A DNA stretch of 64,000 nt from Actinomyces sp. oral taxon 171 str. F0337 (GTDB lineage Bacteria > Actinomycetota > Actinomycetes > Actinomycetales > Actinomycetaceae), in contig NZ_CP040005.1 of the NCBI RefSeq assembly GCF_005696555.1, positions 1,054,001 to 1,118,000 on the forward strand, written 5' to 3'. The first letter of the stretch is position 1. Each line of letters begins with the position of its first letter. The position numbers and the translations under genes are program-made. Positions 1 to 64,000 of this stretch are shown here, piece after piece. Under the pieces are notes generated by a model, which saw only the letters and a list, made by a program, of their open reading frames with translations, was not told the DNA's origin and did no database searches.

Positions 1-1091
1 CCACCGGACTGACCTCAGGGCAGGTTCCGGATATCTCCACGGCACTGCCCAATGACGTCGTGGAGATGATCAACTCCGAGGCCCTGGTGCCGTTGGACAA
101 GGTCATCGACTCCATCGGTCGGGACCGGTTCCCCAAGCAGGCACTGGCCGAGGGGCAGCTGGACGGAAAGTCCTACTCCGTGCCCATCTACTCCCACGCG
201 CAGGTGATGTGGTACCGCAAGGACGTGCTGAGCTCCAAGGGACTGTCTGTTCCGACGACCTGGGAGGAGCTGGCCAAGGCGGCGAAAGCCGTCGGAAAGT
301 CGGATAGCCTCTACGGACTCTCCGTGCCCCTGGGGACGGGGGACATGCTGGGGGCGCGCTACCTCAACTTCTACGTTCGCTCCGCCGGCCAGAGGCTGCT
401 CAAGGATGACGGAACGGCCAACCTCACCTCCGAGGCAGCCCTGGGTGGTATCAAGTACTGGACCGACCTGTACAAGTCGGTCTCTCCGGAGGGCTCACTG
501 GACTACGCGGTCCTCGATCAGGCGACGCTCTTCTACCAGGGCAAGACCGCCTTCGACTTCAACTCCGGATTCCACATCTCCGGGGTGGCGAAGGACAGCC
601 CCAACCTGGTCGACTCCATCGCCGCGGCGCCTCTTCCCCGTATGAAGGCCTCGGACCCGGCGAACTACCCGGCCGAGGTGTCCAACGTTCCCCTGGTGGT
701 GTGGGAGGCATCCAAGGTCAAGCGGGAGGCCAAGGCATTCCTTCAGTTCCTGTTCACCAAGGACAAGTACATCGAGTTCCTGCACTCGGTCCCCGGCGGC
801 ATGCTGCCGGTCCTCAGTGACATCTCGAAGGAGCCGAGCTACACGAACAACGAGACCATCAAGAAATACTCCGACTCCATCAAGGTGATTCAGGACCAGG
901 TCAACGTCGGCAGTGCGATCGGCATGGAGAAGGGGCCACTCGCCCAGGCGGGAGTCCTCACCAGCCAGGGGCTGATCGAGAAGATGTACCACTCGATCAT
1001 CATTGACAAGACCGATGTCGAGACCGCTGCCAAGGACTGCGAGAAGAAGCTCAACGAGGCCTTCAAGGCCGCTGGAGCCAGTATCAAGTGA
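1..1091 (+). CDS. ABC transporter solute-binding protein, 5' end missing
   Basis: C-terminal part of a family 1 extracellular solute-binding protein; the reading frame is open from base 3 and the N-terminal signal/lipobox lies outside the window. It binds the substrate outside the membrane and hands it to the two permeases that follow directly. Visible family features are the 'YSVPIYSHAQVMWYRKD' segment and the late 'AFLQFLFTKDKYIEF' segment typical of CUT1-type sugar binders. The downstream nanA-ROK kinase-nanE genes suggest the ligand is a sialic acid or a sialylated sugar; this substrate is inference from context. No ATPase gene is present in the window, so either it lies upstream or a shared MsiK-type ATPase powers the system. 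Confidence 0.85.
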   Translation, partial: TGLTSGQVPDISTALPNDVVEMINSEALVPLDKVIDSIGRDRFPKQALAEGQLDGKSYSVPIYSHAQVMWYRKDVLSSKGLSVPTTWEELAKAAKAVGKSDSLYGLSVPLGTGDMLGARYLNFYVRSAGQRLLKDDGTANLTSEAALGGIKYWTDLYKSVSPEGSLDYAVLDQATLFYQGKTAFDFNSGFHISGVAKDSPNLVDSIAAAPLPRMKASDPANYPAEVSNVPLVVWEASKVKREAKAFLQFLFTKDKYIEFLHSVPGGMLPVLSDISKEPSYTNNETIKKYSDSIKVIQDQVNVGSAIGMEKGPLAQAGVLTSQGLIEKMYHSIIIDKTDVETAAKDCEKKLNEAFKAAGASIK

Positions 1092-1148
1092 CTCGGTGAT
1101 GCGGTGGGGAGAGGCGTCTCCCCACCGCCCAGTCCGAAAGGTGAGCTC

Positions 1149-2036
1149 ATGACACGAATCAAGCGAATGAACTGGACGGGCGTCGTCTTTGTGGCGCCGT
1201 CAGTCATCATTGTTCTTGCCCTTCTGATATACCCGGTCTTCTCAAGCATCTGGTACTCCTTCACTGACAATCACCTCTTGCGCCACAGCTACCAGGTGGT
1301 GGGTATATCCAACTACACCGACCTCCTCGCATCTCCTGGTTTTTGGAATGCTTTCGGGGTGTCGATCAAGTGGACCGCGGCGTCGATCATCGGCCAGCTC
1401 GCAGTGGGAATGGTTCTGGCACTGGCGTTGGACCGGGTGCCCCGCGGGTCGGGACTGTTCCGTACGCTCCTCATCGTTCCCTGGGCGTTCCCGGCGATCA
1501 TCACTGCGTTCGCCTGGAAATGGATCCTTAATGATGTCTACGGGTTTCTGCCCAATCTTCTGACCACTCTTGGGCTCAGCGATAAGAATATGGCATTGCT
1601 GGGCAATCCCTCGACGACCTTCTGGGTGGCGCTGCTCATCAATATCTGGTTCGGTGCGCCGATGTTCATGGTGAACATCCTCTCTGCTCTCAAGACCATC
1701 CCTCAGGAGCAGTACGAGGCGGCAATGGTGGATGGCGCCTCCGGATGGCAGAGGTTCAGGTTCATTACGCTGACCCATATTCGAGAGGTCATCGGTCTGC
1801 TGGTCATCCTGCGCACCATCTGGGTCTTCAACAACTTTGACATGCTCTTCCTCCTGACGGGCGGAGGTCCGGGGGAGAGGACGACGACACTGCCGATCTT
1901 CGCCTACCAGGAGGGTTGGAGCCTGCGGCAGCTCGGGGTTGCCTCCACTGTGACGATCCTGCTGCTCATCTTCCTGCTGGTGCTGGCTTACGGTGCCTTC
2001 GTGATGCTCAACCGCTGGGAAAAGGAAAGGGGCTGA
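1149..2036 (+). CDS. ABC transporter permease (MalF-like)
   Basis: Inner-membrane permease of a CUT1-type importer, 295 aa with about six hydrophobic segments beginning at 'VVFVAPSVIIVLALLIY'. The EAA loop that contacts the ATPase is visible as 'EAAMVDGASGWQRF'. I chose the ATG at 1149 because an AAAGGTGAG ribosome-binding site lies just before it; an in-frame upstream start at 1104 would add charged residues with no family counterpart. It lies 57 bases after the binding protein and 3 bases before the second permease, so the three form one transport operon. Confidence 0.88.
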   Translation: MTRIKRMNWTGVVFVAPSVIIVLALLIYPVFSSIWYSFTDNHLLRHSYQVVGISNYTDLLASPGFWNAFGVSIKWTAASIIGQLAVGMVLALALDRVPRGSGLFRTLLIVPWAFPAIITAFAWKWILNDVYGFLPNLLTTLGLSDKNMALLGNPSTTFWVALLINIWFGAPMFMVNILSALKTIPQEQYEAAMVDGASGWQRFRFITLTHIREVIGLLVILRTIWVFNNFDMLFLLTGGGPGERTTTLPIFAYQEGWSLRQLGVASTVTILLLIFLLVLAYGAFVMLNRWEKERG

Positions 2037-2039
2037 ATC

Positions 2040-2876
2040 ATGCGACGTGCTGGTCGTGGTCCGTGGGGTACGGTGTGCGTGTACCTCATTCTCATCGTGG
2101 CTGCTTTTGTTGCAGTGTTCCCGCTCGTGTGGGTGGTCTCCTCATCCTTCAAGACCTCTCACGAGCTCGCACAGAATCCGTTGCAGCTGTTCTCGAGCTC
2201 GCCGACGCTCGAGCACTACCGCAAGGTGGTCGAGGAGATCGGGTTCTTGACGAATCTCAAGAACTCATTGCTGATCGCAGGCTGCTCAACCGTCATCGCG
2301 GTCCTGGTCTCGTTGCTGGGTGCTTATGGGATCGTGCGATTCTTCCCCCGTGTTGGCAAGCAGCTGACCAAGCTTCTCATCGGCACCTACATGTTCCCGC
2401 CGATCCTGCTCGCCATCCCGTACACCATCACGATGGTGAAGCTCGGCCTCATGAACAGCTACTTCGGGCTGATCATCGCCTATCTCTCGTTCTCGATCCC
2501 CTATGCGATCTGGATGCTCATCGGTTTCTTCCAGACGGTCCCTATCGGGGTGGAGGAGGCGGCCGCCGTGGACGGGGCCAGTCGATTCCGAGTGTTCTGG
2601 CAGATCTCGGTCCCCATCATCCTTCCGGGGATCGTGGCCACTGCCGTCTACACCTTCATCAACACTTTCAATGAGTTCCTCTACGCGCTCCTGTTCATCA
2701 CCGAGTCGGACAGGATGCCCGTCGCAGTCGGCCTCTACTCTCTCCAGGGGTCGGAGGTTCTTGACTGGGGAGCCATGATGGCTGCTTCCGTGATCGTGAT
2801 CGTCCCATCGGTCGTCTTCTTCATGGTCATTCAGAAGCACATCTCCGGAGGGCTCTCGGAGGGCTCCGTCAAGTAG
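2040..2876 (+). CDS. ABC transporter permease (MalG-like)
   Basis: Second membrane subunit of the same importer, 278 aa, six predicted membrane segments. The EAA loop is 'EAAAVDGASRFRVF', close to that of the partner permease. The start ATG follows the previous stop codon by three bases, implying translational coupling. The two permeases, the binding protein and the downstream sialate genes read in one direction; a strong hairpin after this gene may separate the transport and catabolic messages. Confidence 0.88.
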   Translation: MRRAGRGPWGTVCVYLILIVAAFVAVFPLVWVVSSSFKTSHELAQNPLQLFSSSPTLEHYRKVVEEIGFLTNLKNSLLIAGCSTVIAVLVSLLGAYGIVRFFPRVGKQLTKLLIGTYMFPPILLAIPYTITMVKLGLMNSYFGLIIAYLSFSIPYAIWMLIGFFQTVPIGVEEAAAVDGASRFRVFWQISVPIILPGIVATAVYTFINTFNEFLYALLFITESDRMPVAVGLYSLQGSEVLDWGAMMAASVIVIVPSVVFFMVIQKHISGGLSEGSVK

Positions 2877-2915
2877 CGCCTCCTGGAGCCGGTCCCCGGT
2901 CCGCCTCCTGTCGCT

Positions 2916-2958
2916 CCGGTGTCTGTGACGTGAGTGATCGCACGCTCACAGACACCGG
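2916..2958 (+). terminator. hairpin between transporter and nanA
   Basis: A perfect 13-bp inverted repeat (arms 2916-2928 and 2946-2958), with an additional 4-bp stem (CGTG/CACG) inside the loop. It starts 40 bases after the permease stop. No T-run follows, so it may stop transcription, protect the transport mRNA 3' end, or do both. Confidence 0.5.
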
Positions 2959-2995
2959 GGTGGCGCCAACCGGGAGCATCTGCAACAATACCTCG

Positions 2996-3017
2996 TGACG
3001 TCAGATGTCAGACGTCC
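2996..3017. promoter_or_regulatory. candidate operator before nanA
   Basis: Contains the perfect palindrome TGACGTCA (2996-3003), which runs into three 7-base near-repeats (GACGTCA, GATGTCA, GACGTCC). It lies about 30-50 bases before the nanA start, where a regulator of sialic acid genes could bind. No regulator gene is in the window, so assignment to a GntR- or ROK-type repressor is speculative. Confidence 0.35.
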
Positions 3018-3047
3018 GATAACCTTTCAATGAAGAGAGTCACCACA

Positions 3048-3968
3048 ATGGACAACCGTTTCACCGGCGTCATCCCGCCGGTCGTCACCCCTTTCACCAC
3101 CGAGGGCGAGGTTGACTGCGACAGCCTGGACAAGGTCGTCGAGCACCTCATCGCCGGTGGCGTCAATGGCCTGTTCACCCTGGGATCCTCCGGAGAGGTT
3201 GCCTACCTCACCGACGCCCAGCGTGACGCCGTCATCGAACGAGTCGTCAAGACCGCCGCAGGGCGCGTCCCGGTGCTTGCCGGTGCCATCGACACCACCG
3301 CCCACCGGGTCATCGACCAGGCCCGTCGGGCGGCCGCCCTCGGCGCCGAGGCGATCGTGGCCACCTGCCCGTTCTACGCGCTCAACGACGCCGAGGAGAT
3401 CAAGGCTCACTTCCGCGCCATCGCCGCGGCCATCGATGTCCCCGTCTTCGCCTACGACGTCCCCGTGCGCCTCGGCGGCGCCAAGCTCGGTTGCGACCTG
3501 CTCGTCGAGCTGGGCAAGGAGGGAGTCCTGGCCGGCGTCAAGGACTCCTCCGGCAATGACGTGGCCTTCCGCAGACTGGTCGCTGCCAACGAGGCCGCGG
3601 GCCACCCCCTGGCCCTCCTGACCGGTCACGAGTGCGTCGTCGACGGCATGCTCCTGCTGGGAGCCGACGGCCTCGTCCCCGGATACGGCAACGTGGACCC
3701 GGTCCGCTACGCCGCGATGTGGAAGGCCTCCCGCGAAGGCGCGTGGGACGAGGTGCGTCGCCTCCAGGACGAGGTCTGCGCCGGCTTCGAGATCGTCTTC
3801 GTGCCCCAGGGGCGCTCGGCCGACGCCACCGGTATCGGCGCCTTCAAGACCGCCATGGAGGCGATCGGAGTCATCGCCACCAACGAGATGGCCTTCCCCG
3901 TCAAGGCTCTCGAGGGCGAGACCAAGGAGCGGGTCCTGGAGATCGTCAGGGCCCAGGGCCTTATCTGA
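3048..3968 (+). CDS. nanA: N-acetylneuraminate lyase (DapA superfamily)
   Basis: Class I aldolase, 306 aa, that splits sialic acid into N-acetylmannosamine and pyruvate in the cytoplasm. The superfamily marks are present: GSSGE at 46-50, Tyr136 in 'FAYDVP', and the Schiff-base lysine Lys165 in 'GVKDSSG'. These spacings match E. coli NanA (Tyr137, Lys165). The sequence alone could equally be a dihydrodipicolinate-synthase-like enzyme; the neighbouring ROK kinase and NanE decide for NanA. ATG 3048 is preferred over in-frame ATG 3030 because the family consensus begins at 'FTGVIPPVVTPF' and GAAGAGAG precedes it. Confidence 0.82.
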   Translation: MDNRFTGVIPPVVTPFTTEGEVDCDSLDKVVEHLIAGGVNGLFTLGSSGEVAYLTDAQRDAVIERVVKTAAGRVPVLAGAIDTTAHRVIDQARRAAALGAEAIVATCPFYALNDAEEIKAHFRAIAAAIDVPVFAYDVPVRLGGAKLGCDLLVELGKEGVLAGVKDSSGNDVAFRRLVAANEAAGHPLALLTGHECVVDGMLLLGADGLVPGYGNVDPVRYAAMWKASREGAWDEVRRLQDEVCAGFEIVFVPQGRSADATGIGAFKTAMEAIGVIATNEMAFPVKALEGETKERVLEIVRAQGLI

Positions 3969-4142
3969 TGTCCCGACGGCTGCAAGCCCGCCCGGCCGCG
4001 ACGTCGGCCGATGCGGGCATGCAGCGCCAGGGCGGCGCCGAGGCCTCGAGCCTCGCTCCAGGCGGCCTCCTGCGGTCGTCCCTCATTCCTTCCCACTTTC
4101 ATCCGGCGCGCCAGCGCCCAACCCCCCCCGTCGGAGAGCGTC

Positions 4143-5183
4143 ATGAGTCAGGATGTCCTCCCATCCACCTCCCTCAACCCATCACCATTGCCGTGCTACC
4201 AGGCACCGCTCGTCGTTGGACTCGACCTGGGCGGCACCAAGATGGCTGCCGCGCTGGTCGACGCCGATGGAGCCCTGCAAGGACCGGTGAGCTCCTGCCC
4301 GACCCCGGCTCACGACGGTCCTGCCGCCATGCTCGACGCCATCAGCGGCCTGATCACGAAGGTCGTCGGGGCGGGAACGCACCAGGAGCCCGGCAGTGCC
4401 GTACCGATCACGGCGGTCGGGATCGGTACCGCAGGCGTCGTCGACGTCGAACGGGGAGCCATCCTGTCGGCCACCGACGCCATCACCGGATGGGCCGGCA
4501 CGCAGGTCGCCGCCGGTGTTCAGGAGCGGCTCGCCGCCCAGGGCCTGGGTGAGCTGCCGATCCACGTCGAGAACGACGTCGACGCCTACGCCGCCGGAGA
4601 GGCCTGGCTCGGCGCCGGTACCGGGGCTGAGGTCGTCCTCATGGTGGCGGTGGGCACCGGGGTCGGCGGCGCCCTCGTCATCGAGGGGCGAACTCGTAGG
4701 GGCGCCCATCACGTGGCCGGCGAGATCGGTCACGTCCCCGTCCCCGGGGCCCAGGGGGAGCCCTGCACCTGCGGTAGGAAGGGGCACCTGGAGGGCATCA
4801 CCGCCGGGCCGCAGATCCACCGCCGCTACCTGGCCAAGGGTGGGGCCCCCGATGTCCCTGACGCCCGCGGGGTCGAGGAGCGCGCCGCCGCCGGGGATGA
4901 TATCGCCGTGGAGGTCTACCGAGACTCGGCCACTTGCCTGGGCAGGGCGCTGGCAGGCCTGGTCACCGTGATCGATCCCGACGTCGTCGTCGTCTCCGGT
5001 GGACTGGCCCGCGCCGGCGACCTGTGGTGGAAGCCCCTGCGACAGACCTTCACCGCAGAGATCATCGCCCCTCTGGCCCCCATCAAGATCATTCCCGCCA
5101 CCCTGGGGACCACCGCGCCGATCGTCGGCGCGGCTCGCGGTGCCCTCGCCCTGGCTGCCAGCAACGACAACCACCGCCCCTAG
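4143..5183 (+). CDS. nanK: ROK-family sugar kinase, probable N-acetylmannosamine kinase
   Basis: 346 aa kinase that by context phosphorylates N-acetylmannosamine to its 6-phosphate. It shows the ROK ATP motif 'LDLGGTK' (27-33), catalytic Asp145 in 'ENDVDAY', and 'GEIGH' at 193-197. The zinc loop normally reads CxCGxxGCxE; here it is 'CTCGRKGHLE' (Cys208, Cys210, His215), so the third cysteine is a histidine. Zinc may still be held by His197/Cys/Cys/His. Glucokinase is the main alternative. The gap of 174 bases after nanA is larger than that to nanE (36 bases). The ATG at 4143 is the only start close to the first glycine-rich strand. Confidence 0.75.
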   Translation: MSQDVLPSTSLNPSPLPCYQAPLVVGLDLGGTKMAAALVDADGALQGPVSSCPTPAHDGPAAMLDAISGLITKVVGAGTHQEPGSAVPITAVGIGTAGVVDVERGAILSATDAITGWAGTQVAAGVQERLAAQGLGELPIHVENDVDAYAAGEAWLGAGTGAEVVLMVAVGTGVGGALVIEGRTRRGAHHVAGEIGHVPVPGAQGEPCTCGRKGHLEGITAGPQIHRRYLAKGGAPDVPDARGVEERAAAGDDIAVEVYRDSATCLGRALAGLVTVIDPDVVVVSGGLARAGDLWWKPLRQTFTAEIIAPLAPIKIIPATLGTTAPIVGAARGALALAASNDNHRP

Positions 5184-5219
5184 CCACCGGGCTCGGGCAT
5201 CATCAGACAGGACACACCC

Positions 5220-5969
5220 ATGACCGAGCAGTCACCCTCACAGTCGTCAACGCAGGCGCATGCCGCCACGGCGGGGATCCACCCCGTTCTGGAACGCCTC
5301 AAGGGAGGACTCATCGCCTCCGCCCAGGCATACCCGGGCGAGCCGATGCGCGACTCCCGCACCATGGACCAGGTGGCCCAGGCGTGCATCGCCGGAGGCG
5401 CCGTCGGCATCCGCGCACAAGGGCTGGCGGACCTGGCCCTCATCTGTCAGCACGTCGACGTTCCTGTCATCGGCCTGTGGAAGGATGGGCACGACGGCGT
5501 CTTCATCACCCCGACCCTCACCCACGCCATCGCCGTGGCCGCCACCGGAAGCCAGATCGTGGCAATGGATGGAACACGGCGCCCCCGCCCCGACGGGCTG
5601 AGCCTGGCCCAGACCGTCGAGGGCCTCCGTCAGGCCCGCCCCGAGGTCCTCGTCATGGCCGACTGCGGCTCTCTGGATGATGCCAAGGCCGCCCAGGACG
5701 CAGGAGTGGACATCCTGGGGACCACACTGGCCGGCTACACCGGGGAGCGCCCCAAGACCGAGGGACCCGACCTCGAGCTCGTCGACCAGATCGCCGGTGT
5801 CGCGGAGGTCCCCCTGGTGGTCGAGGGGCGGGTCCACACTCCCGCGCAGGCGGCTGCCGCCATGGAGCACGGCGCCTTCGCCGTCGTCGTCGGTACCGCT
5901 ATCACTCACCCGACGACCATCACCTCGTGGTTCGCAAGCGCGCTGCCCGGCGCCCTGTGGAAGGGCTGA
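5220..5969 (+). CDS. nanE: N-acetylmannosamine-6-phosphate 2-epimerase
   Basis: 249 aa TIM-barrel enzyme turning ManNAc-6-P into GlcNAc-6-P. It aligns by eye along its whole length with E. coli NanE: 'GGLIASAQ', 'AMDGTRRPRP', 'GTTLAGYT' and 'VEGRVHTPAQAA'. The lysine in 'GLWKDG' sits where the catalytic lysine of the family is found. It lies 36 bases after the ROK kinase with the same direction, completing the three-step route from sialic acid. The product needs NagA (not in the window) and NagB (at 9348). The 200 bases after the stop hold no recognisable terminator. Confidence 0.93.
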   Translation: MTEQSPSQSSTQAHAATAGIHPVLERLKGGLIASAQAYPGEPMRDSRTMDQVAQACIAGGAVGIRAQGLADLALICQHVDVPVIGLWKDGHDGVFITPTLTHAIAVAATGSQIVAMDGTRRPRPDGLSLAQTVEGLRQARPEVLVMADCGSLDDAKAAQDAGVDILGTTLAGYTGERPKTEGPDLELVDQIAGVAEVPLVVEGRVHTPAQAAAAMEHGAFAVVVGTAITHPTTITSWFASALPGALWKG

Positions 5970-6171
5970 GCGGAGGGGCAGGAGGAAACGGCGTCGTTCC
6001 GCGACTTGCTCTGTGTGTGACGGATGTGACTGCTGTGGTGCAAATGTGCGAATTGTTACTCGCTACCCAGCGCGACACTCCGGTCTGACCTGACAAACCC
6101 AAGGTTTTATGCGTAGCGTTGCCAGAAGTGGCACCACATAAGGGTGTCCGTCCACGATCGAGAGGGAAGAC

Positions 6172-6453
6172 ATGTCCGTCAACCGCACCGAGCTCATCGC
6201 CGCCATCGCCGAGAAGGCTGGCCTGACCAAGACCGACGCCGACGCCTTCCTGGGAGCCTTCCAGGATGTCCTCGTTGAGAACGTCGCCAAGGGTGAGGCC
6301 GTGAAGATCACTGGCCTCATGGGTATCGAGCGCGTCGAGCGTGCCGCACGCACTGGCCGCAACCCCCGCACCGGTGAGGAGATCCAGATCCCCGCCGGCT
6401 ACGGCGTCAAGGTCACCGTCGGCTCCTCGCTGAAGAAGGCTGTCGCCGAGTGA
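6172..6453 (+). CDS. hup: HU-type nucleoid protein
   Basis: 93 aa basic DNA-binding protein of the HU/IHF family, which binds and bends DNA and compacts the nucleoid. The family core is visible: 'NRTELIAAIAEKAGLTK', the DNA-arm signature 'GRNPRTGEEIQIPA', and a C-terminal lysine patch. It has only the short HU core, without the lysine/alanine-rich tail of mycobacterial HupB. An AGAGGGAAGA ribosome-binding site precedes the ATG. The upstream 200 bases are relatively AT-rich and contain a small hairpin (TGCCA-GAAG-TGGCA, about 6119-6132). A very strong terminator follows, as expected for a highly expressed single gene. Confidence 0.93.
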   Translation: MSVNRTELIAAIAEKAGLTKTDADAFLGAFQDVLVENVAKGEAVKITGLMGIERVERAARTGRNPRTGEEIQIPAGYGVKVTVGSSLKKAVAE

Positions 6454-6480
6454 TACGTGGGGCCGTGCCCCTGATGTCCT

Positions 6481-6531
6481 GATTCCGGCCCGTCTGCCGC
6501 ACCGTCGAGGTGCGGCAGACGGGCCGGAATC
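6481..6531 (+). terminator. perfect 23-bp hairpin after hup
   Basis: Arms 6481-6503 and 6509-6531 are exact reverse complements with a 5-base loop (GTCGA). It starts 28 bases after the hup stop codon. No T-run follows, which is usual for actinobacterial intrinsic terminators. Confidence 0.85.
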
Positions 6532-6661
6532 GTGTCTGCGCTCCCGTGCCGTCCCCATGACGCTGATGATGCTCAGTGCGGTTCTCCGGGAGGATGACCG
6601 GATCTGTGATCTCCTCCTTCCGGCGGAGGGCTGAATAGGAAGGTCCTTTTACAGTGGAAAT

Positions 6662-7507
6662 ATGTCTGCTTCCACATTCGCGGTGAGTTCGCCTGACGGC
6701 ACGGACGCGGTTGCCGCACTGGCCGGGGCGTCTCCCGGCCCCGCTTCTGTTCCGGCACTTCAGATGATGGGACTGGTCAAGGCCTTCGATCGCAAAGTTG
6801 CGGTGGATCGGCTGAGCCTCGACATTCCCGTGTCCAGCTTCTATGGCATCGTCGGTCCCAACGGGGCGGGCAAGACGACCAGCCTGTCGATGGCCACCGG
6901 CCTACTGCGCCCCGACGCCGGTCAGGTACTCGTGCATGGTGTTGACGTGTGGACTCAGCCGCAGCGGGCCAAGACCCTTCTGGGAGTCCTGCCCGACGGG
7001 CTGCGTACCTTCGACCGTCTCAACGGCCTTGAGCTCGTCACATACTCCGGCCTGCTGCGCGGGCTCGATCGGGATGTCGTGGTGCCCCGGGCCACTGAGC
7101 TGGTCAAGGTGCTGGGGCTGTGGGACGCCGGGACGACACTGGTCGCCGACTACTCGGCGGGCATGCGCAAGAAGATCCACCTGGCCTGCGCCATGGTGCA
7201 CTCGCCCTCCATCCTGGTCCTGGACGAGCCCTTCGAGGCCGTCGACCCGATCTCGGCCCAGACGATCCAGGCGATCCTGCGGGACTACGCCGCCGCCGGC
7301 GGCACCGTGGTCATCTCCAGCCACGTCATGGCCACCGTGCAGCGCCTGTGCGACCACGTGGCCATCATCAATGCCGGCCGAGTTGTCGCCGCAGGGACGA
7401 CGGAGCAGGTCGCGGCCGGCGCGGACCTCGAGCAGCGCTTCACCGAGCTGGTGGGGGGCCAGGTGCGAACGGAGGGGCTGTCATGGTTGCGACCCTCGTC
7501 AAGCTGA
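6662..7507 (+). CDS. ABC transporter ATP-binding protein
   Basis: 281 aa ATPase of an ABC-2 type system. Walker A 'GPNGAGKTT', an ABC signature in the export-type form 'YSAGMRKKI' instead of LSGGQ, Walker B 'ILVLDEPFEAVDP' and the switch histidine 'VISSHV' are all present. The GMRK-type signature is common in drug or bacteriocin exporters of this class. The next gene, its membrane partner, overlaps the 3' end by 25 bases. A TACAGT box ends 6 bases before the ATG, so the message is probably leaderless. The exported substrate cannot be told from sequence. Confidence 0.9.
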   Translation: MSASTFAVSSPDGTDAVAALAGASPGPASVPALQMMGLVKAFDRKVAVDRLSLDIPVSSFYGIVGPNGAGKTTSLSMATGLLRPDAGQVLVHGVDVWTQPQRAKTLLGVLPDGLRTFDRLNGLELVTYSGLLRGLDRDVVVPRATELVKVLGLWDAGTTLVADYSAGMRKKIHLACAMVHSPSILVLDEPFEAVDPISAQTIQAILRDYAAAGGTVVISSHVMATVQRLCDHVAIINAGRVVAAGTTEQVAAGADLEQRFTELVGGQVRTEGLSWLRPSSS

Positions 7508-9207
7508 AATGGCGCCTGACCCTCAACGCCCTGACCAAGAACGTCTGGGCCATCATCGGGACCGTGTTCGGGGCCCTTTACGGGTTGGGGGCGCTCGGCT
7601 TGATGCTGGCCGGCGCCGTCGGACTGGGACTGAAGGCCGACCCCGACGTCATCATGCTGGTTCTCGGGTCTCTCGGGGCGCTGCTGGTGGCCGGTTGGGC
7701 CATGGTGCCCCTGCTCGTCACCGGGGTCGACTCCACCCTGGACCCTCGTGCCATGGCGGCCTGGGCCGCTCCATCAAGACGGCTGGCGCTCGGCCTGCTG
7801 GCCGCCGGCGCCCTGGGAATCCCCGGTTGCATCACGGCTGCCGTCTGCCTCATTCCAGTCCTCACCTGGCTGCTGGCGGGCCAGCTCCTGGCTGCGCTCC
7901 TGGCGCTGCTGTGCGCCCCGGCGGCCCTGGCCACCTGCGTCCTGCTGTCCCGGATCATCGTGACGGCCGCAGGCATCTCCTCCTCTCGTCGGGGGCGTGA
8001 AACGACGGCGATCATCGCCTTCGTGGCCTTCTTGGTGTTCACACAGCTGCCGAATCTGATCCCCCGGATCCTCGGGGACGATCCCACTGGCTTTCTTCAA
8101 CAGCTCCGGACCCTGGCCAAGGTCATGGGCCTGATCCCCTTCGGGTGGGCCTTCGCCGCCCCTGGTCTCATAGCCACCGGTTCCGTACTGTCGGCTCTGG
8201 TACTGGCGATCGGAGCGTGGATCCTCCCCATGATCCTGCTGCCCCTGTGGCAGCGCGTGGTGAACAAGGCGATGACCTCTCCAGGGTCGTCGCACACCCG
8301 GACGCGGGCCTACGCAGCCGACGGCGCGGGCTCCGACATACAGCACCGTGGCCTGCCCGACGTGCTGCCATGGGCCCGTAGGCTCGGCGCGGCCCTGCCT
8401 GCGCCCGCCGCCGCCGTGGCGGCACGCAGCCTGCGCTACTGGCGCACCGATCCCAGGTACCTGGTTCAGTTCCTGTCCGTCCTGCTCCTTCCTGTTGTGC
8501 TCGTTCTGGGTCCTGCTCTCAACTCCTCCCGATTCGTCGTCTACGTCAACGGTCAGCGGGTGGAGAACAGCTTCGCCCTCGGGCACGCACCGGCCGCGCT
8601 GCTGTTCATGGCACCCGCCCTGGCAGTCTTCATGGGGTGGGCTATCCATGATGACCTCGGCCTGGATTCCACCGCCTTGTGGAGTCATATCAGCGCAGGG
8701 ATCCGTGGGGCGCACGACCGTCTGGGACGGGTAGTCGGGGCGGCCGCGTGGCAGGTTCCCGCTCTGCTCGTCGTCGATCTGCTCATGGTCGCGTGGACAG
8801 GACGATGGGAGGCGCTGCCCGCCGTCACCGGCGCCTGCCTGGCTCTCTACGGCTGCGCGCTGGCCTGGTCCTGTCTCGCCAGCGTCCTGCTGCCCTACGA
8901 GACGCTCGCCCCCGGGGACAGCCCCATGCGCTCGCGGACCTCGGGGACGGCCTTCCTGGCCGCGCTCATTCAGATGGTGGCTATCCTGCTTCTCCTGGCC
9001 GTGTGCTCCCCGGTCCTGGGGATGGCGGTCTACGGCGTCGTCCAGGCGGCGCCTCTGTGGGAGTGGGTTGCACTCGTCGCGGGGATCGTGTGGTGCAGTC
9101 TGCTGCTCTGGGGTGGAGTCGTCTTCGGCGGGCGGATGCTGGACCGGCGAGGACCTCAGGTTCTTGCCACGATCCGCACCTGGCCGGGCCATGCACAGCC
9201 GGTGTGA
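7483..9207 (+). CDS. ABC transporter membrane subunit
   Basis: 574 aa very hydrophobic protein with roughly 12 membrane segments in two halves, separated by a hydrophilic stretch around 'SPGSSHTRTRAYAADGAG'. It is the permease of the ABC pair and resembles the large ABC-2 permeases of Actinobacteria, not two six-helix subunits. A GGAGGGG site precedes ATG 7483, inside the end of the ATPase gene, so the two are translationally coupled. The same frame stays open upstream to 7120, but that part only shadows the ATPase gene. Substrate unknown. Confidence 0.82.
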   Translation: MVATLVKLKWRLTLNALTKNVWAIIGTVFGALYGLGALGLMLAGAVGLGLKADPDVIMLVLGSLGALLVAGWAMVPLLVTGVDSTLDPRAMAAWAAPSRRLALGLLAAGALGIPGCITAAVCLIPVLTWLLAGQLLAALLALLCAPAALATCVLLSRIIVTAAGISSSRRGRETTAIIAFVAFLVFTQLPNLIPRILGDDPTGFLQQLRTLAKVMGLIPFGWAFAAPGLIATGSVLSALVLAIGAWILPMILLPLWQRVVNKAMTSPGSSHTRTRAYAADGAGSDIQHRGLPDVLPWARRLGAALPAPAAAVAARSLRYWRTDPRYLVQFLSVLLLPVVLVLGPALNSSRFVVYVNGQRVENSFALGHAPAALLFMAPALAVFMGWAIHDDLGLDSTALWSHISAGIRGAHDRLGRVVGAAAWQVPALLVVDLLMVAWTGRWEALPAVTGACLALYGCALAWSCLASVLLPYETLAPGDSPMRSRTSGTAFLAALIQMVAILLLLAVCSPVLGMAVYGVVQAAPLWEWVALVAGIVWCSLLLWGGVVFGGRMLDRRGPQVLATIRTWPGHAQPV

Positions 9208-9347
9208 TCGTGCTGGTCACATCACCACAGAGTGATTGATTCTGACGATTCGAGGTAGCATTTCTCTAAAGTCGCTCAAGCATGTAGCGGCTCTCTGAGA
9301 TCAGTAAACTCAGTACTACCAGTCGTTGTGTCAGAGAGGACATCATC

Positions 9348-10088
9348 GTGCAGCTTGTCATTCTGGATTCCGCGCAGGCGATCGCGCAGCGGGCCGCCGA
9401 CGAGATCGAGGCGCTGCTCAAGGACAAACCGGCAGCCGTGCTGGGCACCGCGACAGGATCCTCGCCCCTGCCCCTGTATGACGAGCTCACCACTCGTTGC
9501 GCCGCCGGGCGCCTCAGCTTCGCGGAGGTCACCGGATTCATGCTCGACGAGTACGTCGGCCTTCCCGCCGGGCACCCGGAGCGCTATGCCACCTTCATGG
9601 AGACCAATCTGCGCTCCCGCGTCGACATGCGCCCCGGGGCCCTCCACGGCCCGGACGCGCTGAGCGAGGACCTCGAGGCCGCCTGCCGGGACTACGAGGC
9701 GCAGATGGCTGCCGCCGGATACTGCGACCTGCAGATCCTCGGCATCGGCTCCGACGGGCACATCGGGTTCAACGAGCCCGGCGGCGCCCTCGACTCGCGC
9801 ACGCACCTCGGCGAGCTCCACGAGCAGACCCGCCGGGACAACGCCCGCTTCTTCGACGGCGACGTCGATGCCGTGCCCACCCAGTGCATCACCCAGGGGC
9901 TGGCCACCATCATGGAGGCTCGCAAGCTCGTCCTCATCGCTACCGGTGAGGGCAAGGCCGAGGCCATCACCCAGCTCGTCGAGGGTGAGGTGAGCCCTCA
10001 GTGGCCGGCGACCGTCATGCAGCGTCACGACGACGCCCTCGTGCTGGTCGATCCTGCCGCCGCCAGCCGGCTCACCTCGAAGCGCTGA
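9348..10088 (+). CDS. nagB: glucosamine-6-phosphate deaminase
   Basis: 246 aa enzyme converting glucosamine-6-P to fructose-6-P and ammonia, the step that feeds GlcNAc and sialic acid carbon into glycolysis. Signature segments are 'MLDEYVGL' with catalytic Asp67 and 'LGIGSDGHIGFNEPG' with His138, equivalent to Asp72 and His143 of E. coli NagB. Translation starts at GTG 9348, preceded by AGAGAGGA. It is a separate transcription unit from the nan genes, 3.4 kb away, followed by a small hairpin. It lacks the C-terminal extension with allosteric residues seen in the 266-aa enterobacterial enzyme. Confidence 0.93.
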   Translation: MQLVILDSAQAIAQRAADEIEALLKDKPAAVLGTATGSSPLPLYDELTTRCAAGRLSFAEVTGFMLDEYVGLPAGHPERYATFMETNLRSRVDMRPGALHGPDALSEDLEAACRDYEAQMAAAGYCDLQILGIGSDGHIGFNEPGGALDSRTHLGELHEQTRRDNARFFDGDVDAVPTQCITQGLATIMEARKLVLIATGEGKAEAITQLVEGEVSPQWPATVMQRHDDALVLVDPAAASRLTSKR

Positions 10089-10100
10089 CGACGGGGTCAT

Positions 10101-10119
10101 GCTCTCCTCAGGGGAGAGC
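10101..10119 (+). terminator. short hairpin after nagB
   Basis: Seven-bp stem (GCTCTCC/GGAGAGC) with a 5-base loop, 12 bases after the nagB stop. Plausible but modest terminator. Confidence 0.45.
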
Positions 10120-10180
10120 CTGCCCACAGGAGCGGGGCGGGCGACTGCCGGTGCGCACTGTCCGACCTACACTGGGCGGC

Positions 10181-10546
10181 ATGACAGATGTCCTCGCCAG
10201 CGCTGATCCCGGATCGCCCGGAGCCCCGACCGATCCTGCCGCCGAGCCCACCCAGGGCGTCGGTACGGCTGTCCTGGAACGCGAGGAGCTCCAGTCGACC
10301 GACGACGGCGACGCCGACCGCTTCGCCCACTACGTCCGCAAGGACAAGATCGCCGCGGCCGCTGTCACCGGGCGTCCCGTTGTCGCCCTGTGCGGCAAGG
10401 TGTGGACGCCCGGGCGCGACCCGTCGAAGTACCCGGTGTGCCCCACCTGCAAGTCCATCTACGAGGAGATGCGCGGCGGGGATGGCTCCGGTGACGGCAA
10501 AGGGCCGCGCTTCCCCCGCCTCCCGTTCGGGCGAGGCGGTCGGTGA
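10181..10546 (+). CDS. DUF3039 zinc-ribbon-like protein
   Basis: 121 aa conserved actinobacterial protein of unknown function. The N-terminal third is acidic and probably disordered. The conserved part is 'FAHYVRKDKI' followed by a CG...CPTC pair ('ALCGKVW' and 'VCPTCKSIYE'), which looks like a small metal-binding ribbon. A TACACT box ends 7 bases before the ATG, so the start is probably leaderless. The last four bases (GTGA) contain the start of the downstream helicase, so the two proteins are made in a coupled way and may act together on nucleic acid. Function is not known. Confidence 0.8.
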   Translation: MTDVLASADPGSPGAPTDPAAEPTQGVGTAVLEREELQSTDDGDADRFAHYVRKDKIAAAAVTGRPVVALCGKVWTPGRDPSKYPVCPTCKSIYEEMRGGDGSGDGKGPRFPRLPFGRGGR

Positions 10547-12366
10547 GCGCCGCCCGCGGCGGCCAGGCGACCCACCCCACCCCGACGCGAGTCTCGACGT
10601 CGGCGGCCCAGAACCTCCCCCCGGCCTACCCGCGCCGCGCCGCCTGGGGGACAGCCGGTTCGTTGCGAGCCTGGCAGGCCGCCGCGCTGGGGCAGTACCT
10701 GGAGACGATGCCCCAGGACTTCCTGGCAGTGGCCACCCCCGGGGCCGGCAAGACGACCTTCGCGCTGCGAGTGGCCACCGAGCTGCTCAGCTCCGGCGAC
10801 GTCCACAAGGTGACGATCGTCTGCCCCACCGAGCACCTCAAGTACCAGTGGGCGGAGGCCGCCGCCCGGGTCGGCATCCATATCGACCCCTCATACTCCA
10901 ACTCCCAAGGAGCACTCGGGTCACGCTTCGACGGCGTCGCCCTGACCTACGCCCAGGTGGCCGCCAACGCCAACCTCCACCGCGCCCGCACCGACCAGGC
11001 CCGCACCCTGGTCATCCTCGACGAGATCCACCACGGGGGAGACGCCCTGAGCTGGGGCGACGCGATCCGCGAGGCCTTCACCCCGGCACGCAGGCGATTG
11101 GCCCTGACCGGGACACCCTTCCGCTCCGACACCTCCCCGATCCCGTTCGTGCGGTACAAGGAGGACGCCTCCGGGGCGAAGCGCTCCCAGGCCGACTACT
11201 CCTACGGCTACTCCGACGCGCTGCGCGACGGAGTCGTGCGCCCTGTGATGTTCATGTCCTACTCGGGGCAGATGCGCTGGCGCACCAAGGCCGGCGACGA
11301 GGTCGCGGCCCGCCTGGGCGAGCCCCTCACCAAGGACCTGGAGGCCCAGGCCTGGCGCACCGCACTCGACCCGGCGGGGGAGTGGATCCCCGCGGTCCTG
11401 GCCGCCGCTGACCAGCGCCTGACCGAGGTGCGCCGCCAGGTGCCCGACGCAGGAGCCCTCGTCATCGCCTCCGACCAGGCCAAGGCCCGTGCCTACGCCA
11501 AGCAGCTGCGCGCCATCACCGGCGAGGCCCCCACGGTTGTCCTCTCCGACGACAACGGCGCCTCCAGCCGCATCGAGGCCTTCTCCGCCTCCACCGACCG
11601 CTGGCTGGTGGCCGTGCGCATGGTCTCGGAGGGAGTGGACGTGCCCCGCCTGGCCGTGGGCGTCTACGCCACCTCCACCTCCACCCCGCTCTTCTTCGCC
11701 CAGGCGGTGGGGCGCTTCGTGCGCTCGCGGGCCCGGGGGGAGACCGCCTCGGTGTTCCTCCCATCGGTCACGCCCCTGCTGGCCCTGGCCGGGGAGATGG
11801 AAGTGGCCCGCGACCACGTCCTGAGCCGACCCGACGCGGCGGCGCAGGAGGATGCCCTGTTCAGTCCCGAGGACCGGCTGCTCACAGAGGCCAACAGGAC
11901 TGAGAACGCCTCGGCCGAGCTGCTGCCCGGCTTCGAGGCCATGGACAGCCAGGCCGAGTTCGACCGCGTGCTCTTCGACGGTGGCGAGTTCGGTACCGGC
12001 GCCATGGTGGGCAGCATCGAGGAGCAGGAGTACCTGGGGCTGCCGGGTCTGCTGGAGCCCGAGCAGGTGACCGCCCTGCTGCGCCAGCGCCAGGACAAGC
12101 AGATCGCCTCCCAGAAGAAGCAGGCCGCCGCCGAGGCGCAGAGGCGGAAGAACTCAGGCGTCGACGACGCCCGGCGTCGGGCAGCTGCCCGTAAGGAGCT
12201 CTCCCAGCTGGTGGCCGCGTGGGCCCGCCGTTCGAGCCGGCCCCACGGCGTCGTCCACAACGAGCTCCGACGCGTGTGCGGGGGGCCGGAGGTCGCGGCG
12301 GCGTCCACCGAGGAGATCGAGAGGCGCATCCAGACTCTGCGGCGCTGGTTCGTCGGCAAGCGCTGA
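10543..12366 (+). CDS. SF2 DEAD/DEAH-type helicase
   Basis: 607 aa superfamily 2 ATPase. Motif I 'ATPGAGKTT' (64-72), motif II 'DEIHHGG' (from 140), motif III 'LTGTPFR' (about 168-174), and a C-terminal RecA-like half with 'VRMVSEGVDVPR' and the 'QAVGRFVRS' arginine-finger region. The C-terminal 150 residues are lysine/arginine-rich and partly helical ('RQRQDKQIASQKKQAAAEAQ'), possibly coiled coil. It starts at GTG 10543 inside the stop codon of the DUF3039 gene. The family is common in Actinobacteria but the role (RNA or DNA) is not settled. It converges on pncB through a shared terminator. Confidence 0.88.
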   Translation: MSAARGGQATHPTPTRVSTSAAQNLPPAYPRRAAWGTAGSLRAWQAAALGQYLETMPQDFLAVATPGAGKTTFALRVATELLSSGDVHKVTIVCPTEHLKYQWAEAAARVGIHIDPSYSNSQGALGSRFDGVALTYAQVAANANLHRARTDQARTLVILDEIHHGGDALSWGDAIREAFTPARRRLALTGTPFRSDTSPIPFVRYKEDASGAKRSQADYSYGYSDALRDGVVRPVMFMSYSGQMRWRTKAGDEVAARLGEPLTKDLEAQAWRTALDPAGEWIPAVLAAADQRLTEVRRQVPDAGALVIASDQAKARAYAKQLRAITGEAPTVVLSDDNGASSRIEAFSASTDRWLVAVRMVSEGVDVPRLAVGVYATSTSTPLFFAQAVGRFVRSRARGETASVFLPSVTPLLALAGEMEVARDHVLSRPDAAAQEDALFSPEDRLLTEANRTENASAELLPGFEAMDSQAEFDRVLFDGGEFGTGAMVGSIEEQEYLGLPGLLEPEQVTALLRQRQDKQIASQKKQAAAEAQRRKNSGVDDARRRAAARKELSQLVAAWARRSSRPHGVVHNELRRVCGGPEVAAASTEEIERRIQTLRRWFVGKR

Positions 12367-12373
12367 CAAGCAG

Positions 12374-12414
12374 CGCTGACTGGTGGCCGGAGGCGCCTCT
12401 GCCGCCGGTCAGCG
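12374..12414. terminator. bidirectional terminator, helicase / pncB
   Basis: A 14-bp stem (arms 12374-12387 and 12401-12414) with two G-T pairs, lying between convergent genes. The 3' arm overlaps the pncB stop codon. Confidence 0.65.
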
Positions 12415-13821
12415 TCGGGTGGCGCCTCGCCCGTCGAGGTCGACGTGGCGGGTCGGCAGTGCCGACTCACCGTCACTCAGGCGCCAGGCGTTATAGGGGA
12501 GCTCGGCGCGGGAAGCCCGGTGCCGCTCCGCCGCCGCGCTCAAGGCCTCCTTGCCGCGGTGCTCCTCGATGATCCTGCCCTCATCGACCAGGAGCACCTG
12601 AAGCGGTCGGGCGCCGGCCTGGCTCAACGCCGACAGTCCCTGCTCCTGCGAGCTGGAGGAGACCACCAGCTCCTCGGCGGCTGTGCCCTCGGAGGTGAGG
12701 ATGCGGCCGGCCCACTTGCGGCCACCCACGGTGGACTTGCCGCCCGAGGAGAACTTGGCGACCTCCTCCATGGTGCCGTCGGCGCCCTCGCGCTCCACCA
12801 GTTTGTAGACGAGCGCCGCGGTCGGGCGCCCCGAGCCCGTGACGAGCTTGGTGCCCACGCCGTAGGAGTCCACGGGGGCCGCCCCCAGTGCCGCGATGGC
12901 GTGCTCGTCGAGGTCGTTGGTGACGGTGATCCTTGTCGACGTCGCCCCCAGGGCGTCGAGCTGGGCGCGCACCTTGAAGGCCTCGGCCACCAGGTCGCCG
13001 GAGTCCAGGCGCACCGCTCCGAGCTCGCCACCGGCGGCGCGGGCCGCCTTGACCGCCCGCTCCACGCCGGTGGTGATGTCATAGGTGTCCACCAGGATCG
13101 TGGTGCTCGGTCCGAGACTGGCCACCTGCGCGGCGAAGGCATCCTCCTCCGTGTCGTGCAGGAGGGTGAAGGAGTGCGCCGAGGTCCCCACCGTGGGAAT
13201 GCCGTAGAGGAGTCCCGCCTCCAGGTTGCTCGTTCCCACGAAACCGCCGACGACCGAGGCCCTGGCCGCGGCCACGGCCGCCTGCTCATGGCCGCGGCGC
13301 GCCCCGAAGTCCACGCAGGGGCGTCCGTGGGCGGCGATAGTCATGCGGGAGGCGGCTGAAGCGACGGCGCAGTCGTAGTTGTAGATCGACAGGGCGAGGG
13401 TCTCCAGGATGCAGGCCTCGGCGAATGTGCCCTCCACGGTCAGCAGCGGAGAGCCTGCGAAGTAGCACTCGCCCTCGGCGTAGCCGCGGATCGTCCCGGT
13501 GAAGCGGTAGCCGCGCAGGAAGTCCAGGGTCTCGTCGTTGACGACCTCGGCGCGGTGCAGGAAGTCGATCTGGGAGGGGGTGAACGTGAAGGCCTCGATG
13601 GCGTCCAGCAGTCGGCCGGTGCCCGCGACGACACCGAAGCGACGCGACCCGGGGAGCCTGCGGCCGAAGAGCTCGAAGACGCTGCGCCGTGCGGCGGCCC
13701 CCGATGCCAGTGCTCCCTGCAGCATCGTGAGCTCGTACATGTCGGTCAGCAGCGAGGTCGAGGCCGCGGACCCGTCCATGGAGGCGGCGGTGGATTCGGC
13801 AGTGGGCATATAGCTGTTCAC
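12409..13821 (-). CDS. pncB: nicotinate phosphoribosyltransferase
   Basis: 470 aa enzyme of NAD salvage joining nicotinate and PRPP. Family segments include 'DFGARRGHEQAAV', 'GTSNLEAGLLYGIPTVGTSAHSF' with the conserved active-site histidine, and 'VRLDSGDL'. The start is GTG 13821 (MNSYMP...): a TAGGTT box lies 6 bases upstream, consistent with a leaderless transcript, while an ATG four codons later is possible. It is divergent from clpS with only 38 bases between; pncB next to clpS-DUF2017-murI is a well-known actinobacterial arrangement. Confidence 0.93.
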   Translation of the reverse strand: MNSYMPTAESTAASMDGSAASTSLLTDMYELTMLQGALASGAAARRSVFELFGRRLPGSRRFGVVAGTGRLLDAIEAFTFTPSQIDFLHRAEVVNDETLDFLRGYRFTGTIRGYAEGECYFAGSPLLTVEGTFAEACILETLALSIYNYDCAVASAASRMTIAAHGRPCVDFGARRGHEQAAVAAARASVVGGFVGTSNLEAGLLYGIPTVGTSAHSFTLLHDTEEDAFAAQVASLGPSTTILVDTYDITTGVERAVKAARAAGGELGAVRLDSGDLVAEAFKVRAQLDALGATSTRITVTNDLDEHAIAALGAAPVDSYGVGTKLVTGSGRPTAALVYKLVEREGADGTMEEVAKFSSGGKSTVGGRKWAGRILTSEGTAAEELVVSSSSQEQGLSALSQAGARPLQVLLVDEGRIIEEHRGKEALSAAAERHRASRAELPYNAWRLSDGESALPTRHVDLDGRGATRR

Positions 13822-13859
13822 GGGAACAACCTATCGCGGCTCACCGCTACCCTGGTGGT

Positions 13860-14195
13860 ATGAGCACCTCGTTGCCCGTTGTGAAACCGGAGACCCTGGA
13901 GGAGTCGCGTGTCCGTGCCCAGCGCCTGTGGTGCACCGTGGTCCACGATGATCCGATCAACACGATGAGCTATGTGACCTGGGTGTTCCACTCCTACTTC
14001 GGCTTCTCACTGCCTGTGGCCGAGGCGCGGATGATGCAGGTGCACACCGCCGGCCGCGCCGTGGTCTCCCGAGGGGCCCGCGAGCGCATGGAGGTCGATG
14101 TCACGGCGATGCACGGCTACGGTCTGCGCGCCACCATCGAGCCGATGGGTGAGGACGCCGACGCCTCCGCGGACGATTCCTCAGGAGGGCGCTGA
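13860..14195 (+). CDS. clpS: ClpS adaptor protein
   Basis: 111 aa adaptor that delivers N-end-rule substrates to the ClpC/ClpP protease. The core reads 'VVHDDPINTMSYVTWVF' (the DDP.N segment that binds the N-degron) and 'EARMMQVHTAGRAVV'. The start has a TACCCT box 6 bases upstream and no Shine-Dalgarno, so it is probably leaderless. The stop overlaps the next ATG by one base (TGATG). Confidence 0.93.
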   Translation: MSTSLPVVKPETLEESRVRAQRLWCTVVHDDPINTMSYVTWVFHSYFGFSLPVAEARMMQVHTAGRAVVSRGARERMEVDVTAMHGYGLRATIEPMGEDADASADDSSGGR

Positions 14196-14881
14196 TGCGA
14201 GCCTTCCGCCGAGTCCCCGAGGGGCTGGCCTGCGGCCTTGACGACTGGGAGCGCGAGCTCATCGCCAGGTTGGCACTGGAGGTCCGGGGCCTTCTCCAAG
14301 CGGATGCCCCCTGCGCCGAGGACGCCTGCGAGTCCGAGACCTCCTCGCCGTCCCGCCCCGACCCGGTGCGCCCGGGGGAGAGCGAGCGGGATCGTGAGGT
14401 CCTGGAGGCCCTGGACTTCGACCTCGATGCGCCAATCAATCACGTTCATGCCGGTCGTCCGAACGCGGATCCCGTCATCGCCGTCCTGCTTCCGCAGGCC
14501 TCGGAGGATTCCCTCACCTCGATGGAGGTCAGCAGCCTGACTCGTGCGCGCCTGCGGGGTGACAAGGTCGACCGCCTGGTGCGCCTGGCCGCCGAGCTGC
14601 GGGAGCCGTCGGGCCCCGGGGAGACAGTGCTTGTGGCCCCGGGTCAGGAGTCCGACTGGCTGGGGGCGACCAATGACATCCGGCTCGTGCTGGCCCAGCG
14701 GCTGGGTATCGAGTCGGCTCAGGACGCCGAGCGAGTTCACACAGCCGCCTTCCAGGAGCTCCCCGAGGAGGAGACGTCTCGCGAGCAGTGGTACCGGGGG
14801 ACGGCGCTCGTCTACGACATGATCACCTGGTGGCAGGAATCACTGGTATCCGCGCTGTTCGGGGGCACAGGGCCCGCATAG
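14195..14881 (+). CDS. DUF2017 protein
   Basis: 228 aa conserved actinobacterial protein of unknown function always found beside clpS. It is a soluble, acidic, helical protein with no catalytic motif I can point to. Recognisable conserved parts are the N-terminal 'LDDWERELIARLALEVRGLL' region and the C-terminal 'LYDMITWWQESLV'-like end ('VYDMITWWQESLV'). It begins in the clpS stop codon, so the two are translationally coupled. A role in ClpCP-related regulation has been guessed from context only. Confidence 0.85.
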   Translation: MRAFRRVPEGLACGLDDWERELIARLALEVRGLLQADAPCAEDACESETSSPSRPDPVRPGESERDREVLEALDFDLDAPINHVHAGRPNADPVIAVLLPQASEDSLTSMEVSSLTRARLRGDKVDRLVRLAAELREPSGPGETVLVAPGQESDWLGATNDIRLVLAQRLGIESAQDAERVHTAAFQELPEEETSREQWYRGTALVYDMITWWQESLVSALFGGTGPA

Positions 14882-14890
14882 TCTCGCGGT

Positions 14891-15775
14891 GTGAATGATG
14901 CTCCGATCGGGATGTTTGACTCTGGGGTCGGTGGCCTCACCGTCGCCCGTTCTGTCCTCGACCAGCTGCCCCATGAGCAGGTGCTCTACATCGGAGACAC
15001 CGCCAACGGTCCCTACGGCCCCCGAGACATCGCCGAGGTCCGGTCCCTGGCTCTGAGCATCATGGACGAGCTCGTGGACCGCGGGGTCAAGCTGCTCGTC
15101 ATCGCCTGCAACACCGCTTCCGCGGCCGTCCTGCATGATGCGCGTGAACGCTACACCCTGGGGCGGGGCGTCCCGGTCATCGAGGTCATCCACCCGGCGG
15201 CACGTACGGCGGCCCGAGTGACCCGCAACGGCAAGGTGGGCCTGATCGCCACCCGTGGGACGGTTGACTCCCGAGCCTATGACGACGCGCTTCAGGCCGT
15301 TCCCGGCGTCGAGCTCGTCTCACAGGCGTGTCCGCGTTTCGTCGAGCTGGCCGAGCGGGGGGTGACCACCGGCCCCGAGGTGCTCGACGTCGCCGAGGAG
15401 TACCTGGCTCCCATCAAGGCCGCCGGCGTGGACACCCTCATCCTCGGCTGCACCCACTACCCCCTGCTGGTGGGGCCGATCTCCTACGTCATGGGGGAGG
15501 ACGTGGCCCTGGTGACATCCTCGGACGAGACCGCCAAGGACGTCTACCGGGCACTGGCAGGCAAGAACCTTCTGCGCGGACCCGACGCCCCCGAACCTCG
15601 CCATGACTTCGCCTCCACCGGCGACCCGGAGGCCTTCTCCGTCCTGGCCCGGCGCTTCCTCGGCCCCGAGGTTGCCGCCGTCGAGCGTGTCGCCTTCTCC
15701 TCCGGGGCAGTGGAGGCCCCTGTCGAGCTGCCCCGGCTCTCCTCACCTCCCACCGCCCATCAAGGATCTGCATGA
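14891..15775 (+). CDS. murI: glutamate racemase
   Basis: 294 aa enzyme making D-glutamate for peptidoglycan. Both catalytic cysteines are present: Cys73 in 'IACNTASA' and Cys187 in 'LGCTHYPLL', plus Asp10 in '[10 protein letters not shown]'. Start is GTG 14891; TAGTCT ends 6 bases before, so it is probably leaderless. Its stop overlaps the next start (ATGA). In mycobacteria the same order murI-Rv1339 homologue is found. Confidence 0.95.
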
Positions 15776-16569
15776 GACTTACGATTATCGGTTGCTCGGG
15801 CTCCATGTCGGGTCCCCAGTCCTCGGCCTCCTCCTACTTGGTGCAGGCCGACGGAGTTGACGCCGACCGCGCACCGCGCACCTACTCGATCGTGCTGGAT
15901 CTCGGGCCGGGATCAATGGGGCAGCTGCTGCGCCACCTCGATCCCGCCGAGCTCGACGCCATTGCCATCTCCCACTGCCACGCCGATCACATGGTCGACC
16001 TGGTGGGCATGCACGTCTACCGGCGCTGGCTGCCCACGGGGGCGCTCGGGCCGGTCGCCTGCCTGGGGCCCTCGGAGCTGTTGGAGCGTCTGCAGGGAGT
16101 TGATGGTGTCCCGCCCAGTGAGCGCTACGCCACGGAGTTCGGTTTCGTCACCGCTGTGCCGGGCAGGTCCTACAGCGTGGGCCCCCTGGTCATCTCACCC
16201 TTCGAGGCGCTTCATCCCGTGGAGGCCTATGGTTACCGGATCGAGGGCCCCAGTGAGGAGGACCCCTCCCGTCAGGTCAGCCTGGCCTTCACCGGGGACA
16301 CGGACATCTGCCAGACCATGAGCGACATGGCTCAGGGAGTGGACCTCCTCCTGGCCGAGGCGGCCTTCGTCGAGGGCCGCGACACCGTGGGCGGCATGCA
16401 TATGACGGGGCGTCGCGCTGGTGAGCTCGCCGCCCAGGCCGGTGCGGGGCACCTTGTTCTCACCCACATCCAGCCCTGGACGGATCCGGCCGTTCCTCTC
16501 AAGGAGGCCGCAGCCGTCTACTCCGGCCCGTTGGAGGCGGCGACGGCGGACGCCGTCTGGGAGCTGTGA
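15772..16569 (+). CDS. metallo-beta-lactamase fold phosphodiesterase (Rv1339-like)
   Basis: 265 aa RNase Z-like metallohydrolase. The metal motif HxHxDH is '[11 protein letters not shown]' (His68, His70, Asp72, His73), followed by 'FTGDTD' and 'THIQPWTDP' ligands. The mycobacterial gene at this position, Rv1339, is reported to be a cyclic-AMP phosphodiesterase of an atypical class; by synteny and motif this protein is its counterpart. It overlaps murI by four bases, and the following membrane protein gene starts inside its stop. Confidence 0.8.
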
Positions 16570-17129
16570 GCGCTGACGGGCACGATCGCCCCACTCAACG
16601 ACGACAGGTCTCCTTCAGCCCGGCTCTTCCCGATGGAGTGGACTGCCCCTGGACCCGTGGCAGGCGGACCCGCTGGTGGTTGGTGGTTCCCGCGGACCTG
16701 GCGGCCGTCGTGCTCGTGGCCCTGTTCGGCGCCGCCTCCACCCGCAGCCTGGGGCAGGTTCCCGCGTCCCTGTGGCAGGCGGGTGCGGGCCTCGTCGTCG
16801 CCTGGGGCGTGACCTGGCTCCTGCGACGCTCTCACCCCGACCACCTGGAGATGGCGTTGCCCGAGGGGCTTATCATCGTGGGGATCAGCTGGTTGGTATG
16901 GGTCGTGCTGCGCCACGTGACGTCAGCATTCAACGACGTGTCCGCCATGGCCTCCTGGGCGGTGATGACCGGGGCCTTCCTCCTGGTGTTCCTGGGAGGA
17001 TGGAGATGGCTCTACGGCTACGTGCGCGCCCACGACTCCTTGACTCCCAGGCCCGTGGCGCGTCGCCTCGCCGAGCAGAAGCAGGCAGGGGCTGAGCACC
17101 GGCGTGCCCACCGGGTGCCCGGCAAGTGA
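16566..17129 (+). CDS. DUF3054-like membrane protein
   Basis: 187 aa protein with about four membrane helices (for example 'DLAAVVLVALFGA', 'AGAGLVVAWGVTWLL', 'GLIIVGISWLVWVVL', 'MTGAFLLVFLGG') and a basic C-terminus. The pattern fits the DUF3054 family of small actinobacterial membrane proteins. GTG 16566 overlaps the stop of the upstream gene, so the three genes from murI form one unit. It is followed, tail to tail after 15 bases, by rdgB. Function unknown. Confidence 0.65.
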   Translation: MSADGHDRPTQRRQVSFSPALPDGVDCPWTRGRRTRWWLVVPADLAAVVLVALFGAASTRSLGQVPASLWQAGAGLVVAWGVTWLLRRSHPDHLEMALPEGLIIVGISWLVWVVLRHVTSAFNDVSAMASWAVMTGAFLLVFLGGWRWLYGYVRAHDSLTPRPVARRLAEQKQAGAEHRRAHRVPGK

Positions 17130-17144
17130 GATGCGACCGGCTAG

Positions 17145-17852
17145 CTACTGGTTCAGGAGCTCGGCCAGGACCGGTGCCAGGGCACGGAAGGCCTGCCCCC
17201 GGTGGGAGATGGCGTGCTTGTCCTCAGACGTCATCTGGGCGGTGGTCCGGCCCCGACAGCCAGGCTCGTCCTCCTGGACGGGCACGAAGATCGGATCGTA
17301 GCCGAATCCCCCCTCCCCCAGGGGGGAGCAGGTCAGGCGCCCCTCCATGGAGCGCTCGATGGTGGTGACCTGCTCCGGCCCCCTGCCGGAAGCCGGCTGG
17401 ACCAAGACCGCGGCACAGGTGAAGCGCGCGCTGCGGTGCGGGTCGGCGACGTCGGCCAGCTGGGCCAGGAGCAGCTGAAGGTTCGCGGTGTCGTCACCGT
17501 GCCGGCCGCTCCAGCGCGCCGAGAAGATCCCCGGCGCTCCGCCCAGGACGTCGACGCACAGGCCCGAGTCGTCGGCGACCGCGGGCAGGCCCGTGGCACC
17601 GGCCAGGGCTCGGGCCTTGAGCAGGGCGTTGTCAGCGAAGGACAGGCCGTCCTCCACCGGCTCCGGTGCCTGGAGGGAGGCGGCTGAAATGATGGAGCCG
17701 GGATCCAGTCCCGGTACGAGCGGTGTCAGGATCTGTCGCAGCTCGTTCAGCTTGCCGGCGTTGTGGGTGGCCAGGACGAGCCGGGAGCCAGCGGGCACCT
17801 GGATCCGGTCAGTGAGCGGGGTGGCGCCTTCGGCGGCTGATGAGGCACTCAC
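17145..17852 (-). CDS. rdgB: RdgB/HAM1 non-canonical purine NTP pyrophosphatase
   Basis: 235 aa housecleaning enzyme hydrolysing dITP, XTP and similar nucleotides so they are not built into DNA. Motifs: 'LATHNAGKLNEL' at the start, 'DDSGLCVDVLGGAPGIFSAR' in the middle, 'CSPLGEGGFGYDPIF' and the C-terminal 'ISHRGQAF' segment. Starts at GTG 17852, three bases after rph, so the two are co-translated. Confidence 0.94.
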   Translation of the reverse strand: MSASSAAEGATPLTDRIQVPAGSRLVLATHNAGKLNELRQILTPLVPGLDPGSIISAASLQAPEPVEDGLSFADNALLKARALAGATGLPAVADDSGLCVDVLGGAPGIFSARWSGRHGDDTANLQLLLAQLADVADPHRSARFTCAAVLVQPASGRGPEQVTTIERSMEGRLTCSPLGEGGFGYDPIFVPVQEDEPGCRGRTTAQMTSEDKHAISHRGQAFRALAPVLAELLNQ

Positions 17853-17855
17853 GGC

Positions 17856-18662
17856 TCAGACCTCCGCGGGCTGGGACGAGGACTGAGGGGAGGACACGGT
17901 GAAGGGCTCGCCGCTGGGGCCGGCCAGGGCCTGGCGCTGGAGCGCCGCCAGCCGGCTGTTACCGACGGCGGCCAGGTCAAGCAGCTCTCCGAGCTCGGAG
18001 CGGTCGAAGGGGGCGTGCTCGGCGGTGCCCTGGACCTCGATGAAGCGGCCGTCCCCGGTCTGGACGACATTCATGTCGGTCTGGGCGCGCACGTCCTCCT
18101 CATAAGGCAGGTCGAGGCAGGGGACGCCGTCGATGATCCCCACCGAGATGGCGGACAGGGAGTCGGAGAGCGCCGGCTTGCCGGGGCGGGCCTTGATAAG
18201 GCCGCGCTCTGTGCCCCAGGCGACGGCATCGGCCAGGGCCACATAGGCGCCGGTGATCGCCGCGGTGCGGGTACCGCCGTCGGCCTGCAGCACGTCGCAG
18301 TCCAGGGCGATCGTGTTCTCACCCAGTGCGGCGACGTCGATGATGCCGCGCAGGCTGCGGCCGATGAGGCGGGAGATCTCGTGGGTGCGGCCTCCGACCT
18401 TCCCCCGCACGGACTCCCGGCCGGAGCGCTCCGACCCGGCCCGGGGGAGCATGGCGTACTCGGCGGTCACCCAGCCCTCGCCACTGCCCTTGCGCCAACG
18501 CGGAACGCCCTCGGTGAAGGATGCGGCGCACAGGACCCGGGTGCGCCCGAAGGACACCAGGACCGATCCCTCGGCGTGGTCGAGCCAGTGGCGGGTCATG
18601 GTCACGGGACGCAGCTCGTCGACGGCGCGGCCGTCCTTGCGAGTGAAGGGGGCAGTTGTCAT
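17856..18662 (-). CDS. rph: ribonuclease PH
   Basis: 268 aa phosphate-dependent 3' exoribonuclease that trims tRNA precursors. Family marks: '[13 protein letters not shown]' at the N-terminus, '[17 protein letters not shown]' (phosphate-binding arginines), '[19 protein letters not shown]'. The C-terminal 15 residues extend beyond the usual end and are Ser/Gln-rich. A TAGCCT box 6 bases before the ATG suggests leaderless initiation. rph-rdgB are usually downstream of murI on the same strand in Actinobacteria; here the pair faces it. Confidence 0.95.
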
Positions 18663-18814
18663 GGGCTCAGGCTACCCGGCGGCCAACGGGCCTCGGGGCT
18701 GCTCCGTACTTCGGGATGCCCAATGTCTGTAGTCCGCGACGGTGGTCAGGCGGTAGCGTTCGTTACGATATCTGTTCCGGTCCGGAGCTGACGGAGACAC
18801 CGAGGAGAACACCT

Positions 18815-19108
18815 ATGACCTATGTCAACATCACCGCGCTGACCTTCCCCGAGGGCGCCCAGGCCGAGATCGAGAAGCGCTTCGCCGCACGGAAGCGAGG
18901 TGTTGATACCTCGCAGGGCTTCCAGGGCTTCGAGCTGCTGCGCCCGGTGGTCGGAGAGGACCGCTACTTCGTGGTGACCCGGTGGGACACGCGTGAGGAC
19001 TACGAGCGCTGGAGCGCGGCGCGGCCCGCCGGCGGGCACGAGGACGACAAGCGCCGGGGCATGAACGTGGAGGTCCTCGGTTTCGAGGTCGTCCAGCACG
19101 AGGAGTGA
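18815..19108 (+). CDS. haem-degrading monooxygenase, MhuD/IsdG-like
   Basis: 97 aa protein of the antibiotic-biosynthesis-monooxygenase fold that aligns without gaps over its first 75 residues with M. tuberculosis MhuD. The core 'EKRFAARKRGVDTSQGF' and 'ELLRPVVGEDRYFVVTRW' are clear. Trp66 and the haem-ligand His75 are at the same positions as in MhuD, and Arg26 is kept. The catalytic Asn7 of MhuD/IsdG is Thr7 here. The enzyme would open haem to release iron. It has a GAGGAGAA ribosome-binding site and stands alone, divergent from rph. A stand-alone ABM-fold protein of other function is the alternative. Confidence 0.75.
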   Translation: MTYVNITALTFPEGAQAEIEKRFAARKRGVDTSQGFQGFELLRPVVGEDRYFVVTRWDTREDYERWSAARPAGGHEDDKRRGMNVEVLGFEVVQHEE

Positions 19109-19144
19109 CTCAGGCAGCGAGACCCACCGAAGGGTTTGGCATCA

Positions 19145-19173
19145 GGCCCCCACGCCCTGTGGCGTCGGGGGCC
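19145..19173 (-). terminator. hairpin downstream of tRNA-Leu
   Basis: A GC-rich stem of 12 pairs with one bulged base and a 4-base loop, 9 bases after the 3' end of tRNA-Leu (minus strand) and about 37 bases after the plus-strand haem oxygenase gene. It can serve both. Confidence 0.6.
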
Positions 19174-19181
19174 GAAGTCCG

Positions 19182-19263
19182 TACGCGAGAAGGGACTCGA
19201 ACCCTCACGCCCGAAGGCACCAGGACCTAAACCTGGGGCGTCTACCAATTCCGCCACTCGCGC
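19182..19263 (-). tRNA. tRNA-Leu (UAG)
   Basis: 82-base class II tRNA with a long variable arm. The anticodon stem is CCAGG/CCTGG with loop TTTAGGT, giving anticodon TAG, which reads CUN codons. The T arm is GAGGGTTCGAGTCCCTT. Acceptor stem pairs 7 of 7 with a terminal G-U. CCA is not encoded. Confidence 0.93.
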
Positions 19264-19331
19264 TGTGCGGCGCCCACTCTACCGACCTCAGCCTCGGATA
19301 GCAGAATGCGGCGACCGCTGTCGTGTTCGTA

Positions 19332-19808
19332 TCAGTCCACGCCGAGTGCGGTGCGCAGCCGCTTGACGTGACCGGTGGCTCGCACATTGTACTGGGCCAG
19401 CGTCACGGTCCCGTCAGGGGCCACCACCACGGTCGAGCGGATGACGCCGGTGTAGACCTTGCCGTAGTTCTTCTTCTCGCCCCACACTCCCCAGGCCTCC
19501 ATGACGGTGTGGTCGGAGTCCGACAGCAGGGGGAAGGGCAGGTTGTGACGGCTGGAGAACTTGGCCTGCGCGCTCTCCGGGTCGGGGGAGATGCCGACGA
19601 CGGCATAGCCTGCCGCCTCGAGCGCCTCCAAGGAGTCCCTGAAGTCGCACGCCTCCTTGGTGCATCCCGGAGTGCAGGCCTTGGGGTAGAAGTAGACGAT
19701 GACGCCCTTGTCCGTGCTGGAACGAAGGTCGTCAAGGGTCACGGTGCGGCCGTTCTGGTCGGGCAGGGCGAACTCCGGGGCTCGGTCACCGGCGGCGAGT
19801 TGGGTCAT
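19332..19808 (-). CDS. bcp: thioredoxin-dependent peroxiredoxin, BCP type
   Basis: 158 aa thiol peroxidase of the PrxQ/BCP group that reduces peroxides and alkyl hydroperoxides. The peroxidatic cysteine is Cys49 in 'TPGCTKEACDF', the likely resolving cysteine is Cys54 five residues on, and there is an extra Cys45. The ATG is preceded by GAGGAGGA. It stands alone between tRNA-Leu and a small hypothetical gene. Confidence 0.93.
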   Translation of the reverse strand: MTQLAAGDRAPEFALPDQNGRTVTLDDLRSSTDKGVIVYFYPKACTPGCTKEACDFRDSLEALEAAGYAVVGISPDPESAQAKFSSRHNLPFPLLSDSDHTVMEAWGVWGEKKNYGKVYTGVIRSTVVVAPDGTVTLAQYNVRATGHVKRLRTALGVD

Positions 19809-19933
19809 GGGTCCTCCTCGGGCTCCTGGACGGATGCGCTCATCCTCGCATCGTTTCCCGTACCTGCGGCAGTGGATTCGAGGACTTACTTTCGTGATCT
19901 GGCAAACGTTCAGGGTGATAGTCGTGCAGGACC

Positions 19934-19968
19934 CCTGACCCAGCTCCGAGTGAGACCTCCGGGTCAGG
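19934..19968 (-). terminator. hairpin at the 3' end of the 74-aa gene
   Basis: Eight-bp stem CCTGACCC/GGGTCAGG with a 19-base loop. One arm overlaps the stop region of the small gene at 19964. Confidence 0.4.
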
Positions 19969-20188
19969 CGGCCTGGGCGAGCGTTCGCCGCGAGGCCTGC
20001 TGCGCCGCCTCCAGGCGCTCCAGTGCCCGCTCGAGGCGCGAGGGGGAGGCGGTTACCCCGAGCGAGGCGAGCTCCGCGCGTGCGGCGAAGAGCTCCCTGG
20101 TGGCCGCGTCGTCGGCCCGGGTGTCAGTGGTTGCCGGCCCGGTGGGCAGGGCGGTCAGGGTGGTCATGGTGTGGATGTTGCGTGTCAT
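19964..20188 (-). CDS. small hypothetical protein, 74 aa
   Basis: Short gene with a good GGAGATA ribosome-binding site before ATG 20188. The product starts 'MTRNIHTMTTLTALPTG', continues with a Thr/Asp-rich stretch and ends in an amphipathic helix rich in Ala, Glu and Arg ('SRLERALERLEAAQQASRR'). No membrane segment and no family I recognise. The 290 bases upstream, to the first tRNA-Lys, contain small hairpins (one at 20379-20393) but no further gene. Confidence 0.55.
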   Translation of the reverse strand: MTRNIHTMTTLTALPTGPATTDTRADDAATRELFAARAELASLGVTASPSRLERALERLEAAQQASRRTLAQAA

Positions 20189-20478
20189 ACGTATCTCCTC
20201 ATCTTCCTTCAACGTCGTCGGCCCCTTGGGGCCTGGGGTCGCAGCGCGTGGCTGAGCAGGGAGGTACCTGCCGAACCGGCGTGCTTGCGGATCAAGACTT
20301 TCTGGCGCGGCGGCTGGTTGGTGCCGCCGTCGCAGACTGTGGTCACGAGGGCGTGAGAACCGCTGAAACGGTGGCATTCTGAGAGCTTCTCAGTGCGAGG
20401 CGGTTGCCTTCGACCGCCGTCATGCGCCTGCTGCTGTGCCGTCGGGGTCATCCCAGGCGAAGCGCGTGACCCTCGTGG

Positions 20479-20551
<73 letters not shown>

Positions 20552-20599
20552 TCGGTCAATGGTGACCAGGTCCTCCGGCCCTGTGGGCTGGAAGAACCG

Positions 20600-20672
<73 letters not shown>

Positions 20673-20849
20673 ATTCACCACAGCGATGTCATTCGTCGTG
20701 GCTCGCTGGGCGACGGAGGAATACTTTACGGGTGGAGGAGGTCTTCGTCCAGTCAGGATCCGCGAAACCGGGCGATTGTGTGGCAAGTCTCAAGGGGGCG
20801 TGGGTTGGGTCAGAGGCGCGTTGCTGCTGCCTGCTGTCCAGCATCCCGC

Positions 20850-21350
20850 TCAGTGCGACGAGCCGCCCTCACGGTTCTGTCGGCGGCGGCGTACATCGGC
20901 GGCGCGAGCGCGGTCGCGCTTCGACATCGCACCCTGCGAGGAGGGCTTCCTCGACGGCGCTGCGTGTGACGCGCCCGAGCCGGTCCCCCCACTCCGCCTG
21001 GAGGAGGCGCCCTGGGTGGCGTCGTCGTCCCGGTCGATGTTGCCGGTGCGAGACCACTGGTGGTACTGCTTCAGAGTGGCCGCCTGCTCCTCGGTGAGGC
21101 GTTGCCACAGGGGGAGGTCGAGCTTCTTGCGGTCGCGCACGCGGGTGCCGAGGGTCCAGCCCGCCAGCATGACCAGCGCGACCACCATGCCGCCCCACAT
21201 GCTGCTGCGCCCCGCGCGGGCACCGGTGAGCATCGAGACGGTTCCTCCGAGCAGGCCCGCGACGAGGATGGTCACGACAACAATGGCGGCCATGGATGCC
21301 CAGTAGCGCTGCGCGGAGGTCATGCGCGGCTCGCGGGTTTCAGAAGTCAC
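20850..21350 (-). CDS. hypothetical membrane protein with basic tail
   Basis: 166 aa from GTG 21350. Two membrane helices ('MAAIVVVTILVAGLLGGTVSML' region and 'GMVVALVMLAGWTLG') are followed by a soluble basic/serine-rich tail of about 95 residues ending in 'RRRRQNREGGSSH'. The start is uncertain: ATG 21323 (MTSAQRYW) or a TTG at 21389 are also in frame, and none has a convincing ribosome-binding site. I do not recognise a family. Could be a membrane-anchored nucleic-acid or ribosome-binding protein, but that is a guess. Confidence 0.5.
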   Translation of the reverse strand: MTSETREPRMTSAQRYWASMAAIVVVTILVAGLLGGTVSMLTGARAGRSSMWGGMVVALVMLAGWTLGTRVRDRKKLDLPLWQRLTEEQAATLKQYHQWSRTGNIDRDDDATQGASSRRSGGTGSGASHAAPSRKPSSQGAMSKRDRARAADVRRRRQNREGGSSH

Positions 21351-21530
21351 CTCGGCATTGTGACACCCTCGCGCATGACGACTGAGCAAGGTGTGGGTGT
21401 CGAAGGTTGCGGAACGGAGACCTGCCGGCCGATCCGACCAGCAGGTAGTCGTGTCCGCTGGTGCGGTCGCGGTTCAGTGTCACATGTCTGTGGCTCTCGT
21501 CGCGGTCCTGCGCGCGGTAGCGTGGGCCGC

Positions 21531-22451
21531 ATGAGCGACCCGATCGTGACGCTGGCGACCTGCGCCGACTTCCCTGACCTTGATGACGATGACCGTGGCC
21601 TGCCGGATGCCCTGCGTGCGCGTGGCATCGAGCCGCGGGTTGCCGTATGGGACGACCCCGACGTCGACTGGAGCCAGTCCGGCACGGTCGTGCTGCGCAG
21701 CGTCCGTGACTATGCCACCGAGGGCAACTACTCCCGGTTCCTCCAGTGGGCGCGGTCGGTGCCCAGGCTCGCCAACCACCCCGACGTCGTCACCTGGAAC
21801 TCGGACAAGCACTACCTCACCCGGCTCAGCGAGTGGGGGGTCCCCATGATTCCGACGATGTGGCTGGAGCCGGAGGCCGGCTACTCCAAGCACCAGGTTC
21901 ACACCCGTTTCCCGGCCCACGGCGACTTCGTCGTCAAGCCGGCCGTCTCCTCGGGCGGGCGCGGCACCGGGCGCTACACCGCCACTGACGCCTCCTCCCG
22001 GTCCGCGGCGATCAATGACGCCATGCACCACCTGCGCCGTGGGCGCACCGTTATGGTCCAGCGCTACCTCGAGGAGGTCGACCGCAAGGGTGAGGTCTCC
22101 CTGGTCTACTTCAACGGCGTGCTGTCCCACGCGGTGGAGAAGGCCCCGATGCTCCACCCCTCCTTCAAGTCGACCGACCAGATCCACGAGGAGATCGTCA
22201 CGGCGCGCGAGCCCAGTGAGCAGGAGTGGCTCTGGGGCGAGCGGGTGCGCAAGGCCATCCACACGCTGATCAAGGAGGTCTCCGGCCGCGACATCCAGCT
22301 CCTGTTCAACCGTGTCGACGTCGTCGGGGACGGTCAGGGCGGTTTCTACCTCATGGAGGTCTCGCTGATCGACGCGGGCCTCTACCTCGGGGCGGCACCG
22401 GAGGGGCTGGACAACTTCGCCGACGCCATCGCCCAGCGCATCTTCTGGTGA
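21531..22451 (+). CDS. ATP-grasp family ligase, unknown substrate
   Basis: 306 aa. The N-terminal third starts 'VTLATCADFPDLDDDDRGLPDALRARG' and the ATP-grasp part has 'VVKPAVSSGGRGTGRY' (nucleotide-lysine and glycine loop), 'VMVQRYLEEVDRKGEVSLVYF' and a metal site in 'MEVSLIDAGLYLG'. Proteins of this type resemble RimK and glutathione-synthetase-like ligases and the cyclo-ligase DcsG of cycloserine synthesis. No biosynthetic partner gene is nearby. ATG 21531 follows a TAGCGT box by 7 bases, consistent with a leaderless start; the same frame is open upstream to 21060 without coding character. Confidence 0.82.
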   Translation: MSDPIVTLATCADFPDLDDDDRGLPDALRARGIEPRVAVWDDPDVDWSQSGTVVLRSVRDYATEGNYSRFLQWARSVPRLANHPDVVTWNSDKHYLTRLSEWGVPMIPTMWLEPEAGYSKHQVHTRFPAHGDFVVKPAVSSGGRGTGRYTATDASSRSAAINDAMHHLRRGRTVMVQRYLEEVDRKGEVSLVYFNGVLSHAVEKAPMLHPSFKSTDQIHEEIVTAREPSEQEWLWGERVRKAIHTLIKEVSGRDIQLLFNRVDVVGDGQGGFYLMEVSLIDAGLYLGAAPEGLDNFADAIAQRIFW

Positions 22452-22501
22452 CCGCGCAGGCGCGGGCATCTCGGGGCACCCTGGTGTGGTAGATAGATAC
22501 C

Positions 22502-22876
22502 ATGCGCACGCTGCTCAACATCATCTGGGTCGTTTTCGGCGGGTTCTGGCTGTTCCTCGGTTACCTCTTCTTCGGAGTGATCGCCTGCCTGCTCATCGTC
22601 ACGATTCCCGCAGGTGTCGCCTCCTTCCGTATCGCCGCTTACGTCCTGTGGCCCTTCGGGCGTGAGGTGGTTCCGTCTCCCGGGGCCGGCGCCATGAGCG
22701 GGATCAGCAACATCATCTGGTTCCTCGTCGCCGGGCTCTGGCTGGCCATCGGCCACGTCACCACCGCCGCGGCGCAGGCCATCACCATCATCGGGATCCC
22801 ACTGGCCGTGGCCAATATCAAGCTCATCCCCGTCACCTGCTTCCCCTTCGGCAAGCAGATCGTCGAGACCCGGTAA
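22502..22876 (+). CDS. yccF: YccF-family inner membrane protein
   Basis: 124 aa. Two near-repeats of the YccF domain: 'LLNIIWVVFGGFWLFLGYLFFGVIACLLIVTIPAGVASFRIA' in the first half and 'ISNIIWFLVAGLWLAIGHV...ITIIGIPLAVANIKLIPVTCFPFGKQIV' in the second. Each half has a double hydrophobic segment and an 'FG(R/K)xIV'-like turn. Function unknown. It sits 50 bases after the ATP-grasp gene and converges on mmuP. Confidence 0.88.
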   Translation: MRTLLNIIWVVFGGFWLFLGYLFFGVIACLLIVTIPAGVASFRIAAYVLWPFGREVVPSPGAGAMSGISNIIWFLVAGLWLAIGHVTTAAAQAITIIGIPLAVANIKLIPVTCFPFGKQIVETR

Positions 22877-22901
22877 GACCTTTTCGGCCTCATCGCAGGC
22901 G

Positions 22902-24383
22902 TCACAGGCTGATGCGGCGGTTGGCTCCCCAGTAGCCCACGTAGCAGACCACGAGGAAGACGGCGGTGATCGCTAGGCTGCCGCGCTGCTCGGGGTCGAA
23001 GACGATGAGCAGGCACGATGCTGCTGACAGTCCCAGTGCGGCGATTGAGAGCCACGGATACCCGGGAGCCCGGTAGGGCAGGTCCTCAAGGCTGCGGTCC
23101 TCAGCGAGCCAGCGCCGTCGGAAGGACAGGTGGCATGCGGCGATGACCGCCCACACCAGGACGACGGCGAGACCGGAGACGGACACAAGGACCAGATAGA
23201 CCGTGGAGGCCGCATAGGCCGAGGTCAGCAGTGAGGCCAGCCCACCGACCATGGACAGGCCCATTGCCAGTGCGGGTACCCCGTAGCGGTTGGTGCGGGC
23301 CAGGACCGTGGGCAGGGTGCCCTCATTGGCCAAGGACCACAGCATGCGGGTCGAGGCGTAGAGCCCTGAGTTCGCCGCTGACAGGATGGCGGCCAGGATG
23401 ACGATATTCATGAGGTCCCCGGCGTAGGGCACGCCGATTCTGGACAGGACCGTCACGAAGGGGCTCTCCTCGACCCCGGCCTTCTCCCAAGGGATCAGTG
23501 CTGCGATGACGATGATCGAGCCGATGAAGAAGATGGCCAGGCGGGCCAGGGTCGCCTGGATCGCGCGAGGAATGGTGGTGCCCGGGTCCTCGACCTCTCC
23601 GGCGGTGATGCCGATGAGCTCGGTGCCGGAGAAAGCGAAGTTGACGGCCAGGATCGTGGTGAACACCGCGCCGAAGCCGTTGGGGAAGAGGCCGTCCCGG
23701 TACAGGTTCGTCAGCCCCAGGAACGAGCGGTGCCCCTCGTAGGGCAGCAGCCCGACGATTGCGGCCGTGCCCAGAGCGATGAACGCAATGATCGCCGCCA
23801 CCTTGATCCCGGACAGCACAGTCTCCGCCTCGGCGAAGACCTTGACGGAGACCATGTTGAGCACGAGGACCAGCACGATGAAGGTAACCGCCCACACCCA
23901 TACGGGAACGCCCGGGAACCAGCCGTGCATGATCATCGCCGCGCCGGTGAACTCACTTCCCAGGGCCACCGTCCACGTGAGCCAGTACAGGATGGCGGTG
24001 ACGAAGCCCGTGGCGGGACCCAGGTACTGGCGGGCGTAGACATGGAAGGCTCCGGTGAAGGGCATCGCAACGCTCAGCTCTCCCAGGCACAGCATGACCA
24101 GGTAGACGATGACGGCGCCGATGGAGTAGGCCAGCACGGTCCCCAAGGGGCCGGCTTGGTGGATCGTGTTGCCAGTCGAGAGGAACAGTCCCGTGCCGAT
24201 GACCCCGCCGAAGCTGATCATCATGAGGTGACGTCGGTTCATGCGGCGTTCCAGCGCGGTGACACGCCCCTGGCTGCCCTGGTCTCCCCGCCCTTCAGGG
24301 CTGTTGTACCGGGACTGATGAGGAGGGGTGTCCGGGGTGGCCGATGAGGCGGCGGGCTCGCGGTGATGGGCAACCGGGTCCAT
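22902..24383 (-). CDS. mmuP: S-methylmethionine permease
   Basis: 493 aa amino acid permease of the APC superfamily with 12 membrane segments. It resembles E. coli MmuP segment for segment: 'GGVIGTGLFLSTG', 'MCLGELSVAMPFTGAFHVYA', 'NFAFSGTELIGITAGE', 'ILSAANSGLYASTRMLWSL'. The divergent gene 50 bases away is mmuM, which uses the imported compound, so the pair is a methionine-salvage module. I chose ATG 24383 because a TAGCGT box lies 7 bases upstream; the frame is open another 216 bases but that part would be an unusual 70-residue polar extension. A cytoplasmic tail of about 55 residues precedes the first helix. Confidence 0.88.
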   Translation of the reverse strand: MDPVAHHREPAASSATPDTPPHQSRYNSPEGRGDQGSQGRVTALERRMNRRHLMMISFGGVIGTGLFLSTGNTIHQAGPLGTVLAYSIGAVIVYLVMLCLGELSVAMPFTGAFHVYARQYLGPATGFVTAILYWLTWTVALGSEFTGAAMIMHGWFPGVPVWVWAVTFIVLVLVLNMVSVKVFAEAETVLSGIKVAAIIAFIALGTAAIVGLLPYEGHRSFLGLTNLYRDGLFPNGFGAVFTTILAVNFAFSGTELIGITAGEVEDPGTTIPRAIQATLARLAIFFIGSIIVIAALIPWEKAGVEESPFVTVLSRIGVPYAGDLMNIVILAAILSAANSGLYASTRMLWSLANEGTLPTVLARTNRYGVPALAMGLSMVGGLASLLTSAYAASTVYLVLVSVSGLAVVLVWAVIAACHLSFRRRWLAEDRSLEDLPYRAPGYPWLSIAALGLSAASCLLIVFDPEQRGSLAITAVFLVVCYVGYWGANRRISL

Positions 24384-24432
24384 ACGTGAGACGCTACCGG
24401 TGTCATCTCGAGCCATTCGATACCGTGTCGCA

Positions 24433-25410
24433 ATGCGAACGCTCTCGGTATCCGCCACGTCCTTTGGGGGAGAACCGGTCCGGTTGTCGGATCTGCTGGC
24501 CCGAGGTCCGGTCGTTCTGGACGGGGCGATGGGGACCGAGCTCGATGCCCGCGGGGTCGATACCCGCAATGCGCTGTGGTCGGCGCGTGCGCTCACCACG
24601 GCGCCCGACCTCGTGCGCGAGGTCCACTCCGACTACCTGGATGCGGGGGCTCGCGTCATCACGACCAACACCTACCAGGCCACGCTTCCGGCGCTGATCC
24701 GGTCCGGGGAGGATGCTGCCGGCGCCAGGCGGGTTATCGCAGTTGGCGCCCGTCTGGCCAAGGAGGCGGCCCGTCGGTTCGGTGAGGAGCACCCCGAGGA
24801 GTCGGTGCTCGTTGCCGGAGGGATCGGTCCGTATGGGGCCTATCTGGCTGATGGCAGTGAGTACACCGGTGCCTACGACATCGACATCCCCGAGGACCCC
24901 GGTTTCCAGGAGGTTCATCTGCCTCGCATCGAGGTCCTGGTGGGGGAGGGGATCCACCTGTTTGCGCTGGAGACGATTCCGCGTCTGGACGAGGCGCAGG
25001 CACTCGTCGCCATGGTGAAGGGTCTCGCTCCTCGGGCCGAGTGCTGGGTCTCCTTCCAGGTGCGCTCCGACGGCGCCCGTCTCGCTGATGGCGCGCCGCT
25101 GGCCGAGGCTGCGGCCTGGGGTGCGCAGGAGGAGATGGTCGTCGCTGTGGGTATCAACTGTGTGGCCCCGGGCGTCGTCGCACGAGCGCTGCCGGTGCTG
25201 CGTGCGGCTACCGGTAAGCCGCTGGCGGCCTACCCCAATGCGGGCGATCTCTACGACCCGGCGACCAAGACCTGGCAGTCCACAGGTGACCGGGCTGGAA
25301 TCCCGGCGTTGGCGCCATCCTGGATCGACGCTGGGGTCCGGCTCGTCGGCGGGTGCTGCCGCACCCGACCGGCCCAGATCAGTGAGCTCGCCCGCGCGGT
25401 CTGTCCCTAG
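24433..25410 (+). CDS. mmuM: homocysteine S-methyltransferase
   Basis: 325 aa zinc enzyme that transfers a methyl group from S-methylmethionine to homocysteine, giving two methionines. Signature parts are 'VVLDGAMGTELDARG', 'ITTNTYQAT', and the zinc cysteines in 'GINCVAPG' and 'VGGCCRTRP'. A TACCGT box ends 6 bases before ATG 24433, so a leaderless start is likely. It is divergent from mmuP. Confidence 0.93.
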   Translation: MRTLSVSATSFGGEPVRLSDLLARGPVVLDGAMGTELDARGVDTRNALWSARALTTAPDLVREVHSDYLDAGARVITTNTYQATLPALIRSGEDAAGARRVIAVGARLAKEAARRFGEEHPEESVLVAGGIGPYGAYLADGSEYTGAYDIDIPEDPGFQEVHLPRIEVLVGEGIHLFALETIPRLDEAQALVAMVKGLAPRAECWVSFQVRSDGARLADGAPLAEAAAWGAQEEMVVAVGINCVAPGVVARALPVLRAATGKPLAAYPNAGDLYDPATKTWQSTGDRAGIPALAPSWIDAGVRLVGGCCRTRPAQISELARAVCP

Positions 25411-25448
25411 CCACGCAGCCCTCTGACAGTGGAAGCCAATGAGATGGG

Positions 25449-28148
25449 CTACCCCTGCTGCGGGCCCACGGACAGCAGGTGGACGACCGCGCGCCCCTCC
25501 CGGTCGCACTCGGCCAGATCCACCAGGGCCGTCAGACGCCAGTCGTGGTCGCCGTCGGGGTCCTCCAGGACCTGCGTGGCCAGCCACACCTGCCTGCCGG
25601 AGGTCTCCAGGGCCTCGCGCAGGCGCTCACTGACCCCCGCGGCCGCCAGGGCCGTCTCATCAGGGTCCTCGTCGAGCGGCGCCAGCGAGATCGCCCGAGC
25701 CGAGGTGTCCGTGCCGATCCAGTCGTACTCGTCCCAGTAGCGGCCCAGCACCTCGTCCCAGCGGTCCTCGCCCCATCCGGAGGAGGCATCCAGGCGGCCC
25801 AGGGCCTCGACGTCGTCGCGCGCCATGAGTTCCACGCGCCGGAACATCTCCCGGCGCACCGCCACCCGGAAGGCGTGACGGTTGCGAGTGAAGGCCACCG
25901 TCCCGTCCTCGCCCGCGTCGAAGGCCCGCTCCACTCCGGCCGAGTCGTCCGCGCCGGGACGGTCGGCCTCCAGCAGGCCGGCCATCTCACCCGCCTTGCC
26001 CGCCTGGGCCTGGCCGAGCGCCTCCCACTCGTCGAGCAGGGAGGAGTCGACGGCGCGCACGAGCGCCCCCAGCCAGTCGATGAGCTCGGTGACCTCGGGT
26101 GTGCGGTGCTCCTCGGGAACGACCTGGCGCAGCGCCCGGTAGGCGTCAGTGAGGTAGCGCAGCACCACGCCCTCGCTGCGGCCCAGCTCGTAGCGGGAGA
26201 TGAGGTCGGAGAAGGTCATCGCGTTCTCCACCATCTCGCGCACCACCGACTTCGGCGCCAGCTCATGCTCGGCGATCCACGGGTTGGCCTGCTTGTACAT
26301 CTCCAGGGCGGGGGAGAGCAGCTCGGCCAGGGGCTGGGGCCAGGTGATCTCCTCCAGGGCGGCCATGCGTTCCTCGTAGTCCATGCCCTCGGCCTTCATC
26401 GCGGCGATCGCCTCGCCGCGGGCGGCGCGCTGCTGGGCGTAGAGCAGCGGACGCGGATCGTCCAGGGTGGCCTCGACGACGCTGACGACGTCGACCGTGT
26501 GCTCCGGGGCCTCCACGTTCAGCAGGTCCATGGCCGCCAGGGCGAAGGGGGCCAGGGGCTGGTTGAGGGCGAAGTCCGCCGGCAGGTCTACGGCCAGTCG
26601 GAGCCGGGGGCGCCCGTCGGCGGCGGCCTGGGCGCTGGAGACGTGCGTGAGGACTCCCGCCGTGCGCAGGGACAGGTAGATCTCCAGGGCGCGGCGCACG
26701 TGTCGGCGCCGCTGGGCCTCGGGCTCATGGGCACGCTCCAGGAGCCCCGCCATCGCCGCCACCGGGTCGCCGGCGCGCTCCATGAGGTTCAGCACCATGG
26801 TGGTGGTGACCTGGAACTGGCTGGTCAGTGTCTCCGGGGCCGCGTCGTGCAGCCGCTCGAAGGTCTTGTCCGTCCAGTTGACGCGGCCCTCGGGCGCCTT
26901 CTTGCGCACGATCTTGCGGCGCTTGCGCTCGTCGTTGCCGGCCTTGGCCAGCGCCTTGGCGTTCTCAATGACGTGCTCGGGTGCCTGGACGGAGACGTAG
27001 CCGCGGGTGTCGAAGCCGGCGCGCCCCGCACGTCCGGCGATCTGGTGGAACTCGCGAGCGGTGAGGTGGCGCTCCTTGGAGCCGTCGAACTTCACCAGGG
27101 AGGTCATGACCACTGAGCGGATCGGTACGTTGATCCCCACTCCGAGCGTGTCCGTGCCGCAGATGACGGACAGCAGGCCCTCGCGGGCCAGTCGCTCCAC
27201 CAGCCGCCGGTAGCGCGGCAGCATGCCCGCATGGTGCACGCCGATACCGGCGCGCAGCAGTCGGGAGAGCGTGGCCCCGAAACCGCCGCCGAAGCGGAAG
27301 TCGCCGAGCGCCTTCACGACCTCGGCCTTGCGGGACTTGGGCACCAGGTCCACGCTCAGCAGGGAGGTCGCCCGCTCCACAGCCTCCTTCTGGGAGAAGT
27401 GGACGACGTAGACCGGTGCCTTGTCCTGGCCCACCAGGCGCTGAAGCAGCTCACCGATCGGCTCGACGACGTACTCCATCTCCAGGGGAACCGGCCTCAC
27501 GGCGTCGTCGATGACGGCGACCTCGCGGCCCGTGCGCTCGCGCAGGTCCCGCACGAAGAAGGAGACGTCGCCCAGCGTGGCCGACAGCAGCACCATCTGC
27601 GCCTGGGGCAGCTCCAGGAGGGGTACCTGCCAGGCCCAGCCGCGCTGCGGGTCGGCGTAGTAGTGGAACTCGTCCATGATGACGCAGTCCACGTCCATGT
27701 CCTCGCCCTCGCGCAGGGACTGGTTGGCCAGGATCTCCGCGGTGCAGCAGATGATCGGGGCGGCGGCATTGATGGAGGTGTCCCCGGTGACCATGCCGAC
27801 GTTATCGGCCCCGAACAGGCGCACCAGCTCGAAGAACTTCTCACTGACTAGGGCCTTGAGGGGGGCCGTGTAGTAGGAGCGGCCCCCGCGGGCCAGGGAG
27901 GCGGTGTGGGCTGCCAGCGCGATCATCGACTTGCCCGAACCGGTCGGGGTGGCGGCGATGACGTGGCGGTCCTCCAGGATCTCCGACAGCGCCTCGTCCT
28001 GGTGCGGGTAGAGGGGGCAGCCGGTCGCCTCCGCCCAGTTCGAGAAGGCCAGGTAGACCTCCTCGGGCTCGGGGACGCGCTCGGGATCATCAGCCGGAAT
28101 GAGGGCGTCGAGCATCGCGTTGAGGGCCGGAGCAGTCTGGGAGGTCAC
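25449..28148 (-). CDS. Ski2-like DEAD/DEAH helicase with DUF3516 C-terminus
   Basis: 899 aa. N-terminal helicase core: motif I 'ATPTGSGKS' (66-74), motif II 'DEFHYYAD' (159-166), motif III 'LSATLGD', motif VI 'HQIAGRAGRAGFD'. The C-terminal half, from about residue 480, is the helical/mixed region annotated DUF3516 in Actinobacteria, containing 'SALEMYKQANPW'-like elements ('SPALEMYKQANPWI'). Start is GTG 28148. Likely an RNA helicase acting in RNA decay or ribosome work, based on the Ski2/HelY relationship; substrate not known. It converges on mmuM with 38 bases between. Confidence 0.88.
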   Translation of the reverse strand: MTSQTAPALNAMLDALIPADDPERVPEPEEVYLAFSNWAEATGCPLYPHQDEALSEILEDRHVIAATPTGSGKSMIALAAHTASLARGGRSYYTAPLKALVSEKFFELVRLFGADNVGMVTGDTSINAAAPIICCTAEILANQSLREGEDMDVDCVIMDEFHYYADPQRGWAWQVPLLELPQAQMVLLSATLGDVSFFVRDLRERTGREVAVIDDAVRPVPLEMEYVVEPIGELLQRLVGQDKAPVYVVHFSQKEAVERATSLLSVDLVPKSRKAEVVKALGDFRFGGGFGATLSRLLRAGIGVHHAGMLPRYRRLVERLAREGLLSVICGTDTLGVGINVPIRSVVMTSLVKFDGSKERHLTAREFHQIAGRAGRAGFDTRGYVSVQAPEHVIENAKALAKAGNDERKRRKIVRKKAPEGRVNWTDKTFERLHDAAPETLTSQFQVTTTMVLNLMERAGDPVAAMAGLLERAHEPEAQRRRHVRRALEIYLSLRTAGVLTHVSSAQAAADGRPRLRLAVDLPADFALNQPLAPFALAAMDLLNVEAPEHTVDVVSVVEATLDDPRPLLYAQQRAARGEAIAAMKAEGMDYEERMAALEEITWPQPLAELLSPALEMYKQANPWIAEHELAPKSVVREMVENAMTFSDLISRYELGRSEGVVLRYLTDAYRALRQVVPEEHRTPEVTELIDWLGALVRAVDSSLLDEWEALGQAQAGKAGEMAGLLEADRPGADDSAGVERAFDAGEDGTVAFTRNRHAFRVAVRREMFRRVELMARDDVEALGRLDASSGWGEDRWDEVLGRYWDEYDWIGTDTSARAISLAPLDEDPDETALAAAGVSERLREALETSGRQVWLATQVLEDPDGDHDWRLTALVDLAECDREGRAVVHLLSVGPQQG

Positions 28149-28325
28149 GGCCTCATCGTCTCACGGGGCTGGACAGTGAACGATCCGGGGAGGTTGGCGG
28201 GAATCTGATGCTGGGGAGCCGCGCCGGCGTCCTGAGAAACGACCGCACTATGTTCCGGGCGCCGATTCATGAGAGCATGCGGGCCGTCCCCACCTGTCGT
28301 GACACCGTGAAAGGCTGAATCTCCC

Positions 28326-29869
<1,544 letters not shown>

Positions 29870-29873
<4 letters not shown>

Positions 29874-31324
29874 ACCTCACCAGTATCGAGAACCTGCTCA
29901 ACTCCGTCGATGACTTCTTCTACACCTATCTTCTGACCGCCCTGCTCATCCTGGCCGGCATCTACCTGACCGCACGTAGCCGTCTGGTTCAGCTGCGCCA
30001 CTTCGGCACCATGGTCAACTCGCTGTCCGGGTCCCGGTCCGGTGCGCAGGGCGGTATCTCCTCTTTCCAGGCCTTCGCCGTGGGCCTGGCCGCGCGCGTC
30101 GGCATCGGCAACATCGCCGGAGTCGCCCTGGCCATTGTGGCCGGCGGCCCCGGTGCTCTGCTCTGGATGTGGGTCGTCGCCCTCATCGGCATGGCCACCA
30201 GCTTCGTGGAGTCCACGCTCGCCCAGATCTTCAAGGAGCGCGGCCGGGACTTCACCTTCCGCGGGGGCCCGGCCTACTACATCAAGAACGGTCTGGGCTC
30301 GCCCCTGTGGGGCAAGATATTCGCCGCCATCTGCATCGTCTCAGTCGGCGTGACGGTGGTCATGGTGCAGACGAACTCACTGGCCCAGGTCATCACCGCC
30401 ACCGTTCCCAGCGTCTCGGCCTGGATGGTCGGGGTCTTCCTCGTCCTGCTGACTGCCCCCGTGGTCCTGGGCGGGGTCCGGCTCGTGGCCCGCGTCGCGG
30501 AGTGGCTGGCGCCCATCATGGCGCTGGCCTATGTGCTCATGGCCTTGGTGGTCATCATCCTCAACGTCGCCAGGCTTCCCGAGGTCCTTCTGAGCGTCTT
30601 TGAAGGGGCCTTCGGTCTCAACCAGGCCCTGTTCGGCACCGCCGGAGGAGTCCTCGCGGCGCTGCTCAACGGCGTGCGCCGTGGACTGTTCTCCAACGAG
30701 GCCGGGTTGGGAACCGTCCCCAATGCCGCCGGCACCGCGACCGTCGCCCACCCTGTGCGACAGGGCCTCATCCAGTCCTTCGGCGTCTTCGTCGACACGA
30801 TCCTCGTGTGCACGGCCACCGGCCTGCTCATCCTCCTGACCACCGAGACCTATCACCCCGGCGACGGCTCCCTGGTCGGAGCGATCCTCACCCAGCAGTC
30901 CGTTGCCGAGCACCTGGGTTCCTGGACCACCTGGCCCATGGTGGTGCTCATCTTCGTCCTGGTCTTCTCCACGGTGCTGGGCTGCTACTCCTACGCGCAG
31001 GTCAACGTCAACTTCCTGGGCGGAGAGCGCCGGGCCGAGCAGATCTTCGGGATCGTGCTGACCGCTGCGGCCTTCGGCGGCACCGTCCTGACCCTGCCCG
31101 TCGTCTGGGCCCTGTCCGACATCGCCCTGGGGCTCCTGGGCGTGCTCAACCTCGTCGTCATCATCCGGCTGGCCCCCTGGGTCATCGGAGCCCTGCGGGA
31201 CTTCGAGTCCCAGCGCGCCCGGGGCATCACCGAGCCGACCTTCGTGGGGCACGGCAACTCCCTGCTTCCCGGAGACGTGGTCCCCGGCATCTGGGAGCCC
31301 GACGACGTGGTGAAGCGGGGCTGA
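29870..31324 (+). CDS. alanine/glycine:cation symporter, AGCS copy 2
   Basis: 484 aa. Same family marks as copy 1: 'GGISSFQAFAVGLAARVG', 'GGPGALLWMW', 'FRGGPAYYIKNGL', 'RRGLFSNEAGLGTVPNAAG'. The C-terminus ends in the shared 'GNSLLPGDVVPGIWEPD' pattern. Where copy 1 carries 'VRHTDG' before the FRGGP motif, this one has 'ERGRDF', so substrate handling may differ. Starts inside the copy 1 stop; only 5 bases separate it from copy 3. Confidence 0.93.
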
Positions 31325-31329
31325 TTCTC

Positions 31330-32805
31330 ATGGCACCTCTGGGGCGCATCTCATGGATGGGCCAGGTCGACGCCGTCCTGGCCTCCTTCTCCGACATGCT
31401 CTACTCCTGGGGCCTCATGTGGCTTCTCATCGGGGCGGGCATCTTCTTCACCGTGAGAACTGGGGCTGTCCAGTTGCGGCACACCGACGCGATCGCCGCC
31501 TCAGTGGTCGGCTCCCGCGACGGCAGCCACGGCGGCATCACCTCCTTCCAGGCCTTCGCCGTCGGACTGGCCTGCCGGGTGGGGACCGGCAACATCGTCG
31601 GGGTCGCCCTGGCGCTCATCCTGGGCGGGCCCGGAGCCGTGCTGTGGATGTGGCTCGTGGCGATCCTGGGAACCGCCACCGCCTTCAGTGAGGCCACGCT
31701 CGCCCAGCTGTTCAAGGTGCGTCGCCCCGACGGCACCTTCCGCGGCGGTCCCGCCTACTACATCTCGCGAGGACTGGGGCTGCCGATCCTGGGCGGGGTG
31801 TTCGCCGTCGTCTTCCTCGTCGCCAACGGCCTGGTCATGCCCATGGTGCAGGCCAACGCCATCACCGCGTCCCTGCAGGGGGCCGGAGGGCTCTCACCGA
31901 GCCTGGGAGCCGTCCTCGTCGTGGCCCTGACCGCGCCGGTCCTCCTGGGAGGCCTGCGCGCCATGGCCCGCGTGGCGGAGTACCTGGCCCCGTTCATGGC
32001 GCTGGCCTACCTGGTGCTGGTTCTGGCCGTCCTCCTGACCCACCCCGTCCAGGCCCTCGAGGCGGTGCGCTCCATCATCGAGGGCGCCTTCGGCCTGCGC
32101 CAGGGGCTGGGCGGCCTGGCCGGCGGGGTGACCGCCGCGCTGCTCAACGGCGTGCGCCGCGGCCTGTTCTCCAATGAGGCGGGACTGGGAGGGGCCGCCT
32201 GCGCCGCGGGCTCGGCCACCGTGAGCCACCCCGTCCAGCAGGGATTCATCCAGGCCTTCGGGGTCGTGGTGGACACCCTGTTCGTCTGCACCGCGACGGC
32301 GCTGGCGATCCTGGTCGCCGGTGCGGACGTCCTCCAGCCCGGGGCGAGCGCCAAGGAGAGTGCGGGAACCCTGACCCAGGACGCCATCGCCCACCTCGTG
32401 GGGGAGTGGAGCCGCTGGCCCATGGCGCTGCTCGTCGTCGTCCTGGCCTACACCACCATCATCGGGGCCTTCTCCTACGCCCAGGTCTGCCTCGACTACC
32501 TCACCGATCGTCCCTGGGTCGCGCGTGCGCTGCAGATCGGCGCCGTCATCTGCGCCGGCATCGGCAGCGTGCAGCAGCTGACCACCGTGTGGACCCTGGC
32601 GGACGTGCTCCTGGGGCTGGGCGCCATCATCAACCTCGTGGCGCTGGTGCTCCTGAGCCGATGGGTCGTCGGCGCGCTCAGGGACTGGGAGGCCAGACGG
32701 GGCACGTCAACGGCGGAGGGCGACAAGTCGGTCTTCCGCAGGGACTCCGAGTACCTTCCGGCGCCTCTGCCGGAAGGCGCCTGGGAGGGGGCAGGTGACC
32801 GGTAG
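31330..32805 (+). CDS. alanine/glycine:cation symporter, AGCS copy 3
   Basis: 491 aa. Signature 'GGITSFQAFAVGLACRVG', 'GGPGAVLWMW', 'FRGGPAYYISRGL', 'RRGLFSNEAGLGGAACAAG'. The helix after the SNEAG motif has 'GGAACAAG' in place of 'APFAAAT' or 'VPNAAGT', an extra sign of divergence among the copies. ATG 31330 follows the copy 2 stop by 5 bases; an internal ATG eleven codons later is an alternative. Copies 1-3 almost certainly form one operon. Confidence 0.92.
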   Translation: MAPLGRISWMGQVDAVLASFSDMLYSWGLMWLLIGAGIFFTVRTGAVQLRHTDAIAASVVGSRDGSHGGITSFQAFAVGLACRVGTGNIVGVALALILGGPGAVLWMWLVAILGTATAFSEATLAQLFKVRRPDGTFRGGPAYYISRGLGLPILGGVFAVVFLVANGLVMPMVQANAITASLQGAGGLSPSLGAVLVVALTAPVLLGGLRAMARVAEYLAPFMALAYLVLVLAVLLTHPVQALEAVRSIIEGAFGLRQGLGGLAGGVTAALLNGVRRGLFSNEAGLGGAACAAGSATVSHPVQQGFIQAFGVVVDTLFVCTATALAILVAGADVLQPGASAKESAGTLTQDAIAHLVGEWSRWPMALLVVVLAYTTIIGAFSYAQVCLDYLTDRPWVARALQIGAVICAGIGSVQQLTTVWTLADVLLGLGAIINLVALVLLSRWVVGALRDWEARRGTSTAEGDKSVFRRDSEYLPAPLPEGAWEGAGDR

Positions 32806-32918
32806 ATGGGAGGTGTCACGCACAACGCACCACGCGCCTCGCGCACGTGCGGCAGCGATGCCACAGAGCCGTCACCGAATCGAAACACTGTATCCGTAGC
32901 CTTCGCGAATACGGTGCC

Positions 32919-32938
32919 CTCCCTCCCGAAGGAGGGGG
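32919..32938 (+). terminator. hairpin between AGCS copies 3 and 4
   Basis: Eight-bp stem with a CGAA tetraloop, 114 bases after copy 3 and 106 bases before copy 4. Could end the first transcript or act as an attenuator before copy 4. The rest of this 238-base gap shows no glycine riboswitch or other gene I can recognise. Confidence 0.45.
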
Positions 32939-33043
32939 ACGTGGGCAGGACGTGTATCCCGGTGCGGACTGTTCCCGTGCTGGTTCGCGTGCCCGACGCC
33001 CACCTCGCCCGCGCCGTCGTCCCACCCCTACGGAGGATCTCAC

Positions 33044-34648
33044 GTGCAACCGGTTCTGGCTTCCCTGACCAGTGCGGCATCCAGCGCAGACAAGAGCTGG
33101 ACCGCATCCTTGGAGCGCTTCTTCAACGATGGCGCCAAGATCCTCGATGACGCCGCCGGGCACCTGTTCCTCTACCTGCTCGCTTGGCTGCTCGTCCTGG
33201 GGGGCCTGTACTTCACTGTGCGGACCGGATTCGTGCAGCTGCGGCTCTTCCCCTACATGGTGCGGGCCATCACCTCCTCCCGTGACAGCAAAGAGGGCGG
33301 GATCTCCTCCTTCCAGGCCTTCGCCGTCGGGCTGGCCTCCCGCGTGGGCACCGGCAACATCGTGGGCGTGGCCATCGCCATCACCATGGGCGGCCCCGGT
33401 GCCGTGTTCTGGATGTGGGTCGTGGCGCTGGTAGGTATGGCCACCGGATTCATCGAGGCCACCCTCGCCCAGCTCTACAAGGTCACCCACCCCGACGGCA
33501 CCTTCCGCGGGGGCCCCGCCTACTACATCCAGCGTGGCCTGGGGTCCAAGCCCGCTGCCCGCGTCTTCGCCGTCGTCATCACCTTCGTCTTCGGCTTCGC
33601 CTACGAGGCCACCCAGGCCAACACGATCGCCGCCACGATGAAGAAAACCTTCAGCATCGAGCCGTGGATGACCGCTGTCGCTCTGGTCGTCATCACCACG
33701 CCGATCATCTTCAAGGGCATCAAGTCGGTCGCTGTTGTCTCGGAGTGGCTCGTGCCGATCATGACGGTGGTCTACGCCCTCATCGCCGTGGCCATCCTGG
33801 TGCTGCACATCGGCGCGATCCCGGGTGCGATCCTCTCCATCTTCGAGGGCGCCTTTGGAATCAATGCGGCCTTCGCCGGTGTTGCCGGGGGATTCACCGC
33901 CGCACTACTCCACGGCACCCGCCGAGGCCTCTTCTCCAACGAGGCCGGTGAGGGATCGGTTCCCAACATCGCGGCCACCGCCACGGTCTCCCACCCCGTC
34001 CAGCAGGGATTCGTGCAGTCCCTGGGCGTCTTCGTCGACACTATCGTGGTGTGCACCGTCACCGCCCTCATCGTCCTGCTCTCTGGGGTCTACACCCCGG
34101 CAGGCCCCAACGTTTCCAAAGAGGCAGCCAAAGCAGCTGCGGACGCCGCCAACACCCTGACCGGCGACTCGGTCACCAACGTCCTCGGCGGCTGGGCGCA
34201 GTACCTCATGGCCGTCATCATCTTCGTCTTCGCCTACTCCTCGCTCCTGGGAAACTACACCTACGCCCAGGTCAACATGGACTACCTCCAGGGCAAGCAG
34301 CACAAGCACTACGCCCTGCGGGCCATGATCATCGTGGCCACCGCCGTCGGCTCCCTGTCCACCCTCACCTTCGTGTGGAACCTGTCCGACCTCGTCATGG
34401 GAGCGATGACCGTCATCAACATGGTCTCCATCCTCGCGCTGGGAGGCTGGGCCTTCGGAGCCCTGCGCGACTGGGAGGCCCAGCGCCGCGCCGTCGAGGC
34501 CGGTGAGAAGGACGAGATCCGTTTCATCGCCACCGACAATCCCTACCTGCCCGGCACGCTCCCCGGAGACATCTGGGCCGCCGACGGCGCCGCCCACGCC
34601 GCCATCACGGAGCGTCGCGCCGCGCTCGAGGAGGCCTCGGGCAGCTGA
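33044..34648 (+). CDS. alanine/glycine:cation symporter, AGCS copy 4
   Basis: 534 aa, the longest of the four. Signature 'GGISSFQAFAVGLASRVG', 'GGPGAVFWMW', 'FRGGPAYYIQRGL', 'RRGLFSNEAGEGSVPN'. It has an N-terminal extension of about 35 residues and a loop 'TPAGPNVSKEAAKAAADAAN' between later helices that the others lack. Start GTG 33044 follows CGGAGG by 8 bases. Unlike copies 1-3 it has its own upstream region, so it may be controlled separately. Confidence 0.92.
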   Translation: MQPVLASLTSAASSADKSWTASLERFFNDGAKILDDAAGHLFLYLLAWLLVLGGLYFTVRTGFVQLRLFPYMVRAITSSRDSKEGGISSFQAFAVGLASRVGTGNIVGVAIAITMGGPGAVFWMWVVALVGMATGFIEATLAQLYKVTHPDGTFRGGPAYYIQRGLGSKPAARVFAVVITFVFGFAYEATQANTIAATMKKTFSIEPWMTAVALVVITTPIIFKGIKSVAVVSEWLVPIMTVVYALIAVAILVLHIGAIPGAILSIFEGAFGINAAFAGVAGGFTAALLHGTRRGLFSNEAGEGSVPNIAATATVSHPVQQGFVQSLGVFVDTIVVCTVTALIVLLSGVYTPAGPNVSKEAAKAAADAANTLTGDSVTNVLGGWAQYLMAVIIFVFAYSSLLGNYTYAQVNMDYLQGKQHKHYALRAMIIVATAVGSLSTLTFVWNLSDLVMGAMTVINMVSILALGGWAFGALRDWEAQRRAVEAGEKDEIRFIATDNPYLPGTLPGDIWAADGAAHAAITERRAALEEASGS

Positions 34649-34673
34649 GCCCAACAGCGCTAGGCTGAGGCCC

Positions 34674-35498
34674 ATGAAGATCGCGCGCTTCTCCACCGGT
34701 GACGAGCCCCGTTACGGCATCGTGCAAGGCCTGCCCGAGCACGAGGTCGCCTCGGACGAGTCAGAGGGCCACCTCCTGGTCCTCAAGGGAGACCCTCTCT
34801 ACTCCCTGCCCGAGGCCACCGGGGAGGTCGTCGAGCTGGGCGAGGCCCGGCTCCTGTCACCGGTCATCCCGCGCTCCAAGGTCGTGGGGATCGGGAAGAA
34901 CTACGCGGGCCACATCGCCGAGATGGGGGAGGACCAGCCGCCACGCGACCCGGTGGTCTTCCTCAAGCCCAACACCTCCGTCATCGGGCCGGACGCTCCC
35001 ATCGTCCTGCCCTCCTGGAGCGGGGAGGTCCACTACGAGGCCGAGCTCGCCGTCGTCATCAAGACCCTCGCCAAGGACGTCCCCGTGGAGCACGCCGACG
35101 ACGTCATCCTGGGATACACGGTTGCCAACGACGTCTCGGCCAGAGACCGCCAGCGCGCCGAGCCGCAGTGGGTGCGGGCCAAGGCCTTCGACACCTCCTG
35201 CCCCCTGGGGCCGTGGATCGAGGTCCCCGAGCCCGGCCGCGAGCCGCTCTTCTCACCCGGAGACGCGGTGGTGCGCGCCCGGGTCGACGGCCGCCTCGTC
35301 CAGGAGGGACGGACCACTGACATGATCCGATCGATTCCCGAGCTGGTCGCCTACGTATCGACGATCTTCACCCTCCTGCCCGGCGATGTCATTCTCACCG
35401 GCACGCCGGCGGGAGTCGGTGAGATCCGAGCCGGTCAGCGCGTCGAGGTCGAGGTCGAGGGTATCGGCTCCTTCTCCAACCCGGTGGTCCGCCGCTGA
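34674..35498 (+). CDS. fumarylacetoacetate hydrolase family protein
   Basis: 274 aa cytoplasmic hydrolase/decarboxylase of the FAH superfamily. The metal site is visible in 'VHYEAELAVVI' (two acidic ligands) and 'YTVANDVSARDRQ', and the C-terminal 'LTGTPAGVGEIRAGQ' is diagnostic. Actual substrate of the actinobacterial members next to gltX is not established; acylpyruvate or 2-hydroxyhepta-2,4-diene-1,7-dioate type compounds are typical for the fold. TAGGCT ends 7 bases before the ATG (leaderless type). FAH followed by gltX is the usual actinobacterial order; a lipoprotein gene has been inserted here. Confidence 0.9.
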   Translation: MKIARFSTGDEPRYGIVQGLPEHEVASDESEGHLLVLKGDPLYSLPEATGEVVELGEARLLSPVIPRSKVVGIGKNYAGHIAEMGEDQPPRDPVVFLKPNTSVIGPDAPIVLPSWSGEVHYEAELAVVIKTLAKDVPVEHADDVILGYTVANDVSARDRQRAEPQWVRAKAFDTSCPLGPWIEVPEPGREPLFSPGDAVVRARVDGRLVQEGRTTDMIRSIPELVAYVSTIFTLLPGDVILTGTPAGVGEIRAGQRVEVEVEGIGSFSNPVVRR

Positions 35499-35533
35499 GC
35501 CGAGGTGCTCGCTCCTCACGGAGTGCCTGAGCG

Positions 35534-35549
35534 CGGGAGAGACCTCCCG
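35534..35549. terminator. hairpin between FAH gene and lipoprotein A
   Basis: Six-bp stem CGGGAG/CTCCCG with a 4-base loop, between two convergent genes. Confidence 0.45.
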
Positions 35550-35589
35550 ATAATGACGCATCGTCGGTGTCGCGGAGCCGAGGGCCCGA

Positions 35590-36435
35590 TCAGGTGTCCT
35601 GGGGTGAGCTGCCTGAACCCTTCTCGTCGCTCTCCTTGTCCTCGGAGCCGCTCTTCTTGTCATTGCTCTTGCCGTCCTTGCCGGAGCCGTCACCGGATCC
35701 GGCCTCATCCATGTCTGCCGGTCCGGGATTACTGATCGGAGTGGCCTTGAACAGTGTCTCCATCTCGCTGGAGGAGTAGGCATCAACGGGGCAGGCGTAC
35801 ATCGCCTGGAGCACGACGGGCGTGCCTGTTGTGCCGAAAACACGGACGAACCTGGTGAGCTTGTAGTCCTTGTGGTCGGCTCCGGTGTACGTGAAGTCCA
35901 GCCGTTTGGTCTCGATGGCGTGACCATCGGTGTCCTTGACCAGGGAGAAGTCATCCTTGGTGGGCTCGAAGGAGACATTCGTGAAGTCCGACGACTGCTG
36001 ATAGGCATTGACCGTGGCCTCCGCCTGATAGTCCGACTCGACGCGATCGCCCTTCGTGTTCTGGTCGTACAGGTTCTGCGTCGCGGTGAACACGCAGCCG
36101 TTCTGCTTATCCATCTTGTTCTTGCCGTCGGTGTCGTAGACGCTCACCTTCCAGCCGGAGTGGGACTGCGGGAACTCCCACGAGGGAATGTACTCGACGT
36201 TGCTGTTCTTACCTCCCTTGGAGGATTTGCCCGACGGACTCGCACTCTTGCCCGTCTCGCTGGTGGATGGCGACTCGCTGCTGGAACTGCTGGAGCGTGC
36301 GGGGCCGGACTCGTCCTGGCACGCGGCAAGAGCCGGGAGGGCCAGGGCGAGGCTGAGTCCGGCGACAAGAGGGAGTCTGAGTGCTGATCGACGGCGGGCG
36401 GTGGAACGTGCTGCGGAACGCTGGGGCAGGGACAT
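35590..36435 (-). CDS. lipoprotein A, unknown function
   Basis: 281 aa. Signal peptide with three arginine-rich clusters and lipobox 'PALAAC' (lipidated Cys39), then a serine-rich linker of about 35 residues, a folded domain from about 75 to 240, and a charged Lys/Asp/Glu/Ser-rich tail. The domain has one cysteine in 'NGCVFTATQNLY' and one in 'MYACPVDAYSSSEM', the same two-cysteine layout as lipoproteins B and C downstream of gltX. TTGGAGG precedes the ATG. No known family; probably displayed on the outer face of the membrane. Confidence 0.75.
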   Translation of the reverse strand: MSLPQRSAARSTARRRSALRLPLVAGLSLALALPALAACQDESGPARSSSSSSESPSTSETGKSASPSGKSSKGGKNSNVEYIPSWEFPQSHSGWKVSVYDTDGKNKMDKQNGCVFTATQNLYDQNTKGDRVESDYQAEATVNAYQQSSDFTNVSFEPTKDDFSLVKDTDGHAIETKRLDFTYTGADHKDYKLTRFVRVFGTTGTPVVLQAMYACPVDAYSSSEMETLFKATPISNPGPADMDEAGSGDGSGKDGKSNDKKSGSEDKESDEKGSGSSPQDT

Positions 36436-36789
36436 GGGGCCTCCAAGGATTGATAAGTGGGAACCTTCCCGAACGGATTGGGGATGTCGTTGCCTCGGGT
36501 GGGATCCGTGAGGAACTGCCCGGCGGCGGCGTCATGATCTCATGGGAGCGACGTTATTTCGTTTCTGTGCTGAGTGCGATGGGTTGGGATCCCCATCTCT
36601 CAGACCTGCGGGGGCGGTACGGCAGACGCGGAGTCAATGGGTGTTGAGGCCTATGTGGAAAGATTTTCTTACAGAAAGTTAATGGGAATGTCGATAGGGT
36701 TTGGTCTCTATGATGGATTGAGCAGCTTCCCCTCAGTGTCTCACTATTAGGAAATGAATCCGGGGGCAGTGCATGATCGTCAGGGCGTG

Positions 36790-36818
36790 TTGATGGAAAG
36801 AAAGGAAGTCGCTACTAT
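36790..36818 (+). promoter_or_regulatory. strong sigma-A type promoter upstream of gltX
   Basis: TTGATG (36790-36795), exact 17-base spacer, TACTAT (36813-36818). The preceding 130 bases are much richer in A/T than the genome. Transcription would start near 36825, about 350 bases before the gltX ATG. The best sigma-A match I found in the window. Confidence 0.65.
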
Positions 36819-36824
36819 GAGGGT

Positions 36825-37178
36825 AATAGAGGACAATTTGCTCGGCATATTTTCGCGGTGGCCTCGGTCAACCTCAACTCCACGTTGAAGAACCGGAACG
36901 CCTCCTACCGCATCGGCGACGGCGGATCGTCGGGTAACACCCAGCTGCTGCCCGCGGCGGGTTCCATGAAGCCCCCTACCGAGAGGTGGAGGGAGCCAAC
37001 GGGGGCTGCACGCCTCGAGCGCAGTGGCTCGGGGACAAGATTCAGTAGCAGTTCCCGAAGATCCAGTGCGATACCTGCATGGCGGGGGCGCGAGTCGGAT
37101 CACTACACGGGGCCCCTTGAGGGGCTTCCCGGCCCTTGTTCCCCGGGGGTCCCCTCAGGGGACTATCCTGACTCCATC
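36825..37178 (+). ncRNA. structured leader of gltX or separate small RNA
   Basis: About 350 bases with no convincing gene between a strong promoter and gltX. Inverted repeats include a 7-bp stem AGCCCCC/GGGGGCT, a 7-bp CGGGGAC/GTTCCCG stem near 37030-37060, and two GC hairpins at the end. A 31-codon reading frame begins at 36793, but it starts before the predicted transcript and has no ribosome-binding site. No T-box specifier or antiterminator consensus, tmRNA, RNase P or SRP RNA signature was found. Whether this is a leader or an independent RNA ending at 37163 cannot be decided here. Confidence 0.4.
37112..37163 (+). terminator. paired GC hairpins before gltX
   Basis: Two short perfect hairpins, 37112-37125 (GCCCC-TTGA-GGGGC) and 37149-37163 (GTCCCC-TCA-GGGGAC), the second ending 15 bases before the gltX ATG. 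They could terminate a small RNA or attenuate gltX. A TATCCT box (37164-37169) right after them may be a second, near-leaderless gltX promoter. Confidence 0.4.
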
Positions 37179-38795
37179 ATGCCTGAACTCAGTGATCACT
37201 CATCCGCCTTCCGTCCTGAGCCCGCAGCTGCCTCCGGGGTCCCGGAGCAGGGCTCATCGTCCGTGCGCGTACGTTTTTGCCCCTCACCCACGGGGACCCC
37301 CCACGTGGGCATGGTGCGCACCTGCCTGTTCAACTGGGCCTACGCCCGTCATACCGGTGGCACCTTCGTCTTCCGGATCGAGGACACCGACTCAGCCCGT
37401 GACTCCGAGGAGTCCTTCGACGCCATCCTGGACTCCCTGACCTGGCTGGGGCTGGACTGGGACGAGGGCGTGGGCAAGGGCGGGCCTCACGAGCCCTATC
37501 GCCAGTCCCAGCGCATGGACCTGTACAAGGAGGTGTCTGCCGAGCTGCTGGAGGCGGGCTACCTGTACGAGTCCTTCTCCACCCCTGAGGAGATCGAGGC
37601 CCGTCACCGTGAGCGCGGCGAGGACCCCAAGCTCGGCTATGACGGCTTCGACCGCAATCTGACCCAGGAGCAGAAGGACGCCTTCCGTGCCGAAGGGCGC
37701 TTGCCCGTCCTGCGGATGCGGATGCCGGAGGAGGACATCACCTTCACCGACCTTGTCCGAGGCCCCATCACCTTCAGGGCCGGCAGCGTGCCGGACTACG
37801 TCGTCGTGCGTGCAGGAGGCGAGCCCCTCTACACACTGGTCAACCCCGTTGACGACGCCGCGATGGGCATCACCCATGTCCTGCGCGGTGAGGACCTGCT
37901 GTCCTCCACCCCGCGGCAGGTGGCCCTCTATCGTGCCCTCATGGACATCGGTCGGGCTCAGGTCGTGCCCGAGTTCGGGCACCTGCCCTACGTCATGGGG
38001 GAGGGCAACCGAAAGCTGTCCAAGCGGGACCCTCAGTCCAACCTCCTCATCCACCGCTATCGCGGCATGATCCCCGAGGGGCTTCTCAACTACCTTGCCC
38101 TCCTGGGGTGGTCGCTGAGTGCGGACCGCGACGTCTTCTCAGCGGCAGAGATGATCGAGGCCTTCGATGTCCATGACGTTAATCCCAACCCGGCCCGCTT
38201 CGACCCCAAGAAGTGCGAGGCCATCAACGCCGAGCAGGTGCGTGCACTGGGGGAGGCCGACTTCCGGGACCGGCTGGTGCCCTACCTCGCCGACGCCTAC
38301 CCCGACCCGTCCGGCGAGACCGCTCAGGTATCGCTGGTCTCGGCGGACTCCTTCGACGGACTCACCGTGCGGGAGCAGGAGATCCTCAGCGCTGCTGCCC
38401 CCCTCATCCAGACACGGATCCAGCTGCTGCGCGAGAGCCGCGACATGCTCGGCTTCCTCTTCGTGCCTGACGACGAGCTCGTCATCGATGACAAGGCCCT
38501 GGCCAAGCTCAAGGCCTCGGCCGGTGACGTGCTGGATGCGGGCATCCGTGCTCTGGAAGGGCTCAGCTCCGAGCAGTGGGGGAAGGACCGTCTGGAGGAT
38601 GTCCTCAAAGCGGCCATCGTCGAGGGGCAGGGCATGCCCGACGGTGAGGGGATCAAACCGCGTCTCGCCTATGGTCCGCTGCGCGTCGCAGTGACCGGGA
38701 GGCAGGTCTCTCCACCCTTGTTCGAGTCCATGGAGATCCTTGGACGCGACTCCACCCTCGCCAGGCTGAAGGCTCTTCGAGCGCAGGTCGGGTGA
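37179..38795 (+). CDS. gltX: glutamyl-tRNA synthetase
   Basis: 538 aa class I aminoacyl-tRNA synthetase charging tRNA-Glu (and, in organisms that use the GatCAB route, also tRNA-Gln). The HIGH motif is '[10 protein letters not shown]' (35-44) and the KMSKS motif 'KLSKR' (279-283). The ATG at 37179 is chosen because the catalytic core starts about 30 residues later; the frame is open 321 bases upstream, but that stretch is the GC-hairpin leader. An N-terminal tail of about 28 Ser/Pro/Ala-rich residues precedes the core. A perfect terminator follows. tRNA-Gln and three tRNA-Glu genes lie 2 kb downstream. Confidence 0.94.
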
Positions 38796-38823
38796 CATGG
38801 CCGCCGGTTACTCTCGCGCTCAC

Positions 38824-38864
38824 GGTGGTGGGGTCAGGAACATCGTGTCCCTGACCCCACCACC
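38824..38864 (+). terminator. terminator after gltX
   Basis: Perfect 15-bp stem (38824-38838 with 38850-38864), 29 bases after the stop, 11-base loop. Confidence 0.8.
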
Positions 38865-38927
38865 TAATCCGTGCGCGAGACGCCTCACGAGTGCCCTCAA
38901 GGGGGCGCAACCGTTCCCTGAAAGGCG

Positions 38928-39704
38928 TCACATGGCTCCGGCGTCGATTCCTTGGACCCGGATGCCCGTCAGGATCGTGTGCCACTGATCCAGTCCTATG
39001 AGAGTGCCTTGGGGGCACATCAGCATGACCTCCACGCCGATCCCTCGTTCTCCTACTCGTCTGTTGAAGCGATAGCCGTCGATAGGAGTGGGAGTGCCTG
39101 AGATCGTCGCCGTGGTGGAGAAAGCGGCTTCGTAACCCGGGAAGTTTCCACTATCATCACGGACGGCCTCCACGGCAGTCGGCCCTTGCGTGATTTGATA
39201 GTCTGAAAAAAGTTTCGGCTGATGCCGGATGGCTATATCGGAAAGCTCTTTGTCGCCTATCGCATTTCTGGTGATGAAGTATCTCTCGTTGATGTCGGTG
39301 GCGATATAACCGAAGCAGTCCTGGTTGCTGTTGACCACGTACTCATCGAGCGTGATGTCGGGGTTATCTGACTTTTGGATGCGGCCGCTGCTTGAGGACC
39401 AGACGGAGGAGTCCTCGTTGGTGACGGTAAAAGATGGTCGAGACCATGTGGCGGCCGTGGAAGGTGTGGAGGACGGTGATTCTGACGGCGTTGGGCTCGG
39501 TGTGCTGGACGGAGTGTCGGAGCTGGAGGTGCTGGCCTCGGCGGAGGCGCCTGCGGGTTCGACGGTCAGCTGTCCCTTGTGGGCGGGGCCACAGGCGCTC
39601 AGTGCCAGGCTGGCTGTGAGGCACAGCCCCAGAGCAAGGCGATGAGTTCTGGAGGGTGTGTGGGCGACGAGCATCTGGTGATGGTGCTGTGCTGGGCGAG
39701 GCAA
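38928..39704 (-). CDS. lipoprotein B, tandem paralogue
   Basis: 258 aa starting at TTG 39704, which has an AGGAGAG site 8 bases upstream and matches the start of the paralogue; ATG 39674 is the alternative. Signal peptide 'ALGLCLTASLALSAC' with a clear lipobox, then a Ser/Thr/Pro-rich linker and a domain ending 'DAGAM'. Cysteines in 'QDCFGYIATD' and 'MLMCPQGTL' match the pair in lipoproteins A and C. A domain pattern of 'EAVRDDSGNFPGYEAAFS' is shared with C. Unknown function. Confidence 0.75.
   Translation of the reverse strand: MPRPAQHHHQMLVAHTPSRTHRLALGLCLTASLALSACGPAHKGQLTVEPAGASAEASTSSSDTPSSTPSPTPSESPSSTPSTAATWSRPSFTVTNEDSSVWSSSSGRIQKSDNPDITLDEYVVNSNQDCFGYIATDINERYFITRNAIGDKELSDIAIRHQPKLFSDYQITQGPTAVEAVRDDSGNFPGYEAAFSTTATISGTPTPIDGYRFNRRVGERGIGVEVMLMCPQGTLIGLDQWHTILTGIRVQGIDAGAM
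39484..39640. repeat. 157-base near-identical repeat, copy in lipoprotein B
   Basis: Covers the end of the signal peptide, lipobox and Ser/Thr/Pro linker of lipoprotein B. It matches 40317-40473 in lipoprotein C with only scattered differences, far closer than the rest of the two genes. Confidence 0.8.
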
Positions 39705-39769
39705 TGTGGCTCTCCTGGTGGTGGGGGCAGAGGAATGCAGGCGCTGTGACTCGTTGCTGGACCTCCTAT

Positions 39770-40531
39770 CTATCTCATGGCTCCGGCGTCGAGTCCCGTC
39801 ACTCGTGTTGAGGACAGGAACTGGTGCCATGTATCGGCGGACGTGAGCTTGTCCGGATGGCACTCGAGGAAGATTTCAAGAGTGACACCCTGATCGCTGA
39901 TCTGTCGGAAGAAACGATATCCCGCTACGTCGCCCGTCGAGCCACTGGCGTACTTGACGGTAGCCGTGTAGCCGATTTCATACCCGGGGAGCGTCCCGCT
40001 GTCATCCGGTACGGCTTCGACGGGAGTCGGCCCTGATGTCATCGCGAAAGAGCTGTGGTTCGGCATCGTCTCCTGTATCTTGACGGAGGAGGTTGTGTTG
40101 TCTCCGCCCATTTTTCTTTCGTCATAGATTGACTGGTTCGCTTTGTAGAAGATGATGGCCAGGCATCCTTCTGTGTCGAAATTGTATGCCTGGCTGATGT
40201 CTGATGACGTTTCGGTCGGCTGTTTGAGTATGTCGTCCTGCCGGTGCCACGTGCCGGTGGAGTCGTTGGAGATCGTGACGTTGGGGGCCGTCCAGGCTGT
40301 TGCGGAAGATGTGGCCGACGGCGTTGGGCTCGGTGTGCTGGACGGAGTGTCCGAGCTGGAGGTGCTGGCCTCGGCGGAGGCGCCTGCGGGCTCGACGGTC
40401 AGCTGTCCCTTGTGTGAGGGTCCGCAGGCACTCAGTGCCAGGCCAACTGTGAGGCACAGTCCCAGGGCGAGGAGGCGAGGACTGCAGGGTCCGCTACCTG
40501 CATGGCGATGGTGCTGCAGATGGGTGGGCAT
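39770..40531 (-). CDS. lipoprotein C, tandem paralogue
   Basis: 253 aa. ATG 40531 follows a GGGAGG site by 7 bases. Lipobox 'GLALSAC', then 'GPSHKGQLTVEPAGASAEAS', a linker of Ser/Thr/Pro repeats and a domain with cysteines in 'EGCLAIIFY' and 'FLECHPDKL'. The C-terminus 'LDAGAMR' is like that of B. Only 65 bases separate it from B in the same direction, so the two are probably co-transcribed. Unknown function; extracellular, membrane-anchored. Confidence 0.78.
   Translation of the reverse strand: MPTHLQHHRHAGSGPCSPRLLALGLCLTVGLALSACGPSHKGQLTVEPAGASAEASTSSSDTPSSTPSPTPSATSSATAWTAPNVTISNDSTGTWHRQDDILKQPTETSSDISQAYNFDTEGCLAIIFYKANQSIYDERKMGGDNTTSSVKIQETMPNHSSFAMTSGPTPVEAVPDDSGTLPGYEIGYTATVKYASGSTGDVAGYRFFRQISDQGVTLEIFLECHPDKLTSADTWHQFLSSTRVTGLDAGAMR
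40317..40473. repeat. 157-base near-identical repeat, copy in lipoprotein C
   Basis: Partner of 39484-39640. Shared signal peptide/linker DNA suggests recent gene duplication or gene conversion restricted to the export and linker part. Confidence 0.8.
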
Positions 40532-40728
40532 GTATGGCCTCCCAAAGGGGCGGGGGTGAGCAGGAACTAGTGGGAGTCTAGGGGATGCCTCTGGAGGTGT
40601 GCTCGGTTGTCGGGAGGGGGCGGGAAGTGGGGTGCGATACCGGCTGTGAGCGGGAGAGGTGGGATCGGGGGATGAGGGGGGAGGTGTCTGGGGCTCCCGC
40701 TGTGTGTCTGTCTTCACCTTCTGGTGAT

Positions 40729-40757
40729 TTGGCGGGGCGGGGGTGGGCGTGTAGATT
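40729..40757 (+). promoter_or_regulatory. promoter of the tRNA-Gln/Glu cluster
   Basis: TTGGCG, 17-base spacer, TAGATT (40752-40757), 45 bases before tRNA-Gln. The rest of the 270-base gap between lipoprotein C and the tRNAs holds no gene I can support. Confidence 0.55.
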
Positions 40758-40802
40758 ACTGCCCGCTGCCTCGGACGTGATCCCTTTCGAGGTGAAGCCC
40801 CT

Positions 40803-40874
40803 TGGGGTATGGTGTAATTGGCAACACGACTGATTCTGGTTCAGTTATTCTAGGTTCGAGTCCTGGTACCCCAG
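40803..40874 (+). tRNA. tRNA-Gln (CUG)
   Basis: 72 bases. Anticodon stem ACTGA/TCAGT with loop TTCTGGT, anticodon CTG. Acceptor TGGGGTA pairs with TACCCCA, discriminator G, CCA not encoded. First gene of a four-tRNA cluster. Confidence 0.95.
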
Positions 40875-40892
40875 CGGATCTGTTGATCTGTA

Positions 40893-40965
40893 GCCCCCAT
40901 CGTTTAGTGGCCTAGGACACCGCCCTCTCACGGCGGCGGCGCCGGTTCGAATCCGGCTGGGGGTA
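40893..40965 (+). tRNA. tRNA-Glu (CUC), copy 1
   Basis: 73 bases. Anticodon stem CCGCC/GGCGG with loop CTCTCAC, anticodon CTC. Acceptor GCCCCCA pairs with TGGGGGT. CCA not encoded. Confidence 0.95.
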
Positions 40966-41004
40966 CGAGGGTCCGGTTGTTGCTTCAACCTCCGGACTGT
41001 CAGG

Positions 41005-41077
41005 GCCCCCATCGTTTAGTGGCCTAGGACACCGCCCTCTCACGGCGGCGGCGCCGGTTCGAATCCGGCTGGGGGTA
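41005..41077 (+). tRNA. tRNA-Glu (CUC), copy 2
   Basis: Identical in sequence to copy 1, 39 bases downstream, different spacer. Confidence 0.95.
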
Positions 41078-41125
41078 CGGATCAAGCAGGCTGGCTAGGT
41101 CTGCTGGTTCACAACTACATAGCAG

Positions 41126-41198
41126 GCCCCCATCGTTTAGTGGCCTAGGACACCGCCCTCTCACGGCGGCGGCGCCGGTTCGAATCCGGCTGGGGGTA
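41126..41198 (+). tRNA. tRNA-Glu (CUC), copy 3
   Basis: Identical to copies 1 and 2. Last of the cluster; followed by a perfect terminator. Confidence 0.95.
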
Positions 41199-41205
41199 CG
41201 GCAAC

Positions 41206-41243
41206 GAGGTGCCTGCACCGCCGAGAGGTGGTGCAGGCACCTC
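41206..41243 (+). terminator. terminator of the tRNA cluster
   Basis: Perfect 14-bp stem (41206-41219 with 41230-41243), 10-base loop, starting 8 bases after the last tRNA-Glu. Confidence 0.8.
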
Positions 41244-41323
41244 ATGTTGTCACCCGGTGTTCTCATGCTGAGGCTCGCTCGCGCGGCCGGCCGGGCGACT
41301 GGCGCTCAATGGTCTACGAAGGT

Positions 41324-42163
41324 CTACGAAGCGGATGCCAGGAGATCGCTGCCCGTCGTGACGGTAAGTCCTCGTTCCAGCAGTGAGCGCACGCCTCCTT
41401 CCAGGGCGGCGAACAGGGGCGCTGAGGGCTGCGTGCGCCCGTCGTGGCACAGCACTACCGATCCGGCACCGGCAAGGTCCGTGACGGCGGCCGCCTCCGC
41501 CGTGGACGGCGTGTGGACGCTCCACAGCAACAGGTCCATCCTCTTCCGGGAGGCAACCATCATGGCCGGTGCGTCAACCCGGCCGTAGGGAGGGCGCCAC
41601 AGGCGCGGAGACGGTGCTCCGGCCGCCACGATCGCCTCGCACGTCCGGTTCACCGAGTCGCTCAGCTCCGAGAAGCTCACGCCGTAGACGTCCGTGTGCA
41701 CCCAGTTGTGGACCGCGACCTCGTGCCCCTCGGCGACCTCCCGCGCGATCAGCTCGGGGTGGGCCTCCACCGCGGACCCCAGCACGAAGAAGGTGGCCCG
41801 TACCTGCAACCTCGCCAGCATGTCGAGCACACGTGGAGTCCAGCGAGGGTCTGGCCCGTCGTCGAAGGTCAGCGCCAGCTTTCCTGATTCTCCACCGGTC
41901 TGAAACACCACTCGCGTTCCGAGTGCGCTTCCAGGGGCTGCGGGGCGAGGGGCGGTTCTCGCCGTGGGGGAGAGGTGGGTGTCCCGCCAGTGAGTCGCTC
42001 CTGCGCTGGCGCCCGCGCCAACGATGCCCGCCGTCGTTGCCAGGGCGGCCCTCCCCAGGATGCCTCGCCGGCTCTCCCCGGTGGTGGGGCTCAATCGTGA
42101 CTCCACTGACGAAGGGGATGCGCTGTCCCCGGCTCCGTCATCCGGCAGGCTCTTGGTCGTCAC
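41324..42163 (-). CDS. secreted polysaccharide deacetylase (NodB domain)
   Basis: 279 aa from GTG 42163; the frame is open to 42247, but a TACGAT box 6 bases before 42163 points to this start. A twin-arginine-type signal 'SRRGILGRAALATTAGIVG' suggests Tat export. The NodB domain has 'LTFDDGPDPRWT' (metal Asp-Asp), 'HEVAVHNWVHTD' (metal histidines) and 'RLWRPPYGRVD'. The late leucine-histidine motif is 'VVLCHDG'. It likely removes acetyl groups from peptidoglycan or capsule sugar. Divergent from RNase J. Confidence 0.85.
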   Translation of the reverse strand: MTTKSLPDDGAGDSASPSSVESRLSPTTGESRRGILGRAALATTAGIVGAGASAGATHWRDTHLSPTARTAPRPAAPGSALGTRVVFQTGGESGKLALTFDDGPDPRWTPRVLDMLARLQVRATFFVLGSAVEAHPELIAREVAEGHEVAVHNWVHTDVYGVSFSELSDSVNRTCEAIVAAGAPSPRLWRPPYGRVDAPAMMVASRKRMDLLLWSVHTPSTAEAAAVTDLAGAGSVVLCHDGRTQPSAPLFAALEGGVRSLLERGLTVTTGSDLLASAS

Positions 42164-42291
42164 CAGTACATCGTAGAGCGATCCCGGTGGGCCTCTGAAC
42201 TTCTCGTCGTAACGTTGCAGAACCACGACGGAATCGAACTGGATCACACCGTATCAATCGATAATCCGGGCATCCTCGGTAGGATGCCCGC

Positions 42292-43977
42292 GTGACGAAC
42301 TTTCCCGCGCTGAAGACTCCCGGCCCCCTCGCTGATGGCGCCATGCGCATCACTCCCCTGGGGGGTCTGGGCGAGGTCGGCCGCAACATGACCGTTTTCG
42401 AGCTGGATGGCAAGCTGCTCATCGTTGACTGCGGTGTGCTCTTCCCCGAGGAGGACCAGCCGGGCGTCGATCTCATCCTTCCTGACTTCTCCTCCATCGA
42501 GCACCGCATCGACGACGTCGTCGCCCTGGTCCTGACTCATGGGCACGAGGACCACATCGGGGGCGTGCCCTACCTGCTGCGCCTGCGTGAGGACATTCCC
42601 CTGGTGGGAAGCGAGCTCACCCTGGCCTTCGTGGAGGCCAAGCTCAAGGAGCACCGTATCCGTCCAGTGCTGCGTCAGGTCAGCGAGCACGAGGAGGTCT
42701 CCTACGGGCCCTTCGACCTGGAGTTCGTGGCCGTCAACCACTCCATCCCCGACGCCATGGCCGTCATGATCCGCACCGACGCCGGTAATGTACTGGCCAC
42801 TGGTGACTTCAAGATGGACTCCCTGCCCATCGACGGGCGCATCACGGACCTGCGCTCCTTCGCCCGTTTCGGTGAGGAGGGCGTTGACCTGTTCTGCGTG
42901 GACTCCACGAACGCAGAGGTCCCCGGCATGGTCGGCCATGAGGGCGAGATCGGCCAGGTCCTGGACAATGTCTTCGCCGACTCCGACGGGCAGATCGTCG
43001 TGGCCTCCTTCGCCAGCCACGTCCACCGGGTCCAGCAGGTCCTCGATGCGGCCGCCCTGCACGACAGGCGGGTCGCCCTCGTGGGACGCTCCATGGTGCG
43101 CAACATGGGTATCGCCTCCGAACGCGGCTACCTCAAGGTCCCCGCCGGCGTCCTCATCGATGCCCGAGACATCACCTCGCTGCCCCCGCACGAAAGAGTC
43201 CTCATGGTCACCGGCTCGCAGGGCGAGCCGATGGCGGCCCTGTCCCGGATGGCCCACTCCGAGCACCGCAGCGTCACCATTGAGCCCGGGGACACCGTCA
43301 TCTTCGCCTCCTCTCTCATCCCCGGCAACGAGAACTCCGTCTTCCGGGTCATCAACCAGCTCATGCGGCTGGGAGCGCGCGTGGTTCACCAGGGCAATGC
43401 CAAGGTCCATGTCTCCGGGCACGCCTCGTCCGAGGAGCTGCTCCACGTCTACAACATCGTCCAGCCCCGCAACGTCATGCCCATCCATGGTGAGATCCGT
43501 CACCTGGTGGCGAATGGTGGGCTCGCCGTCAAGACGGGAGTCGCCCCGGAGCGGGTCATGCTGTGCGAGGACGGCGTGGCCGTCGACCTGGGCGGGGGGG
43601 TGGCCCGTATCGCCGGCCAGGTGCCCTGCGGCTACATCTACGTTGACGGATCCTCCGTGGGGGAGATCGATGAGGCCGAGCTCAAGGACCGCCGCATCCT
43701 GGCGGAGGAGGGCTTCGTCTCCGTCTACGCCGTGGTGGAGACCACGACCGGCACGATCCTGGCCGGTCCTCACATCCAGGCTCGGGGCGTTGCCGAGGAC
43801 GACTCGGTCTTCGAGGAGATCCTTCCTGATGTGACCGAGGCCCTGTCCGCTGCGCTGGAGACCGGCAAGGCGGACGCCTACTCCCTCCAGCAGGTCATGC
43901 GCCGCACCCTGGGCCGCTGGATCGGGCGCCGTCTCAGGCGCCGTCCCATGATCGTCCCGGTCGTCATCGAGGCGTAG
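42292..43977 (+). CDS. rnj: ribonuclease J
   Basis: 561 aa metallo-beta-lactamase/beta-CASP nuclease with both endo- and 5'-exonuclease activity in mRNA decay and rRNA maturation. Metal motif 'THGHEDHIGG' (82-91), beta-CASP parts 'TGSQGEPMAAL' and 'HVSGHASSEEL', and the C-terminal 'PIHGEIRHL'. Starts at GTG 42292 with a TAGGAT box 6 bases upstream (leaderless type). In most Actinobacteria dapA lies upstream; here a deacetylase takes that place. Followed after 18 bases by a PfkB kinase. Confidence 0.95.
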   Translation: MTNFPALKTPGPLADGAMRITPLGGLGEVGRNMTVFELDGKLLIVDCGVLFPEEDQPGVDLILPDFSSIEHRIDDVVALVLTHGHEDHIGGVPYLLRLREDIPLVGSELTLAFVEAKLKEHRIRPVLRQVSEHEEVSYGPFDLEFVAVNHSIPDAMAVMIRTDAGNVLATGDFKMDSLPIDGRITDLRSFARFGEEGVDLFCVDSTNAEVPGMVGHEGEIGQVLDNVFADSDGQIVVASFASHVHRVQQVLDAAALHDRRVALVGRSMVRNMGIASERGYLKVPAGVLIDARDITSLPPHERVLMVTGSQGEPMAALSRMAHSEHRSVTIEPGDTVIFASSLIPGNENSVFRVINQLMRLGARVVHQGNAKVHVSGHASSEELLHVYNIVQPRNVMPIHGEIRHLVANGGLAVKTGVAPERVMLCEDGVAVDLGGGVARIAGQVPCGYIYVDGSSVGEIDEAELKDRRILAEEGFVSVYAVVETTTGTILAGPHIQARGVAEDDSVFEEILPDVTEALSAALETGKADAYSLQQVMRRTLGRWIGRRLRRRPMIVPVVIEA

Positions 43978-43995
43978 CAGGAGGGTGCTCACTGC

Positions 43996-44931
43996 ATGAC
44001 TCTGTTCCGGCCCGCGTGCTTCATATCCACAGGATCCATCCTCATCGACATCCCCCTCCACGTCAGCCGCGTGCCGACGCCGGGAGGGGCGATCACCGGG
44101 GCGTCGTCGGGCCCGGTCGTCGGTGGCGGGTACGCCGTGGTCTCAGCCGCGGCCCGGCAGGGCGTCCCTACGGCCCTGGCTGCCACCCTGGGAACCGGCC
44201 CCAACTCAGCGCGGGTGCGCGAGTCGATGCACCTGGACCGGGTTGAGCTGCTCGTCGAGGAGCTCGTCGGGGACATCGGCACCTGCACCACTCTCATTGA
44301 GCCCTCCGGCCGACGCACCTTCATCACCACCGCGGGCGTCGAGGGAGAGCCCCAGCGCGAGGACCTGGAGAGCCTCGACCTGAGATCCGGGGACTGGGTC
44401 TACGCCACCGGTTATGACCTCGCCCACTACACGAGCCGCGGCATCCTGGCCGACTGGCTGCTGTCGATCCCCGATGGCGTCGGGCTGGTGATCGACCTCG
44501 GCCCGGTCCAGCCCGACATCCCCGACCAAGTGCTCCTGCCGCTGCTGGACCGAGCGACGATACTGACCGGGAACGACTTGGAGATGAGTCGGCTCGAGAA
44601 GCGCCTGGGCGGTACCAACGCCATTCGAGGGGCCTGCCCGCGAGCACTGATCGTCCACCGTACCGGCGTCCACGGCTGCGTTCTCCACCCGGTGGACGGC
44701 GAGGCCATCGAGGTTCCCGGTTTCGTGCGTGAGGTCGTGGACACGACGGGGGCGGGAGACACGCATACCGGTGTCCTGGTCGCCGGCCTTCTTGACGGGC
44801 TCGACGTCGTCGAGGCGGCCAGGCGTGCCAATGCGGCTGCAGCCCACGCCGTCGAACGCACCGGCCCGGCCCAGGCCCCGCTGCGTGAGGAGATCGATGA
44901 GTTCCTTCAAGCCGGAGGTGAGCGGTCCTGA
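43996..44931 (+). CDS. PfkB-family carbohydrate kinase
   Basis: 311 aa ribokinase-like kinase. The anion-hole and catalytic base motif is 'DTTGAGDTHTGVLVAGLLDG' (near the C-terminus). The N-terminus 'FISTGSILIDIPLHVSRVP' and 'GGGYAVVSAAARQG' match the sugar-binding glycines. Sugar specificity cannot be read from sequence. A GCAGGAGG site precedes the ATG. Directly downstream of RNase J. Confidence 0.88.
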   Translation: MTLFRPACFISTGSILIDIPLHVSRVPTPGGAITGASSGPVVGGGYAVVSAAARQGVPTALAATLGTGPNSARVRESMHLDRVELLVEELVGDIGTCTTLIEPSGRRTFITTAGVEGEPQREDLESLDLRSGDWVYATGYDLAHYTSRGILADWLLSIPDGVGLVIDLGPVQPDIPDQVLLPLLDRATILTGNDLEMSRLEKRLGGTNAIRGACPRALIVHRTGVHGCVLHPVDGEAIEVPGFVREVVDTTGAGDTHTGVLVAGLLDGLDVVEAARRANAAAAHAVERTGPAQAPLREEIDEFLQAGGERS

Positions 44932-45087
44932 GCGGTTCTGAGAGGCCCTAGGACTGCGGCAGCCTTTCTCGCCGGGGGAGGAGACCTCTTACGGGCTTGC
45001 GCCTCTGAGAAGGTGACGTGTCTCCGGCCGGCGCAGGCGGCGTGGCAAGGCCGTTGACACTGAGAATCCGATAGTTTCTAGGGCATC

Positions 45088-48009
45088 ATGGCCAATCGTC
45101 GCACCACGAGAACATCTGCGCCTTCGTCGGGAACCGGCAGAGGGCGTAATCGAGGTGGCTCCGCCTCTGGGGCCGCTCCCTTCTCCGAGCCTGGAACCGG
45201 ACCCTCCGGCGGGCGCTACCGCCGTACCGGCTGGGCCTTCCTCATCCTGGCCCTCGCGGCGGTTCTGGCACTGCGGGAGTGGTTCGGGATCTCCGGAGCC
45301 GCAGGTGATCTCCTGCACCATATCGCCGCGGGGCCCGTTGGCGTCCTGGGCGTCTTCGTGCCCCCCCTCCTGGCGGCGCTGGGAGTTGCCATGCTGCGGG
45401 TCCACAGTCTAGGAGCAGTGCACGCGCGGGTCTCCGTGGGCTGCCTGGGGCTGCTGACGGCTCTGACCGGAATGATCCAGGTCGGCAGCGGCAACCCGGT
45501 CCTCAGGGGCAACATCGGCGGTCTGGAGAGCGCCGGAGGGCTGCTGGGGTGGCTGGTGGGCTACCCCCTGGCGGCGCTGTTCTCCTCCGTGGGGGCCTTC
45601 ATCCTGTTCATCCTCCTGACTGTGTTCTCCGCCCTGGTCATGTCCGGCAAGACCGTGGCCGAGATCCGCGAGCTGCTGGAGCAGTACCGGACCGCGGACA
45701 GTGACGAGGCATCCCACGGTGCCGGTGGCTCCGGTGGCTCCGGTGACTCCCTGGCCCGGCGCCTGCTCGGACGGGCGCGTGGAGGCTCCGGGCGGGCCGG
45801 CGCCTCGGAGGGCGATCCGGATCAGACGGCGCTCCTGGACTCCTACGACGGTGACGAGCCGTTCCGCTCCGCCCTGGAGGTGGAGGAGCCGGCCTCCCGT
45901 AAGCGAGGCAGTGGCCGGCGTAAGCGCTCGGCTGACCGGGAGGCCCAGCAGACGGCGATCACCGATCTCTTCGAGCCGGGTGGCGATCCCGACGGCCACT
46001 CGGAGAACGCCGCCTTCGTCATCCCGGACGTGGGTGAGGAGAGCGACACCGTTGCCTCCTCGGCACCCTCAGCCGCCTCTCCCACCAGGAGCAGGCCGGC
46101 CGGCCCGACAGGTGGCCCCGCGGCGGCCGGCTCGGCCGCTGGGGGACAGCGCAAGCCCTCATCGCCCAAGCGCTCTGCCCCGCAGTCGCCGTCCGGTTTC
46201 GATGCCGTCACCGAGGAGACCCCCGAGGTTCCGATCGAGGAGCCCGACCTCGCCGACCAGATCGCCATGAGCGACCTGAGCAACATGGCCCTGCCCGACG
46301 GCTCGACCTACACCCTGCCCGAGGACGCGCTGCTCGGCCCCGGCCCGGCGCACTCCACCCGCACCCCTGCCAACGACGCCATCGTCGAGTCCTTGCAGAA
46401 CGTCTTCGCCGAGTTCAACGTGGACGCCACGGTCACCGGCTACACGCGCGGTCCTCAGGTCACCCGCTACGAGGTCCACCGGGGCCGGGGGGTCAACGTC
46501 TCCCGTATCACGGGGCTGGAGAAGAACATCGCCTATGCGGTGGCCTCCGATGAGATCCGTCTTCTGACCCCCATTCCGGGCAAGAGCGCTATCGGCATCG
46601 AGATCCCCAACAGTGACCGGGAGATGGTCAAGCTCGGTGATGTTCTGCGCTCCCAGGCCGCGCGCAAGCAGGTGCACCCGCTGGTGGTCGGTCTGGGCAA
46701 GAACGTGGAGGGCGACTACATCGTCACCAACCTGGCCAAGACCCCGCACCTGCTGGTGGCCGGTCAGACCGGTTCGGGTAAGTCCTCCTTCGTCAACTCG
46801 ATGATCACCTCGATCATGATGCGCGCCACGCCCGAGGAGGTGCGCATGGTGCTGGTGGACCCCAAGCGGGTCGAGCTGACCATCTACGAGGGCATCCCGC
46901 ACCTCATCACCCCGATCATCACCTCTCCGAAGAAGGCGGCCGAGGCCCTGGAGTGGGTGGTGCGTGAGATGGACGCCCGCTACGACGACCTGGCCTCCTT
47001 CGGCTTCAAGCACATCGACGACTTCAACAAGGCGGTGCGCGCCGGCGAGGTCCAGCCTCTGCCGGGCTCCCAGCGGGAGCTGAGCCCCTACCCCTACCTC
47101 CTGGTCGTCGTCGACGAGCTCGCCGACCTCATGATGACCGCCCCCAAGGACGTGGAGGCCTCCATCCAGCGCATCACTCAGCTGGCCCGCGCCGCCGGGA
47201 TCCACCTGGTCCTGGCCACCCAGCGACCCGTCGCCCAGGTGGTCACCGGCCTCATCAAGTCCAATGTTCCCTCGCGCCTGGCCTTCGCCACGGCCTCGCA
47301 GCTGGACTCCCGGGTCATCCTCGACCAGAACGGTGCCGAGACGCTCACCGGCCAGGGTGACGCCCTCTACCTGGGGCCGGGCGCCTCGACACCGGTGCGT
47401 ATCCAGGGCTCCTGGGTCACCGAGTCCGAGATCCGTTCCGTCGTCGAGCACGTCAAGTCCCAGCTGACGCCCGAGTACCGCGAGGACGTCGTCGTCCCGG
47501 AGGTCAAGAAGCAGATCGACGAGGAGATCGGCGATGACATGGACCTGCTCCTGCAGGCCGCCGAGCTCATCATCTCCAGTCAGTTCGGCTCCACCTCCAT
47601 GCTCCAGCGCAAGCTGCGTGTCGGATTCGCCAAGGCCGGCCGCCTCATGGACCTGCTCGAGTCTCGCGAGGTCGTCGGCCCCTCGGAGGGGTCCAAGGCC
47701 CGCGACGTCCTCGTGCAGCCCGAGCAGCTCGAGGAGACGCTGGCCTGGATCAAGGGAGAGGGCGGCGCGCCCGGAAGCGCTGACACTCCTGAGGCTCCAG
47801 ACGCTTCTCAGGACGAGCCCGGCTCCGACGAGCCGTTGCCTCCCGCCTCGGGCGAGCCTCGTACCGCGGTCATGCCGGCGAACCGTCACAGCACGGACCC
47901 GTTGGAGGTCGCCTCGAGCCTGCCGGAGTCGGAGTCCTGGGACGATGCGTCCGCTGAGGAGGACTCCGAGGACGCCTGGTCGCTCACCGGCCGCGGCTCA
48001 TCGTGGTGA
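45088..48009 (+). CDS. ftsK: FtsK/SpoIIIE DNA translocase
   Basis: 973 aa septal DNA pump. Four membrane helices in the first 200 residues, a Ser/Pro/Gly/acid-rich linker, motor domain with Walker A 'GQTGSGKS' (559-566) and Walker B '[13 protein letters not shown]', and the gamma winged helix near residue 820-890 ('[27 protein letters not shown]'-type segment; longer run not quoted). A 100-residue acidic tail follows. A TTGACA (45054-45059) lies upstream but without a clear -10. The 3' end overlaps the convergent CapA gene by 12 bases. First of the ftsK-pgsA-cinA-clgR-recA series. Confidence 0.95.
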
Positions 48010-49428
48010 TGAGGAGGCCGATGCCGTGGCCGGAGGGTCCACGCGCGTGCCTGCTCGTTTGATGACCTCTTCCCGACTGGGAATCCTAGGGGCCGGTCCG
48101 GTGGGCTTCGGTGCTGTGGTGGACATGGTCGAGGCGTCCTTGACGTCTGCAGTGAACATGCTCCAGCGCCGGTCGATCTCCTCCTCATTCAGACCTAGGC
48201 CAGCAGGACGATCACCGTTGTGAAGTGCTGCCAGGTCCCTGACCTTGTAGCCGCCCTCCTGATCCATGGTGAACGGGTGCCAGCTCAGCTTGTCCACACT
48301 CACCGAGCCGTTGGCGTGCGAGGTGACGTCGGCCCAGACCAGCTGACCGACGTCGGACAACGGGGCGCAGCACTCCTCGTCCTGGTTGGAGATGTAGTTG
48401 CCGGCCGAGTACGACACCCACATCCCCTTGCCATCGCCCTCTCCGGAGAGCTTCTCGGCGGGCTGAGGCACATGGGGGTGAGCACCGAAGAGGATGTCGA
48501 CCTGTCCGCTGTCGGCCAGAGACTGGGCGTAGGAGACCTGCTCGTCGTTGGGCTTGGTCTCGTACTCCTGACCGATCTGGGAGTGGACGACGACAAGGTC
48601 GGCGCCCGCCGCACGGGCCGTCTTCGCCGCCTTCGTGATGGCGCCGACGTCGTTGAGCGACACCGAGTGTCCGGTGGGATCGTCGAGGCCGTTGAGGTCC
48701 TTGGTCGTGGAGATCTGGGCCACGGTCACTGTGCGTCCTCCCCGCTCGAGCTCGTAGAGTGCGAAGGGCACGGAGGCGTCCTCCGTGCTCCGGTAGGTGC
48801 CCGCGTGCCCCAAGCCGTGAGCATCCAAGGCGTCCAAGGTGGCGACGACTCCGGCCTCACCCCGGTCGGCGGCGTGGTTGGAGGCGGTCGCGCAGCCGTC
48901 CCACCCGGATCTGGCCAAGGCGCCGATGACCTCGGAAGAGGTGCCGAAGGCGGGGTAGCCCGAGTAGACCCCGTCCGGGGCGACGGGAACCTCCATGCCG
49001 CACAGGGCAAGATCCAGGCCCTCGACCCAGGGGGTCTCAGCGGCAATGTTGTCGGTGATGTCCCCTGAGGCTCCTGGAGTGGATTCCATCACTGGCATGT
49101 GCATGAGGACGTCCCCGGCGTAACCCACGGTGAAGTGCACGTCCTGCGAGCCGCTGGCCCCGGTGGAGCCGGACTGAGACGGCGATTGAGCCGGCTGAGA
49201 CTGATCGGAGCTCGTCGAGCAGCCGCTCAGCACGATGGACGCGGTGAGGACAGCGGCCGTGAGGAGGCCTGGACCGTGCGACCGGTGGGCCACCCGTGCG
49301 GTGCGCGGCGAGTCACGTGGCTCCCCGGAGGCGGGGTGGCGGGGGACGACGTTGTGGGAGGCCGCCAAGGACGATGAGAGAAGAGACGATGAGAGACGAG
49401 ACGATGAGAGACGAATGGAGGAGAACAT
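47998..49428 (-). CDS. CapA-family lipoprotein (PGA_cap domain)
   Basis: 476 aa from ATG 49428; a TACGTT box lies 7 bases upstream, whereas ATG 49431 is only 4 away. A long N-terminal n-region with three LSSS repeats precedes the hydrophobic stretch and lipobox 'IVLSGC'. The domain is a calcineurin-like phosphoesterase fold of the CapA/poly-gamma-glutamate type: '[12 protein letters not shown]', '[17 protein letters not shown]', '[11 protein letters not shown]' and 'VSYSAGNYI'. Function in Actinobacteria is not established; possibly cell-surface polymer. It is inserted between ftsK and pgsA and overlaps ftsK. Confidence 0.82.
49370..49414. repeat. three 15-base tandem repeats in capA start
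   Basis: Unit GACGATGAGAGACGA, three copies (first differs slightly). It encodes the repeated [10 protein letters not shown] pattern at the N-terminus of the CapA-like protein. Fifteen bases keep the frame, so copy changes alter signal length by five residues. Confidence 0.9.
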
Positions 49429-49667
49429 CATTATGAACGTAAGAGTTGAACCTTAACAGGATGTGTACGGCCCGCGGTCTTCTCAGCAGCGGGAGGCAGA
49501 AGCGCCCGGATGTTCGGGGAGTGCCGTGAGTGAGCACTGAGCCCCCGCTGCGTGTTGCGGGCGGCGGCCTCATGGCGCGCACAGCGAAGGCGAGCGGATG
49601 CGATGTCGTTCGAGAAGATCGAGGTTTCTCCGTCGGCCAGAGGTCGTGCACGACTAGGCTGGCCCTG

Positions 49668-50291
49668 ATGAACGCCCCGACCACCCCGGACGGCGCCGCG
49701 CAGTCAGAGCGGGCGCCGCTGCTCAACATCGCCAACGCCCTGACGGTGCTGCGCCTGCTGCTCGTTCCCGTTTTCATCTGGCTCTCCCTGCTGCCGGGGG
49801 ATCGGGCCAGGCTCGCCGCGGTCGTGGTCTTCGTCGTGGCGGCCTTCACGGACCGTCTTGACGGTCAGCTGGCGCGCTCGTGGGGACTGGTGACCTCCTT
49901 CGGCAAGATCGCCGACCCGATCGCGGACAAGGCGCTGACCCTGTCCGCCTTCGTCCTGCTGAGCGTCAACCATCGACTGTGGTGGTGGGTCACCGTCCTC
50001 ATCGTCGTGCGCGAGCTCGGCATCACAGTCATGCGTTTCTTCATGCTGCGCCGCGCCGTCATGGCGGCATCACGCGGCGGCAAGATCAAGACGACACTCC
50101 AGATGGTCGGGCTGGTCGGGTTGCTCACTCCGTGGTCCATGCTCCTGCTGCCCGTGGGCCTGGTCGCGTTCCTGACCAAGGCGGCCTACGTCATCGTGGC
50201 TGCGGCACTCATCGTCACGGTGGTGACCGGCCTGGACTATGTCCGCCAGGCGATGCGGTTGAGCCGTCAGAGCGGACGGGGTGACCAGTGA
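49668..50291 (+). CDS. pgsA: phosphatidylglycerophosphate synthase
   Basis: 207 aa membrane CDP-alcohol phosphatidyltransferase joining CDP-diacylglycerol and glycerol-3-P (or inositol phosphate in the PIP-synthase branch). The motif DxxDGxxARx8GxxxDxxxD is complete: Asp62, Asp65, Gly66, Ala69, Arg70, Gly79, Asp83 and Asp87. About five or six membrane helices. TAGGCT ends 7 bases before ATG 49668, preferred over the open upstream region starting at 49530. Overlaps the next gene by 11 bases. Confidence 0.9.
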   Translation: MNAPTTPDGAAQSERAPLLNIANALTVLRLLLVPVFIWLSLLPGDRARLAAVVVFVVAAFTDRLDGQLARSWGLVTSFGKIADPIADKALTLSAFVLLSVNHRLWWWVTVLIVVRELGITVMRFFMLRRAVMAASRGGKIKTTLQMVGLVGLLTPWSMLLLPVGLVAFLTKAAYVIVAAALIVTVVTGLDYVRQAMRLSRQSGRGDQ

Positions 50292-50877
50292 CCGTTCCGG
50301 GGCGGAAGTCGTGCTGATCGAGGGTGTGCACGACGTCGAGGACTGCACTCGTGCTGCGGCAGCCCTCCTGCAGACCGCCGTGGATCGCGGGGTGACTCTG
50401 GCGATCGCCGAGTCGTTAACGGGCGGGCAGGTCTCCTCCAGCCTGGTAGAGGTTCCCGGTGCCTCACGTGTGCTGGTGGGAGCGGTCGTCGCCTACGCCA
50501 CCCGGATCAAGGCTCAGGTCCTCGGAGTCGATGCCGCGCACCTGGAGCGGACCGGGCCGGTGGACCGTGAGGTTGCCCTGCAGATGGCGCATGGTGTGCG
50601 CCGGCTCCTCGGGGCCGATCTGGGGCTGGCCACCACCGGTGTGGCCGGGCCGGGGGCGGTCGACGGTCATCCGGCGGGAACAGTCCATGTCGCCGTCGTC
50701 GGTCCGTGGGGTGAGGGGCACCGCGAGCTGCACCTGACCGGTGACCGCTCGCAGGTCCGGCGCGCCACCGTGATCGACGTATGTGAGCTGGCCATCGGTT
50801 TCTGCGCGAAGAAAGGCGTGGGTCACGGTCCTGACCGCTCCTCGCCGATGATCAACCAACTACAGATCACAGACTAA
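50281..50877 (+). CDS. pncC: CinA C-terminal domain protein (NMN amidohydrolase type)
   Basis: 198 aa. Corresponds to the C-terminal deamidase half of CinA: 'LAIAESLTGGQVSSSLVEVPG', 'AYATRIKAQVLGVD', 'TTGVAGPGAVDGHPAGTVHVAV'. Proteins of this type deamidate NMN in pyridine nucleotide recycling. Starts at GTG 50281 inside pgsA. The N-terminal 25 residues before the domain have no known function. Same gene order as in mycobacteria and Streptomyces. Confidence 0.85.
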   Translation: MTSDRSGAEVVLIEGVHDVEDCTRAAAALLQTAVDRGVTLAIAESLTGGQVSSSLVEVPGASRVLVGAVVAYATRIKAQVLGVDAAHLERTGPVDREVALQMAHGVRRLLGADLGLATTGVAGPGAVDGHPAGTVHVAVVGPWGEGHRELHLTGDRSQVRRATVIDVCELAIGFCAKKGVGHGPDRSSPMINQLQITD

Positions 50878-50959
50878 GACGTATTTCAGATTTCTCTCAG
50901 GAATGCCGGTAGAGTGGTTCTCAACGTCACCGGAGCCGGAGAACTGGCCTCGCGTGGCG

Positions 50960-50985
50960 GGAATGAATCCACGACGTGAATGGTT
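50960..50985 (+). promoter_or_regulatory. sigma-H/sigma-R type promoter of clgR
   Basis: GGAAT (50960-50964), exactly 18 bases, GTT (50983-50985): the full consensus of the thiol-stress sigma factor family (SigR/SigH). The predicted start of the RNA is within a few bases of the ATG at 50996. Confidence 0.7.
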
Positions 50986-50995
50986 GTGCTAGACG

Positions 50996-51406
50996 ATGAA
51001 CAACACGACTCACCCCCGCACCACTCGCCCGATCAACAACCGGATGCCGATGCGCCAGGGACCCGGGGCAGGGTACGGTGTGTCCGTGGACACCCCGAAG
51101 CACGAGAATGTCGTCCTGCGCCGCGAGATCGGAGAAGTTCTGCGCGGCGTCCGACAGCACCAGGGACGTACGCTGCGTGAGGTCTCGTCTCAGGCCCGCG
51201 TCTCCCTGGGGTACCTCTCCGAGGTCGAGCGCGGCCAGAAGGAAGCCTCCTCCGAGCTGCTCGCCTCCATCTGCCAGGCGCTTGACGCCCCTCTGTCCAT
51301 GGTGCTGCGTGAGGTCTCCGACCGCATCGCCCTGACTGAAGGCGTGATGATTCCGGACACGGTTCCTGATGAGCTCGTGCGCCAGCAGGGGGTCGCCCTG
51401 CGGTGA
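50996..51406 (+). CDS. clgR: XRE-family regulator ClgR
   Basis: 136 aa from ATG 50996. The helix-turn-helix is '[29 protein letters not shown]', a textbook ClgR segment (only parts quoted: '[20 protein letters not shown]'). ClgR activates clp protease and related stress genes in Actinobacteria. The conserved part begins at '[12 protein letters not shown]', so GTG 51080 or 51086, which follow a GGGGCAGGG, are alternative starts; ATG 50996 fits a leaderless message from the sigma-H-type promoter. It sits between pncC and DUF3046-recA, as in most Actinobacteria. Confidence 0.87.
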
Positions 51407-51530
51407 CCATCCGCTGACGCCCTCGGCGCTCTCAGGGCACTGAGGGCGTTGTCAGTGAGCCGACCTTCCCGGCGGCGGGACCACGATGAGTGGACTCGCC
51501 GCCGGGTTGACCGTTGACGAAGGGGGAGTA

Positions 51531-51749
51531 GTGAAGCACTCGGAGTTCTGGAACGCCGTCGAGGCGGTTTTCGGTCCGGCTTATGGCCGGTCATTGGCGC
51601 AGGACCTGGTTCTTCCGGGACTGGGTGTGACCTGTGTGCAGGCGCTCGACACCGGTGTGGCGCCGGAACGGGTCTGGGGTCTTCTGTGCGACGAGACCGA
51701 GCGCTCGGACGACGAGCGATGGATCTTCCGTTCTGATCCCCGTCGATGA
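51531..51749 (+). CDS. DUF3046 protein
   Basis: 72 aa conserved actinobacterial protein of unknown function. Start GTG 51531 is set by the AGGGGGAG site and by the family start 'HSEFWNAVEAVFGPAYGRSLAQD'-like segment (shown as 'SEFWNAVEAVFGPAYGRSL'). The C-terminal 'GVAPERVWGLLCDE' is also conserved. Almost always placed between clgR-type genes and recA. Confidence 0.85.
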   Translation: MKHSEFWNAVEAVFGPAYGRSLAQDLVLPGLGVTCVQALDTGVAPERVWGLLCDETERSDDERWIFRSDPRR

Positions 51750-51820
51750 GCCCTGCTGATGGGGTGGGTGGTGAGGTGGAGCTCGGAGGTGCCGACACGC
51801 GCATGACGACGGTGTCGCGA

Positions 51821-51836
51821 TCGAACAGGTGTTCGG
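51821..51836. promoter_or_regulatory. LexA (SOS) box upstream of recA
   Basis: TCGAACAGGTGTTCGG: the actinobacterial/Bacillus type box GAAC-N4-GTTC. It is 180 bases before recA, next to a TACTGT (51838-51843) that may be the -10. LexA bound here would block transcription until DNA damage. Confidence 0.85.
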
Positions 51837-52015
51837 GTACTGTTCTCCACGAACGACGGCGATGCCTCTCGGGTCCACAGGGCTGATGAGGGGCGGAGAT
51901 AGATGTCAGTGGTCAGGCATACCGTCGTTGGTGAGCCCCGGAGAGGGGACCTCGCCGAAGTTGACCAGCCATGCCCGCCGCGGCTGCGCGCCGCCCTGAG
52001 AACCGAGGTAGAACA

Positions 52016-53254
52016 ATGCCTGCTGCCAGCCAGACCCAGGACCGCTCCAAGGCCCTGGCCACAGCCCTCGCCCAGATCGACAAGAGCTTCGGTAAGGGAT
52101 CCGTCATGCGCCTGGGGGACGACACCCGTCCTCCGGTCTCCGTCATCCCGACGGGATCGGTTGCCCTCGACGTGGCTCTGGGAGTCGGGGGGCTCCCGAG
52201 GGGACGCATCATCGAGGTCTACGGACCGGAGTCCTCCGGAAAGACCACCGTTGCCCTGCACGCCGTGGCCAGTGCACAGCGGGCCGGCGGGAACGCGGCC
52301 TTCATTGACGCCGAGCACGCCCTCGACCCGGTCTATGCCAAGGCTCTGGGCGTCGACATCGACAACCTCCTGGTCTCACAGCCGGACACCGGCGAGCAGG
52401 CCCTGGAGATCACCGACATGCTGGTGCGCTCGGGCGGCCTGGACATCATCGTCATCGACTCCGTGGCGGCCCTGGTCCCCAAGGCCGAGATCGAGGGGGA
52501 GATGGGGGACTCTCACGTCGGTCTCCAGGCCCGCCTCATGAGCCAGGCTCTGCGCAAGATCACCGGTGCACTGTCCTCCACCGGCACCACCGCCATCTTC
52601 ATCAACCAGCTGCGCGAGAAGATCGGTGTGTTCTTCGGCAACCCGGAGACCACCACCGGTGGGAAGGCTCTCAAGTTCTACGCCTCCGTGCGCCTGGACG
52701 TGCGTCGCATCGGCGGTCTCAAGGACGGCGACCAGCCCGTGGGCAACCGCACCCGGGTCAAGGTCGTCAAGAACAAGATGGCGCCCCCCTTCAAGCAGGC
52801 CGAGTTCGACATCCTCTACGGCCAGGGCATCTCCCGCGAGGGTAGCCTGCTGGATCTGGGCGTGGACAACGGCGTGGTGCGCAAGTCGGGGGCCTGGTTC
52901 ACCTACGGGGAGGACCAGCTCGGTCAGGGCAAGGAGAACGCCCGCAACTTCCTCAAGGACAACCCGCAGCTGGCCGCCGAGATCGAGGAGAAGATCCTCG
53001 CCGCCCTGGGGATCGGTGAGCCCGGCCGCAAGGCCCGGGAGGCTGAGGAGATGGCCGCCGCCGAGGCGGCCGTGGCCGCAGCCGCCGTCCCGGTGGACAG
53101 TGGGGACACCGCCGCTACGAGCGCGGTCAAGAACGCCCGGGGACGCGGGAAGAAGACCACCACCGCTAAGGCGCCCAAGAGCGTGAAGACGTCCAAGGAT
53201 GCGTCGTCGGATGAGCCGGACACCATCTTCGGTGAGGACGCCGGCGGGTTCTGA
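52016..53254 (+). CDS. recA: recombinase RecA
   Basis: 412 aa strand-exchange protein, central to homologous recombination and the SOS response. Walker A 'GPESSGKTT' (70-78) and the L1/L2 loop segment '[19 protein letters not shown]' are clear. The C-terminal 60 residues are an Ala/Lys-rich tail, longer than in E. coli. ATG 52016 follows AGGTAGA; an upstream frame from 51971 has no ribosome-binding site. No intein is present. recX begins in its stop codon. Confidence 0.97.
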
Positions 53255-53751
53255 TGCCCTGGCTCATCCCTGACGCCCACGCGCAGGCGGTCGAGGCGGC
53301 GCGGGAGATCGTCCTGCGCCGCCTCGACCGCAGTGCGGCTCCCCGCTCGGCCCTGGCGGAACTGCTCGAGCGCAAGGAGGTGGACCCCCGTGTGGCCGCC
53401 GAGGTCCTTGAGCGTCTGGAGGCGGCCGGGGTCATTGATGACACCGCCTACGCGGCCCGCCTGGCGCGTACCCGTTTCGCGGAGAAGGGGGCGGCCAGGC
53501 GGGCCATCGCCGAGGAGCTGCGGCGCAAGGGTCTGGGTGAGCAGGACGTCACCGCGGCCCTCGAGCAGATCAGCTCCGACGACGAGGACACGGCGGCGCT
53601 GGCGCTGGCCCGCAAGAAGCTGTCCACCACTCGCCACCTGCCCTGGGAGGTGCGCCGGCGTCGCACCGCCGCCGTTCTAGGACGCAAGGGCTACAGCCGG
53701 GAGGTGACCATGCGGGCCATTGCTGCCGCTCATGCCGAGGAACCGGACTGA
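53254..53751 (+). CDS. recX: RecX, inhibitor of RecA
   Basis: 165 aa. Helical repeat protein that caps and dissociates RecA filaments. Family marks: 'LDRSAAPRSALAELLERK', 'GVIDDTAYAARLARTRFAEKG' (first 20 quoted as a segment of that type), and 'RRRTAAVLGRKGYS'. ATG 53254 overlaps the recA stop (TGATG). Confidence 0.93.
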   Translation: MPWLIPDAHAQAVEAAREIVLRRLDRSAAPRSALAELLERKEVDPRVAAEVLERLEAAGVIDDTAYAARLARTRFAEKGAARRAIAEELRRKGLGEQDVTAALEQISSDDEDTAALALARKKLSTTRHLPWEVRRRRTAAVLGRKGYSREVTMRAIAAAHAEEPD

Positions 53752-53764
53752 GAATCGGGTCTGT

Positions 53765-53784
53765 TCGGGCCTCAAGAAGCCCGA
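53765..53784 (+). terminator. hairpin after recX
   Basis: Six-bp stem TCGGGC/GCCCGA with an 8-base loop, 13 bases after the recX stop and before the fhs promoter. Confidence 0.4.
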
Positions 53785-53815
53785 GGCTCTCTCTCCGGCC
53801 GACTAGGCTTGTCCC

Positions 53816-55540
53816 ATGACCCAGGTGATTCCGGCTACTGGCGGCCCCCACGCCCCGGTTGACCTCCATGCGTTGGCGGCCTCAGCGGGAATCGCCGCCG
53901 AGCACGTCATTCCCCACGGCCGCGATGTGGCCAAGATCGATCTGCGCGTGCTGGATTCCAGTGAGCACGTGAGCAGCAGTGGTGCAAATACCGCCCACTA
54001 CGTCGTCGTCACTGCGATCACACCGACGCCTTTCGGAGAGGGCAAGACGACCACGGCCATCGGACTGGCCCAGGGGCTCACCCGCCTGGGAGAGCAGGCA
54101 GTTCTCACCCTGCGCCAGTCGGCCATGGGGCCCACTTTCGGCATCAAGGGTGGCGCTGGAGGCTCCGGGGGTGCCCGCATCCTGCCGGCCGAGCGCATGA
54201 ACCTGCACCTGACCGGTGACTTCCACGCCATCACCGCCGCCCACAACCTCATGTCGGCGATGATCGACAACCACCTGCACCACGGCAATGAGCTCGACAT
54301 CGACGAGCGCACCATCACCTGGCCCCGGGTCCTGGACGTCAACGACCGTGCCCTGCGCCATATCGTCACCGGACTGGGAACGAGGGTCGACGGCGTCACC
54401 CGGCAGGCCTCCTTCGACATCACCCCGGCCAGCGAGCTCATGGTCATCATGTCGCTGGCCACGGATCTGGCCGACCTGCGCGAGCGCCTGGGGCGCATCG
54501 TCATCGGCCGGAGCCGTAGTGGGGAGTGGGTCAGCGCCGAGGACCTCAAGGCGGCCGGTGCTATGTGCGCCGTCCTGCGCGACGCGCTCGAGCCCAACCT
54601 CCTGCGCACCGGTGAGGGCACACCCGTCCTGGTTCATACCGGCCCGTTCGGCAATATCGCCACCGGATGCTCCTCGGTCATCGCCGACCGCGTCGCCGCG
54701 GCAGGAGCCCGTGGCGGCTACGTCCTCACCGAGGCCGGCTTCGGATCCGACATGGGCCTGGAGCGCTTCGTCGACCTCAAGTGCGCCGTCTCCGGTATGC
54801 AGCCGAGTGTCGCCGTCGTCGTGGTCACCATCAGGGCGCTCAAGGCCCACTGCGGGCGATACCGCCTCGTCAGCGGCAAGGACCTGCCCGAGCAGATGCT
54901 CCAGGAGAACAACGAGGACGTGCGCGACGGCGCCGCCAACCTGCTCAAGCACCTGCAGATCGTGCGGGGCTTCGGCATCACCCCGATCGTGGCCGTCAAC
55001 GTCTTCCCCACCGACCACGACAGCGAGATCGAGGAGGTGACGCGCATCGCCCACGACGCCGGAGCCCGGGCCATGGTCTGTCACCCCGTCACCAGGGGAG
55101 GCGAAGGCTGTCTCGACCTGGCCGGAGCCGTCGTCGAGGCTTGCCAGGAGGCGGGCGAACCAGCGTCCACCCACCCTGTCTACGAGCCGCAGGACGACCT
55201 GCGCACCAAGATCGCCAAGGTGGCCGACCTCTACGGCGCCGACGGCGTGGACTACACCCCCGCTGCCGGTAGGCTGCTGGACGCCTACGAGCGGGACGGC
55301 TTCGGGAACCTGCCCGTCATCGTCGCCAAGACCCCGCTGTCCCTGTCCGCCGAGCCCGGCCGCAAGGGCGTGCCCACCGGATGGTGCCTGCCGGTGCGCG
55401 AGGTGCGCCTTGCCGCCGGGGCGGGCTACGTCTACGCGATCTGCGGCAACCTGTCGACCATGCCGGGGCTACCGAGCCACCCCGCCGCCGAGCGCATCGA
55501 CGTCGACGTCGACACCGGGCAGATCGTGGGGCTGCGCTGA
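53816..55540 (+). CDS. fhs: formate-tetrahydrofolate ligase
   Basis: 574 aa enzyme making 10-formyl-THF from formate, ATP and THF for purine synthesis and one-carbon metabolism. P-loop 'TPFGEGKTTT' (71-80), then 'SAMGPTFGIKGGAGGSG' and 'TEAGFGSDMGLERFV'. TAGGCT ends 6 bases before the ATG (leaderless type). No other folate gene adjoins. Length is typical for the family (about 555 aa). Confidence 0.95.
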   Translation: MTQVIPATGGPHAPVDLHALAASAGIAAEHVIPHGRDVAKIDLRVLDSSEHVSSSGANTAHYVVVTAITPTPFGEGKTTTAIGLAQGLTRLGEQAVLTLRQSAMGPTFGIKGGAGGSGGARILPAERMNLHLTGDFHAITAAHNLMSAMIDNHLHHGNELDIDERTITWPRVLDVNDRALRHIVTGLGTRVDGVTRQASFDITPASELMVIMSLATDLADLRERLGRIVIGRSRSGEWVSAEDLKAAGAMCAVLRDALEPNLLRTGEGTPVLVHTGPFGNIATGCSSVIADRVAAAGARGGYVLTEAGFGSDMGLERFVDLKCAVSGMQPSVAVVVVTIRALKAHCGRYRLVSGKDLPEQMLQENNEDVRDGAANLLKHLQIVRGFGITPIVAVNVFPTDHDSEIEEVTRIAHDAGARAMVCHPVTRGGEGCLDLAGAVVEACQEAGEPASTHPVYEPQDDLRTKIAKVADLYGADGVDYTPAAGRLLDAYERDGFGNLPVIVAKTPLSLSAEPGRKGVPTGWCLPVREVRLAAGAGYVYAICGNLSTMPGLPSHPAAERIDVDVDTGQIVGLR

Positions 55541-55580
55541 GATGCCTGGTCCCGAGCGCGCACTGTGACAGGAACCATGT

Positions 55581-55598
55581 CTGGGAACTAGGTCCCAG
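55581..55598 (+). terminator. hairpin after fhs
   Basis: Six-bp stem CTGGGA/TCCCAG, 40 bases after the fhs stop. Confidence 0.4.
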
Positions 55599-55610
55599 CG
55601 TGGTGTCGAA

Positions 55611-55626
55611 CTAAGGGTCCCCTTAG
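55611..55626. promoter_or_regulatory. palindrome overlapping the ndh -10 box
   Basis: CTAAGG-GTCC-CCTTAG, an inverted repeat whose right half shares bases with TAGATT (55624-55629), the likely -10 of ndh. A repressor bound here would block ndh. No regulator is assigned. Confidence 0.45.
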
Positions 55627-55635
55627 ATTGTGCGC

Positions 55636-57135
55636 ATGATCCGCCGCACCACCATCGCGCTGTCCACAGCAGGTCTTCTCGCCGCCGGAGCCGCACTCGC
55701 CCTGGCCGTCCGTCCGACCCGCCCCAGCGTCTCCGTCGCCTCCTCCTCCGGTGGCAGGTCCCGTCCGCCCCGCGTCGTCATTGCCGGTGGAGGGTATGTC
55801 GGCTTCTGCACCGCCCGCGCCCTGCGGTCCCGCCTGGGAACCGACCAGGTCGAGATCGCCATCATCGACCCGCGCCCCTACATGACCTACCAGCCCTTCC
55901 TGCCCGAGGTCGCCGCCGGGTCCATCCAGCCGCGTCACGTCATCGCCTCCCACCGGCGCTCGCTGGCCGGGTGCACCATCCTCACCGGCTCCGTCGCCGG
56001 CATCGACCACGCCTCGCGCACCGTGACCATCGCGCCGCCGGTCCCGGGCTCCACCCACGAGGAGGGTGCGCCCTACCAGATCGGCTACGACCACCTGGTC
56101 CTGGCCCTGGGGGCCGAGGCCCGCACCCTGCCGATCCCGGGCCTGGCCGAGCAGGCCCTCGGCTTCAAGCAGGTCGAGGAGGCCCTGGCCCTGCGCAACC
56201 GTGTCCTGTCACGCATCGAGGACGCCGCCTCCACCTGGGACGCCGAGCGTCGACGCCGGCTGCTCACCTTCGTCTTCGTCGGTGGCGGCTTCGCCGGGGT
56301 CGAGGCCATCGCCGAGCTCGAGGACATGGCCCGGGCACTGGTGTCCACCGTCGACTCCGTGGAGCAGGAGGACGTGCGCTTCATCCTCGTGGAGGGATCG
56401 CGCCGCATCCTGCCCGAGCTGACCGAGGAGCTCTCCGGCTACGGCCTGGAGCAGCTGCGCGAACGCGGTATCGACGTGCGCCTCAACACCTTCCTCAACT
56501 CCTGCGTCGACGGGCACGTCGTCCTGTCTGACGGCACCGAGTTCGACGCCGACACCATCGTGTGGACCGCCGGCGTCAAGGCCGCCCCCGTCCTTGGCGA
56601 GTCCGACCTGCCCGTCGAGGCGCGCGGCCGCGTGACCACGCTGCCCACGCTCCAGGTGGCGCGTGACGGCGTCGTCGTCCCCGGGGCCTGGGCGGCCGGC
56701 GACTGCGCCGCGGTTCCCGACCTCACCAGTGAGGATCCGCAGGCCACCTGCGCCCCCACCGCCCAGCACGCCGTGCGCCAGGCCTCCATCCTGGCCGACA
56801 ACCTCGTGGCGACCCTGACCGGTCAGGGGGAGCAGGCGCTGGCGGTCTACGCCCACGAGAACCTCGGCACCGTGGCCTCCCTGGGGATCGGCAAGGGTGT
56901 GGCCCGCATCATGGGCCAGAACCTGCGCGGCTTCACCGCCTGGACCGCTCACCGCGGCTACCACGTCTACGCCATGCCGACCTTCAACCGGAAGGTGCGC
57001 ATCATGATGGACTGGCTGGCCGCCGTCGTCTTCCGTCGCGACCTGGCCTCCTTCGGCTCCGTGGCGGCCCCCGGTGCGGCCTTCGCCCAGGCCGCTCGCA
57101 ATGACGCCAAGATGGCTTCGCGCAAGAAGTCCTGA
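55636..57135 (+). CDS. ndh: type II NADH:quinone dehydrogenase, membrane-anchored form
   Basis: 499 aa. Non-pumping NADH dehydrogenase oxidising NADH and reducing menaquinone. FAD motif 'VVIAGGGYVGFCTARAL', NADH motif 'FVFVGGGFAGVEAIAEL', and the quinone-site region near 'AGDCAAVPDL'. ATG 55636 has a TAGATT box 6 bases upstream; GTG 55630 is the alternative. Residues 6-25 form a hydrophobic stretch, an N-terminal anchor not typical of NDH-2, where membrane binding is usually C-terminal. Also resembles the actinobacterial NADH dehydrogenase beside fhs only by chance of location. Confidence 0.85.
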   Translation: MIRRTTIALSTAGLLAAGAALALAVRPTRPSVSVASSSGGRSRPPRVVIAGGGYVGFCTARALRSRLGTDQVEIAIIDPRPYMTYQPFLPEVAAGSIQPRHVIASHRRSLAGCTILTGSVAGIDHASRTVTIAPPVPGSTHEEGAPYQIGYDHLVLALGAEARTLPIPGLAEQALGFKQVEEALALRNRVLSRIEDAASTWDAERRRRLLTFVFVGGGFAGVEAIAELEDMARALVSTVDSVEQEDVRFILVEGSRRILPELTEELSGYGLEQLRERGIDVRLNTFLNSCVDGHVVLSDGTEFDADTIVWTAGVKAAPVLGESDLPVEARGRVTTLPTLQVARDGVVVPGAWAAGDCAAVPDLTSEDPQATCAPTAQHAVRQASILADNLVATLTGQGEQALAVYAHENLGTVASLGIGKGVARIMGQNLRGFTAWTAHRGYHVYAMPTFNRKVRIMMDWLAAVVFRRDLASFGSVAAPGAAFAQAARNDAKMASRKKS

Positions 57136-57249
57136 GCCCGGTTCTCCCGTCGCCGGGAAAGAGATGAGGGTCCCGCGCCGGCGTGCATCTGGTCACGACG
57201 GTCCGTCAGGGCTGGGGCGTGGCCCCGCCGCCACCTACACTGCTCGGCG

Positions 57250-58911
57250 ATGACCACGCTCACCACCTCCGCACCTGTTCTCGACGCCCGAGGCGACCGG
57301 CCGCGCACCTACCACGTGCGCACGCTCGGCTGCCAGATGAACGTCCACGACTCCGAGCACATGGCGGGGCTGCTGGAGAGGGCAGGCTACCTGCGCGTCG
57401 AGGACGTGCCCGAGGCGGCCGCCCGCGCCACCGACGCCGGTGACGGTGGGGCCGATGTCGTCATCATCAACACCTGCTCCGTGCGTGAGAACGCCGCGAC
57501 TCGGCTCTTCGGCAACCTGGGCCAGCTTGCCGCCGTCAAGCGCGAGCGCCCCGGCATGCAGATCGCCGTGGCCGGGTGCCTGGCCCAGCAGATGGGGGAG
57601 GGGATCGTCGATCGGGCACCCTGGGTCGACGTCGTCTTCGGCACCCACAACCTCGACGTCCTGCCCGCCCTGCTCGAGCGCGCCCGGCACAACTCCGCGG
57701 CCGCCGTCGAGCTCGAGGAGTCCCTCAAGGTCTTCCCCTCCACCCTGCCCACCCGTCGCGAGTCCTCCTACGCCGCCTGGGTCTCCATCGCCGTGGGCTG
57801 CAACAACACCTGCACCTTCTGCATCGTGCCCTCCTTGCGCGGCAAGCAGCGTGACCGCCGCCCCGGCGACGTCCTGGCCGAGGTCGAGGCCGTCGCCGCG
57901 CAGGGGGCCATCGAGGTGACCCTCCTGGGTCAGAACGTCAACTCCTACGGGGTCGGTTTCGGGGACCGCGGTGCCTTCGCCAAGCTGCTGCGGGCGACCG
58001 GCTCAGTCGAGGGCATCGAGCGCGTGCGCTTCACCAGTCCTCACCCCGCCGCCTTCACCGACGACGTCATCGAGGCCATGGCCTTCACCGAGGCCGTCAT
58101 GCCCAGCCTGCACATGCCCCTGCAGTCCGGCTCGGACCGGGTGCTGCGCGCCATGCGCCGCTCCTACCGCACCCAGCGCTTCCTGGGCATCCTGGACAAG
58201 GTCAGGGACGTCATGCCCGAGGCCGCCATCACCACCGACATCATCGTCGGCTTCCCCGGCGAGACCGAGGAGGACTTCCAGGCCACTCTGGACGTCGTCG
58301 AGCAGGCCCGCTTCGCCTCGGCCTACACCTTCGAGTACTCCCCGCGCCCGGGCACGCCTGCCGCCGACCGCGACGACCAGGTCCCCGTCGAGGTCGTCAA
58401 GGACCGCTACCGGCGGCTCGATGCGCTCGTGCGTCGCATCGCCCACGAGGAGAACGAGCGCCAGGAGGGGCGCGTCGTGGAGGTGCTCGTCGCCGAGGGT
58501 GAGGGGCGCCGGGACTCGGTCACCGCACGTATCTCCGGGCGCGCCGCCGACAACCGGCTCGTTCACGTCGCCCTGCCCGAGGGGCTGGCCGAGGACGACT
58601 ACGCCGGCGGAGCCCCGCGCCCCGGAGACATGGTCAGCGTGCGCGTCACCCATGGCGCCCCCCACAACCTCATCGCCGACTCCGCCCGCTGCGGACGCGA
58701 GCTGGACCCGTTCGCCGCGGCCGCCAACGGGGCCCTCAAGCCCGGCGACCGCCTCTGGCTCGACGACGGCCCCGCCCTGTTCCAGGTGCGACGCACTCGC
58801 GCCGGAGACGCCTGGGAGCGCCGCCAGGCCGAGGCCTGCGCCACGCCCGAGCCCGATACCGCGCCGGTGAGCCTGGGCCTGCCCACCCTGCGCGTGGGCG
58901 CACCCATCTGA
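57250..58911 (+). CDS. miaB: tRNA-2-methylthio-N6-dimethylallyladenosine synthase
   Basis: 553 aa radical-SAM methylthiotransferase modifying A37 of tRNAs reading UNN codons, after MiaA has added the isopentenyl group. N-terminal cluster cysteines in '[13 protein letters not shown]', radical-SAM CxxxCxxC in '[12 protein letters not shown]', and a C-terminal TRAM domain. Longer than the usual 450-510 aa because of an Ala/Arg/Pro-rich tail of about 45 residues. ATG 57250 with a TACACT box 8 bases upstream. miaA, its partner, lies 3.3 kb downstream. Confidence 0.95.
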
Positions 58912-58968
58912 CTGAATCCCACGTGAGGACACCTTCAGTGAGCGAGTGCGCTTGCATTCTGTACCTAG

Positions 58969-59065
58969 AGGTATGTACAGTTCTCACATCAGTTTCAGGA
59001 GGGAGCAGACTCGGGTGGCCACCGTGCCTCCCAGGGGTACGTCATGATGAGGTATGTACAGTTCT
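58969..59065. promoter_or_regulatory. repeated operator-like sites of the TetR gene
   Basis: A 16-base direct repeat AGGTATGTACAGTTCT occurs at 58969-58984 and 59050-59065, 81 bases apart. Each contains TACAGT, a -10-like hexamer; the first has TTGCAT 18 bases upstream, and the second ends 3 bases before GTG 59069 so TACAGT is 6 bases before that start. The first copy is also half of an inverted repeat TGTAC-N10-GTACA. This is what autoregulation by the TetR protein would look like. Confidence 0.6.
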
Positions 59066-59068
59066 GGC

Positions 59069-59674
59069 GTGGACTCGAGAGAGAAGCTGGTTGAGGCAAT
59101 GGCTGAGCTGATGTGGGAGCGTGGTTACAGCGCCACGAGCCCGCGAGCGGTTCGCGAGCTCTCCGGCGTCGGTCAGGGGAGCATGTATCACTACTTCCCG
59201 ACCAAGCGGGATCTCGGGCTGGCAGCCCTGAATCACAACTGCCAGGTCCAGATGGACTCCTGGAAGGCCGCGCTCCAGGACCTTGAGGATCCTCTTGAGA
59301 TCCTCCGTGCCTACCTCACCCTCCCGCGTGATCCACTCAAAGGCTGCCGAGTCGGTCGGATGGCCCAGGACAAGGCCGTGGTGGCTGACGACGGCCTTCG
59401 TGAGCCGGTCGCCGAGGCCTTCGCCCGGCTTCGCGAGATGCTGGCCGCTGTCATTGGTGTGGCCAGGTCGCAGGGGCGTCTGCCGGTAGACCTTGAGCCG
59501 GACCACCTGGCTCGCACGATGGTCGCCGTTGTTCAGGGCGGTTATGTCCTGGCCATGGCCGAGCAGGACAGGGCCCCGTATGACGCGGCCTGTCAAGGTG
59601 CCCTCGAGCTGCTCCGCGTAGCGGCCGGGACCGCTGGTACGGCTCCTGGTAGCGATGGGTCCACCTCCTCCTGA
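59069..59674 (+). CDS. TetR-family transcriptional regulator
   Basis: 201 aa from GTG 59069 (ATG 59054 also in frame). N-terminal helix-turn-helix: 'LVEAMAELMWERGYSATSPR', 'VGQGSMYHYFPTKRDLGLAAL'-type segment. The C-terminal domain resembles the LmrA/YxaF-type TetR group. It is a dimeric repressor that would respond to a small ligand, unknown here. The GAPDH gene starts 58 bases downstream in the same direction, so both may be one unit under the operator-like repeats. Confidence 0.88.
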   Translation: MDSREKLVEAMAELMWERGYSATSPRAVRELSGVGQGSMYHYFPTKRDLGLAALNHNCQVQMDSWKAALQDLEDPLEILRAYLTLPRDPLKGCRVGRMAQDKAVVADDGLREPVAEAFARLREMLAAVIGVARSQGRLPVDLEPDHLARTMVAVVQGGYVLAMAEQDRAPYDAACQGALELLRVAAGTAGTAPGSDGSTSS

Positions 59675-59732
59675 TCCTGACAAGTCGGCGTCGGTGTCCG
59701 CCGGCGCCACCATTCACTGAAGGAGAAGGATC

Positions 59733-60737
59733 ATGACTATTCGTATCGGTATCAACGGCTTCGGACGTATCGGACGCACATACCTGCGTGCCGCGCTGGC
59801 CGGCGCAGCGGACGTCGAGGTCGTTGCCGTCAACGACCTGACCGACGCAGGCACGCTGGCCACGCTCTTGGAGTGGGACTCAGTGGCCGGGCATCTCGAC
59901 GGCGTCGTCACCGACGGCGAGGACCTCGAGGTCGCCGGGCGGACCATCAGGGTCTTCTCCGAGCCGGACCCGGCCAAGATTCCCTGGGGCGAGGTCGGGG
60001 CCGACGTCGTCATCGAGTCCACCGGGTTCTTCGTTGACCGGGACAAGGCCGCCCAGCACCTCAAGGGTGGCGCCAAGAAGGTCATCATCTCCGCGCCCGC
60101 CAAGGGTGACGTCCCCACCTTCGTCCTGGGGGTCAACGACAGTCAGCTGGATGTCTCCGCAGCCGACGTGTTCTCCAACGGATCGTGCACCACGAACTCC
60201 CTGGCCCCGCTCGCCAGGGTCCTCCACGACGCTTTCGGGATCGAGAGCGGTCTCATGACGACGATCCACGCCTACACCGGGGACCAGCGGCTTCACGACG
60301 CACCTCACAAGGACCTGCGTCGGGCGCGCGCTGCTGCCGCCTCCATCGTTCCCACCTCCTCAGGGGCCGCCCGGGCCATCGGTCTGGTCATCCCCGAGCT
60401 CGACGGGCGTCTGACCGGTGCTGCCATGAGGGTTCCGGTCCCGGTCGGCTCGATCACCGACCTCACCGTGGTCACCTCCCGTCCGGCAACGGTCGAGGAC
60501 GTCAATGCGGCCTTCCGTGAGGCTGCCGATCACGGGCCGCTGGTCGGATACCTGCAGTACTCCCAGGCGCCGATCGTCTCCCACGACATCGTTGGCAACC
60601 CGCACTCCTCGATCTTCGACGCGCCTCTGACCGAGGTGATCGACGGTCAGGTCAAGGTCTTCGGGTGGTACGACAACGAGTGGGGCTTCTCCAACCGCCT
60701 CGTGGAGTTCTCCCAGAGGATCGGCGAGCAGCTCTGA
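59733..60737 (+). CDS. gap: glyceraldehyde-3-phosphate dehydrogenase, type I
   Basis: 334 aa. Rossmann fold 'INGFGRIGRTYLR' and catalytic Cys152/His179 are present. The usual 'SNASCTTNCLAP' reads 'SNGSCTTNSLAP': the second cysteine, common in the family, is Ser156. NAD specificity is suggested by 'VNDLTD' and 'DAPHKDL'. AAGGAGAAGGA precedes the ATG. It follows a TetR gene, not pgk/tpi, so it may be a second, regulated GAPDH of the genome; the main glycolytic copy is not in this window. Confidence 0.92.
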   Translation: MTIRIGINGFGRIGRTYLRAALAGAADVEVVAVNDLTDAGTLATLLEWDSVAGHLDGVVTDGEDLEVAGRTIRVFSEPDPAKIPWGEVGADVVIESTGFFVDRDKAAQHLKGGAKKVIISAPAKGDVPTFVLGVNDSQLDVSAADVFSNGSCTTNSLAPLARVLHDAFGIESGLMTTIHAYTGDQRLHDAPHKDLRRARAAAASIVPTSSGAARAIGLVIPELDGRLTGAAMRVPVPVGSITDLTVVTSRPATVEDVNAAFREAADHGPLVGYLQYSQAPIVSHDIVGNPHSSIFDAPLTEVIDGQVKVFGWYDNEWGFSNRLVEFSQRIGEQL

Positions 60738-60765
60738 CGCGTGCGGCGTGCCTTGGGGGCGGTGC

Positions 60766-60806
60766 GGTGCGGGCTCAGTGCCGATTCCGGGCGCACAGCC
60801 CGCACC
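60766..60806 (+). terminator. terminator after gap
   Basis: Perfect 10-bp stem GGTGCGGGCT/AGCCCGCACC, with an internal smaller stem, 29 bases after the stop. Confidence 0.65.
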
Positions 60807-60938
60807 CTCCGCGTCCGACGGCGAGCGATGGGAAAAGGGTCGGGGAGCCGCCTGAGAATCCCGTCTGTTTTGCGCTGACGGTGGAGCGGGCCGGGCTGCG
60901 GTGGGGAGCAGCCCGTAGGCCCCGCTAGGCTGGGAAGC

Positions 60939-61409
60939 ATGCCCAGCTTCGACGCCAGCTCTGCTGCCGCCGCCACGGTCCCCAGGCCCGTGGACGTCGA
61001 CCGTATCCACGAGTGCGTCAAACGCCTGGGACTGCGCTACTTCATCGACGATGAGGGCGACATTGGCATCCCCTGGCGCTACGTCACCGTTCACGCCATC
61101 TTTCAGGACACCAGGGCGGTCCAGATGCGTGGGATCTGGCACCGCATCGCCGACACCGAGCACCTCGCCCAGCTGCGCGCCCTGGTCGAGGACTGGAACA
61201 CCACCCGCATTGGCCCCAAGGCCTATCTCACCGTCGCCGACGGCGGAGTAGTGCGTCTTCACGGCGAGTACACCTACCCCCTCGAGGCGGGGATGACGGA
61301 CCGGCAGCTTGAGGACTTCGTCTTCGGCGGCTGCCGGCTCATCGTCGCCCTCATGCACGAGGCCGAGGAGCAGTTCCCCGACGAGCTGCGCGGAAGCCTG
61401 GAGCCGTGA
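60939..61409 (+). CDS. YbjN-domain protein, first copy
   Basis: 156 aa with a type III secretion chaperone-like fold of the YbjN family. Conserved parts: 'VKRLGLRYFIDDEGDIGIPW', 'LVEDWNTTRIGPKAYLTV', 'EDFVFGGCRLIVAL'. Function unknown. TAGGCT ends 7 bases before the ATG (leaderless type). Overlaps the next YbjN gene (TGATG). Confidence 0.85.
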   Translation: MPSFDASSAAAATVPRPVDVDRIHECVKRLGLRYFIDDEGDIGIPWRYVTVHAIFQDTRAVQMRGIWHRIADTEHLAQLRALVEDWNTTRIGPKAYLTVADGGVVRLHGEYTYPLEAGMTDRQLEDFVFGGCRLIVALMHEAEEQFPDELRGSLEP

Positions 61410-62212
61410 TGCCGCGACTGCAACGCCTCACCGACTTTATCGCACGCCTCCTGGGCAAGGATTGGGACGTGCGGGCGCTGGACCATCAGCGCAGCAGCCG
61501 ACCGAGCAGCCCGGTCAGCGGCCGGCCCGGCGACTCGCGCGACCAGCAGGAAGAGCCCCCGACCGTCTCACCGTACTTCGCGGGGCCCTTGGAGCCTGTA
61601 GACTCAGCCGACTCGACGGACCTGACCGACTCCGGTGCCCCGTCGGGGCCGGGCCAGTCGACCGCGTCGGCGCAGACCTCCGACGCCTCGCACACCTGGT
61701 TGAGCGGGTCAGGCCGGTTGGACGAGGGCCCGGCAGGGGGCGGAGAGGGTGCTGACCGCACTTCAGAACTGGAGTCGACCGATGAGACGACCCAGGCACT
61801 GACCCTGGCAAGGATCGAGTCCATGCTCACCGGCCCCATGGAGTACAGCGTCCAGCTGACCGACGACCGCGAGCACCCCTGCCTCCTGGGCACCTGGGAC
61901 TCCTTCCCCTTCGTCATCGAGATTCCTGAGGGGCACGACGGCTGGCTCCTGGTCTCCGGGGACTGGGAGCAGGCCGCTCCCGCCTCCCAGCGCGACGAGA
62001 TCGCCGCCAGCGTCAATGACTGGAACCGGGACAAGTTCTTCCCCACCGTCGGCGTCGTCGACACCCCCATCGGCCCGCTGGTGCGCGCCACCTACCTCAC
62101 CGACCTGTCCGCCGGGGTCACCGACGCCCAGCTGCGCCTCCACCTGGACACGGCCTTGTCCGCCTGCACCCAGGCACTCAGCCTCGTGGGCCCCCTTCTG
62201 CCGGAGATCTGA
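61409..62212 (+). CDS. YbjN-domain protein, second copy, extended
   Basis: 267 aa. ATG 61409 lies in the TGATG overlap with the first copy; GTG 61406 is also open. N-terminal 130 residues are low complexity (basic start, then Ser/Asp/Thr/Pro-rich). The C-terminal YbjN domain has 'WLLVSGDWEQAAP', 'VNDWNRDKFFPTVGVVDT' and 'DAQLRLHLDTALSACTQAL'. Unknown function; placed before miaA as in other Actinobacteria. Confidence 0.82.
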   Translation: MPRLQRLTDFIARLLGKDWDVRALDHQRSSRPSSPVSGRPGDSRDQQEEPPTVSPYFAGPLEPVDSADSTDLTDSGAPSGPGQSTASAQTSDASHTWLSGSGRLDEGPAGGGEGADRTSELESTDETTQALTLARIESMLTGPMEYSVQLTDDREHPCLLGTWDSFPFVIEIPEGHDGWLLVSGDWEQAAPASQRDEIAASVNDWNRDKFFPTVGVVDTPIGPLVRATYLTDLSAGVTDAQLRLHLDTALSACTQALSLVGPLLPEI

Positions 62213-62217
62213 GCGCC

Positions 62218-63213
62218 ATGAGCCCCAAGGCCTTGAGCGCCCCTCGGCTTCCACGCCTCGTCCTGGTGGGCCCCACCGCCACCGGCAAGTCGGCCATCGC
62301 CCTCGACCTCGCCGAGAAGATACAGGCCGACGAACCGGAAACTCGTGCCGAGATCATCAACGCTGACGCCTCCCTGCTCTACCAGGGCATGGACATCGGC
62401 ACCGCCAAACCCAGCCTCGCCGAGAGATCCCGCGCCCCCCACCACCAGATCGACGTCCTCACCGTCAGGGACCGGGCATCCGTGGCGGCCTTCCAGCGCA
62501 GCGCCCGCGGCGACATTGACGCCGTCGAGTCACGGGGGCACCTGCCGATCATCGCCGGAGGCTCCGGCCTGTACGTGAGGGCCCTGACCGACGACCTCGA
62601 CTTCCCCGGCACCGACCCGGCCGTGCGCACCCGCCTGAGTGAGCGCGCTGAGCAGGAGGGGACGGCCGCCCTCCATGCTGAGCTGGCCCGCCTCGACCCG
62701 GTCGCCGCCGAGCGCGTCGAGGCCTCCAACACCCGCAGGATCGTGCGGGCCCTGGAGGTCATCGAGATCACGGGTCGCCCCTTCTCCGCCTCCCTGCCCC
62801 GTTACGAGGACATCGCCCCCACCGTCCACATCGCCCTGCGCTGCGAGCGTCGGCTCCTGGATAAGCGCATCAACGAGCGGGCCCGCGCCATGTTCGAGCA
62901 CGGACTGGTCGAGGAGGTGGAGACCCTCATCGACCAGGGCATCCGGGAGGGGGAGACCGCCCCGCGCGCCATCGGCTACGCCCAGGCTCTCGCGGTCATC
63001 GACGGGACCATGAGCGTGACCGAGGCGGTCGACTCCACCGCCCTGGCCACCCGCCAGCTCGCCTCCCGCCAGATCAAGTGGTTCCGGCGCGATCCACGGC
63101 TGCACTGGATCGACGTCGCCCTCACCGAGACCGGGCAGTGCACCGACTCCGAGCGCTCCCGGTTGACCCGGCAGGCGTGGGAGCTCGTCTGCGAGCATCG
63201 TGGCGTCGCTTAG
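62218..63213 (+). CDS. miaA: tRNA dimethylallyltransferase
   Basis: 331 aa enzyme adding the isopentenyl group to A37 of tRNA, the step before MiaB. P-loop 'VGPTATGKS' (17-25), 'NADASLLYQGMDIGTAKP' and the C-terminal 'RQIKWFRRDPRLHW'. In the DSxQVY segment of MiaA the Ser/Gln are replaced: here 'NADASLLYQG' (typically D-S-x-Q-x-Y). ATG 62218 follows the YbjN gene by 5 bases. The 3' end overlaps the promoter box of dapF. Confidence 0.93.
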   Translation: MSPKALSAPRLPRLVLVGPTATGKSAIALDLAEKIQADEPETRAEIINADASLLYQGMDIGTAKPSLAERSRAPHHQIDVLTVRDRASVAAFQRSARGDIDAVESRGHLPIIAGGSGLYVRALTDDLDFPGTDPAVRTRLSERAEQEGTAALHAELARLDPVAAERVEASNTRRIVRALEVIEITGRPFSASLPRYEDIAPTVHIALRCERRLLDKRINERARAMFEHGLVEEVETLIDQGIREGETAPRAIGYAQALAVIDGTMSVTEAVDSTALATRQLASRQIKWFRRDPRLHWIDVALTETGQCTDSERSRLTRQAWELVCEHRGVA

Positions 63214-63223
63214 GCTAGGGGCC

Positions 63224-64000
63224 ATGCCGCACTCGACAGGTCTTCGCGGTCGTGAGCTCATCAAGGGCCACGCGACCCTCAACGACTTCCTCATGCTGGT
63301 CGACCCCGGCTGCGAGGTCGCCATCAGCGGTGCCGACATCGCAGCGGTCTGCGACCGCCACAGCGGCATCGGCGCCGACGGCTTCGTGCGCGTCGTGCGG
63401 ACCACCGCCCTGCCTGGAGCCGGGGCCTTCGCCGCGTCGGTGCCCGAGGCCGAGTGGTTCATGGACTACTACCGCGCTGACGGATCCGTGGCCGAGATGA
63501 GCGGCAACGCCGCACGCCTGTTCGCCCACGTCCTGGACCGTGAGGGGCTGTGCCCCATCGCCGACGGCGAGTCCGTCACCATCGGCACGCGCGGTGGGGC
63601 CCGCACCATCACCCGCCTGGGCGAGCTGTGGACCGTGGACATGGGGCCGGTCCGCCTCACCAGCCCCGAGGAGGCCGACGACGAGGGCTGGGACACGGCC
63701 GTCGTCGTCCCCGGCCTGGTCGGGCAGCGGGCCGCCCTGAGTGTGGAGATCTCCGGCCCCCACACTGTCGTCGCCCTGGGGGAGGAGGGCGAGCTCGAGG
63801 CGGCCGCCTTCGCCGGGCTCACCGACTCCACGGACCCGGTCGCCTACGACCCAGCCCCCGAGGCCGGCACCAACCTCGAGCTCGTGGTGCCGCTGGGGGA
63901 GGAGAGCGACCCCGACACCCACTCGCCGGTGGGTATTGCCCGTATGCGCGTCCTGGAGCGCGGCGTGGGGGAGTCCCTCTCCTATGGAGCGGGCTGCTGC
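63224..64000 (+). CDS. dapF: DapF-like epimerase fold protein, catalytic cysteines replaced; 3' end missing
   Basis: First 259 residues of a diaminopimelate epimerase homologue; it runs off the window. The fold marks are there: 'GHATLNDFLMLVD' with Asn20, 'RHSGIGADGF', 'FMDYYRADGS' and 'GTNLELVV'. But the first catalytic cysteine, normally in MCGNGxR, is Ser93 in 'EMSGNAARLFA', and the second, normally in SCGTG, is Tyr254 in 'GESLSYGAGCC'. GNPH is also changed to 'SGPH'. Position after miaA is the standard dapF site. Active epimerase chemistry looks unlikely as read. TAGGCT ends 7 bases before the ATG. Confidence 0.8.
   Translation, partial: MPHSTGLRGRELIKGHATLNDFLMLVDPGCEVAISGADIAAVCDRHSGIGADGFVRVVRTTALPGAGAFAASVPEAEWFMDYYRADGSVAEMSGNAARLFAHVLDREGLCPIADGESVTIGTRGGARTITRLGELWTVDMGPVRLTSPEEADDEGWDTAVVVPGLVGQRAALSVEISGPHTVVALGEEGELEAAAFAGLTDSTDPVAYDPAPEAGTNLELVVPLGEESDPDTHSPVGIARMRVLERGVGESLSYGAGCC

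Follow-up and report, generated by a model that had tools for sequence, protein, structure and literature searches.

In Actinomyces, the active site of the diaminopimelate epimerase homologue DapF has been lost repeatedly in genomes without DapE, while the protein itself has stayed under purifying selection. What is new is this repeated, pathway-linked loss of an active site with retained selection, and not the fold or the system. The homologue analysed here lies in a window of 64,000 nucleotides (the whole stretch of DNA under study, G000:C1:1054001-1118000) of a host genome that consists of a single contig of 3.10 Mb. We consider it probable that this protein is a former diaminopimelate epimerase which is now a pseudoenzyme, retained because its fold serves a purpose other than catalysis. 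The features of the window that bear on this reading are as follows (CgDapF, C. glutamicum DapF):

62218..63213, forward strand: miaA (IPP transferase; PF01715, 267 bits), the rate control
63224..64000, forward strand: DapF orthologue (pseudo-DapF), first 259 of 316 codons in the window, full gene L003:5224-6174
63473..63475, forward strand: Arg84, at a substrate-binding Asn (CgDapF N74)
63500..63502, forward strand: Ser93, at the first catalytic Cys (CgDapF C83, E. coli C73)
63755..63757, forward strand: Gly178 (in SGPH), at a substrate-binding Asn (CgDapF N159)
63983..63985, forward strand: Tyr254, at the second catalytic Cys (CgDapF C221, E. coli C217)
63989..63991, forward strand: Ala256, at a substrate-binding Thr (CgDapF T223)
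63995..64000, forward strand: Cys258-Cys259, a pair that most orthologues with intact catalytic cysteines also have

The dapF homologue starts with the ATG at 63224; its frame stays open up to the window edge and runs on for 174 bases more, so that the full gene encodes 316 amino acids followed by a stop. The complete protein belongs to the DapF family and fold (PF01678, 75.8 bits), and its TIGR00652 score of 96.5 bits is below the curated equivalog cut-off of 114.65. The gene begins 10 bases after the end of miaA and is followed, 82 bases 3', by brnQ, a branched-chain amino acid transporter gene that was seen at 36 of the 49 dapF loci (flank lengths vary among loci). Two tandem YbjN-family genes with a four-base overlap lie directly 5' of miaA (60939-62212). 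By dapF, the nearest named relative is A. oris CCUG 34288 (95%) among the matches listed, from which very near records may be absent. The sequence-only reading had proposed a search for a second, cysteine-bearing dapF; at E <= 0.001 the 3.1-Mb single-contig genome yielded no further PF01678 gene, both matches being halves of pseudo-dapF.

Aligned to DapF chains of C. glutamicum and M. tuberculosis, Ser93 and Tyr254 fall on the two catalytic cysteines, neither of which is present in the window protein. Ser93, Tyr254, SGPH, Asn20 and Cys258-Cys259, all named in the sequence-only reading, were found as it had given them when read from the ATG; it had missed two further active-site changes, N74 to Arg84 and T223 to Ala256 (CgDapF numbering). 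Ten substrate residues, with roles taken from excerpts of PMC5296763, were compared (N15, N74, G84, N85, N159, N194, E212, R213, G222 and T223 of CgDapF); seven are kept, and N74, N159 and T223 are changed. The A of MSGNA, which had been taken for an oddity, is genus background, being present in 46 of the 48 aligned members, including all 22 with both cysteines. Cys258-Cys259 had been named as a pair that may matter; it is ruled out as a replacement active site, because it also occurs in 20 of the 22 orthologues whose catalytic cysteines are both intact. A sequencing error was rejected, since other assemblies show the same residues: the S/Y combination (first/second catalytic position) recurs in genome G040 and in 5 of the 120 database proteins listed, and C/Y was found in 12 of these 120. 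Judged by these residues, classical epimerisation has almost certainly been lost in the window protein.

The host genome has dapA, dapB, dapD, ddh and lysA over their cut-offs, and dapC as well (DapD and DapC at L237:5710-6690 and G000:C1:2518202-2519314). DapE, taken as the mark of LL-DAP supply, was not found over its cut-off in this genome (best match 33.5 bits vs 304.2). Ddh converts tetrahydrodipicolinate to meso-DAP in one step, bypassing DapD, DapC, DapE and DapF. The presence of lysA, dapA and dapB means that the genome still encodes lysine synthesis via meso-DAP, and DapF is bypassed, because Ddh makes meso-DAP directly. It is thus most likely the intact meso-DAP dehydrogenase together with the loss of DapE that freed DapF, and not the cell wall; the sequence-only reading had suggested as a possible cause a Lys/Orn wall that may not need meso-DAP, and a Lys/Orn wall is presumably also found in the cysteine-bearing Actinomyces species. 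Its interpretation therefore stands for fold, frame, synteny, loss of epimerisation and selection, but not for the cell-wall cause or the role of Cys258-Cys259. A hidden DapE was rejected: of the two weak M20 matches of the host, one falls in an amidohydrolase subfamily and the other in a dipeptidase-like one, and similar weak matches also occur in relatives that have DapE. Four M20 genes are present in each of four DapE-bearing sisters, vs three in the host and in five of the six other genomes of its own clade and two in G022; another M20 gene has thus not taken the place of DapE here. As TIGR01891 covers a broad range of amidohydrolases, the host's TIGR01891 gene might still function as a desuccinylase.

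Across the genus, a DapF homologue was found in all 49 Actinomyces genomes; LysA was over its cut-off in 47/49, Ddh in 42/49 and DapE in 20/49, with a best DapE score of at most 39 bits in the remaining genomes. The sequence-only reading had called for an alignment with the Actinomyces orthologues, and in 48 genomes (G028, whose gene is in pieces, was excluded from the residue reading) this showed that cysteine loss tracks the absence of DapE: both catalytic cysteines are kept in 20 of 20 genomes with DapE vs 2 of 28 without it, 22 in all (Fisher p = 1.4e-11, a value that ignores relatedness). Both cysteines are gone in 16 of the 26 Cys-less genomes and one in the other ten. The two exceptions, G014 and G043, which lack DapE and keep both cysteines, would fit a recent loss of DapE. 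Seven genomes have no Ddh; six of these have DapE and both cysteines, and the seventh is G046. At the non-Actinomyces loci among the matches listed, which were picked by likeness to the window protein and not at random, both cysteines, N74 and N159 are present in 73/73; therefore, within the loci sampled, erosion of this kind is confined to Actinomyces.

Two genomes deserve separate mention. In G046 (2.2 Mb, locus L054) there was no match to Ddh, DapD or LysA, and neither DapE nor DapC was over its cut-off; a DapF-like frame with 40% identity and S/W at the catalytic positions is retained, and the organism is perhaps a lysine auxotroph. In G015 (C1:874883-876228) the lysA match is split over two frames and stays under the cut-off, possibly because of a frameshift or a sequencing error.

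On a single, midpoint-rooted tree of MiaA, Ddh and DapD (47 genomes, G046 left out), a model in which cysteines and DapE evolve dependently fitted better than an independent one (LRT 31.0, 4 df, p = 3e-6). At least seven changes per trait are needed on this tree, and the fitted rate of cysteine loss is zero as long as DapE is there and high once it is gone, some rates being at their bounds. A stricter independent-pairs test yielded, on supported branches, 5 or 6 pairs with none contrary (sign test p 0.06-0.25), too few for 0.05 to be reached; on an earlier quick-method tree of 48 genomes, with 8 changes per trait, about 3 of 4 supported pairs agreed (sign test p 0.25-0.5). Within the own clade of the window protein (seven genomes), the changes at C221, T223, N159 and N74 are common to all members, with Tyr254 in 7/7 and Gly178 in 6/7. 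The second cysteine probably went first, because the change at C221 is clade-wide and C83 was lost in only two genomes.

The protein remained constrained after these losses. By GY codon models, dN/dS of dapF was 0.089 in the Cys-less own clade, 0.120 and 0.109 in two other Cys-less clades and 0.103 in a mixed clade, vs 0.043, 0.064 and 0.061 in three intact clades; the control genes in the same clades gave 0.075-0.118 (miaA; its tree length in clade I3 is inflated, probably from uneven starts), 0.029-0.057 (ddh) and 0.017-0.038 (dapD). Bootstraps (60 each) ranged from 0.070 to 0.128 in the own clade vs 0.025-0.058 in its intact sister group, and the D3 bootstrap contained runaway replicates of up to 1.0. 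Clade D5 is not a clean post-loss group, as G003 and G004 stand beside its members on the quick-method tree. For the D4 pair, YN00 as another method gave 0.061 for dapF and 0.116 for miaA. In a branch model with fixed relative branch lengths on the dapF gene tree (47 genomes, without G046 and G028), dN/dS was 0.121 on the 32 post-loss crown branches vs 0.082 elsewhere (p = 3e-7 for the difference), and neutral evolution after the loss was rejected (LRT 1137). Among 136 columns that are invariant in the 22 proteins with both cysteines, 11 belong to the pocket; in the 26 Cys-less proteins these have a retention of 0.34, vs 0.88 for the remaining 125 columns, so that selection still bears more strongly on the fold than on the pocket. 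N159 is gone in all 26, and the 19 Cys-less genomes that lie beyond the own clade have mostly lost N15, N85, N194, E212 and R213 too. These results bear out the earlier claim that fold, synteny and an intact frame persist under selection for a purpose other than epimerisation; with its catalytic residues gone and purifying selection continuing after their loss, the orthologue answers to the description of a pseudoenzyme kept under selection.

The course of events that we propose would begin with an ancestor that had both the succinylase route (DapD, DapC, DapE, DapF) and Ddh. DapE would then have been lost; LL-DAP, the substrate of DapF, was presumably no longer made because of this loss, and LysA would have been fed by Ddh alone. 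With catalysis no longer needed, the active site may have eroded, a process that here began with N74, N159, C221 and T223 and reached C83 afterwards, and the protein would have been kept for a function of the fold that is free of catalysis, most simply the binding of a partner, as in E. coli DapF-RppH. The first three of these steps are supported by the genome comparison; for the last, continued selection was seen in the computations, and we infer the function and the partner. According to excerpts of PMC4227774, a form of E. coli DapF in which Ala replaces both cysteines is inactive as an epimerase and is still tightly bound to RppH, which it stimulates; a role of the fold without cysteines is therefore possible. 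Our proposal is a role in partner binding along these lines, of which RppH is only an example. More tentatively, and with rather less than even confidence, we suggest that the DapF fold has a second, non-catalytic function that predates the losses and is common to the catalytic orthologues, e.g., as a partner in RNA decay or of DapC/DapD; if so, these species would be natural separation-of-function mutants for a moonlighting DapF.

Against the pseudoenzyme reading it can be said that selection is relaxed 1.5- to 2-fold relative to the intact clades, as would also be expected of a gene on its way out. With Ddh present and DapE lost, dapF might be a dispensable, functionless relic whose frame is open because of GC-richness and recency; the concentration of erosion on the active site would agree with this, as would G028, in which the gene is in pieces with a stop inside (this assembly is 82% complete). 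We regard such a relic as unlikely, since dN/dS is 0.09-0.12 in the Cys-less clades (upper bootstrap bounds 0.13-0.15 in clades O and D2), neutrality is rejected at the LRT given above, 48 of the 49 genomes have no internal stop, among them Cys-less ones whose DapF shares as little as ~40-60% identity with the window protein, and a DapF of 316 aa is found in each of the seven own-clade genomes. Alternatively, the DNA rather than the protein could be constrained, through polarity on the downstream gene or an overlapping antisense gene; the closeness of miaA and brnQ, the recurrence of brnQ and a long open antisense frame in the host genome speak for this, but it is amino-acid replacements that are constrained, and we hold it to be very improbable. 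The antisense gene was rejected as a candidate, its frame being broken in 21 of the 46 orthologues examined.

Two further readings would leave the protein an enzyme. Cys-free PhzF and the Cys/Thr hydroxyproline dehydratases are relatives of the DapF fold, and as racemases, dehydratases and PhzF all have it, the pocket could have been refitted to another substrate or chemistry; the constancy of Tyr254 and near-constancy of Gly178 in the own clade would suit such a change, as would a DapF-fold histidine racemase in F. nucleatum, where the DAP pathway is absent (excerpts of PMC11602996). This is distinctly unlikely, however, because the pocket residues are unrelated between lineages: the catalytic pairs vary (S/Y, C/Y, N/S, C/S, L/C, C/G, Y/S, F/G, Y/G, S/T, T/T, A/T, D/S and S/W), and N15, N85, N194, E212 and R213 are mostly lost in the Cys-less genomes beyond the own clade; a separate new enzyme confined to the own clade is conceivable. 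A protein that is still a DAP epimerase with Ser/Tyr, fed by an unknown desuccinylase, has very little to recommend it: single Ala mutants at all five positions altered here inactivate CgDapF (excerpts of PMC5296763), N159 is missing in every Cys-less protein, and the M20 count of the host, below that of its four DapE-bearing sisters, shows no replacement from the M20 family. On its side are DapD, with dN/dS of 0.024-0.038 in four clades with cysteine loss, and the presence of DapD and DapC over or near the cut-off in 28 of the 29 genomes without DapE (genus-wide, DapC is over its cut-off in 48/49 and DapD in 47/49, with one more just under). The same retention weighs against the pseudoenzyme reading, since it is hard to square with a succinylase branch that is simply dead, and it is our main reason for caution; either a non-M20 desuccinylase exists or DapC and DapD are used otherwise.

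Several known systems resemble parts of this case. Compared with DapF as defined by TIGR00652/PF01678, with C. glutamicum DapF (5h2g/5h2y/5m47) as the best solved relative, the window protein is without both cysteines, has 3 of 10 substrate residues changed and scores under the cut-off. The DapF C73S and C217S crystal structures 2q9h and 2q9j are of the H. influenzae protein. In each, Ser stands in for one catalytic Cys and the fold is kept, as with Ser93 of the window protein, but they are laboratory mutants of one residue each, whereas the Actinomyces changes are natural and multiple. E. coli DapF-RppH (excerpts of PMC4227774; solved complexes 6d13 and 6vck) is alike in that the DapF fold does a job without need for the two cysteines; a difference is that the E. 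coli protein still works as an enzyme too. The F. nucleatum histidine racemase (excerpts of PMC11602996) shares with the window protein a DapF fold no longer used for DAP, but is an active cysteine enzyme (C67S and C209S mutants are named in PDB titles). The meso-DAP dehydrogenase route of C. glutamicum provides the Ddh bypass of DapD, DapC, DapE and DapF (excerpts of PMC8396482); that species keeps both routes and an active DapF, whereas in the host the chemistry of DapE and DapF is gone and DapC and DapD remain.

If the pseudoenzyme reading is true, counting DapF as an enzyme in metabolic models, essentiality predictions and target lists is wrong for 26 of the 48 genomes. The loss of DapE, then of the DapF site, under continued selection on the fold would be a natural experiment in which the catalytic role of DapF can be told apart from its non-catalytic one, and it poses the puzzle of why DapC and DapD are kept although the chemistry of DapE and DapF is gone. 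In the open PMC literature we found no paper joining diaminopimelate epimerase, diaminopimelate dehydrogenase and Actinomyces, none on an inactive or paralogous DapF as a pseudoenzyme and none on Actinomyces peptidoglycan with MurE; among the titles and abstract openings listed, the present finding was not met. Actinomyces and diaminopimelate epimerase are co-mentioned in one paper, a saliva functional-gene study, and the main text of a paper on essential genes of Schaalia odontolytica, as far as excerpted, has no mention of dap genes. Public records carry the enzyme name: P0008 (Actinomyces), a C/Y protein, and P0127 (A. qiguomingii) are both called diaminopimelate epimerase. In G024 the catalytic positions read Y/G. 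The DapF frame in L028 and L030 (G032 and G005) extends ~165 residues past the usual end, an apparent C-terminal fusion, and the database proteins P0170 (491 aa) and P0171 (536 aa) have PF27222 together with PF01678. Locus L195, on a contig titled Vibrio cholerae strain 35D, has an actinobacterial-type dapF (46% identical) and most likely derives from a mislabelled or contaminated assembly.
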